From the NCBI GenBank assembly GCA_016215155.1, contig JACRLQ010000018.1, positions 1 through 63,387 on the forward strand: 63,387 bases of DNA, written 5' to 3'. Positions within the stretch are counted from its first letter, which is position 1. Each line of letters begins with the position of its first letter. The position numbers and the translations under genes are program-made. The notes under the pieces were generated by a model. It was not told the origin of the DNA. It did not search any database and saw nothing but the letters and a program-made list of their open reading frames with translations. Shown one piece after another: positions 1 through 63,387 of the stretch. Source of the DNA: Nitrospirota bacterium (GTDB lineage: Bacteria; Nitrospirota; Thermodesulfovibrionia; Thermodesulfovibrionales; UBA6898).

Positions 1-1
1 A

Positions 2-745
2 TTCCTTGAGGTAAAATGCACCTCACGACATAGCCGCCTCACAAAGATGTTTACTGGTGTTAATGGAGAGCATTTTCGCAAGAGTGTCAGGTTTATTCAT
101 GAAAAATTAGAAGAAGAAGGCAGAACGCTTTTTGTCCAGCTCCCATTTGAAAATGCACCGAAGGGAATAAAGGACCTTGTTTCAAGAGTTCTACCGCTTG
201 ACGACAGTTCCTTGCAGTTTTCACCTGAGGGATATGGAATAACCGACGACCTGCAAAAAACGATAGAGCAGATCTATGAGCGCTATGTTGAGAAGTATCA
301 CGAAAAGGGTGGAAAACATCGTCGTACTGAGGAAGATATTTGGAAAACGTTCAAGAAGCCGTTAAGTGACAGAAAAATTCTTGAGCGTTTAACCCCACAT
401 AGAATTGCTGGAAAAGATTATGAATTCGAGTTCAGGCATTGCTGGAAAAATGATATGTGGCATGCTAACCAACCCATTTCTTTTGATCTTATGGATGCCG
501 AAGAGATAGCCGACAAGGCGAACCGCTGGGTTGGACGGATAATGAGTCTTGCTGATAGCGACGAAAAGTTCAGGCTCAATGTCTTACTGGGAAGTCCTCA
601 GGATGAAAAATTCGGGGGCGCTTTTATCAAAGCGCAGAATATTCTGAATAAGATGCCTTGTGACCATAAATTTGTTAAGGAAGATGAGGCAGAAGAGTTT
701 GCAGAAGATTTACGCAAAGAGATAGAGACCCATAGTCACAACTGA
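2..745 (+). CDS. Hypothetical protein, 5'-truncated by the window edge
   Basis: The frame is open from the first bases of the window, so the true start lies outside; the first ATG inside is at 47. The visible 248 residues are soluble, with no signal peptide or membrane segment. They carry mixed charged helices, a stretch rich in Lys/Arg near residues 95-130 and an acidic C-terminal tail (EEAEEFAEDLRKE-type). I do not recognise the family. It is followed after about 100 bp by radC, a gene often carried on islands, so this end of the window may be accessory. Confidence is in the coding call, not in any function. Confidence 0.7.
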   Translation, partial: FLEVKCTSRHSRLTKMFTGVNGEHFRKSVRFIHEKLEEEGRTLFVQLPFENAPKGIKDLVSRVLPLDDSSLQFSPEGYGITDDLQKTIEQIYERYVEKYHEKGGKHRRTEEDIWKTFKKPLSDRKILERLTPHRIAGKDYEFEFRHCWKNDMWHANQPISFDLMDAEEIADKANRWVGRIMSLADSDEKFRLNVLLGSPQDEKFGGAFIKAQNILNKMPCDHKFVKEDEAEEFAEDLRKEIETHSHN

Positions 746-846
746 AAAATATGGTTCATTGCAAAATGCCCGTGCAGCATTCCGGCATTGCACTAAAACT
801 CTGGAACCGAGTACAAGATTTTTAGTATAGGGGAGGGGATCGCAGA

Positions 847-1506
847 ATGAAAAAAATATCTGACATTCCAAAATCAGACAGGCCTCGGGAAAAGATTCAG
901 GCAAAAGGCCCTGAAGCATTGTCAGACCATGAACTGCTTGCCGTCCTTCTTGGCAGCGGCACAACAAAGCATGACGTTATGAAGGTAGCTGAGAAAGCTC
1001 TTAAAGCAATAGACGGAAGCGACGGAAATCCTTCCATAGAAAAGTTACAAAAGACAGAGGGGATTGGGTTAGCCAAAGCGACCCTGATAGCAGCAGCTTT
1101 GGAGTTTGCACGCAGACGAATCCGCCCTGAGGGACTGCGAATCTCATTCCCGGCTGATTGCCTGCCCCTGATCCGGCACTATGCAGACCGTAAGCAGGAG
1201 CATTTCCTCTGCATTTCGATCAATGGCGCGAATGAAGTGTTAAAAAGCAGGATTGTTTCAGTGGGGCTCGTAAACAGAACCCAGGTCCACCCACGAGAAG
1301 TCTTTGCTGATGCTATTACGGACAGGGCCTCTGCAATCATAGTGGCGCACAATCATCCGGCTGGCTCCTTATTACCAAGTGCTGAAGACAAGGAAATAAC
1401 CGGCCAATTGAAAGCTGCAGGCGAAACCCTCGGAATCAGACTGCTCGACCATATCATTTTTAACCATAAAGGGTATTACAGTTTTCTGGAGCACGGGGAA
1501 CTTTAA
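847..1506 (+). CDS. radC: RadC/UPF0758 family JAB-domain protein
   Basis: 219 residues, the usual length of the RadC family. The N-terminal part holds a helix-hairpin-helix-like stretch (residues about 67-78, KTEGIGLAKA). The C-terminal RadC domain has the full JAMM metal site: Glu151 (HPREVF), His168 and His170 in HNHPAG, and Asp181. It is therefore a predicted zinc-dependent MPN/JAB protein. The family was named for a DNA-repair phenotype that has been disputed, and its members are often carried on mobile elements. A purine-rich GGGGAGGGG ribosome-binding stretch ends a few bases before the ATG. It stands alone, followed by a broken hicB. Confidence 0.93.
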   Translation: MKKISDIPKSDRPREKIQAKGPEALSDHELLAVLLGSGTTKHDVMKVAEKALKAIDGSDGNPSIEKLQKTEGIGLAKATLIAAALEFARRRIRPEGLRISFPADCLPLIRHYADRKQEHFLCISINGANEVLKSRIVSVGLVNRTQVHPREVFADAITDRASAIIVAHNHPAGSLLPSAEDKEITGQLKAAGETLGIRLLDHIIFNHKGYYSFLEHGEL

Positions 1507-1540
1507 ATTTAACAACATGCGGGTTGCGAAAGTAATTCTT

Positions 1541-1783
1541 GGTATTTTTATAACGAGCCTCATGGAACTTGAGAAAAGCGTTCCATGAAACTGTTGATGA
1601 TTACCTTGAAAGCTGCAAGGAGTTGGGCAGGGGCCGTCAGAAAGCTTCAATGTAAGGATATCGCCGGAGCTTCACAGGAGGGCTGTGAAGGAGGCGATCA
1701 TGAGGAGCATGTCCCTGAATCAGTTTGTACGGAAAGCGCTGGAAGAAAAAGTAGCCGTCTTTGTTGCGGAATCCCCGCGCTGA
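1541..1783 (+). pseudogene. Broken HicB-family antitoxin remnant
   Basis: Three frames must be joined to read a HicB C-terminal half. A piece ending LMELE (to 1573) is followed in another frame by KAFHETVDDYLESCKELG (from 1575). After a stop at 1653 a third frame gives ISPELHRRAVKEA...MSLNQFVRKALEEKV, ending at the TGA at 1781-1783. The last piece is the ribbon-helix-helix DNA-binding end typical of HicB; the DDYLE segment belongs to the partial RNase-H-like fold. The N-terminus and the hicA toxin are missing. At least two indels make this a dead gene. A spurious 78-residue open frame (1585-1821) overlies it. Confidence 0.75.
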
Positions 1784-1813
1784 CGGACGGCAGCATTGAC
1801 AAGCTTCATTCAA

Positions 1814-2101
1814 ATGTTTGAAAAGCTGAAATTATTAGGCGCGCAGATAAAGCGTGAAATCAGGTTATACCAAAGGGTCCTGAGGGATGACAGAACACCT
1901 AAAACAGCAAAATGTCTTCTCGGTTTTGCCATAGGATATCTGCTTTTACCCTTCGATATAATCCCTGATTTTATCCCCGTCATCGGACATCTTGATGATT
2001 TGATAGTAGTTCCCGCACTCGTTGTCCTGGCTTTGAAGTTGGTCCCCGAGGAAGTTATCGAAGATTGCAGAGTGATGACGAATAAAAAATCCCGTGGATG
2101 A
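1814..2101 (+). CDS. DUF1232 (YkvA-like) membrane-associated protein
   Basis: About 95 residues with the DUF1232 signature: a hydrophobic hairpin (LLGFAIGYLLLPFDIIPDFI) followed by PVIGHLDDLIVV and a second hydrophobic run. The family is widespread and its function is unknown. An in-frame TTG at 1796 would add six residues; I prefer the ATG at 1814 because it opens with MFEKLKLL, but neither has a convincing ribosome-binding site. It begins just after the hicB remnant. Confidence 0.82.
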   Translation: MFEKLKLLGAQIKREIRLYQRVLRDDRTPKTAKCLLGFAIGYLLLPFDIIPDFIPVIGHLDDLIVVPALVVLALKLVPEEVIEDCRVMTNKKSRG

Positions 2102-2151
2102 AGCCGGAAAAAAGATGGAAAGCACATAAGCCGGATAATGGGTCGAATCTT

Positions 2152-2826
2152 TCAACTGCACTTACCCTGACAACCGCAGGTCAGATTGCCCTTTGCTTTT
2201 TCGAACGCTTCTTTTCCTTCCCTGTATGAAAAGACCGCTATCCCCATGGCGCCAAGCGAATCAAGCATGCCTATCCCCGTCAGCGCGTACCCTAAACTGG
2301 AGACAAACAGGATGATGGACAGGTACATGCATGCCTTTGTGCAGTTGGCATCGGCCATCAATGCCTGGGAATTGTACTGCTTGCCGATTTTCATCTTGTA
2401 ATGGACCAGCGCCCACATAGACAGGATCGAAATAACGGAAACTACAATACCCCAGAAGGCGGTTTCAGGCCTGTTGCCCCTGTATATGTTCAGTGCGGAG
2501 GTCACTGCCAATCCGGCGGCAAGGACGTAAAAGGCCCCTCCGGTTATCCTCAATGCCCTTCTCTCAAAACCGTCATGATTAATATGGTCACTCCGTCTCA
2601 TCCGCCTGACCATATGCCATATCCCGATACCCGAAACCACCTCAACAAAGGAATCAAGGCCAAACCCGAAAAGCGCGATTGTCTCATCCTGAAGTCCGAA
2701 AAAAACAGAGACGCATCCTTCCATGATGTTGTAGAAGATGGTTATAAGGGCAAGGGCGGACGCCCACCTGTAAAAATGGGCCCGGTCCTGACCGGGGCTG
2801 ATCGATACAAGTTGAATATTATTCAT
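2152..2826 (-). CDS. Cation-efflux (CDF)-like transporter with Cys-rich tail
   Basis: 224 residues with about five to six membrane segments arranged like the transmembrane domain of cation-diffusion facilitators. It includes FGLDSFVEVVSG in the second helix and MADANCTKACMY in the fifth, where CDF proteins place their metal ligands (Asp and His). Here the second motif reads DANCTKAC, so cysteines may replace some of the usual ligands. The protein lacks the long cytoplasmic CDF domain and ends in a Cys cluster (CGCQGKC) that could bind a soft metal. The metal exported cannot be told from the sequence. The gene is divergent from the small gene at 2977. Confidence 0.8.
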   Translation of the reverse strand: MNNIQLVSISPGQDRAHFYRWASALALITIFYNIMEGCVSVFFGLQDETIALFGFGLDSFVEVVSGIGIWHMVRRMRRSDHINHDGFERRALRITGGAFYVLAAGLAVTSALNIYRGNRPETAFWGIVVSVISILSMWALVHYKMKIGKQYNSQALMADANCTKACMYLSIILFVSSLGYALTGIGMLDSLGAMGIAVFSYREGKEAFEKAKGNLTCGCQGKCS

Positions 2827-2976
2827 GTCGCGGGCGGGCCATATATAAGGCTACGGACTTCAGCATAACACTTTTTATATATAAACAGATATTGATATAT
2901 AAGTCAATTATGGCGGTGATACCGGGTGCGCGACAAATTTATGAGTAACACTACCCGGCATGATATAATCTCTCAT

Positions 2977-3237
2977 ATGGCTCACTCTTTTACGCTCAGG
3001 CTTACAGACGAATTATCCGGGGTCCTCGACAGGGTCCGAAGCGGTATAGTCGCGGGCGGAGGCAGGTTCGACGGCAACGCGGAACGCGGCTCATTTGAGG
3101 GAAAGACGGTTGTCGGCATGATAAAGGGCGAGTATCGCTCCGTATCCGCCTTCGAGATAGAGATCACGATAACCCACAAACCGTTTATCGTGCCTTACGG
3201 CAGCATTGAATCCGAGATAATAAACTACTTCTCTTAG
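2977..3237 (+). CDS. Conserved small protein, polyhydroxyalkanoate-system-like
   Basis: 86 residues from the ATG at 2977 (MAHSFTLRLTDELS); the open frame extends upstream to 2926, but an extended -10 box (TGA-TATAAT, 2961-2969) sits seven bases before this ATG and supports it as the start of a leaderless message. The pattern of alternating strands (GGGRFDGNAERGSFEGKTVVG, then FEIEITITHKPFIVPYGSIE) resembles small proteins annotated as PHA granule/system proteins, but the match is from memory of the fold pattern only. The next gene starts 13 bp after its stop, so the two are probably co-transcribed. Confidence 0.68.
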   Translation: MAHSFTLRLTDELSGVLDRVRSGIVAGGGRFDGNAERGSFEGKTVVGMIKGEYRSVSAFEIEITITHKPFIVPYGSIESEIINYFS

Positions 3238-3250
3238 GAGGTCTAATTAA

Positions 3251-3733
3251 ATGGGCCAAAATAAAATTTGTCCAAATTGTAAAACCGAATATTACCCCCA
3301 CATAGAAATATGCGCGGATTGCGGCGCCGGCCTTCTCCTGTCCGAAGAGTTCAGCAGGGCAGAGGCCGAAAAAAAGAGGCTCGGGGAGAAGGCCCCTGAA
3401 AATACGGTAATGGTACTGGATGGCGAGCTGGACTGGATGAGGGAGCTGCACGCGGTCCTCATAGATGCAGGCATCCCGGGGGCCGTACAGTCCAATTCAG
3501 ACTGCAGGAAAGGCTGCTGCGGGACAAAATGCCGGCTGGTAGTCTCGCCTGATGATCTTGCCAGGGCACAGGACAGGATACAGGAATACTTTATGGAAAT
3601 CAGTCCGGAGCTCCGGGTCTCTCACGACCTCCTGATGCAGGGCAAGTGCCCGGCCTGCGGTTCGCCTGTGGGCGCTGACGCCCGCGACTGCGCAGACTGC
3701 GGGCTGTCACTGGTCATTGTCGAAGAGGAGTGA
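3251..3733 (+). CDS. Double zinc-ribbon protein with DUF2007-like middle
   Basis: 160 residues. An N-terminal zinc ribbon (CPNC...CADC, residues about 7-25) and a C-terminal one (CPACGSPVGADARDCADC) bracket a central domain of about 80 residues that resembles the DUF2007 'putative signal transducing' fold (ELHAVLIDAGIPGAVQSNSD). The centre also holds a CRKGCCGTKC cluster that may be a third metal site. A good Shine-Dalgarno sequence (AGGAGG, 3237-3242) precedes the ATG. It lies between the small gene at 2977 and the methyltransferase-like gene, probably one operon. No activity can be assigned. Confidence 0.8.
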   Translation: MGQNKICPNCKTEYYPHIEICADCGAGLLLSEEFSRAEAEKKRLGEKAPENTVMVLDGELDWMRELHAVLIDAGIPGAVQSNSDCRKGCCGTKCRLVVSPDDLARAQDRIQEYFMEISPELRVSHDLLMQGKCPACGSPVGADARDCADCGLSLVIVEEE

Positions 3734-3751
3734 TTTAAAAAAGGCGCGGCC

Positions 3752-4531
3752 ATTAAGATCAGGGGCAGTTTACTAAAACATTGCCGGGATGAATTCGGCG
3801 GGATATTCGTATCTGAAGAGGATGGGGTCCGATCTCTTTACTTCAGTGCGGACGTCCTTCAAAGCAGCATCCGTCTCGACAGCCCCGGAAGCATAATCGA
3901 AGACTACAATCAGGCGATAATGAGCAGCCTTTTGTTTGTCGAAAAACCCCGGTCGGTCCTTCTTATCGGGCTTGGGGGCTGTTCACTGGTGCACTTCCTG
4001 CTCCGCACCTTCCCCGGCTGTACGCTGGATGTAGTCGAGATCAGAAAGGAGGTGATCGAGCTGGCCTATGAATATTTTCTCCTTCCGAAATGGAACCCAA
4101 ACCTGAGCATCTTCCACGCGGCGGGCCAGGACTTCATGGGGCAGCAGGGGATGGGGCGCCGGCCCTATGACCTTATCATCGTGGATGCCTTCGATGACGG
4201 CGGCCCTGCCTCAGCGCTTTTATCAGCGCCTTTTCTCTCCGGCTGCAGGGCGGCGCTCAAGGAAGGGGGCGTATGCGTGATGAACCTCTGGCACAGGCCG
4301 AAGGACGATTTTCCCGGTATGTATGCCGGTTTTCATGAGGCGTTTATGGGCAATACACTGAAGCTATTTCCGGATGAGAGGGGCTGGAACGTCATAGTGC
4401 TCGGGTTTGGCCGCACGGTCGATACGGCGGCCCTTGCCTCATACCGTCGAAGGGCCGGCGCCCTTGAAAGGACATACCAAATCAATCTGCCCAAATTCTT
4501 CAGGTATATCTGCCTGCAGAATTTCGGCTGA
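3752..4531 (+). CDS. Spermidine-synthase-like methyltransferase-fold protein with in-frame TGA
   Basis: The coherent reading frame starts before the first ATG (3920): residues DEFGGIFVSEEDGVRSLYFS and SSIRLDSPGSIIEDYNQ encoded at 3788-3919 match the N-terminal beta-rich part of polyamine-synthase-like proteins. Only ATT at 3752 or another rare start is available after the in-frame TGA at 3731, so the start is unsure. The Rossmann core has VLLIGLGGCSLVHFLL, an acidic VVEIRKEVIE strand end and DLIIVDAFDD. It ends at TGA 4529-4531, yet the same frame continues for 28 sensible codons (PLAALEETFHKDLDYFEEFL) to a TGA at 4616-4618. It may be a recently damaged gene or use an unusual start and recoding. 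Confidence 0.65.
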   Translation: MKIRGSLLKHCRDEFGGIFVSEEDGVRSLYFSADVLQSSIRLDSPGSIIEDYNQAIMSSLLFVEKPRSVLLIGLGGCSLVHFLLRTFPGCTLDVVEIRKEVIELAYEYFLLPKWNPNLSIFHAAGQDFMGQQGMGRRPYDLIIVDAFDDGGPASALLSAPFLSGCRAALKEGGVCVMNLWHRPKDDFPGMYAGFHEAFMGNTLKLFPDERGWNVIVLGFGRTVDTAALASYRRRAGALERTYQINLPKFFRYICLQNFG

Positions 4532-4673
4532 GCCGTCCGGACCTCCGGCAGCATCCCCCTCGCCGCGCTCGAAGAGACGTTCCATAAGGACCTGGACTAT
4601 TTTGAGGAGTTTTTATGAAAGTGCCGCGCCGGGCATTGGCGGAACTTTTTCGTAACGGATAACAACGAATACG

Positions 4674-5372
4674 TTACCGTTTGATCCCGCCCAGCACCGC
4701 TTTTTTCCCCCCGAAGCCGGGTCGCTGCGATACCGAAAACCCGGCGGCGGAAAGACCGTGTCTCACCACCGCTGCGACCGTATAGGTGGCGCAGGTCCCG
4801 CCGGCGACCGTCTTGTCTCCTATCGCAAGAAGAAGTTCCTCCCGCCAGATGTCAGGGTTTGTCTTTGGCCCGTGGCCGTCCAGGAACCATGCGTCACATG
4901 GAGCGGTCAGCGCGCGGACCATTTCGAGCGCCTCCCCGACCCAGAGGTTAAGGTTAAGGGCGCCGAAGGGTCTGGTGAGCTGTATCCGGCGCCAGCCGGG
5001 GGTGGCAATGTCGAGGCGGCCGTATGCGCTTACGAGGACATCGATGAGCGGCCCGAACCCCTGTTTAAATCCCCCGAGGATCGAGCCCATTCGCTCTGCC
5101 GAAACCGGGTGGAGTTCCACTGAATTGTAGGTAACCGCAAGGTCTCTGACTCCGGAGCGATCAAGATAATCGAGCAGTGCTATCAATACCCGGCCCGCGC
5201 CGAAGCCTGTTTCGCCTATCCTGAATTCTTTTGGCCCGCGTCGCGGGTCAGACAGGATGTCCGCCAGGGCGCTTCCCTGAAAAAAGATATGCCTCGCCTC
5301 TTCGATCGCGTTGACCACGTCGAAATAACGGTCGCCATAATGTTCGTTTACAAGATAGGGGGGGATCTGCAC
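4674..5372 (-). CDS. MnmD-like tRNA (mnm5s2U34) methyltransferase family protein
   Basis: 232 residues, matching the MnmC N-terminal/MnmD (DUF752) SAM-dependent methyltransferase. The start NEHYGDRYFDVVNAIEEARHIF and the motif GETGFGAGRVLIALL (SAM-binding glycine loop) are typical, as is CDAWFLDGHGPKTNPDIW, which matches the family's DAxFLDGFxPxxNPxxW block. This enzyme would methylate the wobble uridine side chain; the FAD oxidase half of MnmC is absent, as in many bacteria. The protein ends with GFGGKKAVLGG, also a family hallmark. It follows the NifU-like gene on the same strand with 13 bp between them. Confidence 0.86.
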   Translation of the reverse strand: MQIPPYLVNEHYGDRYFDVVNAIEEARHIFFQGSALADILSDPRRGPKEFRIGETGFGAGRVLIALLDYLDRSGVRDLAVTYNSVELHPVSAERMGSILGGFKQGFGPLIDVLVSAYGRLDIATPGWRRIQLTRPFGALNLNLWVGEALEMVRALTAPCDAWFLDGHGPKTNPDIWREELLLAIGDKTVAGGTCATYTVAAVVRHGLSAAGFSVSQRPGFGGKKAVLGGIKR

Positions 5373-5385
5373 GCTCAGGTCGGAT

Positions 5386-5610
5386 CTATACGGACTCTAC
5401 GCGCACATCAGGGAAACTTTTTTTCAGTTCCGCCTCGACCCCGCCCTTGAGCGTCATCCTGGACATGGGACAGCTCCCGCAGGCCCCGGTGAGTTTCACC
5501 TTAACGATGTTGTCATCCGTGACATCCACGAGCTGGACGTTCCCTCCGTCCCTTTGAAGAAAGGGCCTTACCCTGTCAAGTGCTTCTTCTACCTTTGTTC
5601 TGTCGAGCAT
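5386..5610 (-). CDS. NifU C-terminal-domain Fe-S scaffold protein
   Basis: 74 residues, a stand-alone Nfu domain. It opens with the family block EALDRVRPFLQRDGGNVQLVDV and has the cluster-binding CxxC in GACGSCPMSRMTLKGGVE. Such proteins hold a [4Fe-4S] cluster at a dimer interface and pass it to apo-enzymes, of which this window has many (formate dehydrogenase, SdhB, NapH-like). A GGAGG ribosome-binding site lies just before the ATG on the minus strand (5613-5620). Confidence 0.93.
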   Translation of the reverse strand: MLDRTKVEEALDRVRPFLQRDGGNVQLVDVTDDNIVKVKLTGACGSCPMSRMTLKGGVEAELKKSFPDVRVESV

Positions 5611-5790
5611 GGCAAACCTCCTTAAGTGTAGTGATAATCTATTTTATCGCATCCTGCGGCTTTAGGGGCATGATCTTGATCATAAAAAAACGCGGCCTTT
5701 TTGTCCCATATTCTTAATTTCAGGCAAACGGGCGGACGCGGCGTTGACGGGCTTTTTTTATTTGGCCGCAGGCATGTGATAAAATAACGC

Positions 5791-6141
5791 ATGGGCAAGG
5801 TTGTTTCCTATAAAAATGACGAGCGGCACTGTTTCTGCCAGATAAAATTCGACATCATGGACAGGGTCCTTGTGTCGGTGGCAGGTGTGCCCGTGCCTGG
5901 CATCAGGGTAATAAAGCTCCTGTTCGGGTTGGTCCCTGCCGGGACAATCTGGGAGATTGAGGCGCCTGAAGGGGAAAAAAGATGTAATGACTGGCTTGTC
6001 GCGGCGGTCACTGGGGGCAAGGATGCAGGGCTTACCCATCCCCTCGATGCGGTTATACATAAGCTCCTGCCATGCAGATCCAGCGTCGAGGCGGTCCTTG
6101 CGCTCAAGGACGCGGGCGCTGAAGCGGTCCGCAAGAGCTGA
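5791..6141 (+). CDS. Conserved-looking hypothetical protein
   Basis: 116 residues, soluble, with the core VLVSVAGVPVPGIRVIKLLFGLVPAGTIWE. I do not recognise the family. Open frames on the opposite strand (5758-6168 and 5808-6350) overlap it, so strand choice rests on composition and on the promoter: an extended -10 box (TGA-TAAAAT, 5777-5785) ends five bases before this ATG and no Shine-Dalgarno sequence is present, the leaderless arrangement seen at several other genes here. Confidence 0.55.
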   Translation: MGKVVSYKNDERHCFCQIKFDIMDRVLVSVAGVPVPGIRVIKLLFGLVPAGTIWEIEAPEGEKRCNDWLVAAVTGGKDAGLTHPLDAVIHKLLPCRSSVEAVLALKDAGAEAVRKS

Positions 6142-6195
6142 GGGGAGGTTATTTCTGCGGGCGGGCAAACTCTTAAGGGGACAACTCTTGTCGAT

Positions 6196-6417
6196 CTAAA
6201 ATCCCAGGCGGGGGTTCCAGTAATCCTGATAGCGGATGCATTTGATCCTGACCCGGCAGCGGTTACAGACCGCGATCTGCTTATAACACTCGAAGTGGGC
6301 GCACCATATCGTTTCGGCCTTCGCTCCGGGCGGAGCGCTGTTTTGTGCAACTGGCGGACGGGGCGTTACTTTCTGCATATCTGAAATATTATGCATTTCC
6401 ATAAGCCGCTCTGGCAA
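6196..6417 (-). CDS. Small Cys-rich hypothetical protein
   Basis: 73 residues. The N-terminal third is Pro/Ala-rich linker. The C-terminal half, WCAHFECYKQIAVCNRC followed by RIKCIRYQDYWNPRL, has five cysteines and the ending CIRYQDYWNP that looks conserved rather than random. It may bind a metal or a cluster. It lies alone between two plus-strand genes, and I cannot assign a function. Confidence 0.5.
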   Translation of the reverse strand: MPERLMEMHNISDMQKVTPRPPVAQNSAPPGAKAETIWCAHFECYKQIAVCNRCRVRIKCIRYQDYWNPRLGF

Positions 6418-6480
6418 GCATAAGTCATCAGCAGTGACGCTTCGTCGTTGGGCAGTACATATTCATAGTTGCGAAATCTA

Positions 6481-6509
6481 TTGACAATATTGCGGACCTC
6501 TGCTATAGT
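6481..6509 (+). promoter_or_regulatory. Consensus sigma-70-type promoter of the NapH-like gene
   Basis: TTGACA at 6481-6486, a 17-bp spacer, and TATAGT at 6504-6509 preceded by TGC (extended -10). A GGAGG ribosome-binding site follows at 6521-6525 and the ATG is at 6533. This is the cleanest -35/-10 pair seen in the window. Confidence 0.85.
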
Positions 6510-6532
6510 TAAAACAAGCAGGAGGTAAGATC

Positions 6533-7132
6533 ATGAAAATTGTGGAGCTAAGTCCTAAGCTGGGGCTCTTCCTGATGTTATGCATGTTCGGTTCGATCGG
6601 CGTAGCTTTATACAGGGGAAGGGCCTGGTGCGACTGGATGTGTCCGCGCGGCAGTTTCTATGACCTCTTTCTCACACGATTCAGCGCCGGCAGGCAGATC
6701 CCCCCGCTTTTCAGAAAAGGCTGGTTCCGGGCCGCGGTCCTGGGCCTCATGCTGTCGGTGCTCGGCTACCAGGTCTTTCTCGCGTGGGGCGATGTTTCGG
6801 CCGTCGGTCTAGCGATGGTCAGGGTCCTTACTGTGACGACCACCGTAGGTCTGGCACTGGGTCTCATATACCACCAGAGGATCTGGTGTCACATATGTCC
6901 GATGGGAACGATCGGGAGCTGGATGTCCGGAGGCAAGGAGCCCCTCACGATAGAAGATTCCTGCGCCGGCTGCGGCGTGTGCGCGAAGGCCTGTCCGATG
7001 CAGCTTTCACCGCATAGCTTTAAGGGCAACGGCGTGATGGCGGACAACGACTGCATCAAATGCTCAAGTTGTGTCGCGGTCTGTCCAAAGAGGGTTCTTA
7101 ATTTCGAAACAGGGCTGAAGAAGGCCGCCTGA
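6533..7132 (+). CDS. NapH/RdxA-like polyferredoxin membrane protein
   Basis: 199 residues. Membrane segments lie near residues 8-26, 68-88 and 92-112. Two CxxxCP motifs (WCDWMCPRG after the first helix and WCHICPMG after the last) are the signature of the NapH/NosR/CcoG membrane ferredoxins. The C-terminus carries two classic [4Fe-4S] motifs, CAGCGVCAKACP and CIKCSSCVAVCP. The family passes electrons between the quinol pool and periplasmic or cytoplasmic partners. No nap, nos or cco genes are adjacent, so the partner is unknown. Its own strong promoter suggests single-gene transcription. Confidence 0.87.
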   Translation: MKIVELSPKLGLFLMLCMFGSIGVALYRGRAWCDWMCPRGSFYDLFLTRFSAGRQIPPLFRKGWFRAAVLGLMLSVLGYQVFLAWGDVSAVGLAMVRVLTVTTTVGLALGLIYHQRIWCHICPMGTIGSWMSGGKEPLTIEDSCAGCGVCAKACPMQLSPHSFKGNGVMADNDCIKCSSCVAVCPKRVLNFETGLKKAA

Positions 7133-7201
7133 ATAAAGCATCCGGAGTGGCAACCTCGCCCCCGTAATATTCAGAGATAGGGGACCTGCCCGCGCTGGAG
7201 G

Positions 7202-7291
7202 TTATCTAAGACGAGATGTGCCGCGTCCATACAGCTCTTTGCAACCGAAACAGGACGGAATCTCACAAAACAAAGGGGTTTTCACTGACAT
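7202..7291 (-). CDS. Possible 29-residue small protein with strong ribosome-binding site
   Basis: On the minus strand an AAAGGAGG sequence sits about seven bases before an ATG (7289-7291) that opens a 29-codon frame, MSVKTPLFCEIPSCFGCKELYG and a basic end, closed by TAA at 7202. Three cysteines in C-x5-C-x2-C spacing are suggestive of metal binding. The longer frame that reaches 7432 would start inside the next gene and is not favoured. Evidence is the ribosome-binding site and the Cys pattern only. Confidence 0.42.
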   Translation of the reverse strand: MSVKTPLFCEIPSCFGCKELYGRGTSRLR

Positions 7292-7397
7292 GATTTTCCT
7301 CCTTTTAAGGAGTAAAATCTGATCTGGGAAAGGCGCCGGCGGGTATCCCGAAAAAAAACGAAGAAACACAAGGCAGAAGCCCGAAGGAAGAACCGAC

Positions 7398-7862
7398 ATG
7401 CAAAGAATCGTTCCGCATTTATGGTTTGACAAAGAAGCAAAAGAGGCGGCCGAATTCTACACGTCCGTTTTCCCCAAAGCCAAGATAAAGGACACGGCGA
7501 CGCTCCATAACACCCCTTCCGGCACTGTGGATATCGTTACCATCGAGCTCCTGGGGCAGGAATTCATGCTGCTCTCTGCCGGGCCTCTTTTTAAGTTTAA
7601 CGAAGCGGTCTCGTTCATCGTCAACTGCGATACACAGGAAGAGATAGACTATTACTGGGAGAAACTATCCGCGTCGCCGGAGGCGGAACAGTGCGGCTGG
7701 CTCAAGGACAGGTATGGCCTTTCATGGCAGATTGTCCCCACAGTCATGAAAGAGATGATGAAGGATAAGGACGACAGAAAACGGGCGCGGGTGACCGAGG
7801 CGTTCCTCACGATGAAGAAGCTTGACATTGCGACGCTCCAACGGGCGTATAAGGGGGAATAG
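7398..7862 (+). CDS. VOC-superfamily protein, PhnB-like
   Basis: 154 residues of the 3-demethylubiquinone-methyltransferase-like/PhnB branch of the vicinal-oxygen-chelate fold: IVPHLWFDKEAKEAAEFY at the start, GQEFMLLSAGP and FNEAVSFIVNCDTQEEID in the middle, and GLSWQIVP near the end are the family blocks. No enzyme activity is established for most members despite the methyltransferase name. It starts a compact three-gene group (7398-8958) with the DHFR-like and second VOC genes. Confidence 0.86.
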   Translation: MQRIVPHLWFDKEAKEAAEFYTSVFPKAKIKDTATLHNTPSGTVDIVTIELLGQEFMLLSAGPLFKFNEAVSFIVNCDTQEEIDYYWEKLSASPEAEQCGWLKDRYGLSWQIVPTVMKEMMKDKDDRKRARVTEAFLTMKKLDIATLQRAYKGE

Positions 7863-7863
7863 C

Positions 7864-8532
7864 ATGAGAAAACTTGTTGTTCTGTCTTTTATAACCCTTG
7901 ACGGCGTTATGCAGGCCCCGGGGGGGCCTGAAGAAGATCCCACAGGGGGGTTTGAATACGGCGGGTGGGTTGCCGGTTACTTTGATGACTTTCTAGGCGG
8001 AGTGATGGACAAGCAAATGAACAGACCCTTTGATTTATTGCTTGGCAGAAGGACGTATGAGATATTCGCGGCCCACTGGCCGTATGTGAATACCAATGAC
8101 GATCCGATTGCGGCCGGAATTAATAAGGCAAAAAAATATGTGGCGTCGAAGACGCTGATAAAGTTAGACTGGGAAAATTCCGAACTCATAAATGGAGACG
8201 TCGCCGATCGGGTCAAAAAACTAAAGGAGTCGGACGGGCCTGAGATACAAGTTCACGGCAGCGGCGGTCTTATTCAAACACTTCTAAAGCAGGACCTGGT
8301 TGACGAGCTTCGGCTTAAAATATTCCCCATCACACTCGGCGCCGGCAAGCGCCTGTTTGCCGGAGGCACAATCCCGGCCGGATTCAAATTGCTTGAAAGC
8401 GGCGCTTCGCCATTCGGAGTCATAGTCGCGACGTACGAGCGCGCGGGGAAGGTGAGGACAGGATCGTTCGCGCCTGAGGTCCCCTCCGGGGCCGAACTTG
8501 CCCGTCGCAAACGGCTGAAAGAAGAGGAATAA
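7864..8532 (+). CDS. Dihydrofolate-reductase-like (RibD C-terminal) protein
   Basis: 222 residues from the ATG at 7864, which follows GGGGGAATAGC and begins one base after the previous stop; the open frame that starts at 7822 overlaps the previous gene and is rejected. The blocks KLVVLSFITLDGVMQAPGG, DLLLGRRTYEIFAAHW and IQVHGSGGLIQTLL, followed by LRLKIFPITLGAGKRLF, define the YwjB/YyaP-type DHFR-like reductases, which use NADPH on unknown substrates. It is probably co-expressed with its two VOC neighbours, a grouping common in stress or detoxification sets. Confidence 0.9.
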   Translation: MRKLVVLSFITLDGVMQAPGGPEEDPTGGFEYGGWVAGYFDDFLGGVMDKQMNRPFDLLLGRRTYEIFAAHWPYVNTNDDPIAAGINKAKKYVASKTLIKLDWENSELINGDVADRVKKLKESDGPEIQVHGSGGLIQTLLKQDLVDELRLKIFPITLGAGKRLFAGGTIPAGFKLLESGASPFGVIVATYERAGKVRTGSFAPEVPSGAELARRKRLKEEE

Positions 8533-8535
8533 CAT

Positions 8536-8958
8536 ATGAAACCGCGAATCACGCTGATCACAGTCGGGGTGGACGATCTGGAGACGTCGCTTAAGTTTTA
8601 TCGCGACGGGCTCGGACTGGAAACCGATGGTATAATCGGCGAAGAATTCGAATTTGGAGCTGTGGTCTTTTTTGATCTGCAAAATGGCGTTAAGCTTGCG
8701 CTCTGGCCGAGAAAGAGCATTGCCCATGATTCCGAGCTCCCGTTACAAAAGCCGAGCGCTACAGAATTCACCTTGGGGCACAATGTGAACAGCAAAAAAG
8801 AAGTTGATGAGACAATGGCCCAGGCGAAAAAGGCCGGAGCCCGGATTATAAAGCCGGCGCAAAAGACTTTCTGGGGAGGTTATGCCGGATATTTCCAGGA
8901 CCCGGATGGCCACCTGTGGGAAATAGCATGGAACCCTGCATGGAAAATCAGTGAATAG
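8536..8958 (+). CDS. VOC-superfamily (glyoxalase-like) protein
   Basis: 140 residues with the paired beta-alpha-beta-beta-beta modules of the glyoxalase/bleomycin-resistance fold: ITLITVGVDDLETSLKFYRDGLGL at the start and FQDPDGHLWEIAWNP at the end, where the late Glu is a usual metal ligand. It starts three bases after the DHFR-like stop, so it is the last gene of that operon. The substrate is unknown. Confidence 0.88.
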   Translation: MKPRITLITVGVDDLETSLKFYRDGLGLETDGIIGEEFEFGAVVFFDLQNGVKLALWPRKSIAHDSELPLQKPSATEFTLGHNVNSKKEVDETMAQAKKAGARIIKPAQKTFWGGYAGYFQDPDGHLWEIAWNPAWKISE

Positions 8959-9037
8959 TTACAGGGCCGTTAAGCGCCCGGCTTAGTTTCCGGACAGGCG
9001 TCCGCGACCGGGTATGACCTGACCATAGCGGTTTCTT

Positions 9038-9958
9038 TTATTTTCGACAAATCTGTGAATTATTATGGCGGCTATAGCCGTGCTCGAGAGCGATATAATC
9101 CAAATGAAGCGTGGCGAGGTCCTCGACCGGGAGCATCTCCGGAGAGTTCGGGCTGAAGGCAGTGATCACCTTGAGATATCCATGACAGACCTCACAGACC
9201 TCTACGCGCACTGAATTATGTCTGCCCTCGGGATAAAGAAAGCCAAGTGTCCTGTGGTCGTCATTTCCGCAATATATGCATTTCATCCTCGAAAATTGCC
9301 AGTCGGCGCCGCACTGACCGCAGCGGAGGCGCCGTGCCTGATTGTTCCCCTGAAACTCCGCCAGGGTGGCGACCGCGCCGCAGATCGGACAGTCGCCCCT
9401 GTCCCATGAAATTTCGCCGGTCATTGCCGTAAGCTGACGGTGCCAGGCCCGGAGCGCGGGCTTCAGGGAGTTCCGGGCAAGCAGTAATACAAGCGCGGGG
9501 TCGAGCTTAAGATCATGGGCCATTGAATCTATCGGTCCCCGCTCGCCTGCTGCCGTGTGCGCTAGAAGCGCAGCGACATCCAGCAGGCCTCCCTCGACCG
9601 CAAGCCTTATCCTGCCTGCCTCGACCGGGAGACGGTCGCTTTTGCGCGCGGACTTTTCGAGCGAGAGCGCAAGTTTTACAAGCAGGCCCGAGACAGCCTG
9701 GGTGTCGAGTGCAAGCTCGATATCGGCGAGTACGGGTCTGCCATGGCTGATCTTCAGGCGGACCTCGTCAGGGGTCATCGAAAGCGGCAATGCCCCAAGT
9801 TCCGCCTCACGGAGGACAGGTATCAAAGCGCCATATATTGCGGCGGCATCGCACAATTCAGGCGCGCCTTTGCCGAGCTCCGACAGGCGGGAGACGATCG
9901 GGTCTGACAAATCAGTCCTCCCGGGCGCGGTCTCCGGACTTATTAATCCCGCGCTCAC
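9038..9958 (-). CDS. fdhE: Formate dehydrogenase accessory protein FdhE
   Basis: 306 residues, the usual FdhE length. The helical N-terminal half is followed by paired rubredoxin-like metal sites: CPICG (about residue 192), CGQCG, CIYCGN and CEVCHGYLKV. The C-terminal DLATLHLDYIALEHGYSR is characteristic. FdhE binds the selenoenzyme and is needed for maturation or membrane targeting of formate dehydrogenases. The gene overlaps the 3' end of fdhB by 47 bases, so translation is probably coupled; a TTG start just after the fdhB stop is an alternative. Confidence 0.93.
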   Translation of the reverse strand: MSAGLISPETAPGRTDLSDPIVSRLSELGKGAPELCDAAAIYGALIPVLREAELGALPLSMTPDEVRLKISHGRPVLADIELALDTQAVSGLLVKLALSLEKSARKSDRLPVEAGRIRLAVEGGLLDVAALLAHTAAGERGPIDSMAHDLKLDPALVLLLARNSLKPALRAWHRQLTAMTGEISWDRGDCPICGAVATLAEFQGNNQARRLRCGQCGADWQFSRMKCIYCGNDDHRTLGFLYPEGRHNSVRVEVCEVCHGYLKVITAFSPNSPEMLPVEDLATLHLDYIALEHGYSRHNNSQICRK

Positions 9959-10733
9959 GAAAGCCTATTATGACAGCTGCCCCCGCAAGCATCGCCGCCA
10001 GTTTTCCGCCCAGGAAGGAAAACCTCCTGCGCTGCGGGATGACCGGTTTATCCGGCAGTCCATAGATCGCGGGGTTATCCATGAGGAGATAAAATACCTT
10101 AAGGCCTCCGGCCTCGCTGTAGCCATAGATGTTCGCCTTGGCCTCACCCGTCGCCCTCAGCTTACTAAGACGGGCGTCCGCCCTGGCCTTAAGGTCCGGG
10201 ACATCGCCGAACTGTATCGAGCCGGTGGGACAGGCCTTCGCGCAGGCGGTACCCATCCCGTTATGGATGCGGTCGTTACAGAGTGTGCATTTATGTGAGG
10301 TCCGGGTCTTTTCGTTGTATTTGACGACCCCATAAGGGCATGCCTTGTTGCAGAGCTTTGTGCCCACGCATTTGTCCTGCCGTACTATCACATTGCCGAG
10401 GTCGGTCCTCTCTATCGCCTCTACCGGGCAGACATTCAGGCAGGCCGCGTCGCTGCAGTGCTTGCAGGAATCGCTCATGAAGAGCCAGCGCGAGTTGGCG
10501 CGCCGGGAGTTTATCTGTTCGATAAAGATGACATGGCGCCAGTCCCTCGCGCCGAGCCTCGCGGTGTTATCGTAGGAGTTGCCCGTAAAGTTGAAGGCTA
10601 CAGGGTATGGCGCGCCGGGGCCTTTTTTAAAGTACTCCGGCTCGGCCTCAAGGCCGTTCCACTCTTTGCAGGCCACCTGGCAGGCCTTGCAGCCGGTACA
10701 TATGGAAGTATCCACGAACATTCCCTTGTCCAT
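9912..10733 (-). CDS. fdhB: Formate dehydrogenase iron-sulfur (beta) subunit
   Basis: 273 residues with four ferredoxin-type cluster motifs: CTGCKACQVACKEWN, CKHCSDAACLNVCP, CVGTKLCNKACP and CTLCNDRIHNGMGTACAKACP. A hydrophobic helix near residues 240-258 (GGKLAAMLAGAAVIIGF) could anchor it in the membrane, as in FdnH. It would carry electrons from the molybdopterin subunit to a membrane or c-type acceptor. Its ATG overlaps the last base of fdhA. No cytochrome b gamma subunit follows, as fdhE comes next. Confidence 0.93.
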   Translation of the reverse strand: MDKGMFVDTSICTGCKACQVACKEWNGLEAEPEYFKKGPGAPYPVAFNFTGNSYDNTARLGARDWRHVIFIEQINSRRANSRWLFMSDSCKHCSDAACLNVCPVEAIERTDLGNVIVRQDKCVGTKLCNKACPYGVVKYNEKTRTSHKCTLCNDRIHNGMGTACAKACPTGSIQFGDVPDLKARADARLSKLRATGEAKANIYGYSEAGGLKVFYLLMDNPAIYGLPDKPVIPQRRRFSFLGGKLAAMLAGAAVIIGFRERGINKSGDRARED

Positions 10734-13700
10734 TATTCCGCGCCTCCTTTCCGGCCCGCGGAAACGTTGCAGGTAAATACCTTGCCTTCATGGATCGTAA
10801 CGTTCGGGTCGGCAACGAGCGAGCTCAGGTTGTTAACGATATCTCCCTGGGCGGTGCCCTGCCAGCCCCAGTGCCATGGAAGCCCTATCTGGTGTATGGT
10901 CTTCCCGCCGATAATAAAGGGCCTCATCCGCCTCGTCACCAGGGCGCGGGCTGAAATAGCGCCGCGGGCCGTCCGGATCGTCATATAATCTCCGTTTACT
11001 ATCCCTTTTTCCATGGCGAGCTCCGGCGAGACCTCGCAGAAAAGCTCAGGCATAAGTTCCGCCAGCCAGGGGAGCCATCTGCTCATGACACCGCTTAAGT
11101 AATGCTCGGTCAGCCGGTATGTCGATATGACGATAGGGTAGTCCGGATCAGCGATCTTGTGGTACGGGTTGCCCGGCACCTTCCAGACTTTAGCGACAGG
11201 GTTGGATTCCTGCTTATACATAATGTTATGGACGGGAGATTCATACGGCTCATAATGGGTAGGCAGCGGCCCGTCCACGAGGCCGCTCGGCGCGAAAAGC
11301 CAGGCCTTGCCGTCGGCCCTCATGATAAATGGATCATTGCCGCCCAGCCAGTCAAAGCCGATACCGTTGTCTTTCCCCTTAGAGCCGGGCGCCTTTGTCG
11401 GGGCGAAGTCTATTCCGTCTCCTGAGGGTGAGACCCACTTCCCTGAGACGGAGTCCCAGAAGACGAGTTTCTTTTTTTCGGACCAGGGCCTCCCCTCAGG
11501 GTCGGCAGAGGCGCGGTTATACATGATATGCCTGTTGGCGGGCCAGGCAAAGCCCCACTCCGGAGATATCCAGTCGTCGCCCTTCCTCCGCGCGGAATTG
11601 TTTTTGCCCTCCTCCGGGACCACTCCCGTATATATCCACGCGCCGCAGACCGTGGAGCCGTCCTCCCTAAGGTTTGCGAACGAGGGGAGGGGCTTTTTGT
11701 CCGTCCATGTGTAGCCGTTTATTTCCTTGAGCGCCTTGTAGGCGGACGGCTCGTCCTTGATGCGCCATCTAGCTGTCTCTGCCGGTTCGGGCTCATAGTC
11801 CCATGTCAGGTTCCTGATCGCCCAGTCGCGGTCCGCTACTGAGTCCTTGTAAATCGCTTTGAGCTTCTTGCCCAGATGGTACGTGAACCAGAGGTTACTG
11901 CGGCAATCATCAGGCGGGTCGGCCGCCTTTTCGTGATATTGCAGCAGGCGCTGTGTATTCGTGAAGGAACCTTCCATCTCAGGCACGCATGCCGAGGGCA
12001 GAAAAAAGATTTCCGTTTTGATGTCGGGAGTTTTCAGCTCTCCCGCCTTGATCTCGGGGGAATTGCGCCAGAAGGAGGCGGTCTCCGTCTCGTAGAAGTC
12101 GCGCACCACCATCCAGTCAAGCTTTGCAAGGGCCTTCCTCTGGAAACGCGCGTTCTGTCCGCCGACGGCAGGGTTCTGTCCGACGCAGAGGAACCCTTTT
12201 ATCTTCCCGTCCATCATGTCCACGAACATCGGCAGATGGGAATGGTCGCCGGTGATCTTCGGATGGTAGTTGTACCCGTAATCATTCTCCTTCGTGGCCG
12301 CGTCGCCGAACTGGGCCTTGAAGTATGAGACGGCGAACCTGGGGTAGTTGCCCCAATAACTCGTCGAAAGCGGCACGGCCTCGGTCAGGATGAAATCTCT
12401 TAAGGAGTCGTGCGGTCTGCGTGCATCAGGCATGTTCAGATACCCCGGCAGCGAGTGGTAAAGGGTCGCGATGTCGGTTGACCCCTGGATAGTCGAATGA
12501 CCCCGCAGGGCCAGCACACCTCCCCCGGGTCGTCCGATGTTGCCAAGGAGCGCCTGGAGCATGCCGGCGCAGCGGATTATCTGTACCCCAACCGTGTGCT
12601 GTGTCCAGCCGACAGCGTACGTTATATTCGAGGTCTTCTCCCGCCCTGAATTATTCAGCAATGTCTCGGCAACGTCAAGAAACACTTCTTTGGAGCAGCC
12701 GCAGACGCTCTCCACCATTTCAGGAGTATAGCGGGCATAGTGTTTTTTGGTGATCTGGAAGACGGTCCGGGGGTCTTTCAGCGTGGGGTCGGTCTTCGGC
12801 CGCCCGGGCACGCGTTGAAGAAGAAGGTCGGTAAATGTCTTCGCCTCGGTGACAGCGGGCGCAGGCGCCGGGTCGCGCTGGTAAGACCAGCTTGCGGCGG
12901 AATAGACTTTGCCGTCAGCCGAGAGGCCCGAAAACACGCCGTCCAGTTCCTCTGTGTCCTTATAGTCGGGGTTGACCAGTGTCGCGGCGTTCGTATAGTT
13001 GACGACATATTCCTTAAAAAACGGATCGGTATTCCAGCGGCTGCTGTTTATGACGTGATTGATCAGGGCGCCGAGGAATACGATGTCGGTGCCCGCGCGT
13101 ATCTGAGCATGGATATCGCACAGCGCTGAAGTGCGCGTGTAGCGCGGGTCAACATGCATCAGCACCGCGCCATGGTCCGTCTTGGCCTTAAGCGGCCAGC
13201 GGAAGGCAACGGGATGGCATTCGGCCATGTTCGAGCCCATGATCATTACCGCGTCGGAGTTAACGAGATCGCGGGGAAAGGTGGTTGAACCGCCGCGGCC
13301 GAACGTGACCCCCAGTCCGGGGACCGTTGAGGAGTGTCATATTCGGGCCTGGTTTTCTACATAGACCACGCCGAGGCCGTGCATCAGTTTCTGCTGCGCA
13401 TAGTTCCATTCGTTGTCGATCGTCGCGCCGCCCAGCGAGGCGATCGCGTATGTGTTCATCACGCGCTTTTTTACGGTATTGCCTTTGCCGTCCGGGACCT
13501 CTCCAAATTCATTGAAATTTTTGTCACGGGTCTCGCTGACAAGCTGCGCGATCCGGTCCATCGCCCAGTCGAGGGGCTTGTCTTCCCAGTGGTCACTTCC
13601 AGGCGCGCGGTACTTGACCTTTGTCCAGCGATGTTCGTTCATGACGAGCTGGTAGGTCGCAGCGCCTTTGGGACAGAGGGTCCCCTCACTGATAGGCGAA

Positions 13701-13954
13701 TCAGGATTGCCCTGGATGTCGATTATTCTGCCGGAGTCGTTCACCATAACTATCTGTCCGCAGCCCACGGAGCAGTAGGGGCAGACACTCGGGACCTCTT
13801 TGCCCTTTTTTACCGGGATGCCGAGGGCGTTCTTCTTTACGTCGGCGGTATCGAGGCCGAGGGCCGCGGTGTCGGTGACGACAATAGTCCCGATGGTCCC
13901 TGCTGATAATTTTAAAAACTGACGTCGGCTGACTTTTGATATTGGCATATTCAA
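10733..13954 (-). CDS. fdhA: Selenocysteine-containing formate dehydrogenase catalytic subunit, Tat-exported
   Basis: One gene of 1,074 codons, interrupted at codon 206 by TGA (13337-13339) read as selenocysteine. The context VENQARI-U-HSSTVPGLG is the known Sec site of FDH-N/O enzymes, and both flanking frames are in register. The N-terminus has a twin-arginine signal (SRRQFLK, Arg10-Arg11), then the [4Fe-4S] ligands Cys58, Cys61, Cys65 and Cys94. The C-terminal part has the molybdopterin-binding blocks (TYRLTEHYLSG and HWGWQGTAQGD). The enzyme oxidises formate to CO2 in the periplasm using a Mo or W bis-MGD cofactor. The length is close to FdnG. Automated gene calls would split it at the TGA. 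Confidence 0.95.
13307..13325 (-). promoter_or_regulatory. Candidate bacterial SECIS hairpin of fdhA
   Basis: In the fdhA mRNA a hairpin begins 11 bases after the UGA: GGUCCCC, loop GGACU, GGGGGUC. The seven pairs include two G-U pairs. Bacterial SECIS elements lie just inside the coding region 3' of the UGA and present a short G/U-containing loop to SelB, which fits. The selA, selB, selD and tRNA-Sec genes are not in the window. Confidence 0.62.
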
Positions 13955-14055
13955 TCCTCCCTGGAATTACAGGATATCAAACTTTCAGAGGGATTTATAT
14001 AAGAAATCTCTGACAGGGTGTAACCCTTTAGAAGCTGTGAAAAAATTAAAGAACA

Positions 14056-14084
14056 GTGACATAGCTATATAGCTATGGTATAAT
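14056..14084 (+). promoter_or_regulatory. Promoter in front of the truncated AbrB-like gene
   Basis: GTGACA (14056-14061), 17 bp, TATAAT (14079-14084), followed by an AGGAGGAATAG ribosome-binding site at about 14101-14111 and the ATG at 14114. It would now drive only a gene fragment and antisense RNA into the toxin-antitoxin pair. Confidence 0.6.
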
Positions 14085-14113
14085 AATGCCATCTCAACAG
14101 AGGAGGAATAGAG

Positions 14114-14167
14114 ATGGGCTATATTTCAAAAGTGCAGGTTATTCAAAGGAGCAACGAGAACCGTCAG
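14114..14167 (+). pseudogene. 5' fragment of an AbrB-like gene
   Basis: After a good promoter and ribosome-binding site, the frame begins MGYISKVQVIQRSNENRQ, which matches in pattern the N-terminus of small AbrB-like DNA-binding proteins (MGYI.KVQVIQR.K..RQ, then YV..P..LA). After about 18 codons the sequence switches to the complement of an antitoxin gene and the similarity stops. The fragment marks the break point where the toxin-antitoxin segment joined. Confidence 0.5.
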
Positions 14168-14465
14168 TATCGTGAGACGCTTCGGCATGCAGCTTTAACC
14201 CCAGCGCATCTATCACTTTTAGAATTGTATCGAAGCCTGGAGTGCGTTCGCCGGAAAGTGCTTTGTATAGACTTTCGCGAGATAGACCGGCATCACGAGC
14301 AACCTGTGTCATGCCTTTGGCTCGGGCGATATCGCCCAGTGCTTTTGCAATAAACGCAGCATCGCCGTGCGCCTCCTCAAGGCAAGCCTCAAGATAAGCT
14401 GCCATTTCCTCCTTGGTGCGGAGGTGCTCTGAAACATCGTAGCGGGAGGTCGTTGTCTTTTTCAT
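14139..14465 (-). CDS. Addiction-module antidote protein (HigA/XRE type)
   Basis: 108 residues. The N-terminal KTTTSRYDVSEHLRTKEEMAAYLEA and the helix-turn-helix (MTQVARDAGLSRESLYKALSGE) define the 'putative addiction module antidote' family that pairs with RelE/HigB-like toxins. It starts 9 bp after the toxin stop, the toxin-first order of HigBA. The family normally ends near LGLKLHAEA; here about ten extra residues are encoded by sequence that belongs to the AbrB-like remnant on the other strand, a sign of the insertion junction. Confidence 0.87.
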   Translation of the reverse strand: MKKTTTSRYDVSEHLRTKEEMAAYLEACLEEAHGDAAFIAKALGDIARAKGMTQVARDAGLSRESLYKALSGERTPGFDTILKVIDALGLKLHAEASHDTDGSRCSFE

Positions 14466-14474
14466 CGTTTACTC

Positions 14475-14765
14475 CTATAGGTTACGTGCAAGGCGTAACG
14501 CAGTCTTAATGTCGGCGGCTTGGGTGCGCTTGTCTCCGCCAGCCAGCAAGATTATTACCGTACGTCCGCGCATTGTGTAATACACCCGGTAACCGGGGCC
14601 ATAATCAATTCGCAATTCTGAGACACCCTCACCAACCGGTTTTACATCTCCGGGGTTCCCGGTGGCCAGGCGTTCGACACGAGCCAAAACGCGTGAGCGC
14701 ACATGGATGTCACGTAGGCCATCAAGCCATTGGACGTAGATGTCAGTTTTCCGGAGTTCATACAT
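14475..14765 (-). CDS. RelE/ParE-superfamily toxin (HigB-like)
   Basis: 96 residues with the compact RelE fold of the 'addiction module killer' family: WLDGLRDIHVRSRVLARVERL, then GVSELRIDYGPGYRVYYT and VIILLAGGDKRTQAADI. The conserved Arg and Tyr in RIDYGPGYRVYY are the usual functional residues. Such toxins cleave mRNA on the ribosome. The gene is first in the pair and begins six bases after its -10 box. Confidence 0.9.
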   Translation of the reverse strand: MYELRKTDIYVQWLDGLRDIHVRSRVLARVERLATGNPGDVKPVGEGVSELRIDYGPGYRVYYTMRGRTVIILLAGGDKRTQAADIKTALRLARNL

Positions 14766-14771
14766 AAATTT

Positions 14772-14800
14772 ATTGTAGCCGCTTGGCTACACCGTGTCAA
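14772..14800 (-). promoter_or_regulatory. Toxin-antitoxin promoter with embedded operator
   Basis: On the minus strand: TTGACA (14795-14800), 17 bp, TACAAT (14772-14777), then six bases to the toxin ATG, so the message should be leaderless. The spacer holds an inverted repeat, TGTAGC-N6-GCTACA (14774-14791), placed for autorepression by the antitoxin or toxin-antitoxin complex. Confidence 0.78.
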
Positions 14801-14818
14801 GGAGACAAAGCAATTGAA

Positions 14819-15132
14819 TCAAATCATTATCCTGTTTATATTTTTGTCTTTTTTATCCTTCAAATAGATGCCTATATGCGTTCCAGCGACAGAAATACAT
14901 CCCCATACAGATGAGCTGATAATTGAAAAGATAACAAAGTCTGGGATTAGACGGCCAATTTGAAAGAGTGTCGGTAGTACGCTGAATAGAGCCGCGTAAA
15001 CCCCTAGGCTAATGAATATATATGTTAATAAAGACCGATGACCAAGTAAGTAATAATAATAAACACAGTAGCAAGATACAATGCTATGCTTATTGCTACC
15101 CCTAAGACCACATAAGCGAGTTTCTTCATCAT
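14819..15132 (-). pseudogene. Frameshifted small membrane protein
   Basis: From an ATG-ATG at 15130-15132 the frame reads MMKKLAYVVLGVAISIAL and a hydrophobic run, then stops. A shift near the T-rich run (about 15060) continues as LLTYIFISLGVYAALFSVLP and further hydrophobic helices, ending KKDKNINRIMI at 14819. Joined, it would be a protein of about 104 residues with three to four membrane segments. No family is recognised. It may be a real frameshift or a chance pairing of two hydrophobic frames. The rest of the 14,766-15,522 gap holds no gene I can support. Confidence 0.35.
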
Positions 15133-15400
15133 ATTTTTCCTATTTTAGAATCTAAAAAGTTATTAAGCAGTTTCTCGTTATCATACGTCCGCCCTGTGAC
15201 TTCGTCAAGAATTTTTGTAATTTTGAGGCGATATGTGTAAAAAATTCCCAATTTCTAACCCGGTTATCATACGAAAATGCGTGGATAACCAGTTAACTCG
15301 TTATTTACAAATATAAAGATCATGCTGCCGATGTATCGAAACACTTCACAATTCTGAATGGGTTGATTTGTATGAAAACACAATGACCTGAAAATAGTGG

Positions 15401-15425
15401 ATTCCCGCCTGCGCGGGAATGACGG
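15401..15425. repeat. Short dispersed palindrome (REP-like)
   Basis: GATTCCCGCCTGCGCGGGAATGACGG: an imperfect hairpin (TTCCCGC/GCGGGAA) of the type scattered between genes in many genomes. Related copies occur here at 28,558-28,582, about 58,115-58,160 and, degenerate, near 59,121-59,152. Confidence 0.7.
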
Positions 15426-15522
15426 AATAAATTGGCGGAACTCCTGCATAAATCTTCTATGGACATCGACCCGCTTTCGAGGTAAAGTTATTAGATAAAT
15501 ATCCGAAAAAGGGGGCAGGCAG

Positions 15523-16071
15523 ATGAGTAAAAAATCTTTTTTCTTTCTTTCAGGGACTATAGGAGTATTGTTTTTAATTGCCGGGGCGGGAATTCTTTCC
15601 GCTGACCAGAAGTATGATATCAAGGCCCCAAACGGGCTGTCCTTTAATGACATAAAAGGATATGAGGCCTGGCAGGTCGTCGCGCCGAGCTACCGGACCG
15701 ACAAAAACGAGGTCCGGTATATCCTCGGGAACCCGGTCATCATCGAGGCATATAAAAAAGGCGTGCCGAAGACCAGCCCGGCCTTTCCCAACGGGTCGAT
15801 CCTTGTAAAGGTCGCCTATTCCGAGATGAAGGAACCCACGTTCCCTCCGGCGCTGGTGCCGGATAAGCTCCAGAGGATAGAGTTTATGATGAGGGATTCG
15901 GAAAGGTTCAAGGACACAGGGGGCTGGGGCTATGCCAGGTTTGTTTATGACAGCGCCACGGACGCGTATAAACCCTACGGTAAAGACGCCTCTTTTGCCT
16001 CCGAGTGTTTCCAGTGCCATACGCTCGTAAAAGACAGGGATTACGTCTTCACGAAATATCCGGTTCGATGA
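15523..16071 (+). CDS. Cytochrome P460 family protein
   Basis: 182 residues with an N-terminal signal peptide (hydrophobic residues 7-24, processing near AGILSA). The body matches the cytochrome P460 domain: GYEAWQVVAPSYRTDKNEVRYILGNP, SILVKVAYSEMKEPTFPP, and GWGYARFVYD. The C-terminal haem site is CFQCH. In this family a lysine may be cross-linked to the haem, and some members oxidise hydroxylamine while others have unknown roles. It is followed after 32 bp by a small cytochrome c, a likely electron partner. A GGGGGCAGGCAG stretch precedes the ATG. Confidence 0.88.
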   Translation: MSKKSFFFLSGTIGVLFLIAGAGILSADQKYDIKAPNGLSFNDIKGYEAWQVVAPSYRTDKNEVRYILGNPVIIEAYKKGVPKTSPAFPNGSILVKVAYSEMKEPTFPPALVPDKLQRIEFMMRDSERFKDTGGWGYARFVYDSATDAYKPYGKDASFASECFQCHTLVKDRDYVFTKYPVR

Positions 16072-16103
16072 ACCAGTCAGTCACAAAATCATGTGGAGGT
16101 AAG

Positions 16104-16433
16104 ATGAAGAAAATTACGATTCTGCTTTCTGCAGTCCTGGCTGTTTGTTTGTTGGCCCCTGCTGTCTATGCCAAAGGGTCCAAAAACCTTAAAAAAGGCG
16201 AAGAATTATTCAAACAGCACTGCGCCATCTGTCACCCCGACGGCGGCAATATAATAAACCCGGCGAAGACCCTTCATAAAAAAGACCTCTCCGCGAACAA
16301 TGTAAAATCCGCGGGTGATATAGTCTCGAAGATGAGAAATCCCGGGGAAGGGATGACAAAATTCGACAAGACGGCGGTCCCTGACGCTGACGCGAAGGAG
16401 ATCGCCGAGTATATCCTGAAGACCTTTAAGTAA
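16104..16433 (+). CDS. Class I cytochrome c, periplasmic
   Basis: 109 residues from the ATG at 16104, chosen because a GGAGGT ribosome-binding site (16095-16100) precedes it and it opens with a clear signal peptide (MKKITILLSAVLAVCLLAPA...). One haem motif, CAICH (about residue 45), and the axial Met region GEGMTKF, with the closing helix DADAKEIAEYILKTF, make it a c6/c553-type monohaem cytochrome. It lies between cytochrome P460 and fumarase. Confidence 0.92.
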   Translation: MKKITILLSAVLAVCLLAPAVYAKGSKNLKKGEELFKQHCAICHPDGGNIINPAKTLHKKDLSANNVKSAGDIVSKMRNPGEGMTKFDKTAVPDADAKEIAEYILKTFK

Positions 16434-16447
16434 ATACTGGAGCGCCG

Positions 16448-17842
16448 ATGGAAGGGTCCCGTATCGAACATGATGCCCTGGGCGAGGTGCGTCTGCCCGC
16501 CGATGCCCTGTATGGCGCCCAGACGCAGCGTGCGATCGAAAATTTCCGGATAAGCGGACTCCGCTTTCCCCCCGTCTTTATCCGTTCGCTCGGGATGATC
16601 AAGAAGGCTGCCGCCCGGGCCAACAGTGATTTAGGGCTCCTTGACCAGAAGAAGGCCGGGGCGATCGTCGCCGCCTCGGAGGAGGTTTCCTGCGGCAAAT
16701 GGGATGCTCAGTTCCCTGTCGATGTCTTCCAGTCCGGTTCGGGCACTTCCACGAACATGAACGCCAATGAGGTGATCGCAAACAGGGCGATCCAGTTGAC
16801 GGGCGGCAAGCCCGGTTCGAAGGAGATCCATCCCAACGACCACGTAAATATGTGTCAGTCAACCAATGACGTCATCCCGACCGCGATCCATGTCAGCGCC
16901 TATATTTTAACGGCCGAGCTCCTAATCCCTGCCCTCCGTCATCTGCATGAGACATTGACAAGGCGGAAGGATGAGCTGCAGGATATTGTAAAAACCGGAC
17001 GTACTCACCTTATGGATGCGGTGCCGATAAGTTTCGGCCAGGAGATAAGCGGCTGGGCCGGGCAGGTCATGCTGGGCATCAAAAGGATCGGGGATTGTCT
17101 GCCGAGGCTCGCGGAATTGGCCATCGGCGGCACGGCCGTAGGCACCGGAATAAACGCCCACCCGGAGTTTGGGAGAAGGGTTGCCGGGGCACTGGCCGAA
17201 GAAACCGGGCATCCCTTCAGGGAGGCCGGTAACCACTTTGCCGCTCAGGCCGCCGCCGATACCGCCGTTGAGTTAAGCGGACATGCAAAGACCATGGCGC
17301 TTGCGCTGATCAAAATATGCAATGATTTGCGCCTGATGAACAGCGGACCGACCGCCGGTCTTTCGGAGATATCACTTCCTGTCGTACAGCTCGGCTCGAG
17401 CATTATGCCCGGGAAGATCAACCCTGTCATCTGCGAGTCGGTCACGATGGTCTGCGAGCAGGTGACCGGAAACGATGCGGCGATTTCCGCCGGCTGCCAG
17501 CAGGGCAGCTTTGAGGTCAATATAATGATGCCTCTTATCGCCCATAACCTGCTTCAGTCTCTGACTATACTTTCAACCGCGGCGCGCCTTCTTGCCGACA
17601 AGGCAGTTGCGGGGTTTACCGTAAACAAAAGACATATCGCGGAACTCGTCTCGCGGAACCCTGTCCTCGTTACAGCCCTTTCTCCGGTAATCGGGTATGA
17701 CCTTGCGGTCGAGATCGGGATTAAGGCATCAAAGGAGGGCCGCGCCATAAGTGAAGTAGCGGCTGAGATGACCGGTATTTCTCCGGAGGAGCTGAAGCGG
17801 CTTCTCGATCCGGGTTCCATGACAGGCAAGAGGAAAGGGTAG
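16448..17842 (+). CDS. fumC: Class II fumarate hydratase
   Basis: 464 residues, the normal length. The lyase signature GSSIMPGKIN is at 316-325, with the catalytic serine in it. The substrate blocks SGSGTSTNMNANEV (96-109), QSTNDVIPTA (137-146) and TGRTHLMDA with His187 are intact. It interconverts fumarate and malate in the cytosol and fills the step between the SdhCAB complex and malate in the methylmalonyl-CoA pathway encoded downstream. The THLMDA block is the fumarase form; aspartase is therefore less likely. A rare long leader is absent; the ATG is 15 bp after the cytochrome gene. Confidence 0.95.
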   Translation: MEGSRIEHDALGEVRLPADALYGAQTQRAIENFRISGLRFPPVFIRSLGMIKKAAARANSDLGLLDQKKAGAIVAASEEVSCGKWDAQFPVDVFQSGSGTSTNMNANEVIANRAIQLTGGKPGSKEIHPNDHVNMCQSTNDVIPTAIHVSAYILTAELLIPALRHLHETLTRRKDELQDIVKTGRTHLMDAVPISFGQEISGWAGQVMLGIKRIGDCLPRLAELAIGGTAVGTGINAHPEFGRRVAGALAEETGHPFREAGNHFAAQAAADTAVELSGHAKTMALALIKICNDLRLMNSGPTAGLSEISLPVVQLGSSIMPGKINPVICESVTMVCEQVTGNDAAISAGCQQGSFEVNIMMPLIAHNLLQSLTILSTAARLLADKAVAGFTVNKRHIAELVSRNPVLVTALSPVIGYDLAVEIGIKASKEGRAISEVAAEMTGISPEELKRLLDPGSMTGKRKG

Positions 17843-17843
17843 T

Positions 17844-18293
17844 ATGCCGCATTTCGGACTGATGAGCACTGCCGAGAGTTTTAACTCAGGTGAAGGCGCG
17901 CTGCTGAGGGCGAGGCTCCATATCAGGGGCGGAAGACGCAGGCTCAGGCAGGGCAAGATCTCCTCAGGCATAGTGACCCTTTATGACGCGCTCTCCTTCG
18001 CGCTTATGTACTACATATCAATACCCCGGAATGTCTCGAAGCTCATCGTTAAAGAAGATGAGGACATGAAAGACGACCGCACTGTGTTTAACGTTCTGGT
18101 CCGTGCAAATGTCATAAGGAGCGGATTTGATTATGATGCCTTCGATGGCCTTGTTGATGCCGCGACGAATGAAGAAATGCCGGCCTATGATTACAAAGAG
18201 ATGCTCGCGTCCTTTGAGACGCTCATGACGGAACTTGGGGTGATGCCCTTCGATGAGGACGCGCTGCCGCCGGAAGACCCGGCAACACCTTGA
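17844..18293 (+). CDS. Conserved hypothetical protein downstream of fumC
   Basis: 149 residues, beginning two bases after the fumC stop. The start MPHFGLM and the segment RARLHIRGGRRRLRQGKISSGIVTLYDAL look like a conserved domain, with a helical repeat feel (RLH..GGRRR..QGK...GI..LYDAL). The C-terminal third is acidic (ALPPEDP). No function can be assigned. The tight spacing suggests translational coupling to fumarase. Confidence 0.75.
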   Translation: MPHFGLMSTAESFNSGEGALLRARLHIRGGRRRLRQGKISSGIVTLYDALSFALMYYISIPRNVSKLIVKEDEDMKDDRTVFNVLVRANVIRSGFDYDAFDGLVDAATNEEMPAYDYKEMLASFETLMTELGVMPFDEDALPPEDPATP

Positions 18294-18309
18294 AAAAACT
18301 TCAGCTTAA

Positions 18310-18356
18310 TGCAATAATTTGCGTGCAATAAATATCATTATGCGCATTATTTTGCA
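18310..18356. promoter_or_regulatory. Paired TGCA-N6-TGCA operator upstream of the methylmalonyl-CoA operon
   Basis: Two 14-bp palindromic sites, TGCAATAATTTGCG (18310-18323) and CGCATTATTTTGCA (18343-18356), face each other with centres 33 bp apart. A third half-like TGCAATAA lies between (18324-18331). A -10-like TACAAT follows at 18365-18370. The same site type with the same 33-bp spacing is found at 27,047-27,093. The position, overlapping the -35 region, suggests a repressor. Confidence 0.72.
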
Positions 18357-18376
18357 CATTTAGATACAATAGAATC

Positions 18377-18571
18377 ATGCAAGGCGCTGATAGGGAATTT
18401 ATCGCTCTGGTCAATAAATACGGCCTGTTAGGTGCGATAATGATTTCTTCCGGCCTTACTCAGGAATATGGTACGGTTTTTGATATTAATGTGTATCATG
18501 CGCTGCGTCTTTCAGGGCTGACAGTCATGAATGGACCGTTCTCATTGGAGGCACAAAATGGAAATACTTAA
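18377..18571 (+). CDS. Small hypothetical protein leading the methylmalonyl-CoA operon
   Basis: 64 residues (MQGADREFIALVNKYGLLGA...). The ATG lies six bases after a TACAAT -10 box and directly downstream of the paired operators, so it is probably the first, leaderless gene of the operon. Its 3' end overlaps the start of the epimerase gene by 14 bases, which suggests translational coupling. No family is recognised, and it may serve only as a leader frame. Confidence 0.45.
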   Translation: MQGADREFIALVNKYGLLGAIMISSGLTQEYGTVFDINVYHALRLSGLTVMNGPFSLEAQNGNT

Positions 18572-18959
18572 AATTGACCATCTGGGAATAGCCGTTAACA
18601 GCATTGGTGACGGAAAGAATTTTTGGTCCGACATTCTCGGACTGAGGTTCGAAGGCTCTGAAACGGTAGAGACCCAAAAAGTGACCACGGCTTTCTTTCC
18701 GGTCGGTGACAGTGAAGTGGAACTCCTTGAGTCGACCTCTCCCGACGGGCCTGTGGCAAAATTCATTGAAAAAAAAGGCCCCGGGTTTCAGCATGTCGCT
18801 TTTCGGGTAGCGAATATCGACGCTGCCTTAAAAGAGCTTAAAGAAAAAGGTATCCAGCTCATAGACGAGCAGCCCAGAATCGGCGCAGGCGGCGCCAGGA
18901 TTGCCTTCCTGCATCCCAAGGCCACCGGAGGCGTCCTGGTTGAACTCTGTGAGCGTTGA
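18558..18959 (+). CDS. mce: Methylmalonyl-CoA epimerase
   Basis: 133 residues, the family length, from the ATG at 18558 that follows GGAGG (18547-18551). The frame open from 18531 is not used. The VOC fold is shown by KIDHLGIAVNSIGDGKNFW with metal-ligand His at residue 8, SEVELLESTSPDGPVAKFI, and GPGFQHVAFRV, which contributes the second His. The C-terminal FLHPKATGGVLVELCE carries the last Glu ligand. It converts (S)- to (R)-methylmalonyl-CoA, feeding the mutase gene 25 bp downstream. Confidence 0.95.
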   Translation: MEILKIDHLGIAVNSIGDGKNFWSDILGLRFEGSETVETQKVTTAFFPVGDSEVELLESTSPDGPVAKFIEKKGPGFQHVAFRVANIDAALKELKEKGIQLIDEQPRIGAGGARIAFLHPKATGGVLVELCER

Positions 18960-18984
18960 CAGACCCTCTGACAAGGAGTAATAA

Positions 18985-21126
18985 ATGGCACAACATCCAC
19001 AATTACCAAAATGGACGGAAATTGCTGAAAAGCAGATGAAGGGCAGATCCATAGAGACACTATCCTGGATGACCCCGGAAGGTATTAAAGTCAAGGCCCT
19101 TTATACCGCCGAAGATCTGGAGGGCATGGAATCGGTCAACACCCTCCCCGGGATGGCCCCTTATGTCCGGGGCCCTATGGCCACCATGTATACCGGGCGG
19201 CCATGGACCATTCGTCAGTATGCCGGCTTTTCAACCGCCAAAGAATCGAATGCCTTTTACCACAAGGCCCTGGCCGCCGGCCAAAAAGGTCTGTCGGTCG
19301 CCTTCGATCTGGCCACCCACAGGGGTTATGATTCCGACCACCCGCGGGTTGCCGGCGATATCGGCAAGGCGGGTGTCGCCATAGATTCCGTTGAAGATAT
19401 GAAAATTCTCTTTAACGGCATTCCGCTTGACCGGATGTCGGTATCGATGACCATGAATGGCGCGGTCATCCCGATACTCGCGGGGTACATTGTCGCCGCC
19501 GAAGAGCAGGGTGTTGCCCACGACAAACTCGAAGGCACGATACAAAACGACATCCTCAAAGAGTATCTTACCCGAAACACCTACATCTATCCCCCCGCCC
19601 CATCGATGCGTATCGTCTCCGATATCATAGCCTATTGTTCCAGGGAGATGCCCAAATACAATACGATCAGCATCAGCGGCTACCATATGATGGAAGCAGG
19701 CGCCAACAGCGTTCTGCAGACGGCCTTTACCCTGGCGGACGGCGTCGAATATGTAAGAGCGGCATTGAAAAGCGGAATGGATGTCGACACCTTTGCCCCA
19801 AGGCTTTCTTTCTTTTTCGGCATCGGCATGAATTTCTTCATGGATATTGCCATGCTGCGGGCGGCCAGATTCCTCTGGCATCGGTTAATGAGCCGGTTTA
19901 ACCCCAAAGATCCCAAATCCTCCATGCTTCGTACCCACTGCCAGACATCCGGGTGGAGTCTCACCGAGCAGGACCCGTACAACAACATCATTCGCACCAC
20001 TTTAGAGGCCATGACCGCTGCTCTCGGCGGCACCCAGTCCCTGCATACAAATTCCTTTGACGAAGCTATCGGTCTGCCGACTGATTTCTCCGCCCGCATC
20101 GCCCGGAACACCCAGATAATCATCCAGGAAGAATCTCAGATCTGTCGTGTCATTGATCCCCTGGGCGGTTCATACTATCTCGAATCACTGACCAACAGCA
20201 TCATCAATGAAGCTCAAAAGATAATCGATGAGATCGAAGAATTAGGCGGAATGGCCAGGGCCATCGAAAGCGGTATGCCAAAAATGCGTATCGAGGAATC
20301 CGCGGCAAGAAAACAGGCCCGCATCGACCAAGGCCTCGATGTGATAGTCGGTGTCAACAAATACAAGCTTGCAAACGAGAAGATTGATTTCGAGGTACGG
20401 GAAGTGCCGGCCTCAGTTCGTGATGAACAGATTGCACGCATCAGGGAGATCAAGGCCGTACGCAACAAGGCAGCCGTCGAAAAAGCCCTGGCGGATCTGA
20501 CCGGAGCCGCGAAAAACGGAGGCAATCTTTTGGAGGCGGCGCTGCCCGCGGTCAGGGCAAGGGCCACGGTGGGTGAAATTTCCGATGCCATGGAATCGGT
20601 GTTCGGCCGCTTCGTCGCCATGACCCGTTGTATATCCGGCGCCTACTCGTCGGAATACACAGGGGATGACAATGCTATCACGGCTATAAGGAGGCGGACG
20701 GATCTGTTCCTTGAAAAACAGGGCCGGCGCCCGCGCCTCCTGGTCACCAAGATGGGACAGGACGGTCATGATCGCGGCTTCAAGGTCGTTGCCAGCGCCT
20801 ATGCAGACCTCGGCTTCGACGTTGACATCAGCCCGATGTTCCAGACCCCTGAGGAGGCGGCGAAGATGGCTATCGAAAACGACGTCCATGTCATCGGCGT
20901 CTCCAGTCTTGCGGCGGGGCACAAGTCGCTCATCCCTGCCCTGATCGAAGAACTGAATAAAACCGGAGGCGGCGGAATTCTCGTCGTTGCCGGGGGTGTC
21001 ATCCCTCCCGGGGATTATGATTTCCTCTATAAAGCCGGAGTAAAAGCCATTTTTGGGCCGGGCACGCCTATCCCGGACTCTGCCGATAAAACTCTTGCCT
21101 TGCTGGAAGAAAAATATCTTAAATAA
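18985..21126 (+). CDS. mcm: Methylmalonyl-CoA mutase, full-length single chain
   Basis: 713 residues: a TIM-barrel substrate domain (about 1-550) followed by a B12-binding domain. The barrel has [21 protein letters not shown] and SIRGYHM-type [13 protein letters not shown]; the cobalamin motif is GQDGHDRG with lower axial ligand His595, followed by [10 protein letters not shown] and [15 protein letters not shown]. It isomerises (R)-methylmalonyl-CoA to succinyl-CoA with adenosylcobalamin. It is a homodimer-type chain rather than a split mutA/mutB pair. It lies between mce and meaB in one operon. Ribosome binding is by AAGGAG before the ATG. Confidence 0.97.
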
Positions 21127-21152
21127 ACTAAACTCAGTATTTCCCATGTTCA

Positions 21153-22142
21153 ATGTTAAATGATCCCCAGCACTATGTGACGGGTGTTCTTGATCGTGAC
21201 CGTCTGACACTTGCCAAGACCATCACCCTTATCGAAAGCACACTTCCGGCGCATCTGGAGCTTGCCCGGACGATAGTCGACAGACTCCTTCCCCATACCG
21301 GCCGGGCCATTCGTATTGGCATAACCGGCGTTCCCGGCGCGGGGAAGAGCACCTATATCGAGAGGTTTGGGACGATGCTCACGGGTCTTGGACACCGGGT
21401 GGCGGTCCTTGCCATCGACCCAAGCAGCAGCCGCAGCGGCGGCAGCATTCTGGGCGACAAAACCCGCATGGAACGACTTGCGGTCGACCCCAACGCCTTT
21501 ATTCGCCCGTCCCCGGCAAGCGGAACTCTAGGGGGTGTCGGCAGAAAAACCCGCGAAACCATGCTCGTCTGCGAAGCCGCCGGCTATGATGTCGTGATAA
21601 TCGAAACGGTCGGAGTCGGTCAATCAGAGACCACCGTTGCCTCCATGGTCGATTTTTTTCTGGTGCTGATGATCGCCGGAGCTGGAGATGAACTCCAGGG
21701 AATAAAAAAAGGCGTGCTTGAAGTGGCCGACGCCATTGTCATCAATAAAGCCGACGGCGACAATCTGCTGCGGGCCGAGACAGCCCGGAAAGAATATCAG
21801 GCGGCTTTGAGCATGCTCAAGCCCGACAGCCCGAATTGGAGTCCCCCGGTCCTTACCTGCAGCGCCGTGGAAGGCACGGGGCTTGATAAAATCTGGGAGA
21901 CCATCCTGGAGCACCGAAACAAATTGACTATAAGCGGAGAAATGGCCGAAAAAAGAAAAACCCAGGACCTCGACTGGATGGCCTTTCTTCTTGATGACGG
22001 ATTACGGCAATGGTTCTACAGCAACCCCCATGTCCGCGAGGCCTTACCGGCATTAAGAAAAAAAGTGGCGGAAAAAAAGATTTCGCCGACCGCCGCCGCC
22101 GACAGCCTTCTAGCCTTTTTGTATAGCCGGGATGGCAAATAA
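21153..22142 (+). CDS. meaB: Methylmalonyl-CoA mutase-associated G-protein chaperone
   Basis: 329 residues of the MeaB/ArgK family of G3E GTPases. The P-loop GVPGAGKST is at about residues 59-67, followed by VLAIDPSSSRSGGSILGDKTRM, VGVGQSETTVA and the specificity motif NKAD. MeaB loads and protects adenosylcobalamin in the mutase. The start is 26 bp after the mutase stop with no strong ribosome-binding site, consistent with coupled translation. It ends the plus-strand operon and meets the minus-strand gamma-carbonic anhydrase tail to tail. Confidence 0.95.
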   Translation: MLNDPQHYVTGVLDRDRLTLAKTITLIESTLPAHLELARTIVDRLLPHTGRAIRIGITGVPGAGKSTYIERFGTMLTGLGHRVAVLAIDPSSSRSGGSILGDKTRMERLAVDPNAFIRPSPASGTLGGVGRKTRETMLVCEAAGYDVVIIETVGVGQSETTVASMVDFFLVLMIAGAGDELQGIKKGVLEVADAIVINKADGDNLLRAETARKEYQAALSMLKPDSPNWSPPVLTCSAVEGTGLDKIWETILEHRNKLTISGEMAEKRKTQDLDWMAFLLDDGLRQWFYSNPHVREALPALRKKVAEKKISPTAAADSLLAFLYSRDGK

Positions 22143-22165
22143 AGCAAAGGTGTTGGGTAAAAAGG

Positions 22166-22675
22166 CTATTTGTACCAGCCGGCGTATTTAGTATAGTTGT
22201 TCGCTATTCTTTCAATTTCACCGGAGATCAGTTCCTGACTGATATCTTTTACCTTTTTCGCCGGCACACCGGCATAAATTGTTCCCGCCTCCACCCGTGT
22301 GCCTTCGGTAACTACGGCGCCGGCAGCTATGATTGAATTGCTCTCAACCACGCAGTCATCCATCACAATCGCCCCCATTCCCACAAGGACATTATCGTAA
22401 ATTGTGCAGCCGTGAACGATGGCGTTGTGTCCAACGGACACGTTATTGCCGATAGTGGTCGGGGATTTCTGATAGGTGCAATGCACCACCGCCCCATCCT
22501 GAATGTTCACTTTGTTGCCCATCCGGATAAAGTGAACATCACCCCGGACCACTGCATTGTACCAGATACTGCACTGGTCCCCCATCACCACGTCGCCGAT
22601 AATGACGGCATTTTCGGCCAGGAAACAATCCCTGCCGAACTTCGGGGTATGTCCATTCAACTCTTTTATTATCAT
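22166..22675 (-). CDS. Gamma-carbonic anhydrase family protein
   Basis: 169 residues from the ATG at 22673-22675; the longer frame to 22783 would run into the neighbouring biotin-domain coding region. Left-handed beta-helix hexapeptide repeats run through the protein (NAVIIGDVVMGDQCSIWYNA, NIQDGAVVHC, NVSVGHNAIVHGCTI). The zinc-ligand histidines appear in VVHC (first), VGHNAIVHGC (second and third). The catalytic acid residues of Cam are not clearly present, so it is closer to the short YrdA/CaiE-like branch and activity is uncertain. It starts about 17 bp downstream of the 5S/1.3S gene and is probably in its operon. Confidence 0.9.
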   Translation of the reverse strand: MIIKELNGHTPKFGRDCFLAENAVIIGDVVMGDQCSIWYNAVVRGDVHFIRMGNKVNIQDGAVVHCTYQKSPTTIGNNVSVGHNAIVHGCTIYDNVLVGMGAIVMDDCVVESNSIIAAGAVVTEGTRVEAGTIYAGVPAKKVKDISQELISGEIERIANNYTKYAGWYK

Positions 22676-22691
22676 AGAACCTAAGCCTGCT

Positions 22692-24659
22692 TCACCCGAT
22701 AACACAGAGCACTGCGCCTTTTGCGACCGTGTCGCCGCTGGCAAACTTGATGCCTTGCACCTTCCCGTCACAGGGGGCGGCAAGGGCGTTTTCCATCTTC
22801 ATGGCTTCAAGGACAACAATGGCATCACCCTGCTTTACGGTATCTCCGTCTTTTACCATATATTTGATGATCATCCCTGGCATCGGCGCAAGGAGGACTG
22901 TTCCTTCTCCGTCGTGCGCAGGCTCCGGGGCGGGTGCGGGAGCCGGCGCCTTCATAGGAGCCGGGGCGACCTGAGGCGGCGCAGCGGCAGGGGCTACCGG
23001 TTGGGGGACCGACACAAGATGCGTGTTGCCCACAGGATCGACCTCGACCGCGAAGTATTCCTCATCGACAAATACATTGAACGTCCTGACTGCCTGCGAT
23101 TTCGGCGGTTTCTCGACCTGTTTCACCTCGACGAGTTTGCCGGCGAGGGCCTTTTTCACGAGTTCATCTCTTTTCTTGACGTCCTCGAGGGTGATCGGCT
23201 TTACACTGGCCGGGGCCTCCGTCTTGCCATACTTCCACTCGAGAAATTTCCTGCCGGTGACCGGAAACAGGGCGTAAAGGATGAGGTCCTCCATATCCGC
23301 GGCCAGATCACCGATCTCGGCTTTCGCCTTGGCCAGTTCCGGCTCGAGCACTTCCGCCGGACGACCGGTGATCGGCTTTTCTCCGCGGGGGTAGCCTTTC
23401 AGGGCCTTTGCCTGCAATTCAGGATTAATAGGCACGGCGGTCTTGCCGTACAATCCGTAGCAGAGGTCCTTCACCTGCCCGGTGATCATCCTGTAACGTT
23501 CGCCGGGCGTGTCATGAAGGACATTGTTGACGGTCTGCACACCGACTATCTGGCTGGTCGGGGTAACAAGGGGGATCTGGCCGAGGTCTTTGCGCACCCG
23601 CGGCAGTTCCTTGTACACCTCATCAAGTTTATCCAGGGCATCCATTTCCCGCAATTGATTGACCAGGTTCGACAACATCCCGCCCGGGGTCTGATGCAGC
23701 AGGACATTGATATCGATTATCGAGACCTTCGAGTCATCGAGGAGGTGTTTATATTTCGGCATCACCTCTTTTTCCAATATGTCATTGATTTCGGCCAATT
23801 TTTTAATATCAAAGCCGGTATCGCGATTCGTTCCCAAAAGGGCCATGACCAAAGGCTCCAAAGCGGCATGGGAAGTCCGGTAAGCATAGGGTGTCATGCA
23901 GGTATCGATAATGTCCACTCCTGCTTCAATGGCCTTGAGGTGCGTCATTGGCGACATGCCTGAGGTAAAATGGCTGTGCAGATGAATGGGCGCCTTGACC
24001 TTTTCTTTCAGGGCCTTAATGAGAGGGTAGGCATCATAGGGGGCCAGCAGCCCGGCCATATCCTTGATACAGATGGAATCCGCCCCCATCGACTCAAGGG
24101 CTTTTGCCCTGTCAGTATAATATTCAAGGTTGTAGACTTCTCCGCCTAAGCGCGGCTCGGTGAGGGTGTAACAGATGCAGCCCTGAAAATGTTTGCCGCT
24201 CTTTTTTATCTGTTTGACCACCGTCTCGAAATTGCGATAATCGTTTAAGGCATCGAAGGTCCTGAAAATATCCATGCCGTTTTCGGCCGAGCGCTCAACA
24301 AAGGCAAGGGCCAGATCGTCGGCGTAATTTCGATAACCGACCAGGTTCTGCGCCCGCAGCAGCATCGAAAAAGGGGTTTTTTTAATATAGCGCTTCAGGG
24401 TGCGCAAGCGTTCCCAGGGATCTTCGTTCAGGAACCGGTGCATGGTATCGAAGGTGGCCCCTCCCCAGGTCTCAATCGCCCAGAACCCGACCTCATCCAT
24501 CAGTTCAGCCACAGGAATCATGTCCTCCGTGCGCCCGCGCGTGGCGAAAAGGGACTGATGGCCATCGCGCAGGGACAGATCCATAATCCTGACAGGATTC
24601 TTCGCCTTTGGCCGGTCCGCGGAATAGTTCAACGGGGTCATCTTCACTTGATCGCTCAT
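22692..24659 (-). CDS. Carboxyltransferase 5S-type subunit fused to biotin carrier domain (pyruvate/oxaloacetate side)
   Basis: 655 residues from the ATG at 24657-24659, which has an AGAGGAG ribosome-binding site; the frame is open to 24692. The N-terminal HMGL-like barrel has RIMDLSLRDGHQSLFATR (metal Asp) and IHLHSHFTSGMS (metal His pair), the PYC/OadA/5S family. A conserved C-terminal region follows, then a Pro/Ala linker (residues about 555-585) and a biotinyl domain with EAMKMEN, whose Lys is biotinylated. It exchanges a carboxyl group between biotin and pyruvate/oxaloacetate. There is no biotin carboxylase or OadB pump gene nearby, so a role with the 12S-like gene at 25,327 as methylmalonyl-CoA:pyruvate transcarboxylase is favoured over pyruvate carboxylase. 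Confidence 0.9.
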   Translation of the reverse strand: MSDQVKMTPLNYSADRPKAKNPVRIMDLSLRDGHQSLFATRGRTEDMIPVAELMDEVGFWAIETWGGATFDTMHRFLNEDPWERLRTLKRYIKKTPFSMLLRAQNLVGYRNYADDLALAFVERSAENGMDIFRTFDALNDYRNFETVVKQIKKSGKHFQGCICYTLTEPRLGGEVYNLEYYTDRAKALESMGADSICIKDMAGLLAPYDAYPLIKALKEKVKAPIHLHSHFTSGMSPMTHLKAIEAGVDIIDTCMTPYAYRTSHAALEPLVMALLGTNRDTGFDIKKLAEINDILEKEVMPKYKHLLDDSKVSIIDINVLLHQTPGGMLSNLVNQLREMDALDKLDEVYKELPRVRKDLGQIPLVTPTSQIVGVQTVNNVLHDTPGERYRMITGQVKDLCYGLYGKTAVPINPELQAKALKGYPRGEKPITGRPAEVLEPELAKAKAEIGDLAADMEDLILYALFPVTGRKFLEWKYGKTEAPASVKPITLEDVKKRDELVKKALAGKLVEVKQVEKPPKSQAVRTFNVFVDEEYFAVEVDPVGNTHLVSVPQPVAPAAAPPQVAPAPMKAPAPAPAPEPAHDGEGTVLLAPMPGMIIKYMVKDGDTVKQGDAIVVLEAMKMENALAAPCDGKVQGIKFASGDTVAKGAVLCVIG

Positions 24660-24701
24660 TGTATGTGTCTCCTCTTTCCTCATCGTTAACAAATGGTGCT
24701 G

Positions 24702-24920
24702 TTAAAAGCGCGTAAACGTCCTCAGCTGGATTAATTTCCGCATGGCCATCATCTCCTGCCGCCCACTCTGCCCCCACTGGCTGAACTCGAAGCTCTGAGG
24801 TCTCTTAAGGGATGCCTGCTGCTCCTGCGCAGCCATAGCTTCCTCCTGTTGCAGATAGAGATTCACGGCAGCCAGGGCCGCGGCCATCTTCTTTCTTTGA
24901 ACTGCCATCACATCACCCAT
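24702..24920 (-). CDS. Small helical protein of the carboxyltransferase operon
   Basis: 72 residues (68 if it starts at the second Met, 24908). It is rich in Ala, Gln and Glu, predicted almost fully helical (MAVQRKKMAAALAAVNLYLQ), and ends in the conserved-looking WGQSGRQEMMAMRKLIQLR. There is no membrane segment, so it is not a gamma/delta subunit of the decarboxylase pumps. Its place directly upstream of the 5S/biotin gene suggests an assembly or accessory subunit of that enzyme. The function is unknown. Confidence 0.72.
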   Translation of the reverse strand: MGDVMAVQRKKMAAALAAVNLYLQQEEAMAAQEQQASLKRPQSFEFSQWGQSGRQEMMAMRKLIQLRTFTRF

Positions 24921-25005
24921 ATTTAGTATTTACTACGGGGCCCCGGACAGGACACAACGCCCCTGTGCGGGATGTACGTCACGAACACAGCCTTTAAGTC
25001 CATCA

Positions 25006-25290
25006 TCAGGAGCTGTACATGGCGTATTCCGTTTCTTCGCCAAGAAGTTTGTCTATCTCCGCCTGAACTTCGATGCGTTTCGGATTGTTTACCCATCTGT
25101 TCCAGTCTTCCAGGGAACGCCAGGTGCCGATCACCATGCACTCATCTTTTTTGTCTATTCTATGGTAAGTTTCTCCTGAGATATAGCCGGGTTGGCTAAG
25201 CGCGAGTGCCCGCAGTTTTGTAAGGAGGAGTGTCAGTTCAGCGACATTGGTATCCTGTACCTTTCGTTTAATAAAAATCTTTACCGTCAT
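25006..25290 (-). CDS. Antibiotic-biosynthesis-monooxygenase (ABM) domain protein
   Basis: 94 residues with the dimeric alpha/beta ABM fold: VKIFIKRKVQDTNVAELTLLL, SQPGYISGETYHRI and VIGTWRSLEDWNRWVNNPKR are the family blocks. These small proteins include haem-degrading and quinone-forming oxygenases, but most are uncharacterised. The haem-degrading Asn and His cannot be assigned with confidence. It lies between the 12S-like gene and the small helical protein in the same direction and is probably co-transcribed. Confidence 0.85.
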   Translation of the reverse strand: MTVKIFIKRKVQDTNVAELTLLLTKLRALALSQPGYISGETYHRIDKKDECMVIGTWRSLEDWNRWVNNPKRIEVQAEIDKLLGEETEYAMYSS

Positions 25291-25326
25291 GTGGACTCCT
25301 TATGATTCTGAGAATGTGTGCATCTG

Positions 25327-26877
25327 TCATAGTGGTATATTGCCGTGCTTTTTCATCGGGTTTGTATCGCGCTTATTCCGGAGCAGCTCCAGTGACTTTA
25401 TTATTCTTGACCTGGTTTTCGACGGTTCGATAATATCATCTATGTAACCGCGTTGGGCTGCTACATAAGGATTGGCAACGGCATCCTGGTACTCCTTCTC
25501 CTTTGCCGCCAAAAATGCGCTTGGGTCCGGGGCTTTTTGGGCATCCTTGCCATACAAAACTCCGGCAGCGCCCCTTGCCCCCATCACCGCAATTTCAGCG
25601 GTGGGCCAGGCATAGTTAATATCGCCCCGTAAATGCTTGGAGGACATGACGCAATAGGCCCCTCCATACGCTTTTCTCGTGATGACAGTCACCTTGGGAA
25701 TAGTCGCCTCGGCAAAGGCATAGAGAATTTTAGCGCCGTTACGTATTACTCCGCCGAACTCCTGAGCGGTCCCCGGCAAGAAGCCGGGAACGTCGACAAA
25801 GGTGACGACCGGAATATTGAAACAATCGCAGAACCTGACAAACCGGGCCCCCTTTATTGAGGAGTCGATATCGAGGACCCCGGAGAGGTGGGCCGGCTGG
25901 TTGGCGACTATGCCGACGCTCATCCCGTTATACCTGGCAAACCCGACTATGAGATTCGGCGCGAAGTGTTCCTTGACCTCGAAAAAATCATTGTTATCGA
26001 CTGTTTGAAGGATGACCTCTTTCATATTGTAGGCAGCATTCGGGTTTTCAGGAATAATCCGGTTGAGCGCGGCAATCTCCCGTTCAGGCGGATCGGCGCA
26101 GGGCAGAACGGGAGGATTTTCCATATTATTCTGGGGCAGAAACGAAAGCAGCCGGCGAATATAGGCGATCGCATCGTCGCCTGACCCGGCAGGGTAGTCA
26201 ACAACTCCGCTGCGGCTGGCATGCATCGCAGCGCCGCCCAAAGTTTCTTCGCTGACATTTTCATGGGTCACCGATTTTACGACTTTCGGGCCGGTGAGAA
26301 ACATATATGATTGTTTCTGGACCATGATGACAAAATCGGTGAGGGCCGGCGAATATACCGCGCCACCGGCGCAGGGACCAAAAATCGCCGAGATCTGGGG
26401 CACTACTCCGGAGGCCATGACATTGCGCTGGAATATCTCGGAATAGCCGGCGAGACTCTCAATTCCTTCCTGGATACGCGCCCCGCCGGAATCATTCAAC
26501 CCGACCACCGGAGCGCCGTTTTTCATGGCAAGATCCATTATCTTGCAGATTTTTTCCGCAAAGGTTTCTGACAGGGAGCCGCCGAGCACGGTGAAATCCT
26601 GGGCAAAAACATAGACAACACGGCCATCGACAGTGCCATGCCCGGTCACTACGCCGTCTCCCAGGAAGACCTGCTTTTCCATGCCGAAATCCCTGCATCT
26701 ATGTGTCTTGAACATATCGAATTCCTCGAAAGAGCCCTTGTCTAAAAGTAGATCAATACGCTCCCTGGCGGTCGAAAGGCCTTTTTCATGCTGTTTGTCG
26801 ATTCTTTTTTGACCACCGCCCAAACGGGCCTCTTCCCTGAGTTTTCTCAGATGTTCCAGTTGGTCATCGGTCTTCAT
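25327..26877 (-). CDS. Acyl-CoA carboxyltransferase 12S/PccB-type subunit
   Basis: 516 residues, the length of PccB, MmdA and transcarboxylase 12S. Two crotonase-like halves are visible: the first has [34 protein letters not shown] and [14 protein letters not shown], and the second has [40 protein letters not shown] and [20 protein letters not shown]. This subunit moves the carboxyl group between biotin and propionyl-/methylmalonyl-CoA. No accC-like biotin carboxylase gene is found in the cluster. With the fused 5S/biotin gene downstream it forms a plausible transcarboxylase. A CAAGGAGAG ribosome-binding site precedes the ATG. Confidence 0.93.
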
Positions 26878-27046
26878 GGGCTCTCCTTGAAAGAAATATC
26901 ACTGTATTCACTATATACTATCAAGAATTGTACCACCTTCCAATATCCAGCAATAATAAACCTTAAACACCGGCAAACAGAACGTCTTCATCGATAGTAC
27001 GATGAATTCCCTTGTCAGAGTCTTCAATCTTTGGACTGTTCATATC

Positions 27047-27093
27047 TGCAATATACTGCATGTTATCACATTTTTTGCATGCAATTAATTGCA
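27047..27093. promoter_or_regulatory. Paired TGCA-N6-TGCA operator between carboxyltransferase and sucCD genes
   Basis: Two 14-bp palindromes, TGCAATATACTGCA (27047-27060) and TGCAATTAATTGCA (27080-27093, perfect), have centres exactly 33 bp apart, as in the pair at 18,310-18,356. They sit in the 493-bp divergent gap, 170 bp upstream of the 12S-like start and 278 bp upstream of sucC. Nothing else in this gap could be called, apart from a weak AAGCC/GGCTT hairpin near 27,186-27,201. Confidence 0.72.
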
Positions 27094-27370
27094 TTTAATC
27101 ATGCTTTCCCGTGAGTAGATGGATATAGAACGAAAAAGGCCCATCTAATGTTGTCGGTCGCGGTCACGATGGCGTCAGTCACGTAAAGCCTTTGAGGGCT
27201 TATAAATAAATCTTATAAAGTTATTGCCATTTCATGGTATTTCTGTTAATATTAATTGGCCTTTTTCTTGCAAGAATTACATTTAAAAAATGCTTGTCCC
27301 GATAGAAGGCCGAACGTTTTATAATACTGCTGACGGGTCAACGTAAATTATAGGGAAAAGAGGCTGAGCG

Positions 27371-28534
27371 ATGAAGATCCATGAATATCAGGCCAAGGAA
27401 TTATTCCGGAGCCATAATATTCCCGTGCCTGAGGGGTATGTTGCCACAAATCCCGATGAAGCCTCCGCGTCAGCCGAGAGACTTGGCGGCTTCCCCGTCG
27501 TAATCAAGGCGCAAATCCACGCAGGCGGCAGGGGCAAGGGCGGCGGCGTCAAGCGTGCCGGAAGCATTGAAGAGGTGAAAAACACGGCAGCGGTGATTTT
27601 GGGCAGACCGCTGGTGACGCCGCAAACAGGACCACAGGGGAAAAAGGTCAGAAAGCTTCTTGTTGAGCAGGGGCTTGATATTGATAAGGAGCTTTATTTT
27701 TCGATCATACCGGACCGCTCGACCGCGAAGATCATGATCATCGCAAGCCGGGCGGGTGGAATGGACATCGAAGAGGTTGCCGAAAAATCTCCTGAAAAGA
27801 TAATCAAGGTCCTTATAAACCCGCTCACCGGAATCGGACCCGCTCATGCGGGGGAAATCATCGCCGGTCTTGACCTTTCTGGGACGCTTGCCGGAAAGTT
27901 ATCGACGCTTATTGAAAACCTGTACGGACTTTTTATCGAGGCTGACTGTTCCCTGCTTGAGATCAATCCGCTGGTGATTACCGCACAGAAGGACCTCGTT
28001 GCACTGGACGCGAAGATCGAGATCGACGATAATGCCCTGTTCCGGCAGAAGGATATTCTGAAATATCGTGATACAGATGAAGAGGACCCGCTTGAAGTGG
28101 AGGCCTCGAAATATAATCTCAATTACATTAACCTCAATGGCAATGTAGGCAATATGGTCAATGGCGCGGGACTGGCCATGGCGACTATGGACCTCATCAA
28201 GAGCGCCGGAGCCGAGCCTGCGAATTTTCTCGATGTCGGCGGCGGGGCGAATGAGGAAATGGTCGAAAACGGTTTCCGCATCATTTTAAGCGACAGCAAT
28301 GTCAAAGCGGTCCTCATTAATATTTTCGGCGGGATTTTGCGGTGCGATGTTCTGGCTGAGGGAGTAGTTCAGGCTGCCAGAAAGACCGGGATAAATGTCC
28401 CGGTCGTGATCCGGCTGGAGGGGACCAACGTCGAAAAGGGCAGAGAAATTCTCGCGGCATCAGGACTGAATCTTATTACGGCAAAGGACCTCAGCGATGC
28501 GGCCGGAAAAATTTCAGAGATCGTAGGAAAATGA
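27371..28534 (+). CDS. sucC: Succinyl-CoA synthetase beta subunit
   Basis: 387 residues, the normal length. An ATP-grasp domain opens with MKIHEYQAKELFRSHNIPVPEG, with VIKAQIHAGGRGKGGGVK for nucleotide binding, and the C-terminal ligase domain has NFLDVGGGANEEMVENGFR and NIFGGILRCDVLAEGV. With SucD it interconverts succinyl-CoA and succinate with ATP or GTP formation, the energy-conserving step of propionate oxidation. sucD follows after a 170-bp gap filled by dispersed repeats. Confidence 0.96.
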   Translation: MKIHEYQAKELFRSHNIPVPEGYVATNPDEASASAERLGGFPVVIKAQIHAGGRGKGGGVKRAGSIEEVKNTAAVILGRPLVTPQTGPQGKKVRKLLVEQGLDIDKELYFSIIPDRSTAKIMIIASRAGGMDIEEVAEKSPEKIIKVLINPLTGIGPAHAGEIIAGLDLSGTLAGKLSTLIENLYGLFIEADCSLLEINPLVITAQKDLVALDAKIEIDDNALFRQKDILKYRDTDEEDPLEVEASKYNLNYINLNGNVGNMVNGAGLAMATMDLIKSAGAEPANFLDVGGGANEEMVENGFRIILSDSNVKAVLINIFGGILRCDVLAEGVVQAARKTGINVPVVIRLEGTNVEKGREILAASGLNLITAKDLSDAAGKISEIVGK

Positions 28535-28549
28535 CAGAACTGAAAACCA

Positions 28550-28656
28550 TTGGTTGCGTCATTCCCGCGAAGGCGGGAATCCATTTTCGCAATGAGGGAT
28601 TCAGAAAAATGGATCCCCGGGTCAAGCCCGAGGATGACGATAAGGTGTTTGTTTCA
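28550..28656. repeat. Dispersed intergenic palindromes between sucC and sucD
   Basis: A TCATTCCCGCGAAGGCGGGAAT hairpin (about 28,558-28,579) is followed by a second GGATCCCCGGGTCAAGCCCGAGGATGACG-like palindrome (about 28,612-28,640). Both kinds are widespread short repeats and belong to the same group as the copies near 15,401 and 58,115. They may stabilise the 3' end of the sucC message or thin expression of sucD. Confidence 0.65.
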
Positions 28657-28704
28657 GTCTTTTTAAATTTAAGTGGAATCTTGAGAATGGGGAAATAGGA
28701 TATC

Positions 28705-29574
28705 ATGTCAATATTCGTAGATAAACAAACGAAACTGCTTGTCCAGGGGATTACCGGCAGAGAAGGCCAGTTCCATACCCGTCAGTGTATTGAATACGGC
28801 ACACAGGTAGTGGCCGGCGTGACCCCCGGCAAGGGCGGACAGACAATGGACAAGGTGCCGGTATTTGATTCCGTCCGGGAAGCTGTCCGGGAAACCGGCG
28901 CTAACTGCAGCATGATTTTTGTGCCCCCGGCTTTTGCCGCAAAAGCAATCATGGAAGCAATCGACGGGGATCTGGACCTCATTGTCGCCATTACCGAAGG
29001 CATTCCGCTGCTGGACATGATGCGGATCAAAAATTATCTGAATGGAAAGCACGTGAGGCTCATCGGGCCTAACTGCCCCGGGATCATAACGCCGGGGCAG
29101 TGCAAGATCGGTATCATGCCCGGCTTCATCCATAAACCCGGCGGGCCCATCGGGGTCGTATCGCGCTCCGGCACCCTGACTTATGAGGTAGTGCATCAAT
29201 TGACTACGAAGGGAATCGGCCAGACGACCTGCCTTGGCATCGGAGGCGACCCGGTTAACGGGACAAACTTCATCGATTGCCTCAAGGCCTTTGAACAAGA
29301 CCCTGAGACAAAAGGGATCGTCCTCGTGGGCGAAATCGGCGGCGCCGCTGAAGAAGACGCCGCTGCGTATATCAAAGAAAAAGTCAGCAAGCCGGTAGTC
29401 GGGTTTGTCGCCGGATTAAGCGCTCCCCCGGGCAGGCGCATGGGACATGCCGGGGCCATAGTCAGCGGCAAAAGCGGCACAGCCCAGTCAAAGATTGCGG
29501 TCATGAAGGAAGCCGGTATTCATGTGTGCGATAATCTCGGCAGGTTCGGCGATTTCTGCGCCGGGGTTTTTTGA
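28705..29574 (+). CDS. sucD: Succinyl-CoA synthetase alpha subunit
   Basis: 289 residues. The CoA-binding Rossmann domain starts with [24 protein letters not shown]. The active-site region contains [14 protein letters not shown] and [23 protein letters not shown], the latter with the phosphorylated histidine (His in GHAGA). [20 protein letters not shown] is also typical. It pairs with SucC. Downstream, a CTCC/GGAG hairpin with a short T-containing tail (about 29,631-29,655) is a weak terminator candidate before the acyl-CoA ligase gene. Confidence 0.96.
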
Positions 29575-29787
29575 CCTGTTTCGAAAGTACCTCTCACCTC
29601 CCGTACGGACGCCCTTGCCGGGACAGATTACTCCCCGCACGGAGGGGCCTTCCTTATGTGCCGCCAGGGCTTGTCGGAGGCGGCTAGCCCTATTTGAGGC
29701 GATGTGCTAAAATCAGAAAAAATGCCTGATGTTCAATAATACTTCGAGCTGATCGAAGACAAATAAAGCAGTGCGAGGAGGCGACGG

Positions 29788-31704
29788 ATGGGCAATTATC
29801 AGGAGATTTTCGATCGGAGCATCAAAGACCCTGCAGGGTTCTGGGGCGAAGCGGCAGGGGCGATAGACTGGTATAAAAAATGGGACAAGGTGCTCGATGA
29901 TTCCAATGTCCCTTTTTACCGCTGGTTTACGGGAGGGGAGCTGAACACCTGTTATAACGCGATTGACCGCCATGTCGAGCGCGGCAGGGCCGACCAGGTC
30001 GCGATCATTTATGACAGCCCCGTGACGAACACGATCCAGAAATTCACCTATGCCGAACTCCTCGACATGACGGCAGGGTTTGCCGGCGGGCTGAGAAAGC
30101 TCGGCGTCGGCAAAGGCGACACCGTAATTATTTATATGCCGATGATTCCCCAGGCAGTTGTTGCGATGCTTGCCTGCGCCCGGCTGGGGGCCGTCCACTC
30201 GGTCGTATTCGGAGGTTTCGCCCCCCACGAGCTTGCGATCCGCATTGATGACGCAAAGCCCAAGGTCATCATTACGGCCTCCGGGGCGCTCGAAGGCGTC
30301 CGGATACTTGAGTACAAACCGATGCTCGACAGGGCGATCGAGTTAGCAAAACATAAGCCTCAAAACTGCGTGATATTCCAGAGGCAGTTTGTGAAGGCGG
30401 CCATGCATAAAGACCGCGACCATGACTGGATGACCCTGGCCTCGGCGTCAGAACCTGCTGAATGTGTGCCGGTAAAGGCGACCGATCCTTTGTATATACT
30501 TTATACCTCCGGTACGACCGGGGTCCCCAAGGGGATCGTCCGTGACAACGGGGGGCACGCGGTGGCGCTCCGGTGGAGTCTCGAAAATATTTATGACACA
30601 AAGCCCGGCGAGGTCTTCTGGGCCGCCTCGGACGTGGGATGGGTCGTGGGCCATTCATATATAGTTTACGGGCCGCTTCTTACCGGCTGCACTACTGTTA
30701 TCTATGAAGGCAAGCCGGTGGGCACCCCCAACCCCGGGGCATTCTGGAGGGTCATTTCCCAGCATGGGGTAAAGGCCCTTTTTACGGCCCCTACGGCCTT
30801 CAGGGCGATAAAAAGGGAAGACCCCGTGGGAGAGCATATCAAAAAGTACGACCTCTCCGGGTTCAAATATCTGTTCCTCGCCGGAGAGCGGCTCGATCCG
30901 GACACCTATCACTGGGCGCATGACCGGCTTAAAAGGCCTGTCATCGACCACTGGTGGCAGACGGAGACAGGCTGGCCTATTACGGCCAACAGTATCGGGA
31001 TCGAGCATTTCCCTGTCAAGCCGGGGTCTTCAACGAAACCCGTGCCCGGGTTTGACGTCCAGATATTGGATACGGAGGGGAAGGTCCTCGGGCCTAAACA
31101 GGAGGGGCTTGTAACCATTAAACTTCCCCTTCCTCCCGGGACACTGCCTACACTCTGGAACGCGGACGAAAGATTTCTTCAGTCATATATCAACACCTTT
31201 CCGGGATATTATTTCACCGCCGACGGGGGATATAAAGACGAGGACGGGTATGTGTATGTCATGGGCCGCGTCGATGACGTGATAAACGTTGCGGGACACA
31301 GGCTCTCTACCGGTGAGATGGAGGAGATAATCTCTACCCATCCCGATGTCGCGGAATGCGCGGTGATCGGCGTCGGAGACAATCTCAAAGGCCAGCTGCC
31401 GGTCGGCTTTGCGGTGCTGAAGGCAGGGGCAAAGAAGTCTCCTGAGGAGATCAGGACCGAACTTGCGAAGCTTATCAGGGGGGAGATCGGCCCGATCGCC
31501 TGCTATAAGGAAACGGCCGTCGTGGCCAGGCTCCCCAAGACAAGGTCCGGCAAGATCCTCCGCGGCACCATGAGGAAGATAGCGGACGGGGAAGAATTCA
31601 AGGTGCCCTCAACAATAGATGACCCGGCGATTCTGGGCGAGATAGAGGAAGCGCTTAAAGGCGTGGGTTACGCGAAACAGAAGAAGGATTATCTGGTACT
31701 ATAA
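29788..31704 (+). CDS. Propionate/acetate-CoA ligase (PrpE-like, AMP-forming)
   Basis: 638 residues of the acyl-CoA synthetase family. The ATP motif YTSGTTGVPKGIVRDNGGHA, then ASDVGWVVGHSYIVYGPLL and the final TRSGKILRGTMRKI with catalytic Lys are intact. The wording RDNGGHAVALRW and VVGHSYIVY is nearer PrpE/ACSS3 propionyl-CoA synthetases than acetate-specific Acs, which usually has WVTGHSY. Given the neighbours, activation of propionate is the best guess; acetate is possible. A GAGGAGG ribosome-binding site precedes the ATG. Confidence 0.88.
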   Translation: MGNYQEIFDRSIKDPAGFWGEAAGAIDWYKKWDKVLDDSNVPFYRWFTGGELNTCYNAIDRHVERGRADQVAIIYDSPVTNTIQKFTYAELLDMTAGFAGGLRKLGVGKGDTVIIYMPMIPQAVVAMLACARLGAVHSVVFGGFAPHELAIRIDDAKPKVIITASGALEGVRILEYKPMLDRAIELAKHKPQNCVIFQRQFVKAAMHKDRDHDWMTLASASEPAECVPVKATDPLYILYTSGTTGVPKGIVRDNGGHAVALRWSLENIYDTKPGEVFWAASDVGWVVGHSYIVYGPLLTGCTTVIYEGKPVGTPNPGAFWRVISQHGVKALFTAPTAFRAIKREDPVGEHIKKYDLSGFKYLFLAGERLDPDTYHWAHDRLKRPVIDHWWQTETGWPITANSIGIEHFPVKPGSSTKPVPGFDVQILDTEGKVLGPKQEGLVTIKLPLPPGTLPTLWNADERFLQSYINTFPGYYFTADGGYKDEDGYVYVMGRVDDVINVAGHRLSTGEMEEIISTHPDVAECAVIGVGDNLKGQLPVGFAVLKAGAKKSPEEIRTELAKLIRGEIGPIACYKETAVVARLPKTRSGKILRGTMRKIADGEEFKVPSTIDDPAILGEIEEALKGVGYAKQKKDYLVL

Positions 31705-31728
31705 ATCGAAGTATATAATTAAGTAACG

Positions 31729-31891
31729 ACAGAACAGGGCACTGAAAAAGTCTTGTAATGACGACGTGATTAAATTTATCTTCCACGTGACCGCAGTATG
31801 AGGGGCGGGGTCTCGCAGAAGAAGGCTGGCAGTCTCAGGGACAGGCCTTTAATGTGTCGCTACAAGACATTTTTCAGTGCCTCTGTTCTGT
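31729..31891. mobile_element. MITE-like element with about 31-bp terminal inverted repeats
   Basis: Left end ACAGAACAG-GGCACTGAAAAA-GTCTTGTA (31729-31757) and right end TACAAGAC-ATTTTTCAGTGCC-TCTGTTCTGT (31861-31891) are inverted copies with only two single-base gaps. About 100 bp lie between, without a coding frame and with an inner CACGTG. The 163-bp size and long inverted ends fit a miniature inverted-repeat transposable element. It fills the gap between the CoA ligase and sdhC genes. No clear target-site duplication is seen. Confidence 0.72.
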
Positions 31892-31916
31892 AAAGTTTAT
31901 TTATAGATGAGGACGA

Positions 31917-32594
31917 ATGAGTCAATATATGATTAAGAGCTCAGTTGGGCGAAAAATGGTAATGGCTGTCACGGGGGCCGGGATGATATTTTTCATCCTT
32001 GTCCATCTGCTTGGGAACCTCACGCTTTATTCCGGGCCGGCTGCGATCAATGCCTATGCCTATGCGCTTCACCGGTTTGGGCCGCTCATATGGTCTTTTC
32101 GCCTGGTCATGTTTTGCATGTTTATGCTTCATCTGTTTTTCGGGATCCAGCTGACCCTGGAAAACAGGGCTGCCAGGCCGCAGTCATATGCGGTAAGGAA
32201 CGAGCGCGCTACCACTTTCGCCGGAAAGAGCATGGTCTGGTCAGGGCTTTTGATCGGGGCATTTCTTTTGTTCCACCTTCTGCAGTTTACTCTTCAGGTC
32301 ATAAATCCCGGTATTGCCGCGGCAAGCCATCCTGACCCGATCGGCCGGCCCGATGTCTTTACCATGGTTGTGCTGAGTTTCCAGAGGCTTTCTTACGCGC
32401 TACTTTATATCGTTTCTCTGACAGCTCTGGCCCTTCATCTTTATCACAGCATACAGAGCTCTTTTCAGACGCTCGGGCTCAATGGCGAAAGGACCTTTCC
32501 CGTTGTTACCGTTACAGGCAGAGTTGCCGCAATTATGATATTTCTGGGATACGCGGCATTCCCGATAGTTATCTACATGGGGTTTCTAAGGTAG
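31917..32594 (+). CDS. sdhC: Succinate dehydrogenase/fumarate reductase dihaem cytochrome b subunit
   Basis: 225 residues, five membrane helices, the b558-type single anchor of B-type complexes (as in Wolinella FrdC and Bacillus SdhC). Haem-ligand histidines are likely those in ILVHLLGNLTLY, ALHRFGPLIW, LLFHLLQFTLQ and ALHLYHSIQSSFQTLG. It carries electrons between the quinone pool and SdhB. A GAGGA ribosome-binding site precedes the ATG. The gene order C-A-B matches the known operons of this type. Confidence 0.93.
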   Translation: MSQYMIKSSVGRKMVMAVTGAGMIFFILVHLLGNLTLYSGPAAINAYAYALHRFGPLIWSFRLVMFCMFMLHLFFGIQLTLENRAARPQSYAVRNERATTFAGKSMVWSGLLIGAFLLFHLLQFTLQVINPGIAAASHPDPIGRPDVFTMVVLSFQRLSYALLYIVSLTALALHLYHSIQSSFQTLGLNGERTFPVVTVTGRVAAIMIFLGYAAFPIVIYMGFLR

Positions 32595-32639
32595 GGAGAT
32601 GACGCGGATGCTTATAAAAAGATATCAGGAGCAGGCATT

Positions 32640-34553
32640 ATGATACTTGACGGAAAATGCCCGTCCGGTCCTCTTCCGGAGATGTGGGACAGGCACCGCA
32701 AGGAGATGAAGCTTGTGAATCCCGCCAACAAGCGGAAATACCGCATTGCCGTCGTTGGCACCGGCCTTGCGGGGGCCTCGGCAGCAGCGACCCTGGGGGA
32801 GCTGGGGTATAATGTGGACGCGTTTTTTTATCAGGACAGCGCAAGGAGGGCCCACAGCATAGCGGCCCAGGGCGGTATCAACGCTGCCAAGAACTATCCC
32901 AATGACGGAGACAGTGTAGCAAGGCTTTTTCATGACACGATCAAGGGCGGCGATTTCAGGGCCCGCGAGGCAAACGTCTATCGGCTGGCCATGGTAAGCA
33001 ACAGCATCATCGATCAGTGCGTGGCACAGGGTGTGCCCTTTGCCCGCGATTATGCCGGGTATCTTGACAACCGCTCCTTCGGCGGCGCCCAGGTCTCCAG
33101 GACCTTCTACGCGCGCGGACAGACGGGCCAGCAGCTGCTTATAGGCGCGTATTCGGCGCTTTCCAGGCAGGTGAAGGCCGGCACGGTTGCGTTGCATCCG
33201 CGTTCAGAAATGCTCGACCTTGTGATCGTCAACGGCGAGGCAAAAGGGATAACGGTGCGTAATATGGTAAATGGAAGGCTGGAGTGCCATACTGCGGATG
33301 CGGTATGTCTCTGTACGGGCGGGTATACAAACGTCTTTTATCTCTCTACAAACGCGATGGGCAGCAACGTGACAGCCGCATACCGCGCCTATAAAAAAGG
33401 GGCCTTCTTCGCGAACCCCTGTTACACACAGATACACCCGACCTGCATCCCTGTGACCGGTGACCACCAGTCGAAACTTACGCTTATGTCCGAGTCCTTA
33501 AGAAATGACGGCAGGGTCTGGGTCCCCAGGATAAAAGGAGACCGGCGCTCTCCGGGCGAGATACCCGAGGACGAGAGGGACTATTATCTTGAGAGAAAAT
33601 ATCCAGCCTTCGGGAATCTCGCGCCCAGGGACATCTCCTCCCGCGCGGCAAAGGAGGTCTGTGACGAGTCGCGCGGGGTCGGTCCCGGCGGACGCGGCGT
33701 ATATCTGGACTTTGCTGACTCCATAAACCGCCTCGGCATCGACAAGGTCCGCGAGCGCTATGGGAACCTCTTTGACATGTACGAAAAAATCGCTGACGAA
33801 AATGCCTACCGGCAGCCGATGCGGATCTATCCTGCGCCCCACTACGCAATGGGAGGACTCTGGGTTGACTATAACCTTCAGTCCAATATCCCCGGTCTCT
33901 TCGTCCTTGGCGAGGCGAACTTCTCCGATCATGGCGCGAACCGGCTTGGGGCCAGCGCACTTATGCAGGGCCTTGCCGACGGGTACTACATCATACCGTA
34001 CACTATAGCAGGCTACCTTGCAGGGACAAAACCCGGGGTGGTCGGGACAGGCCATCCTGAATTTATCAGGTCGGTTGAAGAATGTGAAGGGACGATCAGG
34101 AAGCTGCTTTCAATAAACGGAAAGCGAACCGCAAACGAATTTCACCGGGAGCTAGGCGGCCTGATGTGGGAGCATGTCGGAATGGCACGAAGCCATGAGG
34201 GACTCACCTCGGTGCTGAAGCGCATCCCGGAACTCCGGGCCGAGTTCTGGGAAAATGTCAGGGTGCCCGGAGGAGAGGCTGACCTGAATCAGGAGCTCGA
34301 AAAGGCCGGCCGGGTGGCCGATTTCCTTGAGTTTGCCGAGTTGATGGCCCGTGACGCGCTTCATCGCGAGGAATCCTGCGGGGGGCACTTCCGTGTCGAA
34401 TACCAGATGCCCGACGGTGAGGCAAAACGCGACGATGAACAGTTCTGTTATGTCGCGGGCTGGGAGTTTAAAGGCGCAGGGACGGCGCCCGAGCTCCATA
34501 AGGAGCCGCTGAAATTTGATAATGTCCCGCTTGCGGTGAGGAGTTATAAATAA
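32640..34553 (+). CDS. sdhA: Succinate dehydrogenase/fumarate reductase flavoprotein subunit
   Basis: 637 residues. The FAD dinucleotide fold [19 protein letters not shown] is followed by [17 protein letters not shown] with the covalent-FAD His72. The substrate region has HPTCIP with an active-site His, and [38 protein letters not shown] is the usual C-terminal flavin block. It belongs to the B-type quinol:fumarate/succinate:quinone branch, and the direction cannot be read from sequence. The stop overlaps the sdhB ATG by one base. Confidence 0.96.
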
Positions 34554-35305
34554 TGGACCTGACGCTTTATGTCTGGAGACAGAGCGGACCCGGCGCAAAG
34601 GGAAGACTCGAAGAGATAGAGGCGAGGGGCATTACTGCAGACATGTCGTTCCTCGAAATGCTGGATGTTGTAAATGAAGGACTTATAAAAACCGGCCGTG
34701 AGCCAATAGCCTTTGACCACGACTGCCGGGAGGGCATCTGCGGCATGTGTTCGCAGGTAATAAACGGGGTCCCTCACGGGCCTCAGGAGAAGACGACCGT
34801 ATGCCAGCTTCATATGCGCCGTTTCAAAGACGGCGACAGGATCTACATCGAACCCTGGCGGGCCAGGGCCTTCCCGGTTATCAAGGACCTGATCGTTGAC
34901 CGGTCCGCCCTTGACCGCATAGTCCAGGCAGGCGGCTATGTGTCGGTGCATACAGGCGGTGTGCCGGACGCTAATGCGGTATTGGTCCCCAAGGCTGATG
35001 CCGACACTGCGATGGACGCGGCCGAATGTATAGGCTGCGGAGCATGCGTGGCGGCCTGCCCCAACGGCTCGGCGATGCTTTTTACCGCCGCGAAGGTGGC
35101 CCATCTCGCGGCGCTTCCGCAGGGGAGGGCCGAGGCAGCCCGCCGCGTCTGTATGATGACAGAGGCGATGCTGAAGGAGGGGTTCGGCAGCTGCAGCAAT
35201 CATTACGAATGTCAGGCAGCCTGTCCCAAAGGGATCAAGGTAAAATTTATAGCAAAACTGAACAGGGAATTCATCAAGGCACAATTCAGCAAAAAAAGTG
35301 AGTGA
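34553..35305 (+). CDS. sdhB: Succinate dehydrogenase/fumarate reductase iron-sulfur subunit
   Basis: 250 residues with the three cluster sites: [2Fe-2S] in [16 protein letters not shown] with a later Cys (TVCQLHM), [4Fe-4S] in [14 protein letters not shown], and [3Fe-4S] in [15 protein letters not shown]. Electrons pass between the SdhA flavin and SdhC haems. Coupled to sdhA by the one-base overlap. The fumarase, sucCD and mutase genes in the same window make its role in the succinate-fumarate step of propionate metabolism likely. Confidence 0.96.
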
Positions 35306-35383
35306 CCTGTCCCTGAATCACAACTCGCCCAAGCCCCTCTCGCCTTATGGGGGGTGACGGAGCCCAAATCAGGCGACGCAACG

Positions 35384-35398
35384 TACGTCAATGACGTA
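35384..35398. promoter_or_regulatory. Perfect inverted repeat TACGTCA-A-TGACGTA upstream of the SSADH gene
   Basis: A 15-bp palindrome ending 44 bp before the ATG at 35443. The extended -10 box (TGC-TAGAAT, 35428-35436) lies just downstream, so the palindrome covers the region at and above -35. It is a good candidate operator for the SSADH and ThDP-enzyme genes. Confidence 0.6.
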
Positions 35399-35442
35399 AA
35401 AATAATCGAAGCATCTCATCAGTAACCTGCTAGAATATAGTC

Positions 35443-36807
35443 ATGAAGATTCAATCCGTCAACCCCTATACTGAAGAGGTGCTGAAGGAGTTCGAGCCCC
35501 TTGGTCCTGAAGAAACGGACACCGCGATTAAATCCCTCAGGCTTGCCTTTAATTCATGGCGGACACAGCCTGTATCGGCCCGGGCGGACCTCGTAAAAAG
35601 GCTGGGGGAGCATCTAAGGGAGGATAAACGCAGATATGCAGAGACCATAACCCTCGAGATGGGTAAGCCGATCAGGGAGTCAGTCTCGGAGATCGAAAAG
35701 TGCGCATGGCTCTGTGACTGGTTTGCGGAGCATGCTCCCTGTATGCTCGAGCCTGAGGAAATAATCACCGAGGCAAAAAAGAGTTATGTTATGTTCCAGC
35801 CCCTCGGTATTGTGCTTGCGATAATGCCATGGAATTTTCCATTCTGGCAGGCGTTCCGGTTCGGTGTTCCCGCGATAATCGCAGGCAATGTCATCGCGCT
35901 AAAACATGCGTCCAATGTCCCGGCGTCCGCTCTTGCCATAGAGGAAGCTTTCAGAATGGCCGGGTTTCCTGAGAATATCTTAAAGACCCTCCTTATAACC
36001 GCCTCCGACGCGCTTTCGCTGATCGACGGCGACATGGTTGACGCGGTATCGCTGACAGGCAGCAACCAGGCCGGTCAGCAGGTGGCGGAGCATGCCGGAC
36101 GGCGAATCAAAAAGACGGTGCTGGAGCTGGGAGGTTCTGATCCTTTTATTGTTCTGGACGACGCGGACATCGAAAAGGCCGGCAGGATGGCGGTTTCAGC
36201 ACGGACCATAAATGGAGGCCAGAGCTGTATAGCCGCAAAAAGGTTTATTGTTCTGGAAAAGGTCGCAAAGGAGTTTATTTCCGTCTTCCTGTCACGGATG
36301 AAGGAACTCAGGGTCGGCGATCCCATGGATGAGACTACAGATATAGGGCCTGTCGCAAAGAAAGAGATACTCGACCTGCTTTTGGAGCAGGTGGCTGACG
36401 CCCAAAAGAAAGGTGCGACTGTAATAAAGACGGACCATTCATTCGGCCGGGGGTTCTTTTTTCCTCCGTGCGCTGTTTATGATATAAAAAGAGATATGAG
36501 GGTTGTCTCCGAGGAGGTGTTCGGACCGATAGCCCCGATCATCGTTGTACGCGATGAGGATGAGGCGGTCAGGACCGCAAATGACACCGAATACGGGCTT
36601 GGGGCCTCAATCTGGAGCAGGGATCTAAAACGGGCGGAGAGACTTGCCGGGCGGATAGAGGCCGGTTTTGTCGCGATAAACGATGCGGTCAGGTCAGACC
36701 CGAGACTGCCTTTCGGGGGGATAAAGAAATCCGGTATCGGCAGGGAGCTCTCTCACTACGGACTTAAGGAATTCGTCAATATCAAAACTGTTGTTGTAAA
36801 GGAGTAA
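35443..36807 (+). CDS. Succinate-semialdehyde dehydrogenase-type aldehyde dehydrogenase
   Basis: 454 residues, the short GabD1/Sad length. PLGIVLAIMPWNFPFWQAFR holds the catalytic Asn region, LELGGSDPFIVLDDADIE the general-base Glu, and INGGQSCIAAKRFIV the nucleophile Cys; EEVFGPIAPI and LPFGGIKKSGIGRELS close the fold. The start KIQSVNPYTEEVLKEF is the usual one in this group, whose best-known members oxidise succinate semialdehyde to succinate. The ATG follows its -10 box by six bases, with no ribosome-binding site. The ThDP enzyme gene begins 5 bp after the stop, so the two form an operon. Confidence 0.86.
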   Translation: MKIQSVNPYTEEVLKEFEPLGPEETDTAIKSLRLAFNSWRTQPVSARADLVKRLGEHLREDKRRYAETITLEMGKPIRESVSEIEKCAWLCDWFAEHAPCMLEPEEIITEAKKSYVMFQPLGIVLAIMPWNFPFWQAFRFGVPAIIAGNVIALKHASNVPASALAIEEAFRMAGFPENILKTLLITASDALSLIDGDMVDAVSLTGSNQAGQQVAEHAGRRIKKTVLELGGSDPFIVLDDADIEKAGRMAVSARTINGGQSCIAAKRFIVLEKVAKEFISVFLSRMKELRVGDPMDETTDIGPVAKKEILDLLLEQVADAQKKGATVIKTDHSFGRGFFFPPCAVYDIKRDMRVVSEEVFGPIAPIIVVRDEDEAVRTANDTEYGLGASIWSRDLKRAERLAGRIEAGFVAINDAVRSDPRLPFGGIKKSGIGRELSHYGLKEFVNIKTVVVKE

Positions 36808-36812
36808 GACGG

Positions 36813-38435
36813 ATGAAGGCGTCGGATCTGCTGATACAGTGCCTGAAAAACGAGGGGGTAGAATATATATTCGGGGTGCCGGGCGAGGAGACTCTCGACC
36901 TCATGGAGTCGCTCAGGACCTCGGGCATTCGTTTTATCATCACCAGGCATGAGCAGGCTGCCGCATTTATGGCCGATGCCTACGGCAGACTGACCGGAAA
37001 GACCGGGGTCTGTCTCGCCACCCTCGGCCCCGGGGCCACGAATCTTCTGACCGGGGTCGCCGACGCCTTTTTAGACGGGTCGCCGCTTCTTGCCCTGACC
37101 GGACAGGCCGACTTAAAAAGGATACATAAGGAATCCCACCAGTATATAGATATAGTCGAGGTCTTTAAAAGCGTGACGAAGTGGAACGGCAGGATAGAGT
37201 CTCCCGAGATCATCCCTGAGATGGTCCGGAAGGCCTTCAAGGTAGCGGAGTCCGAAAAGCCGGGGGCCGTCCAGCTTGAACTGCCCGAGAATGTCGCCTC
37301 GACTGAAGTAGATGATAAATACGCGGCCATGATCGGGCCGATCCGTCCAAGAAGGAGCTCCCCTGACAGGCAGTCCTTAAGAAAAGCGGCCGATCTTATT
37401 GAGCAGGCGAAATTCCCGGTCATACTCGCGGGGCATGGGGTGGTGCGGAAGTCCGCCAACCTGCGGCTGCAGAAGTTCGCGGAACTCTTCAGTATCCCCG
37501 TCGTGACGACGTTTATGGGCAAGGGCGGGTTGACCGCCGAAAGCCCCTGCAGTATCGGAACGTTGGGTCTGAACCGCGACAGGCTGATTGCCGATGTCTT
37601 TTCGAAGGCCGATCTTATCATATCGCTTGGTTACGGACTGGTCGAATACGCGCCAAAAAACTGGAACCCCGGCCTCGACAAGAAGATCATACATATAGAT
37701 TTCACGACGAGCGAGGTGGACCTCCACTACGTCCCCGAGGTCGAGATCATATCCGATATCAGGGAGACACTTGAACTGCTCGAAGGCATGCTGAGCACCA
37801 ACAAAAAAAGCGATTATGCGATCGGACTGAGGACGGAATTTACAGAGGCCTTCGAAAGGGAAGGCAGAGCGCCTTCTCTGAGGCCGCGGCCCCAACATAT
37901 AATTTACGGGATACGGAAGGTGCTTGCCGGGGATGATATCCTCGCGACCGATGTCGGCACCTGCAAGCTCTGGGCGGCAAAGTTCTACCCGGTCTATCAG
38001 AACAACACCTTTATGATATCCAACGGATTCGCCTCGATGGGATGCGCGCTGCCGTTTGCCGTTGTGGCGAAACTGCTTTTCCCCGGGCGCAACGTGGTGG
38101 CGCTTGCCGGAGACGGTGGTTTTATGATGAACCTCCAGGACCTGGAGACCGCCTGCAGGCTGAAACTCAATATCGTCGTTGTGCTGTTTAACGACTGCGG
38201 ATATAACCTCATAAAGTGGAAGGCCGAAAAAAAATTCGGGACCTCTTTCGGGGTAAATTTTTCGAACCCTGATTTTGTCGGCCTCGCCGAAAGCTTCGGG
38301 GCGATAGGGGTAAGATTGGGACCGACGGATGAGTTTCAGTCAGTGCTGCGCGGCGCACTGACACAGACTGTCCCTGTAATCATAGACGTCCAGATAGACT
38401 ACAGCGATAACGACATGATTTACAGACTGCTGTAG
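36813..38435 (+). CDS. Acetolactate-synthase-like ThDP enzyme, possible 2-oxoglutarate decarboxylase
   Basis: 540 residues of the IlvB-like family. The catalytic Glu is in ITRHEQAAAFMADAYGRLTG, the central domain binds no obvious FAD signature strongly, and the ThDP motif is GDGGFMMNLQDLETA with VLFNDCGYNLIKWK. There is no small regulatory subunit gene next to it, and the partner gene is an SSADH rather than ilvC or ilvN. In cyanobacteria such an acetolactate-synthase-like protein with an adjacent SSADH decarboxylates 2-oxoglutarate to succinate semialdehyde. That role is inferred here from gene pairing; catabolic acetolactate synthase is the alternative. Confidence 0.8.
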   Translation: MKASDLLIQCLKNEGVEYIFGVPGEETLDLMESLRTSGIRFIITRHEQAAAFMADAYGRLTGKTGVCLATLGPGATNLLTGVADAFLDGSPLLALTGQADLKRIHKESHQYIDIVEVFKSVTKWNGRIESPEIIPEMVRKAFKVAESEKPGAVQLELPENVASTEVDDKYAAMIGPIRPRRSSPDRQSLRKAADLIEQAKFPVILAGHGVVRKSANLRLQKFAELFSIPVVTTFMGKGGLTAESPCSIGTLGLNRDRLIADVFSKADLIISLGYGLVEYAPKNWNPGLDKKIIHIDFTTSEVDLHYVPEVEIISDIRETLELLEGMLSTNKKSDYAIGLRTEFTEAFEREGRAPSLRPRPQHIIYGIRKVLAGDDILATDVGTCKLWAAKFYPVYQNNTFMISNGFASMGCALPFAVVAKLLFPGRNVVALAGDGGFMMNLQDLETACRLKLNIVVVLFNDCGYNLIKWKAEKKFGTSFGVNFSNPDFVGLAESFGAIGVRLGPTDEFQSVLRGALTQTVPVIIDVQIDYSDNDMIYRLL

Positions 38436-38591
38436 CCGAAAGCTTGTCCGTTTCAGTCCTTGCGTGCCGGAAATTGACCGGCTGATCGGTTTGCCGCTGA
38501 AGGACAGAGACAGCTTCCCTCCGGGCGCTGCGGGCTTGTGGATACCGGCAAGTCCGTCCGCGGAGCGCGCGCGTTGTGATATACTTCAATT

Positions 38592-39395
38592 ATGAAAAGG
38601 GTGTTGATTTGCTGCGCGCTGCTTTTTTTTACGGGCTGCGCTACCCTTCCGGCGGATTTTATTGATATGAATGACCATCAGACCCTGGGTCTGGACGCCG
38701 TCATGGACGATATATCAAGGGAAAGGGTCATCTATATCGGAGAGATACATGGGACCTCAAGCATACACCTCCTGCAGCTGGAGATTATAACGCGCCTCAG
38801 GCAGGGAGGTAAAAATCTGGTCATCGCGCTCGAGGCATTTCCATTTTCGAAACAGGCGATATTGGACAGATGGACCAAAGGGTCCCTGGACAGGTACGAT
38901 TTTGAGCGGGCGTATGGGGAGGTCTGGAATATCCCGTTTGAGTATTACGAGGGGATATTCGACTTTGCCAAAGAGCAGCGCATACCCCTTATCGCGATGA
39001 ATGCCGAAGACGAAATGATACTGGCGGTATCGAAGAAGGGACTGGAGGCCGTGCACGGGGATTTCCTGAGGATGATAAAATTTACGGACTGCTCGACCGA
39101 CATTGCGTACAAAAGGATGCTGACCAACCGCTACCATTCCGCTGAATTCCCCTTCTTTTGCGAGGGGCAGCGTCTCAGGGACTCCGTCATGGCGTTCAAT
39201 ATCACAAAGGCGCTCAACAGGGAGGATTATACCGTGGTGGTGCTTGCCGGCATCGCGCACGCCTCAAAGGTGGCGGTGCCCGGCATGGTTCAAAGGCAGA
39301 CCGGAGCGGCCTACAAAGTGCTTCTTCCCGGGGAAGTCCGGCATCTTATCAACAGGTCCCCGGACAGGGATATCGCCGACTATATCTGGTATTAA
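38592..39395 (+). CDS. ChaN-family (DUF399) lipoprotein
   Basis: 267 residues. The start MKRVLICCALLFFTGCATLP is a lipoprotein signal with lipobox FTGC. The ChaN domain has VIYIGEIHGTSSIHLLQL, where GEIH and following His are the haem- or metal-site residues, and LAGIAHASKVAVPGMV near the end with another His. Homologues bind haem and are linked to iron handling. The ATG lies six bases after an extended -10 box (TGA-TATACT, 38577-38585) with no ribosome-binding site. It is alone in its direction. Confidence 0.86.
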   Translation: MKRVLICCALLFFTGCATLPADFIDMNDHQTLGLDAVMDDISRERVIYIGEIHGTSSIHLLQLEIITRLRQGGKNLVIALEAFPFSKQAILDRWTKGSLDRYDFERAYGEVWNIPFEYYEGIFDFAKEQRIPLIAMNAEDEMILAVSKKGLEAVHGDFLRMIKFTDCSTDIAYKRMLTNRYHSAEFPFFCEGQRLRDSVMAFNITKALNREDYTVVVLAGIAHASKVAVPGMVQRQTGAAYKVLLPGEVRHLINRSPDRDIADYIWY

Positions 39396-39428
39396 CGCCG
39401 GAAATTCGGGGCGTCCTTTTAACGCACC

Positions 39429-40127
39429 CTACATAAACATCCTGGCAAACTCCTTAAGCTCCCCCGGGCCGACTTCACCCGAGGCGGCAAGCCTCTTGTA
39501 TGCGCCGGAGGGGTCATCATGGACGGCAAACGCCACCTTCTTTACGGCGTTCGAAAAGCGCCCTATCCTCTCATCCACCTTCTTCGGAAAAAGAAAGGTC
39601 ACCACCTTTGTAAAAAAACCCGCCACCGCGCTGTTGACCCTGATATGGCAGGTCGTTTTGGAATCAACCGGCGCCTGCTCCTGACCGGGCCGTCCGGAAT
39701 ACGAAATATCCATCACCATCTGGCCGTTGAACCTTAACTTCAGGATGTCGAAATGGCCGGTAATAAAATAGACCCGCCTGCCCCTGTCGGAACTTAAGAG
39801 TTCCATGTCGCCGGCCAGCCCAGCGGGGTCGTCGACATGGATTATGCCGTCGGACCGGACCTCAATCCTGTAGAGGTCAAGGGCCGGATCATAGGCGCGC
39901 GCCAGAACCATCGACAGACGCGGATGGTCTATGAGGAAATCATATTGCCTCTGGCTGACCGGGAGTTTCGGGAGTGCCGAAACCCGCACGATCGTCGGCC
40001 TGTTTATCACCTCTTCCGCCCTCTGGCGCTTCTTCCCCGGAATGTCCGGGTCGCCGCTCATCACGCCCGGCAAAAACAAAAGAGCAAACAAGAGCGTTAC
40101 AATCATTAAATGATTTTTGACCTTCAT
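39429..40127 (-). CDS. Exported hypothetical protein
   Basis: 232 residues with a signal peptide (MKVKNHLMIVTLLFALLFLPGVMS). The mature part is beta-rich in the middle (RVYFITGHFDILKLRFNGQMVMDISYSG) with one conserved-looking cysteine (TCHIRVNSAV), and the C-terminus is helical. It may be a periplasmic lipid- or ligand-binding protein, but no family is recognised. It is convergent with ChaN and divergent from the OFA transporter. Confidence 0.7.
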   Translation of the reverse strand: MKVKNHLMIVTLLFALLFLPGVMSGDPDIPGKKRQRAEEVINRPTIVRVSALPKLPVSQRQYDFLIDHPRLSMVLARAYDPALDLYRIEVRSDGIIHVDDPAGLAGDMELLSSDRGRRVYFITGHFDILKLRFNGQMVMDISYSGRPGQEQAPVDSKTTCHIRVNSAVAGFFTKVVTFLFPKKVDERIGRFSNAVKKVAFAVHDDPSGAYKRLAASGEVGPGELKEFARMFM

Positions 40128-40283
40128 CTTTTCCTTACTCTTTCCCCGGAGAGACGAGTCCCCGGAATTTTGGTAATGCGGTCATTATACACCCTCTTGC
40201 GACTCTTTTTCCCGTGTTCTCCAACGTCCCATATTTAAGGGGGGAAGGTAGACATTCCCCAAAAGCGCTGATATGCTTTCCTT

Positions 40284-41780
40284 ATGGGACCCGAAAACTC
40301 AGACAAAAAAGTCATAGATGAAGACATCACACGAAACACAGGGTGGCGGGTAACATTCGCGGGCATGGGGATAAACCTCGCACTCGGGGTGCTTTACACC
40401 TGGAGCGTGATCAAAAAGGCGATACCCTCGGAGTGGGGCTGGTCTGACGCTGACAAGGCCCTGCCTTACTCGATCGCCTGCATCGTCTTCGCGCTCGTGA
40501 TGGCGCCGGCCGGCCGTCTTCAGGACCGCATCGGCCCCAGATGGGTTGCCACGGCGGGGGGAATACTGACAGGGATCGGCTGCATTGTCGCGTCCTACGC
40601 GGTCACGGTGCTCTGGTTCGTCATCGGTTTTGGCATTTTCGCGGGCGCCGGAATAGGCCTGGGATATGCGGCAGCCACCCCCCCTGCCGTCAAATGGTTC
40701 CCCGCCCGCAAGACCGGGCTGATTGCGGGTCTCGTGGTGGCCGGCTTCGGTCTGGCCTCGGTATATATCTCCCCGATTGCAAACCACCTGACAGGCTTCA
40801 CTCTTTCCGGTCAGCCGGTCCCGGAAGTTGTGGAATTGTCCCGCGCCAAGGCGTTGGCCGATGCCGAGTTCGAGGCGGCCAAAGAGGTCATCACCATCTC
40901 GGAGTCGGAATTTGCGGGTGTCAACGTCACGTTCGTTGCGAAAGAGCTGGAAGTAAAGGACACGGCGAGGAAGGACGCTGCCGCCCAGTTGCTTGCGCTT
41001 AAGGAACGCAATATACACCGGACGCTGCTATTTTTCGGGATAGGATTTCTGATTGTCGTAACGCTTCTTGCCCAGTTTCTGGTTGCTCCTCCTCCGGGAT
41101 ATAAGCCGGGGGGCTCAGCCTCCCCCGGCGCCGTCGCTCCTGTAAAGGCGGTCAACCTCGGGCCGGGAGAGATCCTGCGGACGCCGCTTTTTTACCTGCT
41201 CTGGAGCATGTACGCCTTCGCCGCCGGCGCCGGACTGATGATCATAGGCAACATTACGACCATAGCGAAGCTTGGGAAGATAGAGGCCGGGTTCATCCTT
41301 GTCGCGCTCCTTGCGGTCGGAAACGCGGCCGGCCGCATCATAGCCGGCATGCTCTCTGACCGGATAGGCAGGCCCTGGACGATGTGCATCATCTTTTTGT
41401 TCCAGGCGGCCCTTATGATGGTCCTCCGGAGGGGTCTGACTGACATGGCCGCGTTCGTGGTAGTGTCGATGCTTCTTGGGTTCAACTATGGGGCGTGCCT
41501 CTCGGTATTCCCCTCCGCTGTAAAAGACAACTTCGGGCTGAAGGATTTCGGCGTAAATTACGGGCTTGTTTTTACCGCATGGGGCGTCGGCGGCTTTGTC
41601 TTTCCGCTCCTGGCGGGGCAGCTCTTCGAGGCCTCCAGAAAAAGCACCGGGACGGGCAGTTACAATAACGCGTATTTTATCGCGGCCTCCGCGCTGGTGC
41701 TGGCCGCGATGCTGACCTTACTGACCCGGACCGTAGAAAAGAAACACAAAGCTCGGGTATTGCAGAGGGATGACGCATGA
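40284..41780 (+). CDS. OFA-family (oxalate/formate antiporter-like) MFS transporter
   Basis: 498 residues, 12 membrane segments. The N-terminal GVLYTWSVIKKAIPSEWGW is the OFA hallmark, with RLQDRIGPRW in the first cytoplasmic loop and GMLSDRIGRPW in the second half. An unusual charged insertion of about 75 residues (ELSRAKALADAEFEAAKEV... region, residues about 185-245) lies between helices 6 and 7. The family carries oxalate, formate or other monocarboxylates; with formate dehydrogenase and propionate genes in the window, formate or propionate are sensible candidates. Promoter TAGACA-17-TATGCT (40249-40277) ends six bases before the ATG. Confidence 0.88.
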   Translation: MGPENSDKKVIDEDITRNTGWRVTFAGMGINLALGVLYTWSVIKKAIPSEWGWSDADKALPYSIACIVFALVMAPAGRLQDRIGPRWVATAGGILTGIGCIVASYAVTVLWFVIGFGIFAGAGIGLGYAAATPPAVKWFPARKTGLIAGLVVAGFGLASVYISPIANHLTGFTLSGQPVPEVVELSRAKALADAEFEAAKEVITISESEFAGVNVTFVAKELEVKDTARKDAAAQLLALKERNIHRTLLFFGIGFLIVVTLLAQFLVAPPPGYKPGGSASPGAVAPVKAVNLGPGEILRTPLFYLLWSMYAFAAGAGLMIIGNITTIAKLGKIEAGFILVALLAVGNAAGRIIAGMLSDRIGRPWTMCIIFLFQAALMMVLRRGLTDMAAFVVVSMLLGFNYGACLSVFPSAVKDNFGLKDFGVNYGLVFTAWGVGGFVFPLLAGQLFEASRKSTGTGSYNNAYFIAASALVLAAMLTLLTRTVEKKHKARVLQRDDA

Positions 41781-41876
41781 AATGTTTGCGGCGCGCATCA
41801 CAGGGGCATGGCATAACACTCTGTCGCAACGCTCTGTTTTATTTATCCGGAGTCGATATTTCAGACACTATCGGTA

Positions 41877-41906
41877 TTGACAGAACCCGACGAGTCTAAA
41901 TATACT
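41877..41906 (+). promoter_or_regulatory. Promoter abutting the TPR gene
   Basis: TTGACA (41877-41882), 18 bp, TATACT (41901-41906). The ATG of the TPR gene is at 41914, about where transcription should begin, so the message is predicted to be leaderless. Confidence 0.72.
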
Positions 41907-41913
41907 CTAGCAG

Positions 41914-42357
41914 ATGGCGAAGGCTGAGGCTGAGAAACTATATTGCGAAGGTGCGGATGCCCTTGACCGGGGTAATACGCTCTTCGCCCTTGCATGTTTC
42001 GAGAAGGCGGTACAAAAGGACGACCACCCCCTTTACAGTTCCTGTCTCGCCTACTGCATCGCAAAGGAACGGGGACAGTTCCAGATGGCCATATCACTCT
42101 GCAAGAGGGCGATCGCGCTGGAACCGGACCGCTCCGCCCACTATCTTAATCTCGGCAGGATCTATCTTATGACGGGGGATAAACCCGATGCAATCAGCAC
42201 CTTCAGAGACGGCCTGAGAAATGAGGCCAATACGCAGATCATTGCTGAACTGGACCGGCTTGGGACGCGTAAAGCTCAGGTAATATCCTTTTTGAAAAGG
42301 AGTAATCCGATCAACATATATCTAGGCTATTTTCTGAAGAGGATCGGCCTGAGGTAA
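41914..42357 (+). CDS. Tetratricopeptide-repeat protein
   Basis: 147 residues with two to three TPR units (KLYCEGADALDRGNTLFALACFEKAV and AISLCKRAIALEPDRSAHYLNLGRIYLMTGDKPDAISTFRDGL), no signal peptide. The C-terminus is basic (LKRSNPINIYLGYFLKRIGL), perhaps membrane-facing. TPR proteins serve as protein-binding scaffolds and the partner is unknown. It ends 59 bp before the first tRNA-Ala scar and so is the last gene of the conserved flank. Confidence 0.85.
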   Translation: MAKAEAEKLYCEGADALDRGNTLFALACFEKAVQKDDHPLYSSCLAYCIAKERGQFQMAISLCKRAIALEPDRSAHYLNLGRIYLMTGDKPDAISTFRDGLRNEANTQIIAELDRLGTRKAQVISFLKRSNPINIYLGYFLKRIGLR

Positions 42358-42415
42358 TGCCGTGAACTGTTTTGTGAGGCAACCGGATCAAGTGCGTGGC
42401 ATACGCCTATTTAAA

Positions 42416-42460
42416 TGGTGGAGCTGATGGGAATCGAACTCACGACCTCTTGAATGCCAT
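42416..42460 (-). repeat. tRNA-Ala 3'-half copy, outer att scar
   Basis: 45 nt that read, on the minus strand, from the anticodon loop (GGC) through the T arm to CCA of a tRNA-Ala. It has a mismatch in the T stem, so it is not part of a working tRNA. The copy at 45,577 differs at one base over the shared 45, and both differ at several T-arm positions from the intact tRNA at 51,924. This is the usual footprint of integrase-driven insertion into a tRNA 3' end. Confidence 0.85.
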
Positions 42461-42766
42461 GGTGCCACATCCAAATAACAACAACCTGACTTGTTGATAT
42501 TGCTTGCTTTAGCAGGATGACAACACCCCAAATCTGAGATTTTTCCTGTTGCAGACCCTACAAAAACCAGACACATTTTTACCCTTACACATACCCCCCT
42601 GCTGATAGTCCCTGCAACTGTAGACCACATAAGGGATTACAGGCATTTCCATACATACCGAATTTTACACCCTGCAAATCAGAACAGAATAACATCAAAA
42701 AGACCAAGGGGGATAGGTGCAATGCCTTCTCCGTATTGGCTTTACATACCACCTGTGTCAACTGAT

Positions 42767-42919
42767 TTACTGTTTTTGTCCTGACTTCTTAGGGATGATT
42801 GGTATCTTGATGTCAGGGTACTTCAGGAGCTTACTGAATGCGTTTAATTGCTTCGGGTCTTTAGTCAGGGACATAGCATGAAGGATATTGTAAGGGAATG
42901 CACGTGCCACGGTAATCAC
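42767..42919 (-). CDS. Possible short ORF in the 42.5-43.1 kb gap
   Basis: A GTG at 42917-42919 opens 50 codons (ITVARAFPYNILHAMSLTKD...FSKLLKYPDIKIPIIPKKSG) with a protein-like composition and a TAA end. It may be the tail of a degraded gene of the island. The rest of the 42,461-43,065 gap shows no gene or repeat that I can support. Confidence 0.3.
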   Translation of the reverse strand: MITVARAFPYNILHAMSLTKDPKQLNAFSKLLKYPDIKIPIIPKKSGQKQ

Positions 42920-43065
42920 CTGCCTTTATCTGAGTTTATAATAATTACCCCTGAGTCTTTGGTTAGGTAACAACTACTCCATTGCTAAATAGCAGCGACC
43001 ATTTGGACTTCTTGATATGCCGAATCTTTATCTCAGTAGATGATCTTCCTTGCTTTAAGAGTTCT

Positions 43066-45162
43066 TTACTCCTTGATATTAATACTAGAGAGCTTATTTC
43101 TAGATTTACATAAATATGATACTAAATAAAATGTTAGTGCAACCCACCAGAGATTATTAAGACCTGAATACATTGAAATATATTCTGAGAACCCACCAAC
43201 AACACCTCCGAATAAATTAGAGCCTAATGCGAGAGCCCTGTCATTGCACCTCTGAAAATAATGAGTGAAAATAATAGATGCAAAAAAAGTGGGGACCAGA
43301 CTGATACACACATAATAATATTTGCTCGGACTTGTAAGCAGTATATCAGGATAATAATAGGAGATTAACCATCCAGTAACTATTGTTGCAAAGAGCGCAC
43401 CATAGGAAAGTCCAACAAGGTTCCTCCGTATCTTTGAAATCACGAGTACACCCAACAATACAAAAAAGAGCACGGTTACGACCACCACGGTATTAATTGT
43501 CCATGTCGATCCGAAGCTTCTCGATAAAACAACAATCGCCTTAGTCTCCAAAATCATAAAGCCGGCACCGAGACTGAAGAAAAAGATATCAAAATGCTTT
43601 TTGTTTTGCAGGGCACCATATACAGATACACATGAAAGCAGAAGGATTCCACTTATGATTATAAGATAATGCATGGGAATTCCCCTTTTTAACATGTAAA
43701 GGTACGGCCAGTCATCTGTGGGGAGGTTTTGAGCCGTAAGAGATTTCAACTCCGCAGGTTTTATTTCTTCTCCGCTGTATACTCCAGGCCCTGAGAGAAA
43801 GGTATCTATGGTAATGGGGGCCGTAGATTGAATTATATATAATGGCTGCTGGTGGAATGCCAGAGTGAGCATGTTACGCATTCGCTCGGTCATCCATTTG
43901 GAGGTCTGACAGAAATTGACAGAGAGAACACCTCTGTCCGGATTAAGCAGTTTACTTAGTTGCCGAAAGGATTCCAGCGTATAAATATAGTTGTCAAGTC
44001 TTATGCCGGGAAGATTCGAGTGCAAGGTATGCGAATCAATCAATCCAATAATGACGAGATCGTATTTTTTCTTTGTATTGTTGATAAAGGTTCTCGCATC
44101 GTCGTTAATGATGGTGACCCGCGGATCACTGTATGGCTTATCCGGATGGATCTTCTTTCCAATGCTGATGATGGTCGGATCGATCTCAACGGCGTCTATT
44201 TGGGCTGTGCCATTGAGCAGTGCAGCATCAATGTCATTGCCCGTGCCAGCTCCGAGGATGAGGATACTTTCATAGCGATTGTTTTGATAGAGAAAATTAT
44301 AGTAACTATAAAAAGGGCTTTGCATGGGAGATTTACTCGCAGGTTCAGAAGATGAAAGATGCATTGGCCATTGATGGTTGTCATCATTGACTGTCAGCAT
44401 ATAGGACAATTCCGGTACCATTGTATCCACATTTATTTTATAGTACGGGGACCAGGTTTCGTCAGGTTTCTGCCCTGCATACAGCATGATTATCATAGCG
44501 ACAAAGACAATACTCGGTATAGCATAGCGCTTATAATATCGCTTATATAGAACAATGAGTGGAGCAAGTCCGGAGATCACCCAGGAAATTGGACCCCAGT
44601 TCAGATAGGAAAACAGGCTGAATATCACCACGCCAGCGATACTTCCGGCAATGTTAACACTATAACAGGAAAGGGGAGAAAGTTCTGAAAATAATTGGCC
44701 CATTTTTTGACCTAACGGAATAAAAAATACGGCTACTATGCCAAAGACAAGAAAGATGACAGGCAGCAGGCTGATGTCATTTAGCATCTTATTATAGGCA
44801 AGCCAGAAGACCTCTATTCCACTTGTCGGCCGGACAGCTGTTTTATTAAAGAACAGAACTAGCGCCGGGATAGGGAATAGGGCCAGATAGAACCACTTGA
44901 ACATATTAATTCTATTGTTTGCGAGCATGTAACCGATACCAAGACCAAAGAATGAGGCGATCAGAATCAGGTTGCTGAAGTACGAAACAATACGGATATA
45001 TCCGGGGATAATTCGGATCAATGCCATCTCAATAAATAAAGCGCAGAAGCTTATAATAAAAAGCTGAATAGCCTTGTTGTCTATCGACCACGCCGAGCTT
45101 ACGCTTATCCCCATGGAAGGTGACAATACAGCTTTATTTATTTTATTGAGTTCTTGTGTCAT
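43066..45162 (-). CDS. Membrane protein with spermine/spermidine-synthase-like domain
   Basis: 698 residues: about six N-terminal helices (from residue 30), a soluble methyltransferase-fold domain (about 240-480) and about seven C-terminal helices. The Rossmann motif ESILILGAGTGNDIDAALL, the acidic IDAVEIDPTI and the DLVIIGLIDSHTLHSNLPG block match the 'fused MFS/spermidine synthase' type. In true polyamine synthases the GxGDG and catalytic Asp are conserved; here GAGTGND and GLIDSH keep only part of this, so another aminopropyl or methyl transfer is possible. The composition is AT-richer than the flanks, which fits acquisition with the tRNA-Ala island. Confidence 0.82.
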   Translation of the reverse strand: MTQELNKINKAVLSPSMGISVSSAWSIDNKAIQLFIISFCALFIEMALIRIIPGYIRIVSYFSNLILIASFFGLGIGYMLANNRINMFKWFYLALFPIPALVLFFNKTAVRPTSGIEVFWLAYNKMLNDISLLPVIFLVFGIVAVFFIPLGQKMGQLFSELSPLSCYSVNIAGSIAGVVIFSLFSYLNWGPISWVISGLAPLIVLYKRYYKRYAIPSIVFVAMIIMLYAGQKPDETWSPYYKINVDTMVPELSYMLTVNDDNHQWPMHLSSSEPASKSPMQSPFYSYYNFLYQNNRYESILILGAGTGNDIDAALLNGTAQIDAVEIDPTIISIGKKIHPDKPYSDPRVTIINDDARTFINNTKKKYDLVIIGLIDSHTLHSNLPGIRLDNYIYTLESFRQLSKLLNPDRGVLSVNFCQTSKWMTERMRNMLTLAFHQQPLYIIQSTAPITIDTFLSGPGVYSGEEIKPAELKSLTAQNLPTDDWPYLYMLKRGIPMHYLIIISGILLLSCVSVYGALQNKKHFDIFFFSLGAGFMILETKAIVVLSRSFGSTWTINTVVVVTVLFFVLLGVLVISKIRRNLVGLSYGALFATIVTGWLISYYYPDILLTSPSKYYYVCISLVPTFFASIIFTHYFQRCNDRALALGSNLFGGVVGGFSEYISMYSGLNNLWWVALTFYLVSYLCKSRNKLSSINIKE

Positions 45163-45232
45163 TGTTGAGATTAATGGACCAATCTACTTGTTTTTCATGC
45201 TTATTATAATAGATATAACTATTTTATTATCT

Positions 45233-45571
45233 TTATTTACCATAGGGGGATAAGAAATCCTCTTTAATTTCAATTATAGTCACAACAGGACTACATCCTT
45301 TCTTCTGCACTACCTTTATAAGGCCGGCACCTTCCAATGCCTTTAGTGCTCTTCTTTTTGTGTTCTTACCGATTTTCATTTGCTGAAGCGGTTTGTTAGA
45401 TAAGCTCACAGTCATACTTTTATTTAAGCCAGCCTGATACCACAACACCAATGCCAAGTGTGAAGCCCCACACGGTAAACCAGCAGCTACAATGAACCAA
45501 TCAAGTGGTAGAGGTCCTAGGATGAATTTGCTATATCTCCTGATGGTATTGGGAGTCTTAACCCCTTGTAA
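45233..45571 (-). pseudogene. Start-less plasmid/ICE-type winged-helix protein remnant
   Basis: The frame is open from 45571 (just inside the tRNA scar) to 45233: FILGPLPLDWFIVAAGLP then ALVLWYQAGLNKSMTVSLSN and KRRALKALEGAGLIKVVQ. This is the layout of small HTH proteins common on integrative and plasmid elements (GP..LDWL..AA.L...LALWY.AG..KS..V.L....L...G....K.RAL..LE.AGL). No ATG, GTG or TTG start occurs before residue about 38, so the 5' end was lost at the junction; an internal GTG or TTG would give only the 74-residue end. Confidence 0.6.
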
Positions 45572-45576
45572 TTAAA

Positions 45577-45621
45577 TGGTGGAGCTGATGAGAATCGAAC
45601 TCACGACCTCTTGAATGCCAT
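45577..45621 (-). repeat. tRNA-Ala 3'-half copy, inner att scar
   Basis: A second 45-nt tRNA-Ala 3' half (anticodon loop to CCA). Its T arm pairs fully (GTGAG/CTCAT), unlike the copy at 42,416. The matching base run between the two copies extends a few bases beyond CCA (TTAAATGG). It separates the 42.4-45.6 kb segment from the 45.6-51.9 kb segment. Confidence 0.85.
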
Positions 45622-45803
45622 TTCTGCCCAGGGGTTTCGCAGGAGACCGTAAACACTCTACAAATCCTTATCTGGAGCCATTTTACAGCAATTATCCATT
45701 TGACTGGATATTAGGCAAATCGACCGATTTTGATGGCGTATTACTACGTTTTTACTACGGTAGCTTTTTGTTATCATAAGGTCCTCTCGAAGCTGCTTTG
45801 GAC

Positions 45804-47093
45804 CTATGTTTTCTTTAAAATCCATTTCCATACAGGAAGCACCGATATCGTTATACCGTCCATCAAAAGCTCACCCTCTTCATTGTCCGTTAGCATAAAG
45901 CCCTGTTTTCTTGCCAGATGCTCGCAGGCCTCCCTCAGACCTTCTATTTCCCGCTCCCTGTTTTTGTCGTGCAGGTCAGCGCACACCTGATAGGGGATGA
46001 ATTCGGCATCTCCGGATTTGACCACAAAATCACATTCATGTCTACCCGAAAAGTAGAACCCTTCACTCCCTCTGCGTTTTAACTCCAGAAAGACGATTGC
46101 CTCCAGAAGGCGTCCTGCGTCGGCAGATGTTACCCTCCGGCAGAGGCCAACGTCCGCAGGATAAATTTTTGCCGGATTACGCATCCTCTTATAGGACGAT
46201 TCCGCAAACATCTTCACCTCGTACATCAACATGCTCTGCTGCATATGGTGATAATAGCTGAACAGGATATCTTTAGAAAAAGGCATATTTTCGTGATACT
46301 GCTTATAGAAGGCAGTAAGCGACATCTTCGTCGAAAAGGACGTAAATATCTTGTCAAAAAGCCGGTCCAGCAGGGGCACATTTGTTATCCTGTATCTCTC
46401 AACCATATCCTTAAAAAACATTGCCTCAAGATATTCTCTGAGTATCTTTCTTTTTTCGAATTCCGATTGCGCAAAACAGACTTCAGGGAACCCGCCCCAC
46501 TTTGCATAGTGAGTAAAGTGGTGTTTCATGGCCACGCTCTCTCTGCCATGCAGTATCTTCGGGCTATTTGTATCGACCCCTTTTTGATGAAGATATTCGA
46601 CAAAGGAAAAAGGAAACATCTCAATGTTCCATGATCTTCCTCTCAGTTCTGTATGGATTTCCCCAGGCGTCACCTTTGATGATGATCCGCTGACAAATAC
46701 CTTGATGCCCTCACGTTCGACAGCCCTCCGGCAAAACTTCTCCCATCCGGACACCTCCTGTACCTCGTCCAGCAGGAAATAAAGTTCCCTGGAATTCGCA
46801 AGGTGCGGCTTCAGTTCAAAAAAAGCCTTTTTCAGTCTTTCGAAATCGGCCGTTTCAAAACCGTCAAGTCTGTCGTCTTCGAAGTCTATATAGAGGGAAT
46901 TTTCAGGATGCTTTTTGAAAACTTCATAAAGCGTGAAGGTCTTGCCGCATCGGCGTACTCCGTAGAAGACTACGACCTTGTTAGCTGTCTCAGGCAGCAT
47001 GACATTGCCCCTGGAAACATATTCCTTTATCTCCCTGAGGATGAACTCCTCGTTGGAGACTATGACTTCTTTAAGGCTCTGCAGGCTTACCAT
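45804..47093 (-). CDS. AAA ATPase with DUF4143 domain
   Basis: 429 residues. The N-terminal AAA_14 domain has Walker A GVRRCGKT (residues 45-52), LYFLLDEVQEVSGWEKF as Walker B and sensor region, and VFVSGSSSKV; the C-terminal DUF4143 region has KIYPADVGLCRRVTSADAGRLLEAIVFLELKRRG and FYFSGRHECDFVVK. This is a large family of solo ATPases of unknown cellular role, often transferred between genomes. Its upstream region has paired operators. It is the first gene right of the inner tRNA scar. Confidence 0.92.
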   Translation of the reverse strand: MVSLQSLKEVIVSNEEFILREIKEYVSRGNVMLPETANKVVVFYGVRRCGKTFTLYEVFKKHPENSLYIDFEDDRLDGFETADFERLKKAFFELKPHLANSRELYFLLDEVQEVSGWEKFCRRAVEREGIKVFVSGSSSKVTPGEIHTELRGRSWNIEMFPFSFVEYLHQKGVDTNSPKILHGRESVAMKHHFTHYAKWGGFPEVCFAQSEFEKRKILREYLEAMFFKDMVERYRITNVPLLDRLFDKIFTSFSTKMSLTAFYKQYHENMPFSKDILFSYYHHMQQSMLMYEVKMFAESSYKRMRNPAKIYPADVGLCRRVTSADAGRLLEAIVFLELKRRGSEGFYFSGRHECDFVVKSGDAEFIPYQVCADLHDKNREREIEGLREACEHLARKQGFMLTDNEEGELLMDGITISVLPVWKWILKKT

Positions 47094-47102
47094 TACATAT
47101 CA

Positions 47103-47150
47103 TCCTTTCAATAAGGACATATTAACCCTTTGTTGTCCTTTTGTAAAGGA
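47103..47150. promoter_or_regulatory. Paired TCCTT-N5-AAGGA inverted repeats upstream of the DUF4143 ATPase
   Basis: TCCTT-TCAAT-AAGGA (47103-47117) and TCCTT-TTGTA-AAGGA (47136-47150) have centres 33 bp apart and the nearer one overlaps the ribosome-binding site (AAAGGATG) of the ATPase. They look like operators for autoregulation. The rest of the 47,094-47,394 gap holds nothing else that I can call. Confidence 0.65.
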
Positions 47151-47394
47151 TAATTTATTGCGCTGATATGCACCAGGCACTTGAACTGTCAGCTTTCTGC
47201 CTGCCATTGTAAACGGCCACTGTAACAGCTTACCGGCAGGGCGTGCAGCCTCTTGCCAAAAGGAATAACTTCACTTCCGGCGTAAAGTTTTCAAATTATT
47301 AACCATTACGTGGATGATTTTCAACCACCAAGGGGACACCACCAAAGGGACAATTCACTCCTCCGTAAATGTTCAAGCGAAAAAGAAAACCCTT

Positions 47395-48054
47395 TTAGAG
47401 ATCGGCTTGATGAACTTGATACTGCCGATTTATCTTATTTAAATAATCTGCACATTCCTTTGCGTGAGTGATTGCAAGCAAGTGGCCGGCATTTGCGATG
47501 ATTTCGCAACCAGTTTTAGGGCACGGGATAATACGGTCTTTTCCCCCATGGATTCGGAATATGGGTACTGACTCATCCGCATTCCCTACCCATTTCGGCA
47601 AATACTGACACATTGCCCTGACAAATTCCGGATCAGCTTCAGCGAACATCTTTGTAATAACGTTTTCATGCTTTCCCGAAAGAAGTTGGATAAACGATAT
47701 TGGAGTTATGGACGTGAGCGGTGCCAAAAGAGATAAAATACCGCATACCTCTGCCTGTCTCAGGGCACTGCCGATGAGCACAACCGCCTTGAGTTTCCCT
47801 TGACGGGCTATCTCAAGCGCTACAATACCGCCGAGCGAAGAGCCGCCGACAATGTCATTATCTTTTATGCCGTGTTCTTCGATAATTTTTTCTGCTACAG
47901 CAGAATACGTTTTTTCGCCGATATATTTAGGCCAGTTAATAAAATTGATTTCAAATTGCAGCCTCTTGTTAAGAATGTCATACATTGCCGAGTTAGCGCC
48001 CATCCCGGGCAAGAAGTACCATTTCATTTTATTATTACTGAAGCAACCAGCCAA
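47395..48054 (-). CDS. Alpha/beta-hydrolase
   Basis: 219 residues (210 if it starts at the Met of MKWYFLPGMGANSAMY). The nucleophile elbow is GGSSLGGIVALE with Ser in the G-x-S-x-G position (GSSLG), the oxyanion region is FLPGMGANS, and the acid and His are likely in IHGGKDRIIPCP and ANAGHLLAITH. The substrate is unknown. It lies on the island in a run of minus-strand genes. Confidence 0.85.
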   Translation of the reverse strand: MAGCFSNNKMKWYFLPGMGANSAMYDILNKRLQFEINFINWPKYIGEKTYSAVAEKIIEEHGIKDNDIVGGSSLGGIVALEIARQGKLKAVVLIGSALRQAEVCGILSLLAPLTSITPISFIQLLSGKHENVITKMFAEADPEFVRAMCQYLPKWVGNADESVPIFRIHGGKDRIIPCPKTGCEIIANAGHLLAITHAKECADYLNKINRQYQVHQADL

Positions 48055-48087
48055 TCTTCAACGAACAGCCAGAGAAGACTATAGGAA

Positions 48088-48738
48088 TTAAGGCTCGCTT
48101 TGGACATTGCCTGATTCTTGTTGTTTCGTTAACGCCCTGCCCGGGAGCTGTCGGTCCTGTATCCCCGAAAGCGCAAGGAGCGAGAACATCGCACCACAGA
48201 AACACATGAACATATCCCACTGAGTATCCCACGTGTCACCCTGGGTGCCCAGGAAGTCGTCAGCGGCCTGCCCCAGGGCAACGGCTGCGCCCCACTCGAT
48301 CAGCTCATACCAGGCGGTGATTGCCATGGCAACGCAGAGAGACAGAAAAGCGGCCATGCGTTTATTGACAACATATCCGCCCCTGATGAGTATCTCACGC
48401 GCAACCAGAGCTGGCACCAGCCCCTGGAAAAAATGGCCGATCCGGTCGTAGGGATTGCGGGTTAACGACAATATATGCTGGAGCCAATATCCAAATGGAA
48501 CGCGGGCGTACGTATACGCTCCGCCGACAATCAGAACAATTGCATGCAGAAATATGAGGAAATATAGCAGTGAAGTCAGCGGGAATCTTTTATAAGTGAA
48601 GAGGAGAATCGGTGCGGCTAGTAATACCGGGGCCACCTCCATAAGCCATGTGGCCCGGTCATAGGGTTTTATACCCGACATCACAAGGAGGCCGATGATA
48701 ATGATCAAGAATCCTACAAGATAACGTTCCCGCGGCAT
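48088..48738 (-). CDS. DUF2238 (YjdF-like) membrane protein
   Basis: 216 residues from the ATG of MPRERYLVGF, which has an AAAGGGGC ribosome-binding site; the open frame extends to 48849. Six membrane segments; the conserved block NPYDRIGHFFQGLVPALVARE and GTQGDTWDTQWDMFMCFCGA are the DUF2238 signatures, with the latter acidic-aromatic motif in the last loop. Function is unknown. Confidence 0.88.
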   Translation of the reverse strand: MPRERYLVGFLIIIIGLLVMSGIKPYDRATWLMEVAPVLLAAPILLFTYKRFPLTSLLYFLIFLHAIVLIVGGAYTYARVPFGYWLQHILSLTRNPYDRIGHFFQGLVPALVAREILIRGGYVVNKRMAAFLSLCVAMAITAWYELIEWGAAVALGQAADDFLGTQGDTWDTQWDMFMCFCGAMFSLLALSGIQDRQLPGRALTKQQESGNVQSEP

Positions 48739-48982
48739 AATCGCCCCTTTACAGTGTTTATCATATTCCATCCGGCAATCCAGGCACAACAGGTTTACAT
48801 ATTCCAGGAAGATAATGGCACCGTGACTATTTTTTTGTAATTCATTCAACCAGATCTTTTACGTTTATTCCGCTGTGTTTATCGATTGCGGATATTTACA
48901 AATATAAGAACGGATATGACACTTAACGGAACAGCAGCAACTGACCACGCAGTAGCTGCAATAAGGCCACCTTTCGCCGAGG

Positions 48983-49453
48983 TTAATCACTGTCGCCTCG
49001 ATTATATTGGGCCTCTTTTTTGTTTTTCCCTAATATTTTCTTTTCCGCTTGCATATGCAAATCCGACTTTTCCCGCTCCATCAACGAAAAAATAAATCGT
49101 CTAGTTTCTTTAAGAGATCCTTCGTGATTCTTGTAATACGAATCCACGTGCTTAAATGGCACCAACACAAAAGGCAATAGGAATGAATCCTGTCCTTCGA
49201 TCCTTTCATGCCGTAAATCTCGAAAGCCTTCGCCGGAATCCATCTCAACCACATTCCACCGATGCAATGCGGCTTTCAATTTGTCATTTTGACGCGTTGC
49301 ACGACTCGCCATGAATTGTTGTTCTGTTTGTATTTCCGTCCTTATCAGTTCACGATAAGCGGGTCGTACATACATATGGAGGAGATTCATAAGAATAGCT
49401 CCGACAAATACACCACTCAGAAATATGCCGGTTATCCTTAATATTTTCCGCAT
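48983..49453 (-). CDS. Membrane-anchored hypothetical protein
   Basis: 156 residues with one N-terminal membrane helix (MRKILRITGIFLSGVFVGAI) and a soluble charged domain, with a Lys/Glu-rich C-terminus. It follows the gene at 49461 by 7 bp and so is likely in its operon. No family is recognised. Confidence 0.62.
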   Translation of the reverse strand: MRKILRITGIFLSGVFVGAILMNLLHMYVRPAYRELIRTEIQTEQQFMASRATRQNDKLKAALHRWNVVEMDSGEGFRDLRHERIEGQDSFLLPFVLVPFKHVDSYYKNHEGSLKETRRFIFSLMEREKSDLHMQAEKKILGKNKKEAQYNRGDSD

Positions 49454-49460
49454 TTATTTG

Positions 49461-50192
49461 TTATCCATATTTCATTATCATCCAAGGAAGCCATAGCCCA
49501 GGCTCAGCGCCGACATGTCCTTCGGAGATATACGTGACACACCGGGATGCCTCTTCAAAGGTAGAGATAAATCCGTTAGTATTTGGTATGACGTCTAGTG
49601 CTTCTGCAAATGTTTTCTCAAGACTATTACACAACCATGAGCAAGTGAGATGACCATATTGGACACCCAGCAACTCATAGCCTAGTAAAGTACCGCCATC
49701 GGGCAGTAGCGCACCGCGAGAGACAATTTCGAAGACCCCGGTTGCGCCTTCCGGCGCGAATCCAGATTGCTGAGGTCTTGGCCCAGCAACAGATAAGAAT
49801 TGCTCAACATTCGATTTGTGTAAGCCCAAACCGAAAAGGGCAACATCGTCGAGATGAGAGAGAAACATGGCCCTTGCCTTTCTGGCCCCATACACGGAAT
49901 AAAAGACATTAGGCCAAGCAAACTCTATGGAAAACGATTGCGTAGCCCATTCTATGACTTTCGGGAGATCGGCAGGTGAAATTCCAAATTTCTCGGCACT
50001 TTCGAGTCTATCTTTTTCATCTTCAGAAGTCCATTCAATTGCCCAAGTGTCAGGAAAGGAGTCGCATATATCGCCCGAGGCGCTCAATAGTCGCTCTGGC
50101 AAAAGTTGCGCCGAGACATATTCTGGACGATTAGCAAGGCGTACTAAATAATAGCCAGCTGCTATGTAGTCTGTTTTTATTGTTTCAGTCAT
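49461..50192 (-). CDS. Hypothetical protein of the tRNA-Ala island
   Basis: 243 residues, soluble, no signal peptide. Aromatic-rich (IEFAWPNVFYSVYGARKARAMFLSHL and LLGYELLGVQYGHLTCSWL), with a Cys pair late in the chain. The pattern recalls small immunity-type proteins found singly on islands, but there is no toxin gene next to it, so this is only an impression. Function unknown. Confidence 0.62.
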   Translation of the reverse strand: MTETIKTDYIAAGYYLVRLANRPEYVSAQLLPERLLSASGDICDSFPDTWAIEWTSEDEKDRLESAEKFGISPADLPKVIEWATQSFSIEFAWPNVFYSVYGARKARAMFLSHLDDVALFGLGLHKSNVEQFLSVAGPRPQQSGFAPEGATGVFEIVSRGALLPDGGTLLGYELLGVQYGHLTCSWLCNSLEKTFAEALDVIPNTNGFISTFEEASRCVTYISEGHVGAEPGLWLPWMIMKYG

Positions 50193-50351
50193 TATTTATA
50201 TTCGGCCCAACGCTTGCCATGAGTCGCGCCGCCACAGATCCTTTGCGGAAAAATGACCGACGCCATTTATCATGAATTCTTTATTTGTCATTTCTCTGTC
50301 GATTTCTTTTAAATAGAACGATTCCTATGGTGATTGTTGGAATAAAAGTAA

Positions 50352-50879
50352 TCAAGAAAATGATGAAGAAAGCGATTCTGAATAAATACCAAAATGGCTT
50401 CGAAGCGTAGTCATAAGGGTCTCTACATAAATCGTCTTCTTCATAGTATCAAAAGGTTCAAAATCACTATTACAGATTATTCTTAGTCTGTACCGTTCAC
50501 CCCTTTTTGCTAAGAAAAACATCAGTCGCCACTCAAAATAGTCATTCGCGAAGCCACCCTGAATACGACTATTTTGGTTAATTGTCTCCTTCTTGATAAC
50601 GTTATTTTTTGAATCTATCAGCTCTATCTCTACGATATAAGGCACCTTTTCCATAAATAGGTTTGAATAATTTACGTCTTTATCTTTATAAAATCTCAAA
50701 AAGATGTTGTAAGTATAACTTCTTAAATTGTCAAAGACATAGTCGTTAGCATTTTTTGTAATGTTAAAGATGCCCTCATGTACAACGACCTTGTGAATAG
50801 CCAGCAAATTATTGAAGTGTAGGACGGGAATCAAGAAGACAATGCATAAAATTATTAATGGGCCAAGGCAACGTTTCAT
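50352..50879 (-). CDS. Membrane-anchored hypothetical protein
   Basis: 175 residues with an N-terminal hydrophobic segment (LGPLIILCIVFLIPVLHF) and a beta-rich extracytoplasmic domain ending in FGIYSESLSS. Its ATG overlaps the stop of the gene at 50876 (ATGA), so the two are translationally coupled. Composition is AT-rich relative to the core genome. No family is recognised. Confidence 0.65.
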   Translation of the reverse strand: MKRCLGPLIILCIVFLIPVLHFNNLLAIHKVVVHEGIFNITKNANDYVFDNLRSYTYNIFLRFYKDKDVNYSNLFMEKVPYIVEIELIDSKNNVIKKETINQNSRIQGGFANDYFEWRLMFFLAKRGERYRLRIICNSDFEPFDTMKKTIYVETLMTTLRSHFGIYSESLSSSFS

Positions 50880-51157
50880 GATTTCCTATTTAATTTATAT
50901 TTCTGATTCATAACTAAGACTTCTCCAGAATTTATATTGCCGTAATGATTCATTCTATATTGCCGTAAATATTTAGGCTGTGGGGGTGGAACTTCCCATA
51001 TGAAGAAGATTACATAAAAAAGGGCGCCAAGATAGGGAATTATCAATAAAGATAACGAGATTATTTTAACTTGCTTGCTTCCCTTTAACTTGAAAAAGTA
51101 GTGCAGAAGAAGAACTGCATTGACCACCCATCCGACAATTACTTTGTTTTCAATCAT
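50876..51157 (-). CDS. Small membrane hypothetical protein
   Basis: 93 residues with two or three membrane segments (VIVGWVVNAVLLLHYFFKL and IISLSLLIIPYLGALFYVIFFIW) and a soluble tail rich in Tyr, Gln and Asn. First gene of a coupled pair with 50352. Function unknown. Confidence 0.62.
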   Translation of the reverse strand: MIENKVIVGWVVNAVLLLHYFFKLKGSKQVKIISLSLLIIPYLGALFYVIFFIWEVPPPQPKYLRQYRMNHYGNINSGEVLVMNQKYKLNRKS

Positions 51158-51289
51158 ATTTTATTATTCGTAGAACCGAAATAAATAACCCGCTGGTCCA
51201 CCGGCAAAGATGAAAACCAAGCGACGTTATTGCCAGTCGGGTTGATTTTCTGGTTGGCCGAGTTATCATTTTTTTGTGATAAATCTCAT

Positions 51290-51720
51290 ACTTCATAAAA
51301 GCCCTATCTGTTATGTCGCTCACATGTCCTTAGATGACTTGTTTTGGAGCATCTTACCTCTTTCGAGGAGGCGGAAGGGTCTCCCAAGCCTGCCTGCCGG
51401 CAGGCAGGTTCCTGACGCTTCTCTCACTGCATGCCATGCTCTTGGACCCCGGCAGTCCCTCGGAAATCTCACCATCTCGATTCCCTTGTGCTGGCTTCCG
51501 GCACGTTAAAACCGTCGACGACTGCTTCTGTTTCCTCTAACGGGGCTGAATAGCTTTGGAGAGGTGCGTCTCCCCTACGGCCTACAGTGTTCCTTGTACG
51601 CTTCACAACTGTTGTTCATTCCATAGGGAACTCCTTCTGCTGTGCAACACTCAGTACGGGCTGCTGGTCAGGCTTTCCCCGGCAGGGACTTCCACTAATA
51701 TATAAATGTTCATCAGTCCG
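51290..51720 (-). other. Degenerate mobile-element-like sequence
   Basis: The 51,158-51,923 gap has no intact gene. On the minus strand a frame interrupted by stops and shifts reads NSCEAYKEHCRP, GDAPLQSYSAPLEETEAVV and VPEASTRESRW, which resembles the short protein-like region found before group II intron reverse-transcriptase genes; no reverse transcriptase is present. A CCTGCCTGCCGGCAGGCAGG palindrome lies at 51,390-51,409. A CCCCATTCATGGGG hairpin follows at about 51,763-51,776. I treat it as a decayed element; the group II intron link is a weak guess. Confidence 0.35.
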
Positions 51721-51813
51721 ACATTAATGAATAACAAATAGTTTGCACGTCAGGCGTTTTCCCCATTCATGGGGTGAAATTAGCATATTTTATTTTTATT
51801 GGAAAGACAAAAG

Positions 51814-51827
51814 TTGATTTAAATCAA
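51814..51827. promoter_or_regulatory. Perfect FNR-type site TTGAT-TTAA-ATCAA
   Basis: A full-consensus FNR/CRP-family palindrome about 96 bp left of the tRNA-Ala CCA end. No gene starts close by on either strand (nearest is the minus-strand gene ending at 51157 upstream end), so its target may be the lost gene of the island or the tRNA scar region. Confidence 0.55.
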
Positions 51828-51923
51828 GCAGGATAGTGAGCAGTTTAGACTGATTAGCGGCCCTGGTATCTACAGAGCTCTGATTTTCAGAGCCTTGCAA
51901 CTTACTGATTTATTGGCAGAAAA

Positions 51924-51999
<76 letters not shown>

Positions 52000-52165
52000 A
52001 CTTTGGCAGACAAAGCTATATAACGTAACATAACGTCAGGATTTCTGGCAATCTGCCGAGAATGACCGAGAATGACCTCGCCCCGAACCTGGTCCCAATA
52101 AGGAAGGAACCTATAAAGAAGCCGGGAATTATTATTCTTGAGGGACATATGTCCTATATTAGCGC

Positions 52166-52576
52166 CTATGAAAGATGAAGCAGATACCCTATAAGAAATG
52201 CGGCGATGGAAAGCACCGTCAGTATAAGAAGGATATCAAGGATTAGGGAAGGCCGGTAGGTATCTTCGTCTATCTGACGCTCATCCTTCTTAAAACGAAC
52301 GAACGACAGCACACCCATAAAGGCGCCCAACCCGACCAGGATTATGCCGAAGACGGAGGCAAGTCCGAGCGAAGGAGATGGCGCGGCGGCTGCAATTCCG
52401 CCGCCGGTCAGGATCAGGAATTGTCTGAGGAAGAGCGCGAACCTCTCAACCACAAAGCCGAAGGCCATGATCCCGATGCTAGTTCTTATCCAGGCCAGGA
52501 AGGTCCGTTCATTCGCCATATGCACACGGCGGTTGCGTATCCTTGGTGGTCTGTTTATTTCAGGGCCGTCCGGCAT
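52166..52576 (-). CDS. DUF202 (YidH-like) membrane protein
   Basis: 136 residues. VHMANERTFLAWIRTSIGIMAFGF is the DUF202 signature, followed by three membrane segments in all. A family of unknown function. On the minus strand a TATAAT box lies nine bases before the ATG, close to a leaderless start. Its first 28 codons are repeated as a broken copy at 56,329-56,413. Confidence 0.9.
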   Translation of the reverse strand: MPDGPEINRPPRIRNRRVHMANERTFLAWIRTSIGIMAFGFVVERFALFLRQFLILTGGGIAAAAPSPSLGLASVFGIILVGLGAFMGVLSFVRFKKDERQIDEDTYRPSLILDILLILTVLSIAAFLIGYLLHLS

Positions 52577-52803
52577 AATGATTAGATTATACTACAGGTT
52601 ATATGAAGTTTTTGGCAGCGGCGTCAGTCGGAGCACTCCATAATCTGCTATGCCCATCCAAACAAATCCGGCCACCTGTCCCCGTTGCACTGGACTTCCC
52701 CCGCGTTTTAGTTAAAAATAATGATAGCCTGTTGCAAACTTAAGAAGCGGAGCGCTATTTCAGCATGAAAACGGCGCGGCGGGTATTTTAGGGAAGGGTC
52801 AAA

Positions 52804-55065
52804 ATGGAAAGAAGAAGGCATCAAAGAATAAAGACAAGCGTATTCAACAAGATAATTATCGAGAGTAAATGCGATAAATTTCAGCTCGCAGATATCTCGG
52901 AAGGCGGCATCGCTTTTTGGAGTAAAGATCCGCTGGCCACGGGTGACAGAATTAAACTCGTCATCTGCAAGGACCATGATGATATTGAGCTGGTTGTCGT
53001 GGAAGGCTTGAAGGAGTTGACCAATGAAGATTTCCTGGAGCCTTTCTATCGCGTGAGCGCGCAATTTGTCCGGGAGCTTTCCTCCGATGAATGGCGTAAC
53101 TTCCAGGCTTACCTTAAGGACGAGTATTCAGAAAACCTCACCTCATTCGGCAAAGCCTATCGCGACAATGTAGCAAAGCTCCGGAAGGCCTGTGAAGCCG
53201 CGGAAACAGCTTCCCGGGTAAAGGGCGAATTTCTTGCCAACATGAGTCATGAGATAAGGACCCCTCTTAACGCCATACTGGGCATGACCGGCCTGACCCT
53301 TGACACGAAATTAACGGTAGAACAGCGTGAGTATCTCAAGGTAGTGCAGAGAAATTCCGAGGCCCTGCTCTCCATCGTCAACGACATACTGGACATTTCG
53401 AAAATGGAAGCAGGCAAGTTCAGTCTCGTGACGGTCCCTTTCAGGCTTCGGGATGTGATCGCGGAAGTGGAAGAGGTTTTGTTTTACCCTGCCCAGGACA
53501 AGGGCATCGGGCTGACGTGTTCGGTCGGGCCCGGCATACCGGCAGTTATCCTTGGGGATCCATCACGTCTTCGCCAGGTGCTGATGAACCTGGTTGAAAA
53601 TGCCATTAAATTTACGGACAAAGGGAAGATAACGGTTGAAGTGATCAAGGAAGATGCGGCGCCGGACGCGACATGCAGGGAAGGGATGGTTGGACTTCAT
53701 TTCATGGTCACGGACACCGGCACCGGCATAAGCAGTGAAGATCAGGGAATGATATTCGGGAAATTCACCCAGGCAGACAGCTCCACCACCCGCAAATACG
53801 GCGGAGCAGGTTTGGGTCTGAGTCTCACAAAGTCCCTTGTAGAGTTGATGGGGGGGGACATATGGGTAGAAAGTGAAGTCGGCAAAGGAAGCACATTTCA
53901 TGTGGCTCTCACCCTTGCGTATCAGCAAGACAGTGATGATCTTCCGGCACAACTGACGGCTGACAGAATTATTGACCGGGGCATGCCCCATCTTAAGATT
54001 CTGCTTGTAGAAGACAATACCGACAACCAGAACCTTGCGAAGAAAATTTTGGAGAAGGCCGGTTTTGCCGTAGATATAGCGGCAAATGGGAAGGAGGCGG
54101 TTGAGGCCGCGAGGAACTACCGCTACAAAGTTATACTGATGGATATCCAGATGCCAGAGATGGACGGATTTGAAGCAACCAGGCTCATCAGGGCGTTAGA
54201 GTCAGAACGCAAAGGAGAGAGGACCCCCATTGTCGCCCTGACAGCGCATGCCCTGAGAGGGTACAGGGAAAAATGTCTTGAGGAGGGCATGGACGATTAT
54301 TTGACAAAACCTTTAAATAAAAAATCGCTTCTGGAGACCCTCGACAGATGGATAGACAGGCGCATGTCCATCCTGATGGTTGATGATGTCGAAGACAACA
54401 GGAACCTGGTGGAGAAGTATCTCTCAAAAGAAGTCCGGTTCAAAACGGTCTTCGCAAAAAACGGGGTAGAGGCGATAACGGCATTCAAGAACCAGGCGGT
54501 CTCACTGATTCTTATGGATATGGAAATGCCCATAATGGATGGCTACACGGCAGTGAGGATAATCCGGAAACTTGAGGGATCATCGGGGACGCCGATCATA
54601 GCCATGACGGCACATGAGGGACCGGAGGAGATCAAAAAATGCATGGATATGGGATGCACCGACTACATACAGAAGCCGATGAAGGACAGTGAGCTGCTCG
54701 CTCTTATACATAAGTATCTGGACGAAGATACACTGCCAGGCCGGGAAGCGGAACGGCAGGGGGATATAGTCGTGTATGTCGATCCGGACCTGGCGGACCT
54801 TATTCCCGGATATCTTGAAAACCGGCACAGGGACATCCAGGAGATAGAAAGGCTTCTGACCGAAGGTGACCTTCAGGAAATCCTGAGGCTCGGCCACAGC
54901 ATGAAGGGCTCCGGGGGAGGCTATGGCTTTGACGGGATAACACTGATAGGGGAGGAGATGGAAGAAGCAGCCAGAAGGGGAGATAAAGATGCCTTGTCGG
55001 CGCTGCAGAAGAGACTGACGGAATATCTTTCACGGGTGAGAGTTGTGCCCAGGGGCAACACCTAA
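52804..55065 (+). CDS. PilZ-histidine kinase-REC-REC-HPt hybrid sensor
   Basis: 753 residues. Residues 1-108 form a PilZ domain with the cyclic-di-GMP motif R4xxxR8 and D30xSxxG35. A HisKA-HATPase core follows, with His149 in [10 protein letters not shown], a [12 protein letters not shown] hinge and the ATP-lid [19 protein letters not shown]. Two receiver domains follow ([13 protein letters not shown], then [13 protein letters not shown]), and a C-terminal HPt domain with [11 protein letters not shown]. All the phosphorelay residues are present. Sensing of cyclic-di-GMP by the kinase itself is inferred. It has no membrane segment. A GGGAAGGGTC ribosome-binding site precedes the ATG; the REC-J-TPR gene follows after 53 bp. 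Confidence 0.93.
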
Positions 55066-55118
55066 TATAATGTCTATAAACGCGCGAGGATTAATGTTTT
55101 AGAGGATTCGGAGGAGAT

Positions 55119-56258
55119 ATGAAGGTTCTAATAGTCGATGATGACCAGGATATTCTGAACATGATTAATGCCTTTCTAAGCCATTATAAGGGTATTAACA
55201 TCATAACCAGCAAAAACGGCGAGGAAGCTTATCAGATAATCATGAAGGAAAGCCCTGATCTGGCGATCATCGATGGGCTCATTCCGGGAATACACGGATT
55301 CGAGCTATGCAAGAAGGTCAAGGAAGATACCGGGCTGCAAAAGCCCCCCAAGATTATTATCATGTCCGGTATTTACAAAGGGCTGAAATATAAATTCGAG
55401 GTCATTAAGACATATCATGCCGACGACTATCTGGAAAAGCCGATCAGGAAAGAAGAACTTATTACCAAAATCGAAGCGCTGACAGGGCCGCTTGAGCTGA
55501 AGGAAGACAGCGCTGCCGGCGTTGAGGCGCCTGAGGCGGCGACGGTTGAAATGCCTGAAGCGCGGATAGAAAGCAGGCTGGACCCCGAGACCAGAAAAAC
55601 AATAGACGCTTTGTACGGTAAATGTGAAGGTCTGGGACATTACGGTATTTTGGGGGCAAACAACAAGGCCACTCTTGACGAAATCAAGGCGGCTTACCGT
55701 GAAGCCGTAAAAAAGTATCACCCCGATGTGTACTCCCACCTTGGCAACGATTCGCTCAGGGACAAGTTATGCGAGATATTTTCCCATATATCCGTGGCGT
55801 ACTCAACCTTGTCAAACCCAGAAAAGAGAAAAGAATATGACAACGTATTGCTGACCATCAAACCTGCACGGTTGAAAACCGTCCAGAACAAAGCAAGGTC
55901 CGCCTTTGAAGAAGGGAAAAATTACCTCCGGGAAGAAAGATATCAGGAGGCGGAGCATTTTTTTCAGGAGGCCGCCTATTATGACGCCACAATATCTGAA
56001 TATCATTATTATTATGGGTTGTCCCTGGCAATACAAAATAAATTCAGGGAGGCGGAAAAGGAGCTCGAAGCGGCCCGAAGGCTCGAACCTCACAATGCCA
56101 GATATCTTTCGGAGCTTGGGCTCGTTTATCTGGAACTGGGTTTTCCGGTAAGGGCGAAGGGGCTGTTTGAGAAGGCCTTGAGCATCTCCCCTGACAATAC
56201 CAGGGCAGCCGATGGATTGATGAAGATCAAAGATATCAGAAAGCGCGCCAAGAAATAA
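55119..56258 (+). CDS. Response regulator with J-domain and TPR output
   Basis: 379 residues: a receiver domain (1-125, LIVDDDQDILNMINAFLS, acceptor Asp in DLAIIDGLIPG, Lys in YLEKPIRKEE), a linker rich in Ala/Glu, a DnaJ-type J domain (about 170-235) with the functional HPD motif in KKYHPDVYSHLG, then two or three TPRs (RYQEAEHFFQEAAYYDATISEYHYYYG, ALSISPDNTRAADGL). The fusion of a receiver with a J domain is unusual and would let a phosphorelay recruit an Hsp70. It is in one operon with the PilZ kinase, the probable partner. Confidence 0.9.
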   Translation: MKVLIVDDDQDILNMINAFLSHYKGINIITSKNGEEAYQIIMKESPDLAIIDGLIPGIHGFELCKKVKEDTGLQKPPKIIIMSGIYKGLKYKFEVIKTYHADDYLEKPIRKEELITKIEALTGPLELKEDSAAGVEAPEAATVEMPEARIESRLDPETRKTIDALYGKCEGLGHYGILGANNKATLDEIKAAYREAVKKYHPDVYSHLGNDSLRDKLCEIFSHISVAYSTLSNPEKRKEYDNVLLTIKPARLKTVQNKARSAFEEGKNYLREERYQEAEHFFQEAAYYDATISEYHYYYGLSLAIQNKFREAEKELEAARRLEPHNARYLSELGLVYLELGFPVRAKGLFEKALSISPDNTRAADGLMKIKDIRKRAKK

Positions 56259-56328
56259 TAGAGAGTCCCGGATGTATGCCATATTGGACAAAGCGTGTGA
56301 ACTCCACGAACCGGCAGAGTCAGTGTCC

Positions 56329-56413
56329 AGATGAGGAAGGTCCGTTCATTCGCCATATGCACACGGCGGTTACGGACTCCTGGTAATCTGCTTTCTACAT
56401 GGTCTTCGGCCAT
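56329..56413 (-). pseudogene. Truncated DUF202 copy
   Basis: The minus-strand frame from ATG 56411-56413 reads MAEDHVESRLPGVRNRRVHMANERTFLIWT, matching the first 28 codons of the DUF202 gene at 52,576, and the nucleotide run for RNRRVHMANERTFL is almost identical. After this the frame diverges. The kinase/response-regulator pair lies between the full gene and this fragment. Confidence 0.78.
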
Positions 56414-56531
56414 AGTGGTCCAATTACACTAGTCTGAGGACATCGCTTTAATAAAATTATCCGGACATGAGATAATAATTTCCAACTGACGCTGCCATGC
56501 GTCAGCACTATGGAATAAAAGAGGTGAGAAG

Positions 56532-58238
<1,707 letters not shown>

Positions 58239-58324
58239 GTTTTACTCATATTTCTGTCCATCAATACATTAATTATCTTTGAAATTATTTTCAACTCTGA
58301 CGCCCGGCAGGTTATAATCCATCT

Positions 58325-59086
58325 ATGAAAACTGCTCTTACAGTAGCTGGTTTTGATCCGTCCGGGGGCGCAGGTCTCCAGGCAGACCTGAAGGTTTTTC
58401 AGGCGCACGGGATTTATGGATTGTCCTGCGTCTCCGCCCTTACGGCCCAAAATTCAGCCGGCGTCAGGGGCGTCATGCCGGTTGAGCCGGCTTTTTTGGA
58501 TAAACAGCTCTCCGTCCTTCTTTCAGATATGAGGCCTGACGCCGTGAAGACCGGCATGCTCTGGAGCGGTGAAAATATAGACATCCTCGTAAGGGCTATA
58601 AAAAAGTTCAGACTGAAAAATATTGTGGTTGACCCTGTCATGCTCTCTTCGAGCTCAAGGCCTCTTGCGGGAAAGGGCCTGTGGGAGGCCTTAAGAGACA
58701 GGCTTCTGCCTTTCTGCGCCGTCATAACCCCGAATATTCATGAGGCTTCCGTCCTTTCAGGTACCAAAATAAAGTCGATCGATGACATGAAAAAAGCCGC
58801 TGTTTTGCTGCATGCTATGGGGCCGGAGTGTGTCGTTATCACCGGCGGGCATCTGACTGAAAATGCCACTGATATAATCTATGACGGCAGGTTCACTATC
58901 TTAAAGGGCAGGAAACTGACAGGTGAATACCATGGCACAGGCTGCAGGTTTTCCGCGGCGATAACCGCGCGCCTGGCACAGGGGTATGACGCTCATGACG
59001 CGGTTAAAGGCGCAAAGACATTCATGCGCCTGTCTTTCAAAAAAACCTTCTCCACCGGAAGGGGCATGAGAATGTTTGTGGTATGA
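58325..59086 (+). CDS. thiD: Hydroxymethylpyrimidine/phosphomethylpyrimidine kinase
   Basis: 253 residues of the ribokinase fold: ALTVAGFDPSGGAGLQADLKVF at the start and VITGGHLTENATDIIYDG, then GEYHGTGCRFSAAITARLAQG with the catalytic Cys/anion-hole GTGC. This is the ThiD pattern for thiamine biosynthesis. The ATG comes six bases after TATAAT (58313-58318), and there is no ribosome-binding site. No riboswitch is recognised upstream; the gap is taken up by the composite repeat. Confidence 0.93.
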   Translation: MKTALTVAGFDPSGGAGLQADLKVFQAHGIYGLSCVSALTAQNSAGVRGVMPVEPAFLDKQLSVLLSDMRPDAVKTGMLWSGENIDILVRAIKKFRLKNIVVDPVMLSSSSRPLAGKGLWEALRDRLLPFCAVITPNIHEASVLSGTKIKSIDDMKKAAVLLHAMGPECVVITGGHLTENATDIIYDGRFTILKGRKLTGEYHGTGCRFSAAITARLAQGYDAHDAVKGAKTFMRLSFKKTFSTGRGMRMFVV

Positions 59087-59189
59087 GAAACTGACACCAA
59101 CGTAAAAAGTCCTTTTAAATGCCGTCATTCCCGAAGTCCTTGATCGGGAACCCATCGGCTGCAGTTATTGTTCGCTTTAGTTTAAGAGG

Positions 59190-59227
59190 AAAGGGCGGAA
59201 GTCTGTAAACCAAAGCTTCCGCCCTTT
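59190..59227. terminator. Strong hairpin terminator between thiD and the secreted protein gene
   Basis: AAAGGGCGGAAG (59190-59201) and CTTCCGCCCTTT (59216-59227) form a perfect 12-bp stem with a 14-base loop, followed by TG and T-rich sequence on the plus strand and T-rich on the minus reading as well. It can serve both convergent genes. Confidence 0.85.
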
Positions 59228-59275
59228 GTTGTTACCTCATCGCGTAACAGTCACTGAGATATATAATTCATAAAA

Positions 59276-59731
59276 CTATGGACAGACAATAAAGCTGAGT
59301 GAATCCTCAACCAGGAATATGGTGGATTGCGCCAGGTTATCGGTGCGTGTTAAATTGCCCATACCTATCCCGTCTCCGGTATTGAGGTCTATTGACCAGT
59401 TCAATGAATATGTCTGTGTCCCGGATGACCCGAATGACCCTCCACTGAACGACATGGCAAGGACGTCGTTTCCTGCGTCCACGGCAATTTCAGCATTCCC
59501 GGTGACTGGTATTACTCCGCCACCCGACGGCTCTGACGTGCCGTTAATCAGGAAATGATCGTCCCCCATATTGTTAACCGCGAATGTATATATTGTTCCG
59601 TCCAGATTTGATTGCCAGCAGAACTGTCCCAAATAAACGGATGCCTGCGCAGCCGGGCTTAAACTAAAAAAAACAAAAGTAATTCCTAACGCCAAGGCAG
59701 TAATATTGCGGCTCATTCTTCCTGTTTTCAT
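59276..59731 (-). CDS. Secreted beta-rich hypothetical protein
   Basis: 151 residues from the ATG of MKTGRMSRN, which has a GGAGGAAGCA ribosome-binding site; the frame open to 59818 is not used. The signal peptide ends near SPAAQAS. The mature protein is Gly/Asn/Ser-rich and beta-stranded (FCWQSNLDGTIYTFAVNNMG; SGGSFGSSGTQTYSLNWSIDLNTG). It resembles the N-terminal part of the secreted protein at 60,958 in layout. Function unknown. Confidence 0.72.
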   Translation of the reverse strand: MKTGRMSRNITALALGITFVFFSLSPAAQASVYLGQFCWQSNLDGTIYTFAVNNMGDDHFLINGTSEPSGGGVIPVTGNAEIAVDAGNDVLAMSFSGGSFGSSGTQTYSLNWSIDLNTGDGIGMGNLTRTDNLAQSTIFLVEDSLSFIVCP

Positions 59732-59839
59732 TGCTTCCTCCAGTTTGTATTTAGGGTGTACTGCATATTTTTCAGTATAGGCCGTCATGCTGCATCTGTC
59801 AATGCAAGAGAGCATCAATTAATAAAACCGGACCTGCCC

Positions 59840-60742
59840 TCAGGAAATCACGCAATTTTTGCCGGAATTCTTTCCCTTGAGGAGATTAAGGTCTGCCTGC
59901 TTCATCATTGAGTTGATAGAATCATGCGCACTTGAATGCGCGGTCCCGATAGTCAGGGTAACGCTTAAAGGCTCTCCGTCAACAAGAATAAAAGACCTGG
60001 CCACAAGCGTTTTCAGTTGTATGGCCAGAGATTTCAACTCGTCCGCATTTACATGTCTTGCAAGAATCAAAAATTCCTCCCCGCCCCATCTGCCCAAATG
60101 GTCATAGGACCTGATGTTGGAACCTAACGTCCTTGCAACCATCTGAAGGACCTTATCTCCGAAATCATGTCCGTAGTTATCGTTTATGCCCTTAAAATTA
60201 TCGATATCCGAAAAAATTACACCGAATGGAATATCGTGCCTTCTGGACTCTTCCACAGTCGAAATCAATTCAAGGTCAAGGCCCCTCCTGTTTAATACTT
60301 CCGTAAGCGGGTCGATAAGCGCGGCATTTTTCAACTCGTCGATATAGGCTTTGTCGAATGAACTCCCGGTGGCCGGCCAAAACAGTTCAGCAGCTCCAAG
60401 GACGGCTCCGGAGGCATCCCTTATCTTGGAAACCCTTATATTCACAGGGACTCTGTGGCCATTTTTATGGTGCAAATATACGGACGCGCTTGTGCTGTTC
60501 CCATCTTTATGAAGGACATCCTCGATAGGGCAGCAATGGGCGCAAAGTTCCTTTCCATTGGAGTCAACATGGACGAGGACATTGTCCGAGCATGACCGGC
60601 CGAGTACCTCAGCGGCGGAAAAACCCGTGATTAGCTCCGCTCCTTTGTTCCAGAAATGAATTCTCCTGTCAACATCCACAAAATATAGCCCTTCGACGAT
60701 ATTTTCAATAATCAGACCTGCTGTAACTTCAACTGCGCTCAT
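59840..60742 (-). CDS. PAS-GGDEF diguanylate cyclase
   Basis: 300 residues. A PAS domain (5-130, ENIVEGLYFVDVDRRIHFWNKGAELITGF) is followed by a GGDEF domain with an active RWGGEEFLI motif and LIDPLTEVLNRRGLD; an RxxD inhibitory site is not evident. It makes cyclic-di-GMP from GTP; the signal bound by the PAS domain is unknown, and a CAHCCP stretch in it could bind a metal or haem. A possible receiver of its product is the PilZ kinase 5 kb away. Confidence 0.93.
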   Translation of the reverse strand: MSAVEVTAGLIIENIVEGLYFVDVDRRIHFWNKGAELITGFSAAEVLGRSCSDNVLVHVDSNGKELCAHCCPIEDVLHKDGNSTSASVYLHHKNGHRVPVNIRVSKIRDASGAVLGAAELFWPATGSSFDKAYIDELKNAALIDPLTEVLNRRGLDLELISTVEESRRHDIPFGVIFSDIDNFKGINDNYGHDFGDKVLQMVARTLGSNIRSYDHLGRWGGEEFLILARHVNADELKSLAIQLKTLVARSFILVDGEPLSVTLTIGTAHSSAHDSINSMMKQADLNLLKGKNSGKNCVIS

Positions 60743-60957
60743 TTTTTCATTCTAGCAATAAAAATCGGACCCGGCAACCATCACGCAAAAAAAGGGTACT
60801 CTATGTCCGATCGGTTTTTTGCAATGAAAAATGCCCCGCGGAAATAACAGTTCGATCGTGAACGTCGCCCGGTTGACTTATGGTGTCGTCCATAATAATC
60901 TGTAAACAAGGCTGCGGTCGTGATTACAAAATTTTACCACTGGGAAAAGGAGGTCTC

Positions 60958-61524
60958 ATGTTCGGGAAAAAGGTTATACGGGTCCTGTTCATTGTAGTTG
61001 TTGTCTCCGCCATTACGGGTTTTGCCGGTAAAGCATACGCTATCGGAGTCGGCGGCACGGCATGTTTCAGGGACAGTCTGGGCGGCATATGGAGTCTTGA
61101 CTATCTTGAATATGCGGCAGGTTCCGGCAAAATCAGTTTAATGGGGAACCGTCTGGCTGACGTTGAGATATGCAATAATTCGAAAGTTCAACCTGCTGTA
61201 GGGTCCGCGAGCATTCTGTCAAACGGGGTCTTATTGATGGGACTGCAGACCATCACCAACGACCCTGGAAAGTGCTCCGATGTTTCCTGGTCTGTACCGT
61301 TAAGCACCAGTTCATTTGCCGGGACTGCAATGGACGAACAATGGGGTCCTTGGCCACTCCGCGACCAGCGGTGCAAACTGGCCTACGAAAGACGGGATAT
61401 GGGATTCGGAAATCCTGTCGGGCGGGCAGAGCTTTTCTTTCACCTTTACCCAGTCCGGCACGTTCCCCTATTTCTGTACACCCCATGGATTCACGGGCAC
61501 TGTAATAGTGCGCTGACTATATAA
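60958..61524 (+). CDS. Secreted protein, probably damaged or chimeric at its 3' end
   Basis: 188 codons from the ATG at 60958 with an AAAAGGAGGTCTC ribosome-binding site (the frame open from 60880 is not used). Signal peptide MFGKKVIRVLFIVVVVSAI... with AxA cleavage near AYA, then a beta-rich part (GTACFRDSLGGIWSLDYLEY; VSWSVPLSTSSFAG) like the protein at 59,276. From about codon 122 the frame becomes Trp/Arg-rich and loses the pattern, while another frame at 61,304-61,516 encodes a cupredoxin C-terminus. The gene is either frameshifted or fused by recombination. Confidence 0.6.
   Translation: MFGKKVIRVLFIVVVVSAITGFAGKAYAIGVGGTACFRDSLGGIWSLDYLEYAAGSGKISLMGNRLADVEICNNSKVQPAVGSASILSNGVLLMGLQTITNDPGKCSDVSWSVPLSTSSFAGTAMDEQWGPWPLRDQRCKLAYERRDMGFGNPVGRAELFFHLYPVRHVPLFLYTPWIHGHCNSALTI
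61304..61516 (+). pseudogene. Out-of-frame cupredoxin C-terminal fragment
   Basis: In a frame different from the secreted protein, LQWTNNGVLGHSATSG and GQSFSFTFTQSGTFPYFCTPH, then GFTGTVIV, form the C-terminal half of a plastocyanin-like domain. Two copper ligands are plain (His in GHSA, Cys and His in FCTPH) and the usual axial Met is absent. The N-terminal beta strands of the domain are not found, so it is a remnant or the end of a frameshifted chimera. Confidence 0.65.
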
Positions 61525-61580
61525 TCGGACGGCCCCACATCCCGACGCACGTCTATCACAAACATGGATTGGGAGACGTT

Positions 61581-62702
61581 CTAAATAATCCGGGATTTCT
61601 CCCTCTCCTTTTTTTCTACAACACAATAGATGCCGCCTTCCTTCAAGCCGGGCCTGAAACAGCCGTTACAGGAGATACACCTTGCAGGCATGTGGTTGCC
61701 CGCCTTCCAGCGGTTTGCCAGTTCCGGCTCCCGTATAAAGGGGCGGGAAAGTGAAATATAATCAATGCCTGCTTCCATAAGCGCGCTTCTAATTACATCA
61801 GGCGACCTGAAGCCTCCAACTGCCATGACGGGACATTTAACGGCCTTTTTTATCTCTCTGGAGGGTCCGAGGTTGTAGGCCTCCTGCTCCGGGGTATTAA
61901 TATTCTTCCGTACAGGGGTTTTTTCGCCTGAGGCCGAGGTGCCGCCGCTTACCTCAATCGCCTCGATTCCTTCCGCATCAAGAAGTCTCGCGGCATATAC
62001 AGCGTCATCTACATCGAGTCCGCCATCTAGGTTGTCCGAACCGTTTAATTTTACCAGTACCGGGAAATCCGGGCCGACTTCATGACGTACCCGGCGCAAT
62101 ACCTCGATCATAAACCGGCAGCGGTTTTCGACAGGCCCGCCGTAACCGTCGCTTCTGCGGTTGGTATGAGGAGACAGGAACTGGCTGATGAGATAGCCAT
62201 GGGCCGCGTGGAGTTGGACCGCATCGAAGCCGTACTCCTTTGCCCGCCTTGCGGCATTTCCGAACGCGTCGATAATATTTTCTATTTCCGCCAGGCTTAA
62301 CTCCTCAGGCTCTTCCGGGTACTGATCGACCTTGATCGCTGAAGGCGCAAGGGGTTTTCTGCCCGCGTTTTTGCTGTCCGTCTGTCCGCCCGCGTGAACG
62401 AGCTGGATACAGATCTTTCCGTTTTCGGCATGGACTTCATTGACGAGGTTTATCATGTCGGAGGCAAAATCGTCGGTGTGAATACCCATCTTCCCCGGAA
62501 GCTGTTTGCCCTCGGGCCTCACAAAGGCATAGCCGGTTATGATAAGGCCGACCCCGCCTGAGGCAAGTTTCCGATAATATGCGGCCAGCTTCGGCGTGGG
62601 CCGTCCGTCAGGCCCGCACATGCCTTCCCAGGTTGCCGACCGGACAAGGCGGTTGCGCAGGTCCATGCCGTTTATTGATGTATTGTCGAATATGCCTTTC
62701 AT
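61581..62702 (-). CDS. Old Yellow Enzyme-type NADH:flavin oxidoreductase
   Basis: 373 residues of the FMN-barrel family: RNRLVRSATWEGMCGPDG at the start, HAGGQTDSKNAGRKPLAPSAI, FDAVQLHAAHGYLISQFLSPHTNRRSDGYGG with the catalytic His/Asn region, and DYISLSRPFIREPEL. The C-terminus has CISCNGCFRPGLKEGGIYC, the four-Cys site seen in the 2,4-dienoyl-CoA reductase branch, which may hold an Fe-S cluster, but the second FAD/NAD domain of that branch is absent. The substrate is unknown. A GGAGG ribosome-binding site precedes the ATG. Confidence 0.9.
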   Translation of the reverse strand: MKGIFDNTSINGMDLRNRLVRSATWEGMCGPDGRPTPKLAAYYRKLASGGVGLIITGYAFVRPEGKQLPGKMGIHTDDFASDMINLVNEVHAENGKICIQLVHAGGQTDSKNAGRKPLAPSAIKVDQYPEEPEELSLAEIENIIDAFGNAARRAKEYGFDAVQLHAAHGYLISQFLSPHTNRRSDGYGGPVENRCRFMIEVLRRVRHEVGPDFPVLVKLNGSDNLDGGLDVDDAVYAARLLDAEGIEAIEVSGGTSASGEKTPVRKNINTPEQEAYNLGPSREIKKAVKCPVMAVGGFRSPDVIRSALMEAGIDYISLSRPFIREPELANRWKAGNHMPARCISCNGCFRPGLKEGGIYCVVEKKEREKSRII

Positions 62703-62719
62703 CTGGGGTCCTCCAATGA

Positions 62720-62962
62720 CTAATCAGTTTTTGGTTTTATATCTTTATCTTTACGAAGACTGCCTTTATTTTCGGCGGGTCTGTCCGCGCCGGCCTTCTT
62801 TACGCAACACTCTTCCTTGTCGGAGCAGTCGATAAAGGCGCCCTCGGCAACTTCTTCGTTATGAAGGCATGATTCCCTGCAGGTCCCGTGATATTGAGTC
62901 ACGCAGTTTTCGCTGCCGAAAGAAATTGCCGGAAACAGTATCATAGCTAAAATCCATTTCAT
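62720..62962 (-). CDS. Small secreted six-Cys protein with beta-defensin-like spacing
   Basis: 80 residues: signal peptide MKWILAMILFPAISFGS, then a core with Cys20, 28, 32, 46, 52 and 53, giving C-x7-C-x3-C-x13-C-x5-C-C. That is inside the beta-defensin pattern C-x4-8-C-x3-5-C-x9-13-C-x4-7-CC, and GTC before the second Cys and a Gly between the third and fourth also fit. The core is acidic (GAFIDCSDKEECC), unlike cationic defensins, and a basic Lys-rich tail follows. It lies between the OYE and cupin genes on the same strand. Role unknown; a periplasmic disulfide-rich or metal-binding protein is possible. Confidence 0.75.
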   Translation of the reverse strand: MKWILAMILFPAISFGSENCVTQYHGTCRESCLHNEEVAEGAFIDCSDKEECCVKKAGADRPAENKGSLRKDKDIKPKTD

Positions 62963-62974
62963 AATTTATTATAC

Positions 62975-63387
62975 CTATTCCTTATCTTTCTTATGCTGTA
63001 CCCTTATTGTGTTTTGACCGCCCTCGACCCCCAGATAAAACACAGCCAGTTTTGCGGGCGACTTGCCATAATTCCGGCCGTTATGGGCCGTGTTCATGAC
63101 CTCGAAGATGGCGTCGCCTTCGGTAAAGGAATATTTTTCGCCTTTTTCCATTTCGACTGTTATGCTGCCTGAAATCATGTACGCGTATACCGGGACCGGA
63201 TGCATATGCCAGCCTGTCTCGCCTCCCGGCGGTATCTCTACGGTGAGGGCAGTGACCTCGGGGCTGTCCGTCTTCGGATAGGTGATCTTCTGTCCGTCAG
63301 TGGTAGAGCCGGTTTTTTTGATGAGACTGACCGTGACGTTTTTATAATCGTCGCCCAGGGCCGGACTCTGGATAAACAGAACCGAGC
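62975..63387 (-). CDS. Cupin-domain exported protein, 5'-truncated by the window edge
   Basis: The frame continues without a stop to the window end, beyond the first ATG at 63205. The visible part begins SVLFIQSPALGDDYKNVTVSL, the end of a probable signal peptide, and the cupin motif is ETGWHMHPVPVYAYMISGSITVE, with metal-ligand histidines, then TAHNGRNYGKSPAKLAVFY. Small periplasmic cupins of this type are of unknown function. It ends 12 bp before the six-Cys gene. Confidence 0.85.
   Translation of the reverse strand, partial: SVLFIQSPALGDDYKNVTVSLIKKTGSTTDGQKITYPKTDSPEVTALTVEIPPGGETGWHMHPVPVYAYMISGSITVEMEKGEKYSFTEGDAIFEVMNTAHNGRNYGKSPAKLAVFYLGVEGGQNTIRVQHKKDKE

Follow-up and report, generated by a model that had tools for sequence, protein, structure and literature searches.

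Described defensins and the Nitrospirota family

Most of the bacterial defensins reported to date are cis-defensins (PMC11561630), and trans-defensins (alpha, beta and big) have been described from vertebrates and some invertebrates (PMC11561630, PMC7203481, PMC5234102). It is a matter of dispute whether the cis and trans groups arose by convergence or from a common ancestor (PMC5234102). The remark in the initial annotation that defensin-like folds are rare in bacteria is a fair one for the beta type, that fold having been described almost only in animals. The nearest bacterial precedent is provided by laterosporulin and laterosporulin10 of Brevibacillus, six-cysteine peptides for which beta-defensin-type connectivity is reported, laterosporulin10 being a bacterial antimicrobial with beta-type disulfides (PMC6989792).

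The protein described here belongs to a family of small proteins, predicted to be exported, of uncultured Nitrospirota bacteria. The laterosporulins differ from it as secreted antimicrobials that are absent from the sequence and fold matches of the family, and they are likened to it by published description. Bacterial cis-defensins such as actifensin and xanthusin-1 are, like the family, small, exported, cysteine-rich and marked by C2-x3-C3, but they have C5-x-C6 and a CS-alpha-beta fold (PMC11561630, PMC6989792), whereas all family members carry C5C6 as CC and are predicted to adopt a beta-defensin-like fold. Vertebrate beta-defensins (PF13841; human beta-defensin 6, crocodile CpoBD13 and the consensus 6mjv) share with the family the six-cysteine spacing, the terminal CC, G-x-C2, an Arg or Lys after C2 and a Glu four residues after C3, together with a predicted architecture of one helix and three strands. 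Unlike them, the Nitrospirota proteins are bacterial, acidic rather than cationic, devoid of Gly at C4-2, extended by a charged tail or fused domains, and linked by putative bridges. The big defensins (Cg-BigDef1 and Cg-BigDef5) give the best sequence match in the Protein Data Bank (PDB) as well as top-ranked folds, but possess a hydrophobic N-terminal domain ahead of their defensin-like domain that has no counterpart in the acidic, bacterial family. Helianthamide, an alpha-amylase inhibitor of a sea anemone, has the G-x-C-x3-C-x3-E stretch and the predicted fold in common with the family and illustrates a non-membrane role of this fold, although it is a venom peptide acting by enzyme inhibition.

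A conserved six-cysteine protein

The window, that is, the whole analysed stretch of 63,387 nucleotides, encodes on its minus strand (ORF 62962-62720) the product MKWILAMILFPAISFGSENCVTQYHGTCRESCLHNEEVAEGAFIDCSDKEECCVKKAGADRPAENKGSLRKDKDIKPKTD (Table 1). Its translation reads C20-x7-C28-x3-C32-x13-C46-x5-C52C53, followed by the charged tail, and reproduces exactly the spacing C-x7-C-x3-C-x13-C-x5-CC that had been proposed to fit the vertebrate beta-defensin pattern. Chance does not account for it: a loose form of the beta-defensin pattern has a single occurrence in the window, as against none among 100 codon shuffles of that stretch. The GTC noted ahead of the second cysteine is present, and the Gly at C2-2 is invariant in 22/22 cores. 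The claim of a Gly before the fourth cysteine stands only in part: G41 does precede C4, but it sits at C4-5 instead of the beta-defensin position C4-2, which is occupied across the family by I, L, V, T, E or N and never by Gly (22 cores). The matched region of Cg-BigDef5 is likewise without Gly at C4-2. The putative signal peptide displays a positive n-region, a hydrophobic core and an A-F-A/G or S-F-G end, all of which are kept in relatives; a lipoprotein is ruled out, there being no lipobox ahead of C1.

Table 1. Features at and around the defensin-like gene in the window
Feature	Coordinates	Strand	Description	Basis
Defensin-like protein gene	62720..62962	-	80 aa, stop included in coordinates	ORF, homologues, purifying selection in relatives
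Predicted Sec signal peptide, residues 1-16, MKWILAMILFPAISFG	62915..62962	-	Without lipobox	Sequence reading
Six-cysteine beta-defensin-like core, C20-C53	62804..62905	-		PF13841 match, AlphaFold model, Foldseek, VIA
C-terminal tail, residues 54-80	62723..62803	-	Variable, charged, presumably disordered	Alignment A1
Cupin-domain protein	62975..63385	-	12 bases upstream, same strand, cut by contig end	PF07883, 1.2e-13
NADH:flavin oxidoreductase, Old Yellow Enzyme type	61581..62702	-	17 bases downstream of the defensin-like gene	PF00724, 1.9e-70

Clear homologues were found mostly within the same bacterial family (61 genomes searched), where the gene is patchy (13 of 27 genomes). Across 395 Nitrospirota genomes, 22 contain a match: 16 belong to the order of the source genome and the other six to a distant family. 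Phyla beyond Nitrospirota were covered by a single strict-pattern scan of 84,980 species genomes, which yielded 16 confirmed loci, all in records titled Nitrospirota or Nitrospirae and several from groundwater. A loose beta-defensin pattern, applied to 584 kb of fetched DNA, is confined to the defensin-like family (25 distinct sequences). These 25 distinct cores, the window protein included, retain all six cysteines and satisfy C-x4-8-C-x3-5-C-x9-13-C-x4-7-CC. The spacing read in the window protein is thereby kept in its homologues, C1-C2 being x6 or x7 and C3-C4 being x13, or x11 in one divergent member. This divergent member (L015, G016:C48:4081-4233) also lacks the Arg/Glu pair and has a longer C-terminal extension.

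The six cysteines, the Gly at C2-2 and an Asp ahead of C4 are invariant in the alignment. Values of dN/dS for the core range from 0.01 to 0.28 (seven close pairs), showing strong purifying selection on the core in close pairs. A chance or spurious ORF is ruled out by the homologues, the purifying selection and the shuffles, and an origin from phage or plasmid was rejected after searches of viral contigs, phages and plasmids yielded nothing.

Sequence likeness and predicted fold

The Pfam profile Defensin_beta_2 (PF13841) matches the whole window protein with an E-value of 0.0023 and 18.8 bits, under the curated cut-off of 22.2, and a match of 19.2 bits falls exactly on bases 62804..62905. The profile recognizes 16 of 17 family members; the best relative reaches an E-value of 7.7e-6, and the core of one member (L009) scores 26.7 bits, above the cut-off. 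When the 395 Nitrospirota genomes were scanned, six loci (six genomes) exceeded the cut-off, all of them from the defensin-like family, and no unrelated locus in these genomes aligned with the whole of PF13841 at E <= 0.05. Because none of nine shuffles with fixed cysteines matched PF13841 at all, the likeness to defensin profiles goes beyond the cysteines. The defensin salt bridge is formed by an Arg or Lys after C2 and a Glu four residues after C3; 21 of 22 cores retain this pair, and both residues are lost in the remaining one. We speak of a 'beta-defensin-like' rather than a 'beta-defensin' family since the positive charge and the Gly at C4-2 are lacking.

Searched against PDB sequences, the family profile retrieves at the top Cg-BigDef5 (8bgk; E-value of 0.045), human beta-defensin 106 (0.62) and 6mjv (1.1), followed by big defensin 1 (1.3) and helianthamide (4x0n; 2.1), each of these E-values being weak alone. 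A phmmer search of the PDB with the single window sequence returned nothing but matches to Gag, none of them better than E 0.39; NCBIfam gave one sub-threshold, chance-like match and PHROGs gave none.

An AlphaFold2 model calculated from 17 aligned cores (pLDDT 82.8, pTM 0.54) places a helix at positions 4-7 and strands at 11-13, 20-23 and 35-39. A Foldseek comparison of this model with 350,542 chains gave 27 matches, of which the 16 top-ranked are alpha-, beta-, big- or ovo-defensins or helianthamide. The 16 best matches to the predicted structure are all trans-defensin folds, each weak individually (best E-value of 0.34). With VIA-align 2, human beta-defensin 6 is the best match (Z 3.9, r.m.s.d. 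2.4, 39 residues) and no Z reaches 5. These structural scores are weak because the domain is tiny, and the strength of the comparison lies in the uniformity of its match list. A six-sequence model of a two-domain divergent relative did not reproduce the defensin fold and had no structural match (pLDDT 54); it was set aside as too poor in quality. The model may also owe its fold to defensins that AlphaFold met in training. Weighing the uniform match list against the failed two-domain model and possible training recall, we regard the beta-defensin-like fold as well supported, as a prediction; structure prediction and fold comparison, which the initial annotation had suggested as a check, thus agree with its reading.

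It has been reported that cis-defensins exist in bacteria (PMC11561630) and that disulfide patterns switch in fungal relatives, the latter being model-based (PMC5234102). The family might accordingly be viewed as kin to the known bacterial cis-defensins, as a variant with a CS-alpha-beta (cis-defensin-like) fold whose C5-x-C6 has turned into CC. The C2-x3-C3 element is common to the family and to the CS-alpha-beta motif, and the poor two-domain model shows a helix over C2-C3 and then a hairpin. However, pLDDT is under 50 over precisely this helix-hairpin region, and no CS-alpha-beta family was retrieved from Pfam at E <= 10 for the members scanned, from the PDB profile search, or from Foldseek with the good model, so that we hold such a variant to be very unlikely.

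Charge, gene context and possible role

The net charge of the core lies between -3 and -8 in 16 of 17 members and is 0 in the other. The acidic core pointed out for the window protein, and the doubt then cast on a membrane-active role, therefore extend to the family as a whole. Neither the cupin gene nor the oxidoreductase gene is kept beside the defensin-like gene in relatives, and an operon meaning of this arrangement was rejected. The neighbours in relatives are unrelated housekeeping genes that differ by genome (among them der, yihY-like, MATE and ychF-like genes, as identified by eye), and no dedicated exporter or immunity gene was noticed beside the gene in the loci examined, most neighbours being judged by eye. 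Elsewhere in the window, an upstream ORF at 60880-61524 (+) has a signal peptide and no Pfam match, and a plastocyanin-like C-terminal half at 61316-61516 (PF00127, 2.4e-7) lies in a different frame from it. This plastocyanin-like region, 1.2 kb from the defensin-like gene, reflects either an interrupted frame or the merging of two gene remnants.

In some relatives, the position of the tail is taken by a further domain. Three members from two bacterial families (L006, L010 and L029) join the defensin-like domain to a cupredoxin domain (PF13473, 4.4e-14) in one frame. In six others (L067, L068, L070, L071, L072 and L013), it is followed by a second conserved six-cysteine domain with the spacing CC-x13-C-x7-C-x9-C-x5-C (alignment A4), for which no Pfam match was found. 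Another two-domain member (L073, G134:C160) has its N-terminal part masked as N in the stored data.

A bacteriocin, that is, a secreted defensin-like peptide killing or inhibiting competitors in the manner of laterosporulins and actifensins, would agree with the predicted fold, with the existence of defensin-like bacteriocins in bacteria (PMC6989792) and with the patchy presence of the gene in its bacterial family. Against this stand the acidity of nearly all cores, the low dN/dS values, which denote strong purifying selection and not diversification, the variable neighbours with neither exporter nor immunity gene noticed, the cupredoxin fusion, and the lack of any member in phage or plasmid collections; we consider this function quite unlikely. 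Given their acidity, their strong conservation and the occasional fusion to a copper-protein domain, the members of the family are probably not antibiotic peptides.

The cupredoxin fusions lend themselves to another reading, in which a metal or cofactor (copper, zinc or iron) is bound through the six cysteines together with conserved acidic residues. The protein might then, for instance, serve cupredoxins as acceptor or chaperone, and its likeness to beta-defensins would be superficial. The invariant Asp ahead of C4 would suit such a site, and neither DsbB nor VKOR was recognized in the source genome at E <= 0.001; DsbA-like proteins are present in it. On the other hand, motifs of the C-x2-C type are absent, the match to the defensin profile exceeds what the cysteines alone would give, and the AlphaFold model has a defensin fold. 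In addition, DsbB occurs in 5 of 22 genomes carrying the gene as against 16 of 395 overall (hypergeometric 0.001), a difference confounded by kinship. On balance metal binding appears unlikely.

The fold could also serve to inhibit a protease or glycosidase and so shield the envelope, as helianthamide acts on alpha-amylase. Helianthamide (4x0n) ranks high in both the sequence and the fold comparisons, and the family is conserved with no arms-race signature, but the inhibitor has no known target and no enzyme gene is kept nearby in the loci of relatives, which leaves this role distinctly improbable.

The explanation we prefer, and to which we give an even chance, is that the protein is exported, that its 36-residue core takes on the fold of an animal beta-defensin, and that it acts, without being a cationic antimicrobial, as a binding or structural module of the envelope. 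The acidic cores, the low dN/dS values, the changing housekeeping neighbours and the fusions to cupredoxin and cysteine-rich domains favour such an envelope module over a bacteriocin. The weak structural scores, the failed two-domain model, the missing Gly at C4-2 and the failure to recognize DsbB or VKOR in the source genome weigh against the preferred explanation. The core would adopt the trans-defensin arrangement of a short N-terminal helix and three strands, with expected bridges C1-C5, C2-C4 and C3-C6. Made rigid by these disulfide staples, it would most likely serve for binding or as a structural element, either in the periplasm or on the cell surface. In some members this module would stand by itself, trailed by a flexible charged tail; in others it would form the N-terminal part of a protein that continues into a cupredoxin or a second cysteine-rich domain. 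Export and fold are predicted here, and we infer the disulfide pairing, the location and the binding role.

More tentatively, Nitrospirota may carry true trans-defensin-fold proteins that represent a bacterial root or branch of the beta-defensin superfamily, in the form of non-antimicrobial envelope modules joined to electron-transfer cupredoxins. With about 36 residues, descent and convergence with animal defensins are not separable, despite a profile likeness that extends beyond the cysteines. A conserved bacterial family in which the beta-type cysteine frame occurs together with the salt-bridge residues and with a fold predicted to be that of beta-defensins nevertheless makes the question of shared origin versus convergence testable, and the scaffold appears here in a setting seemingly unrelated to immunity.
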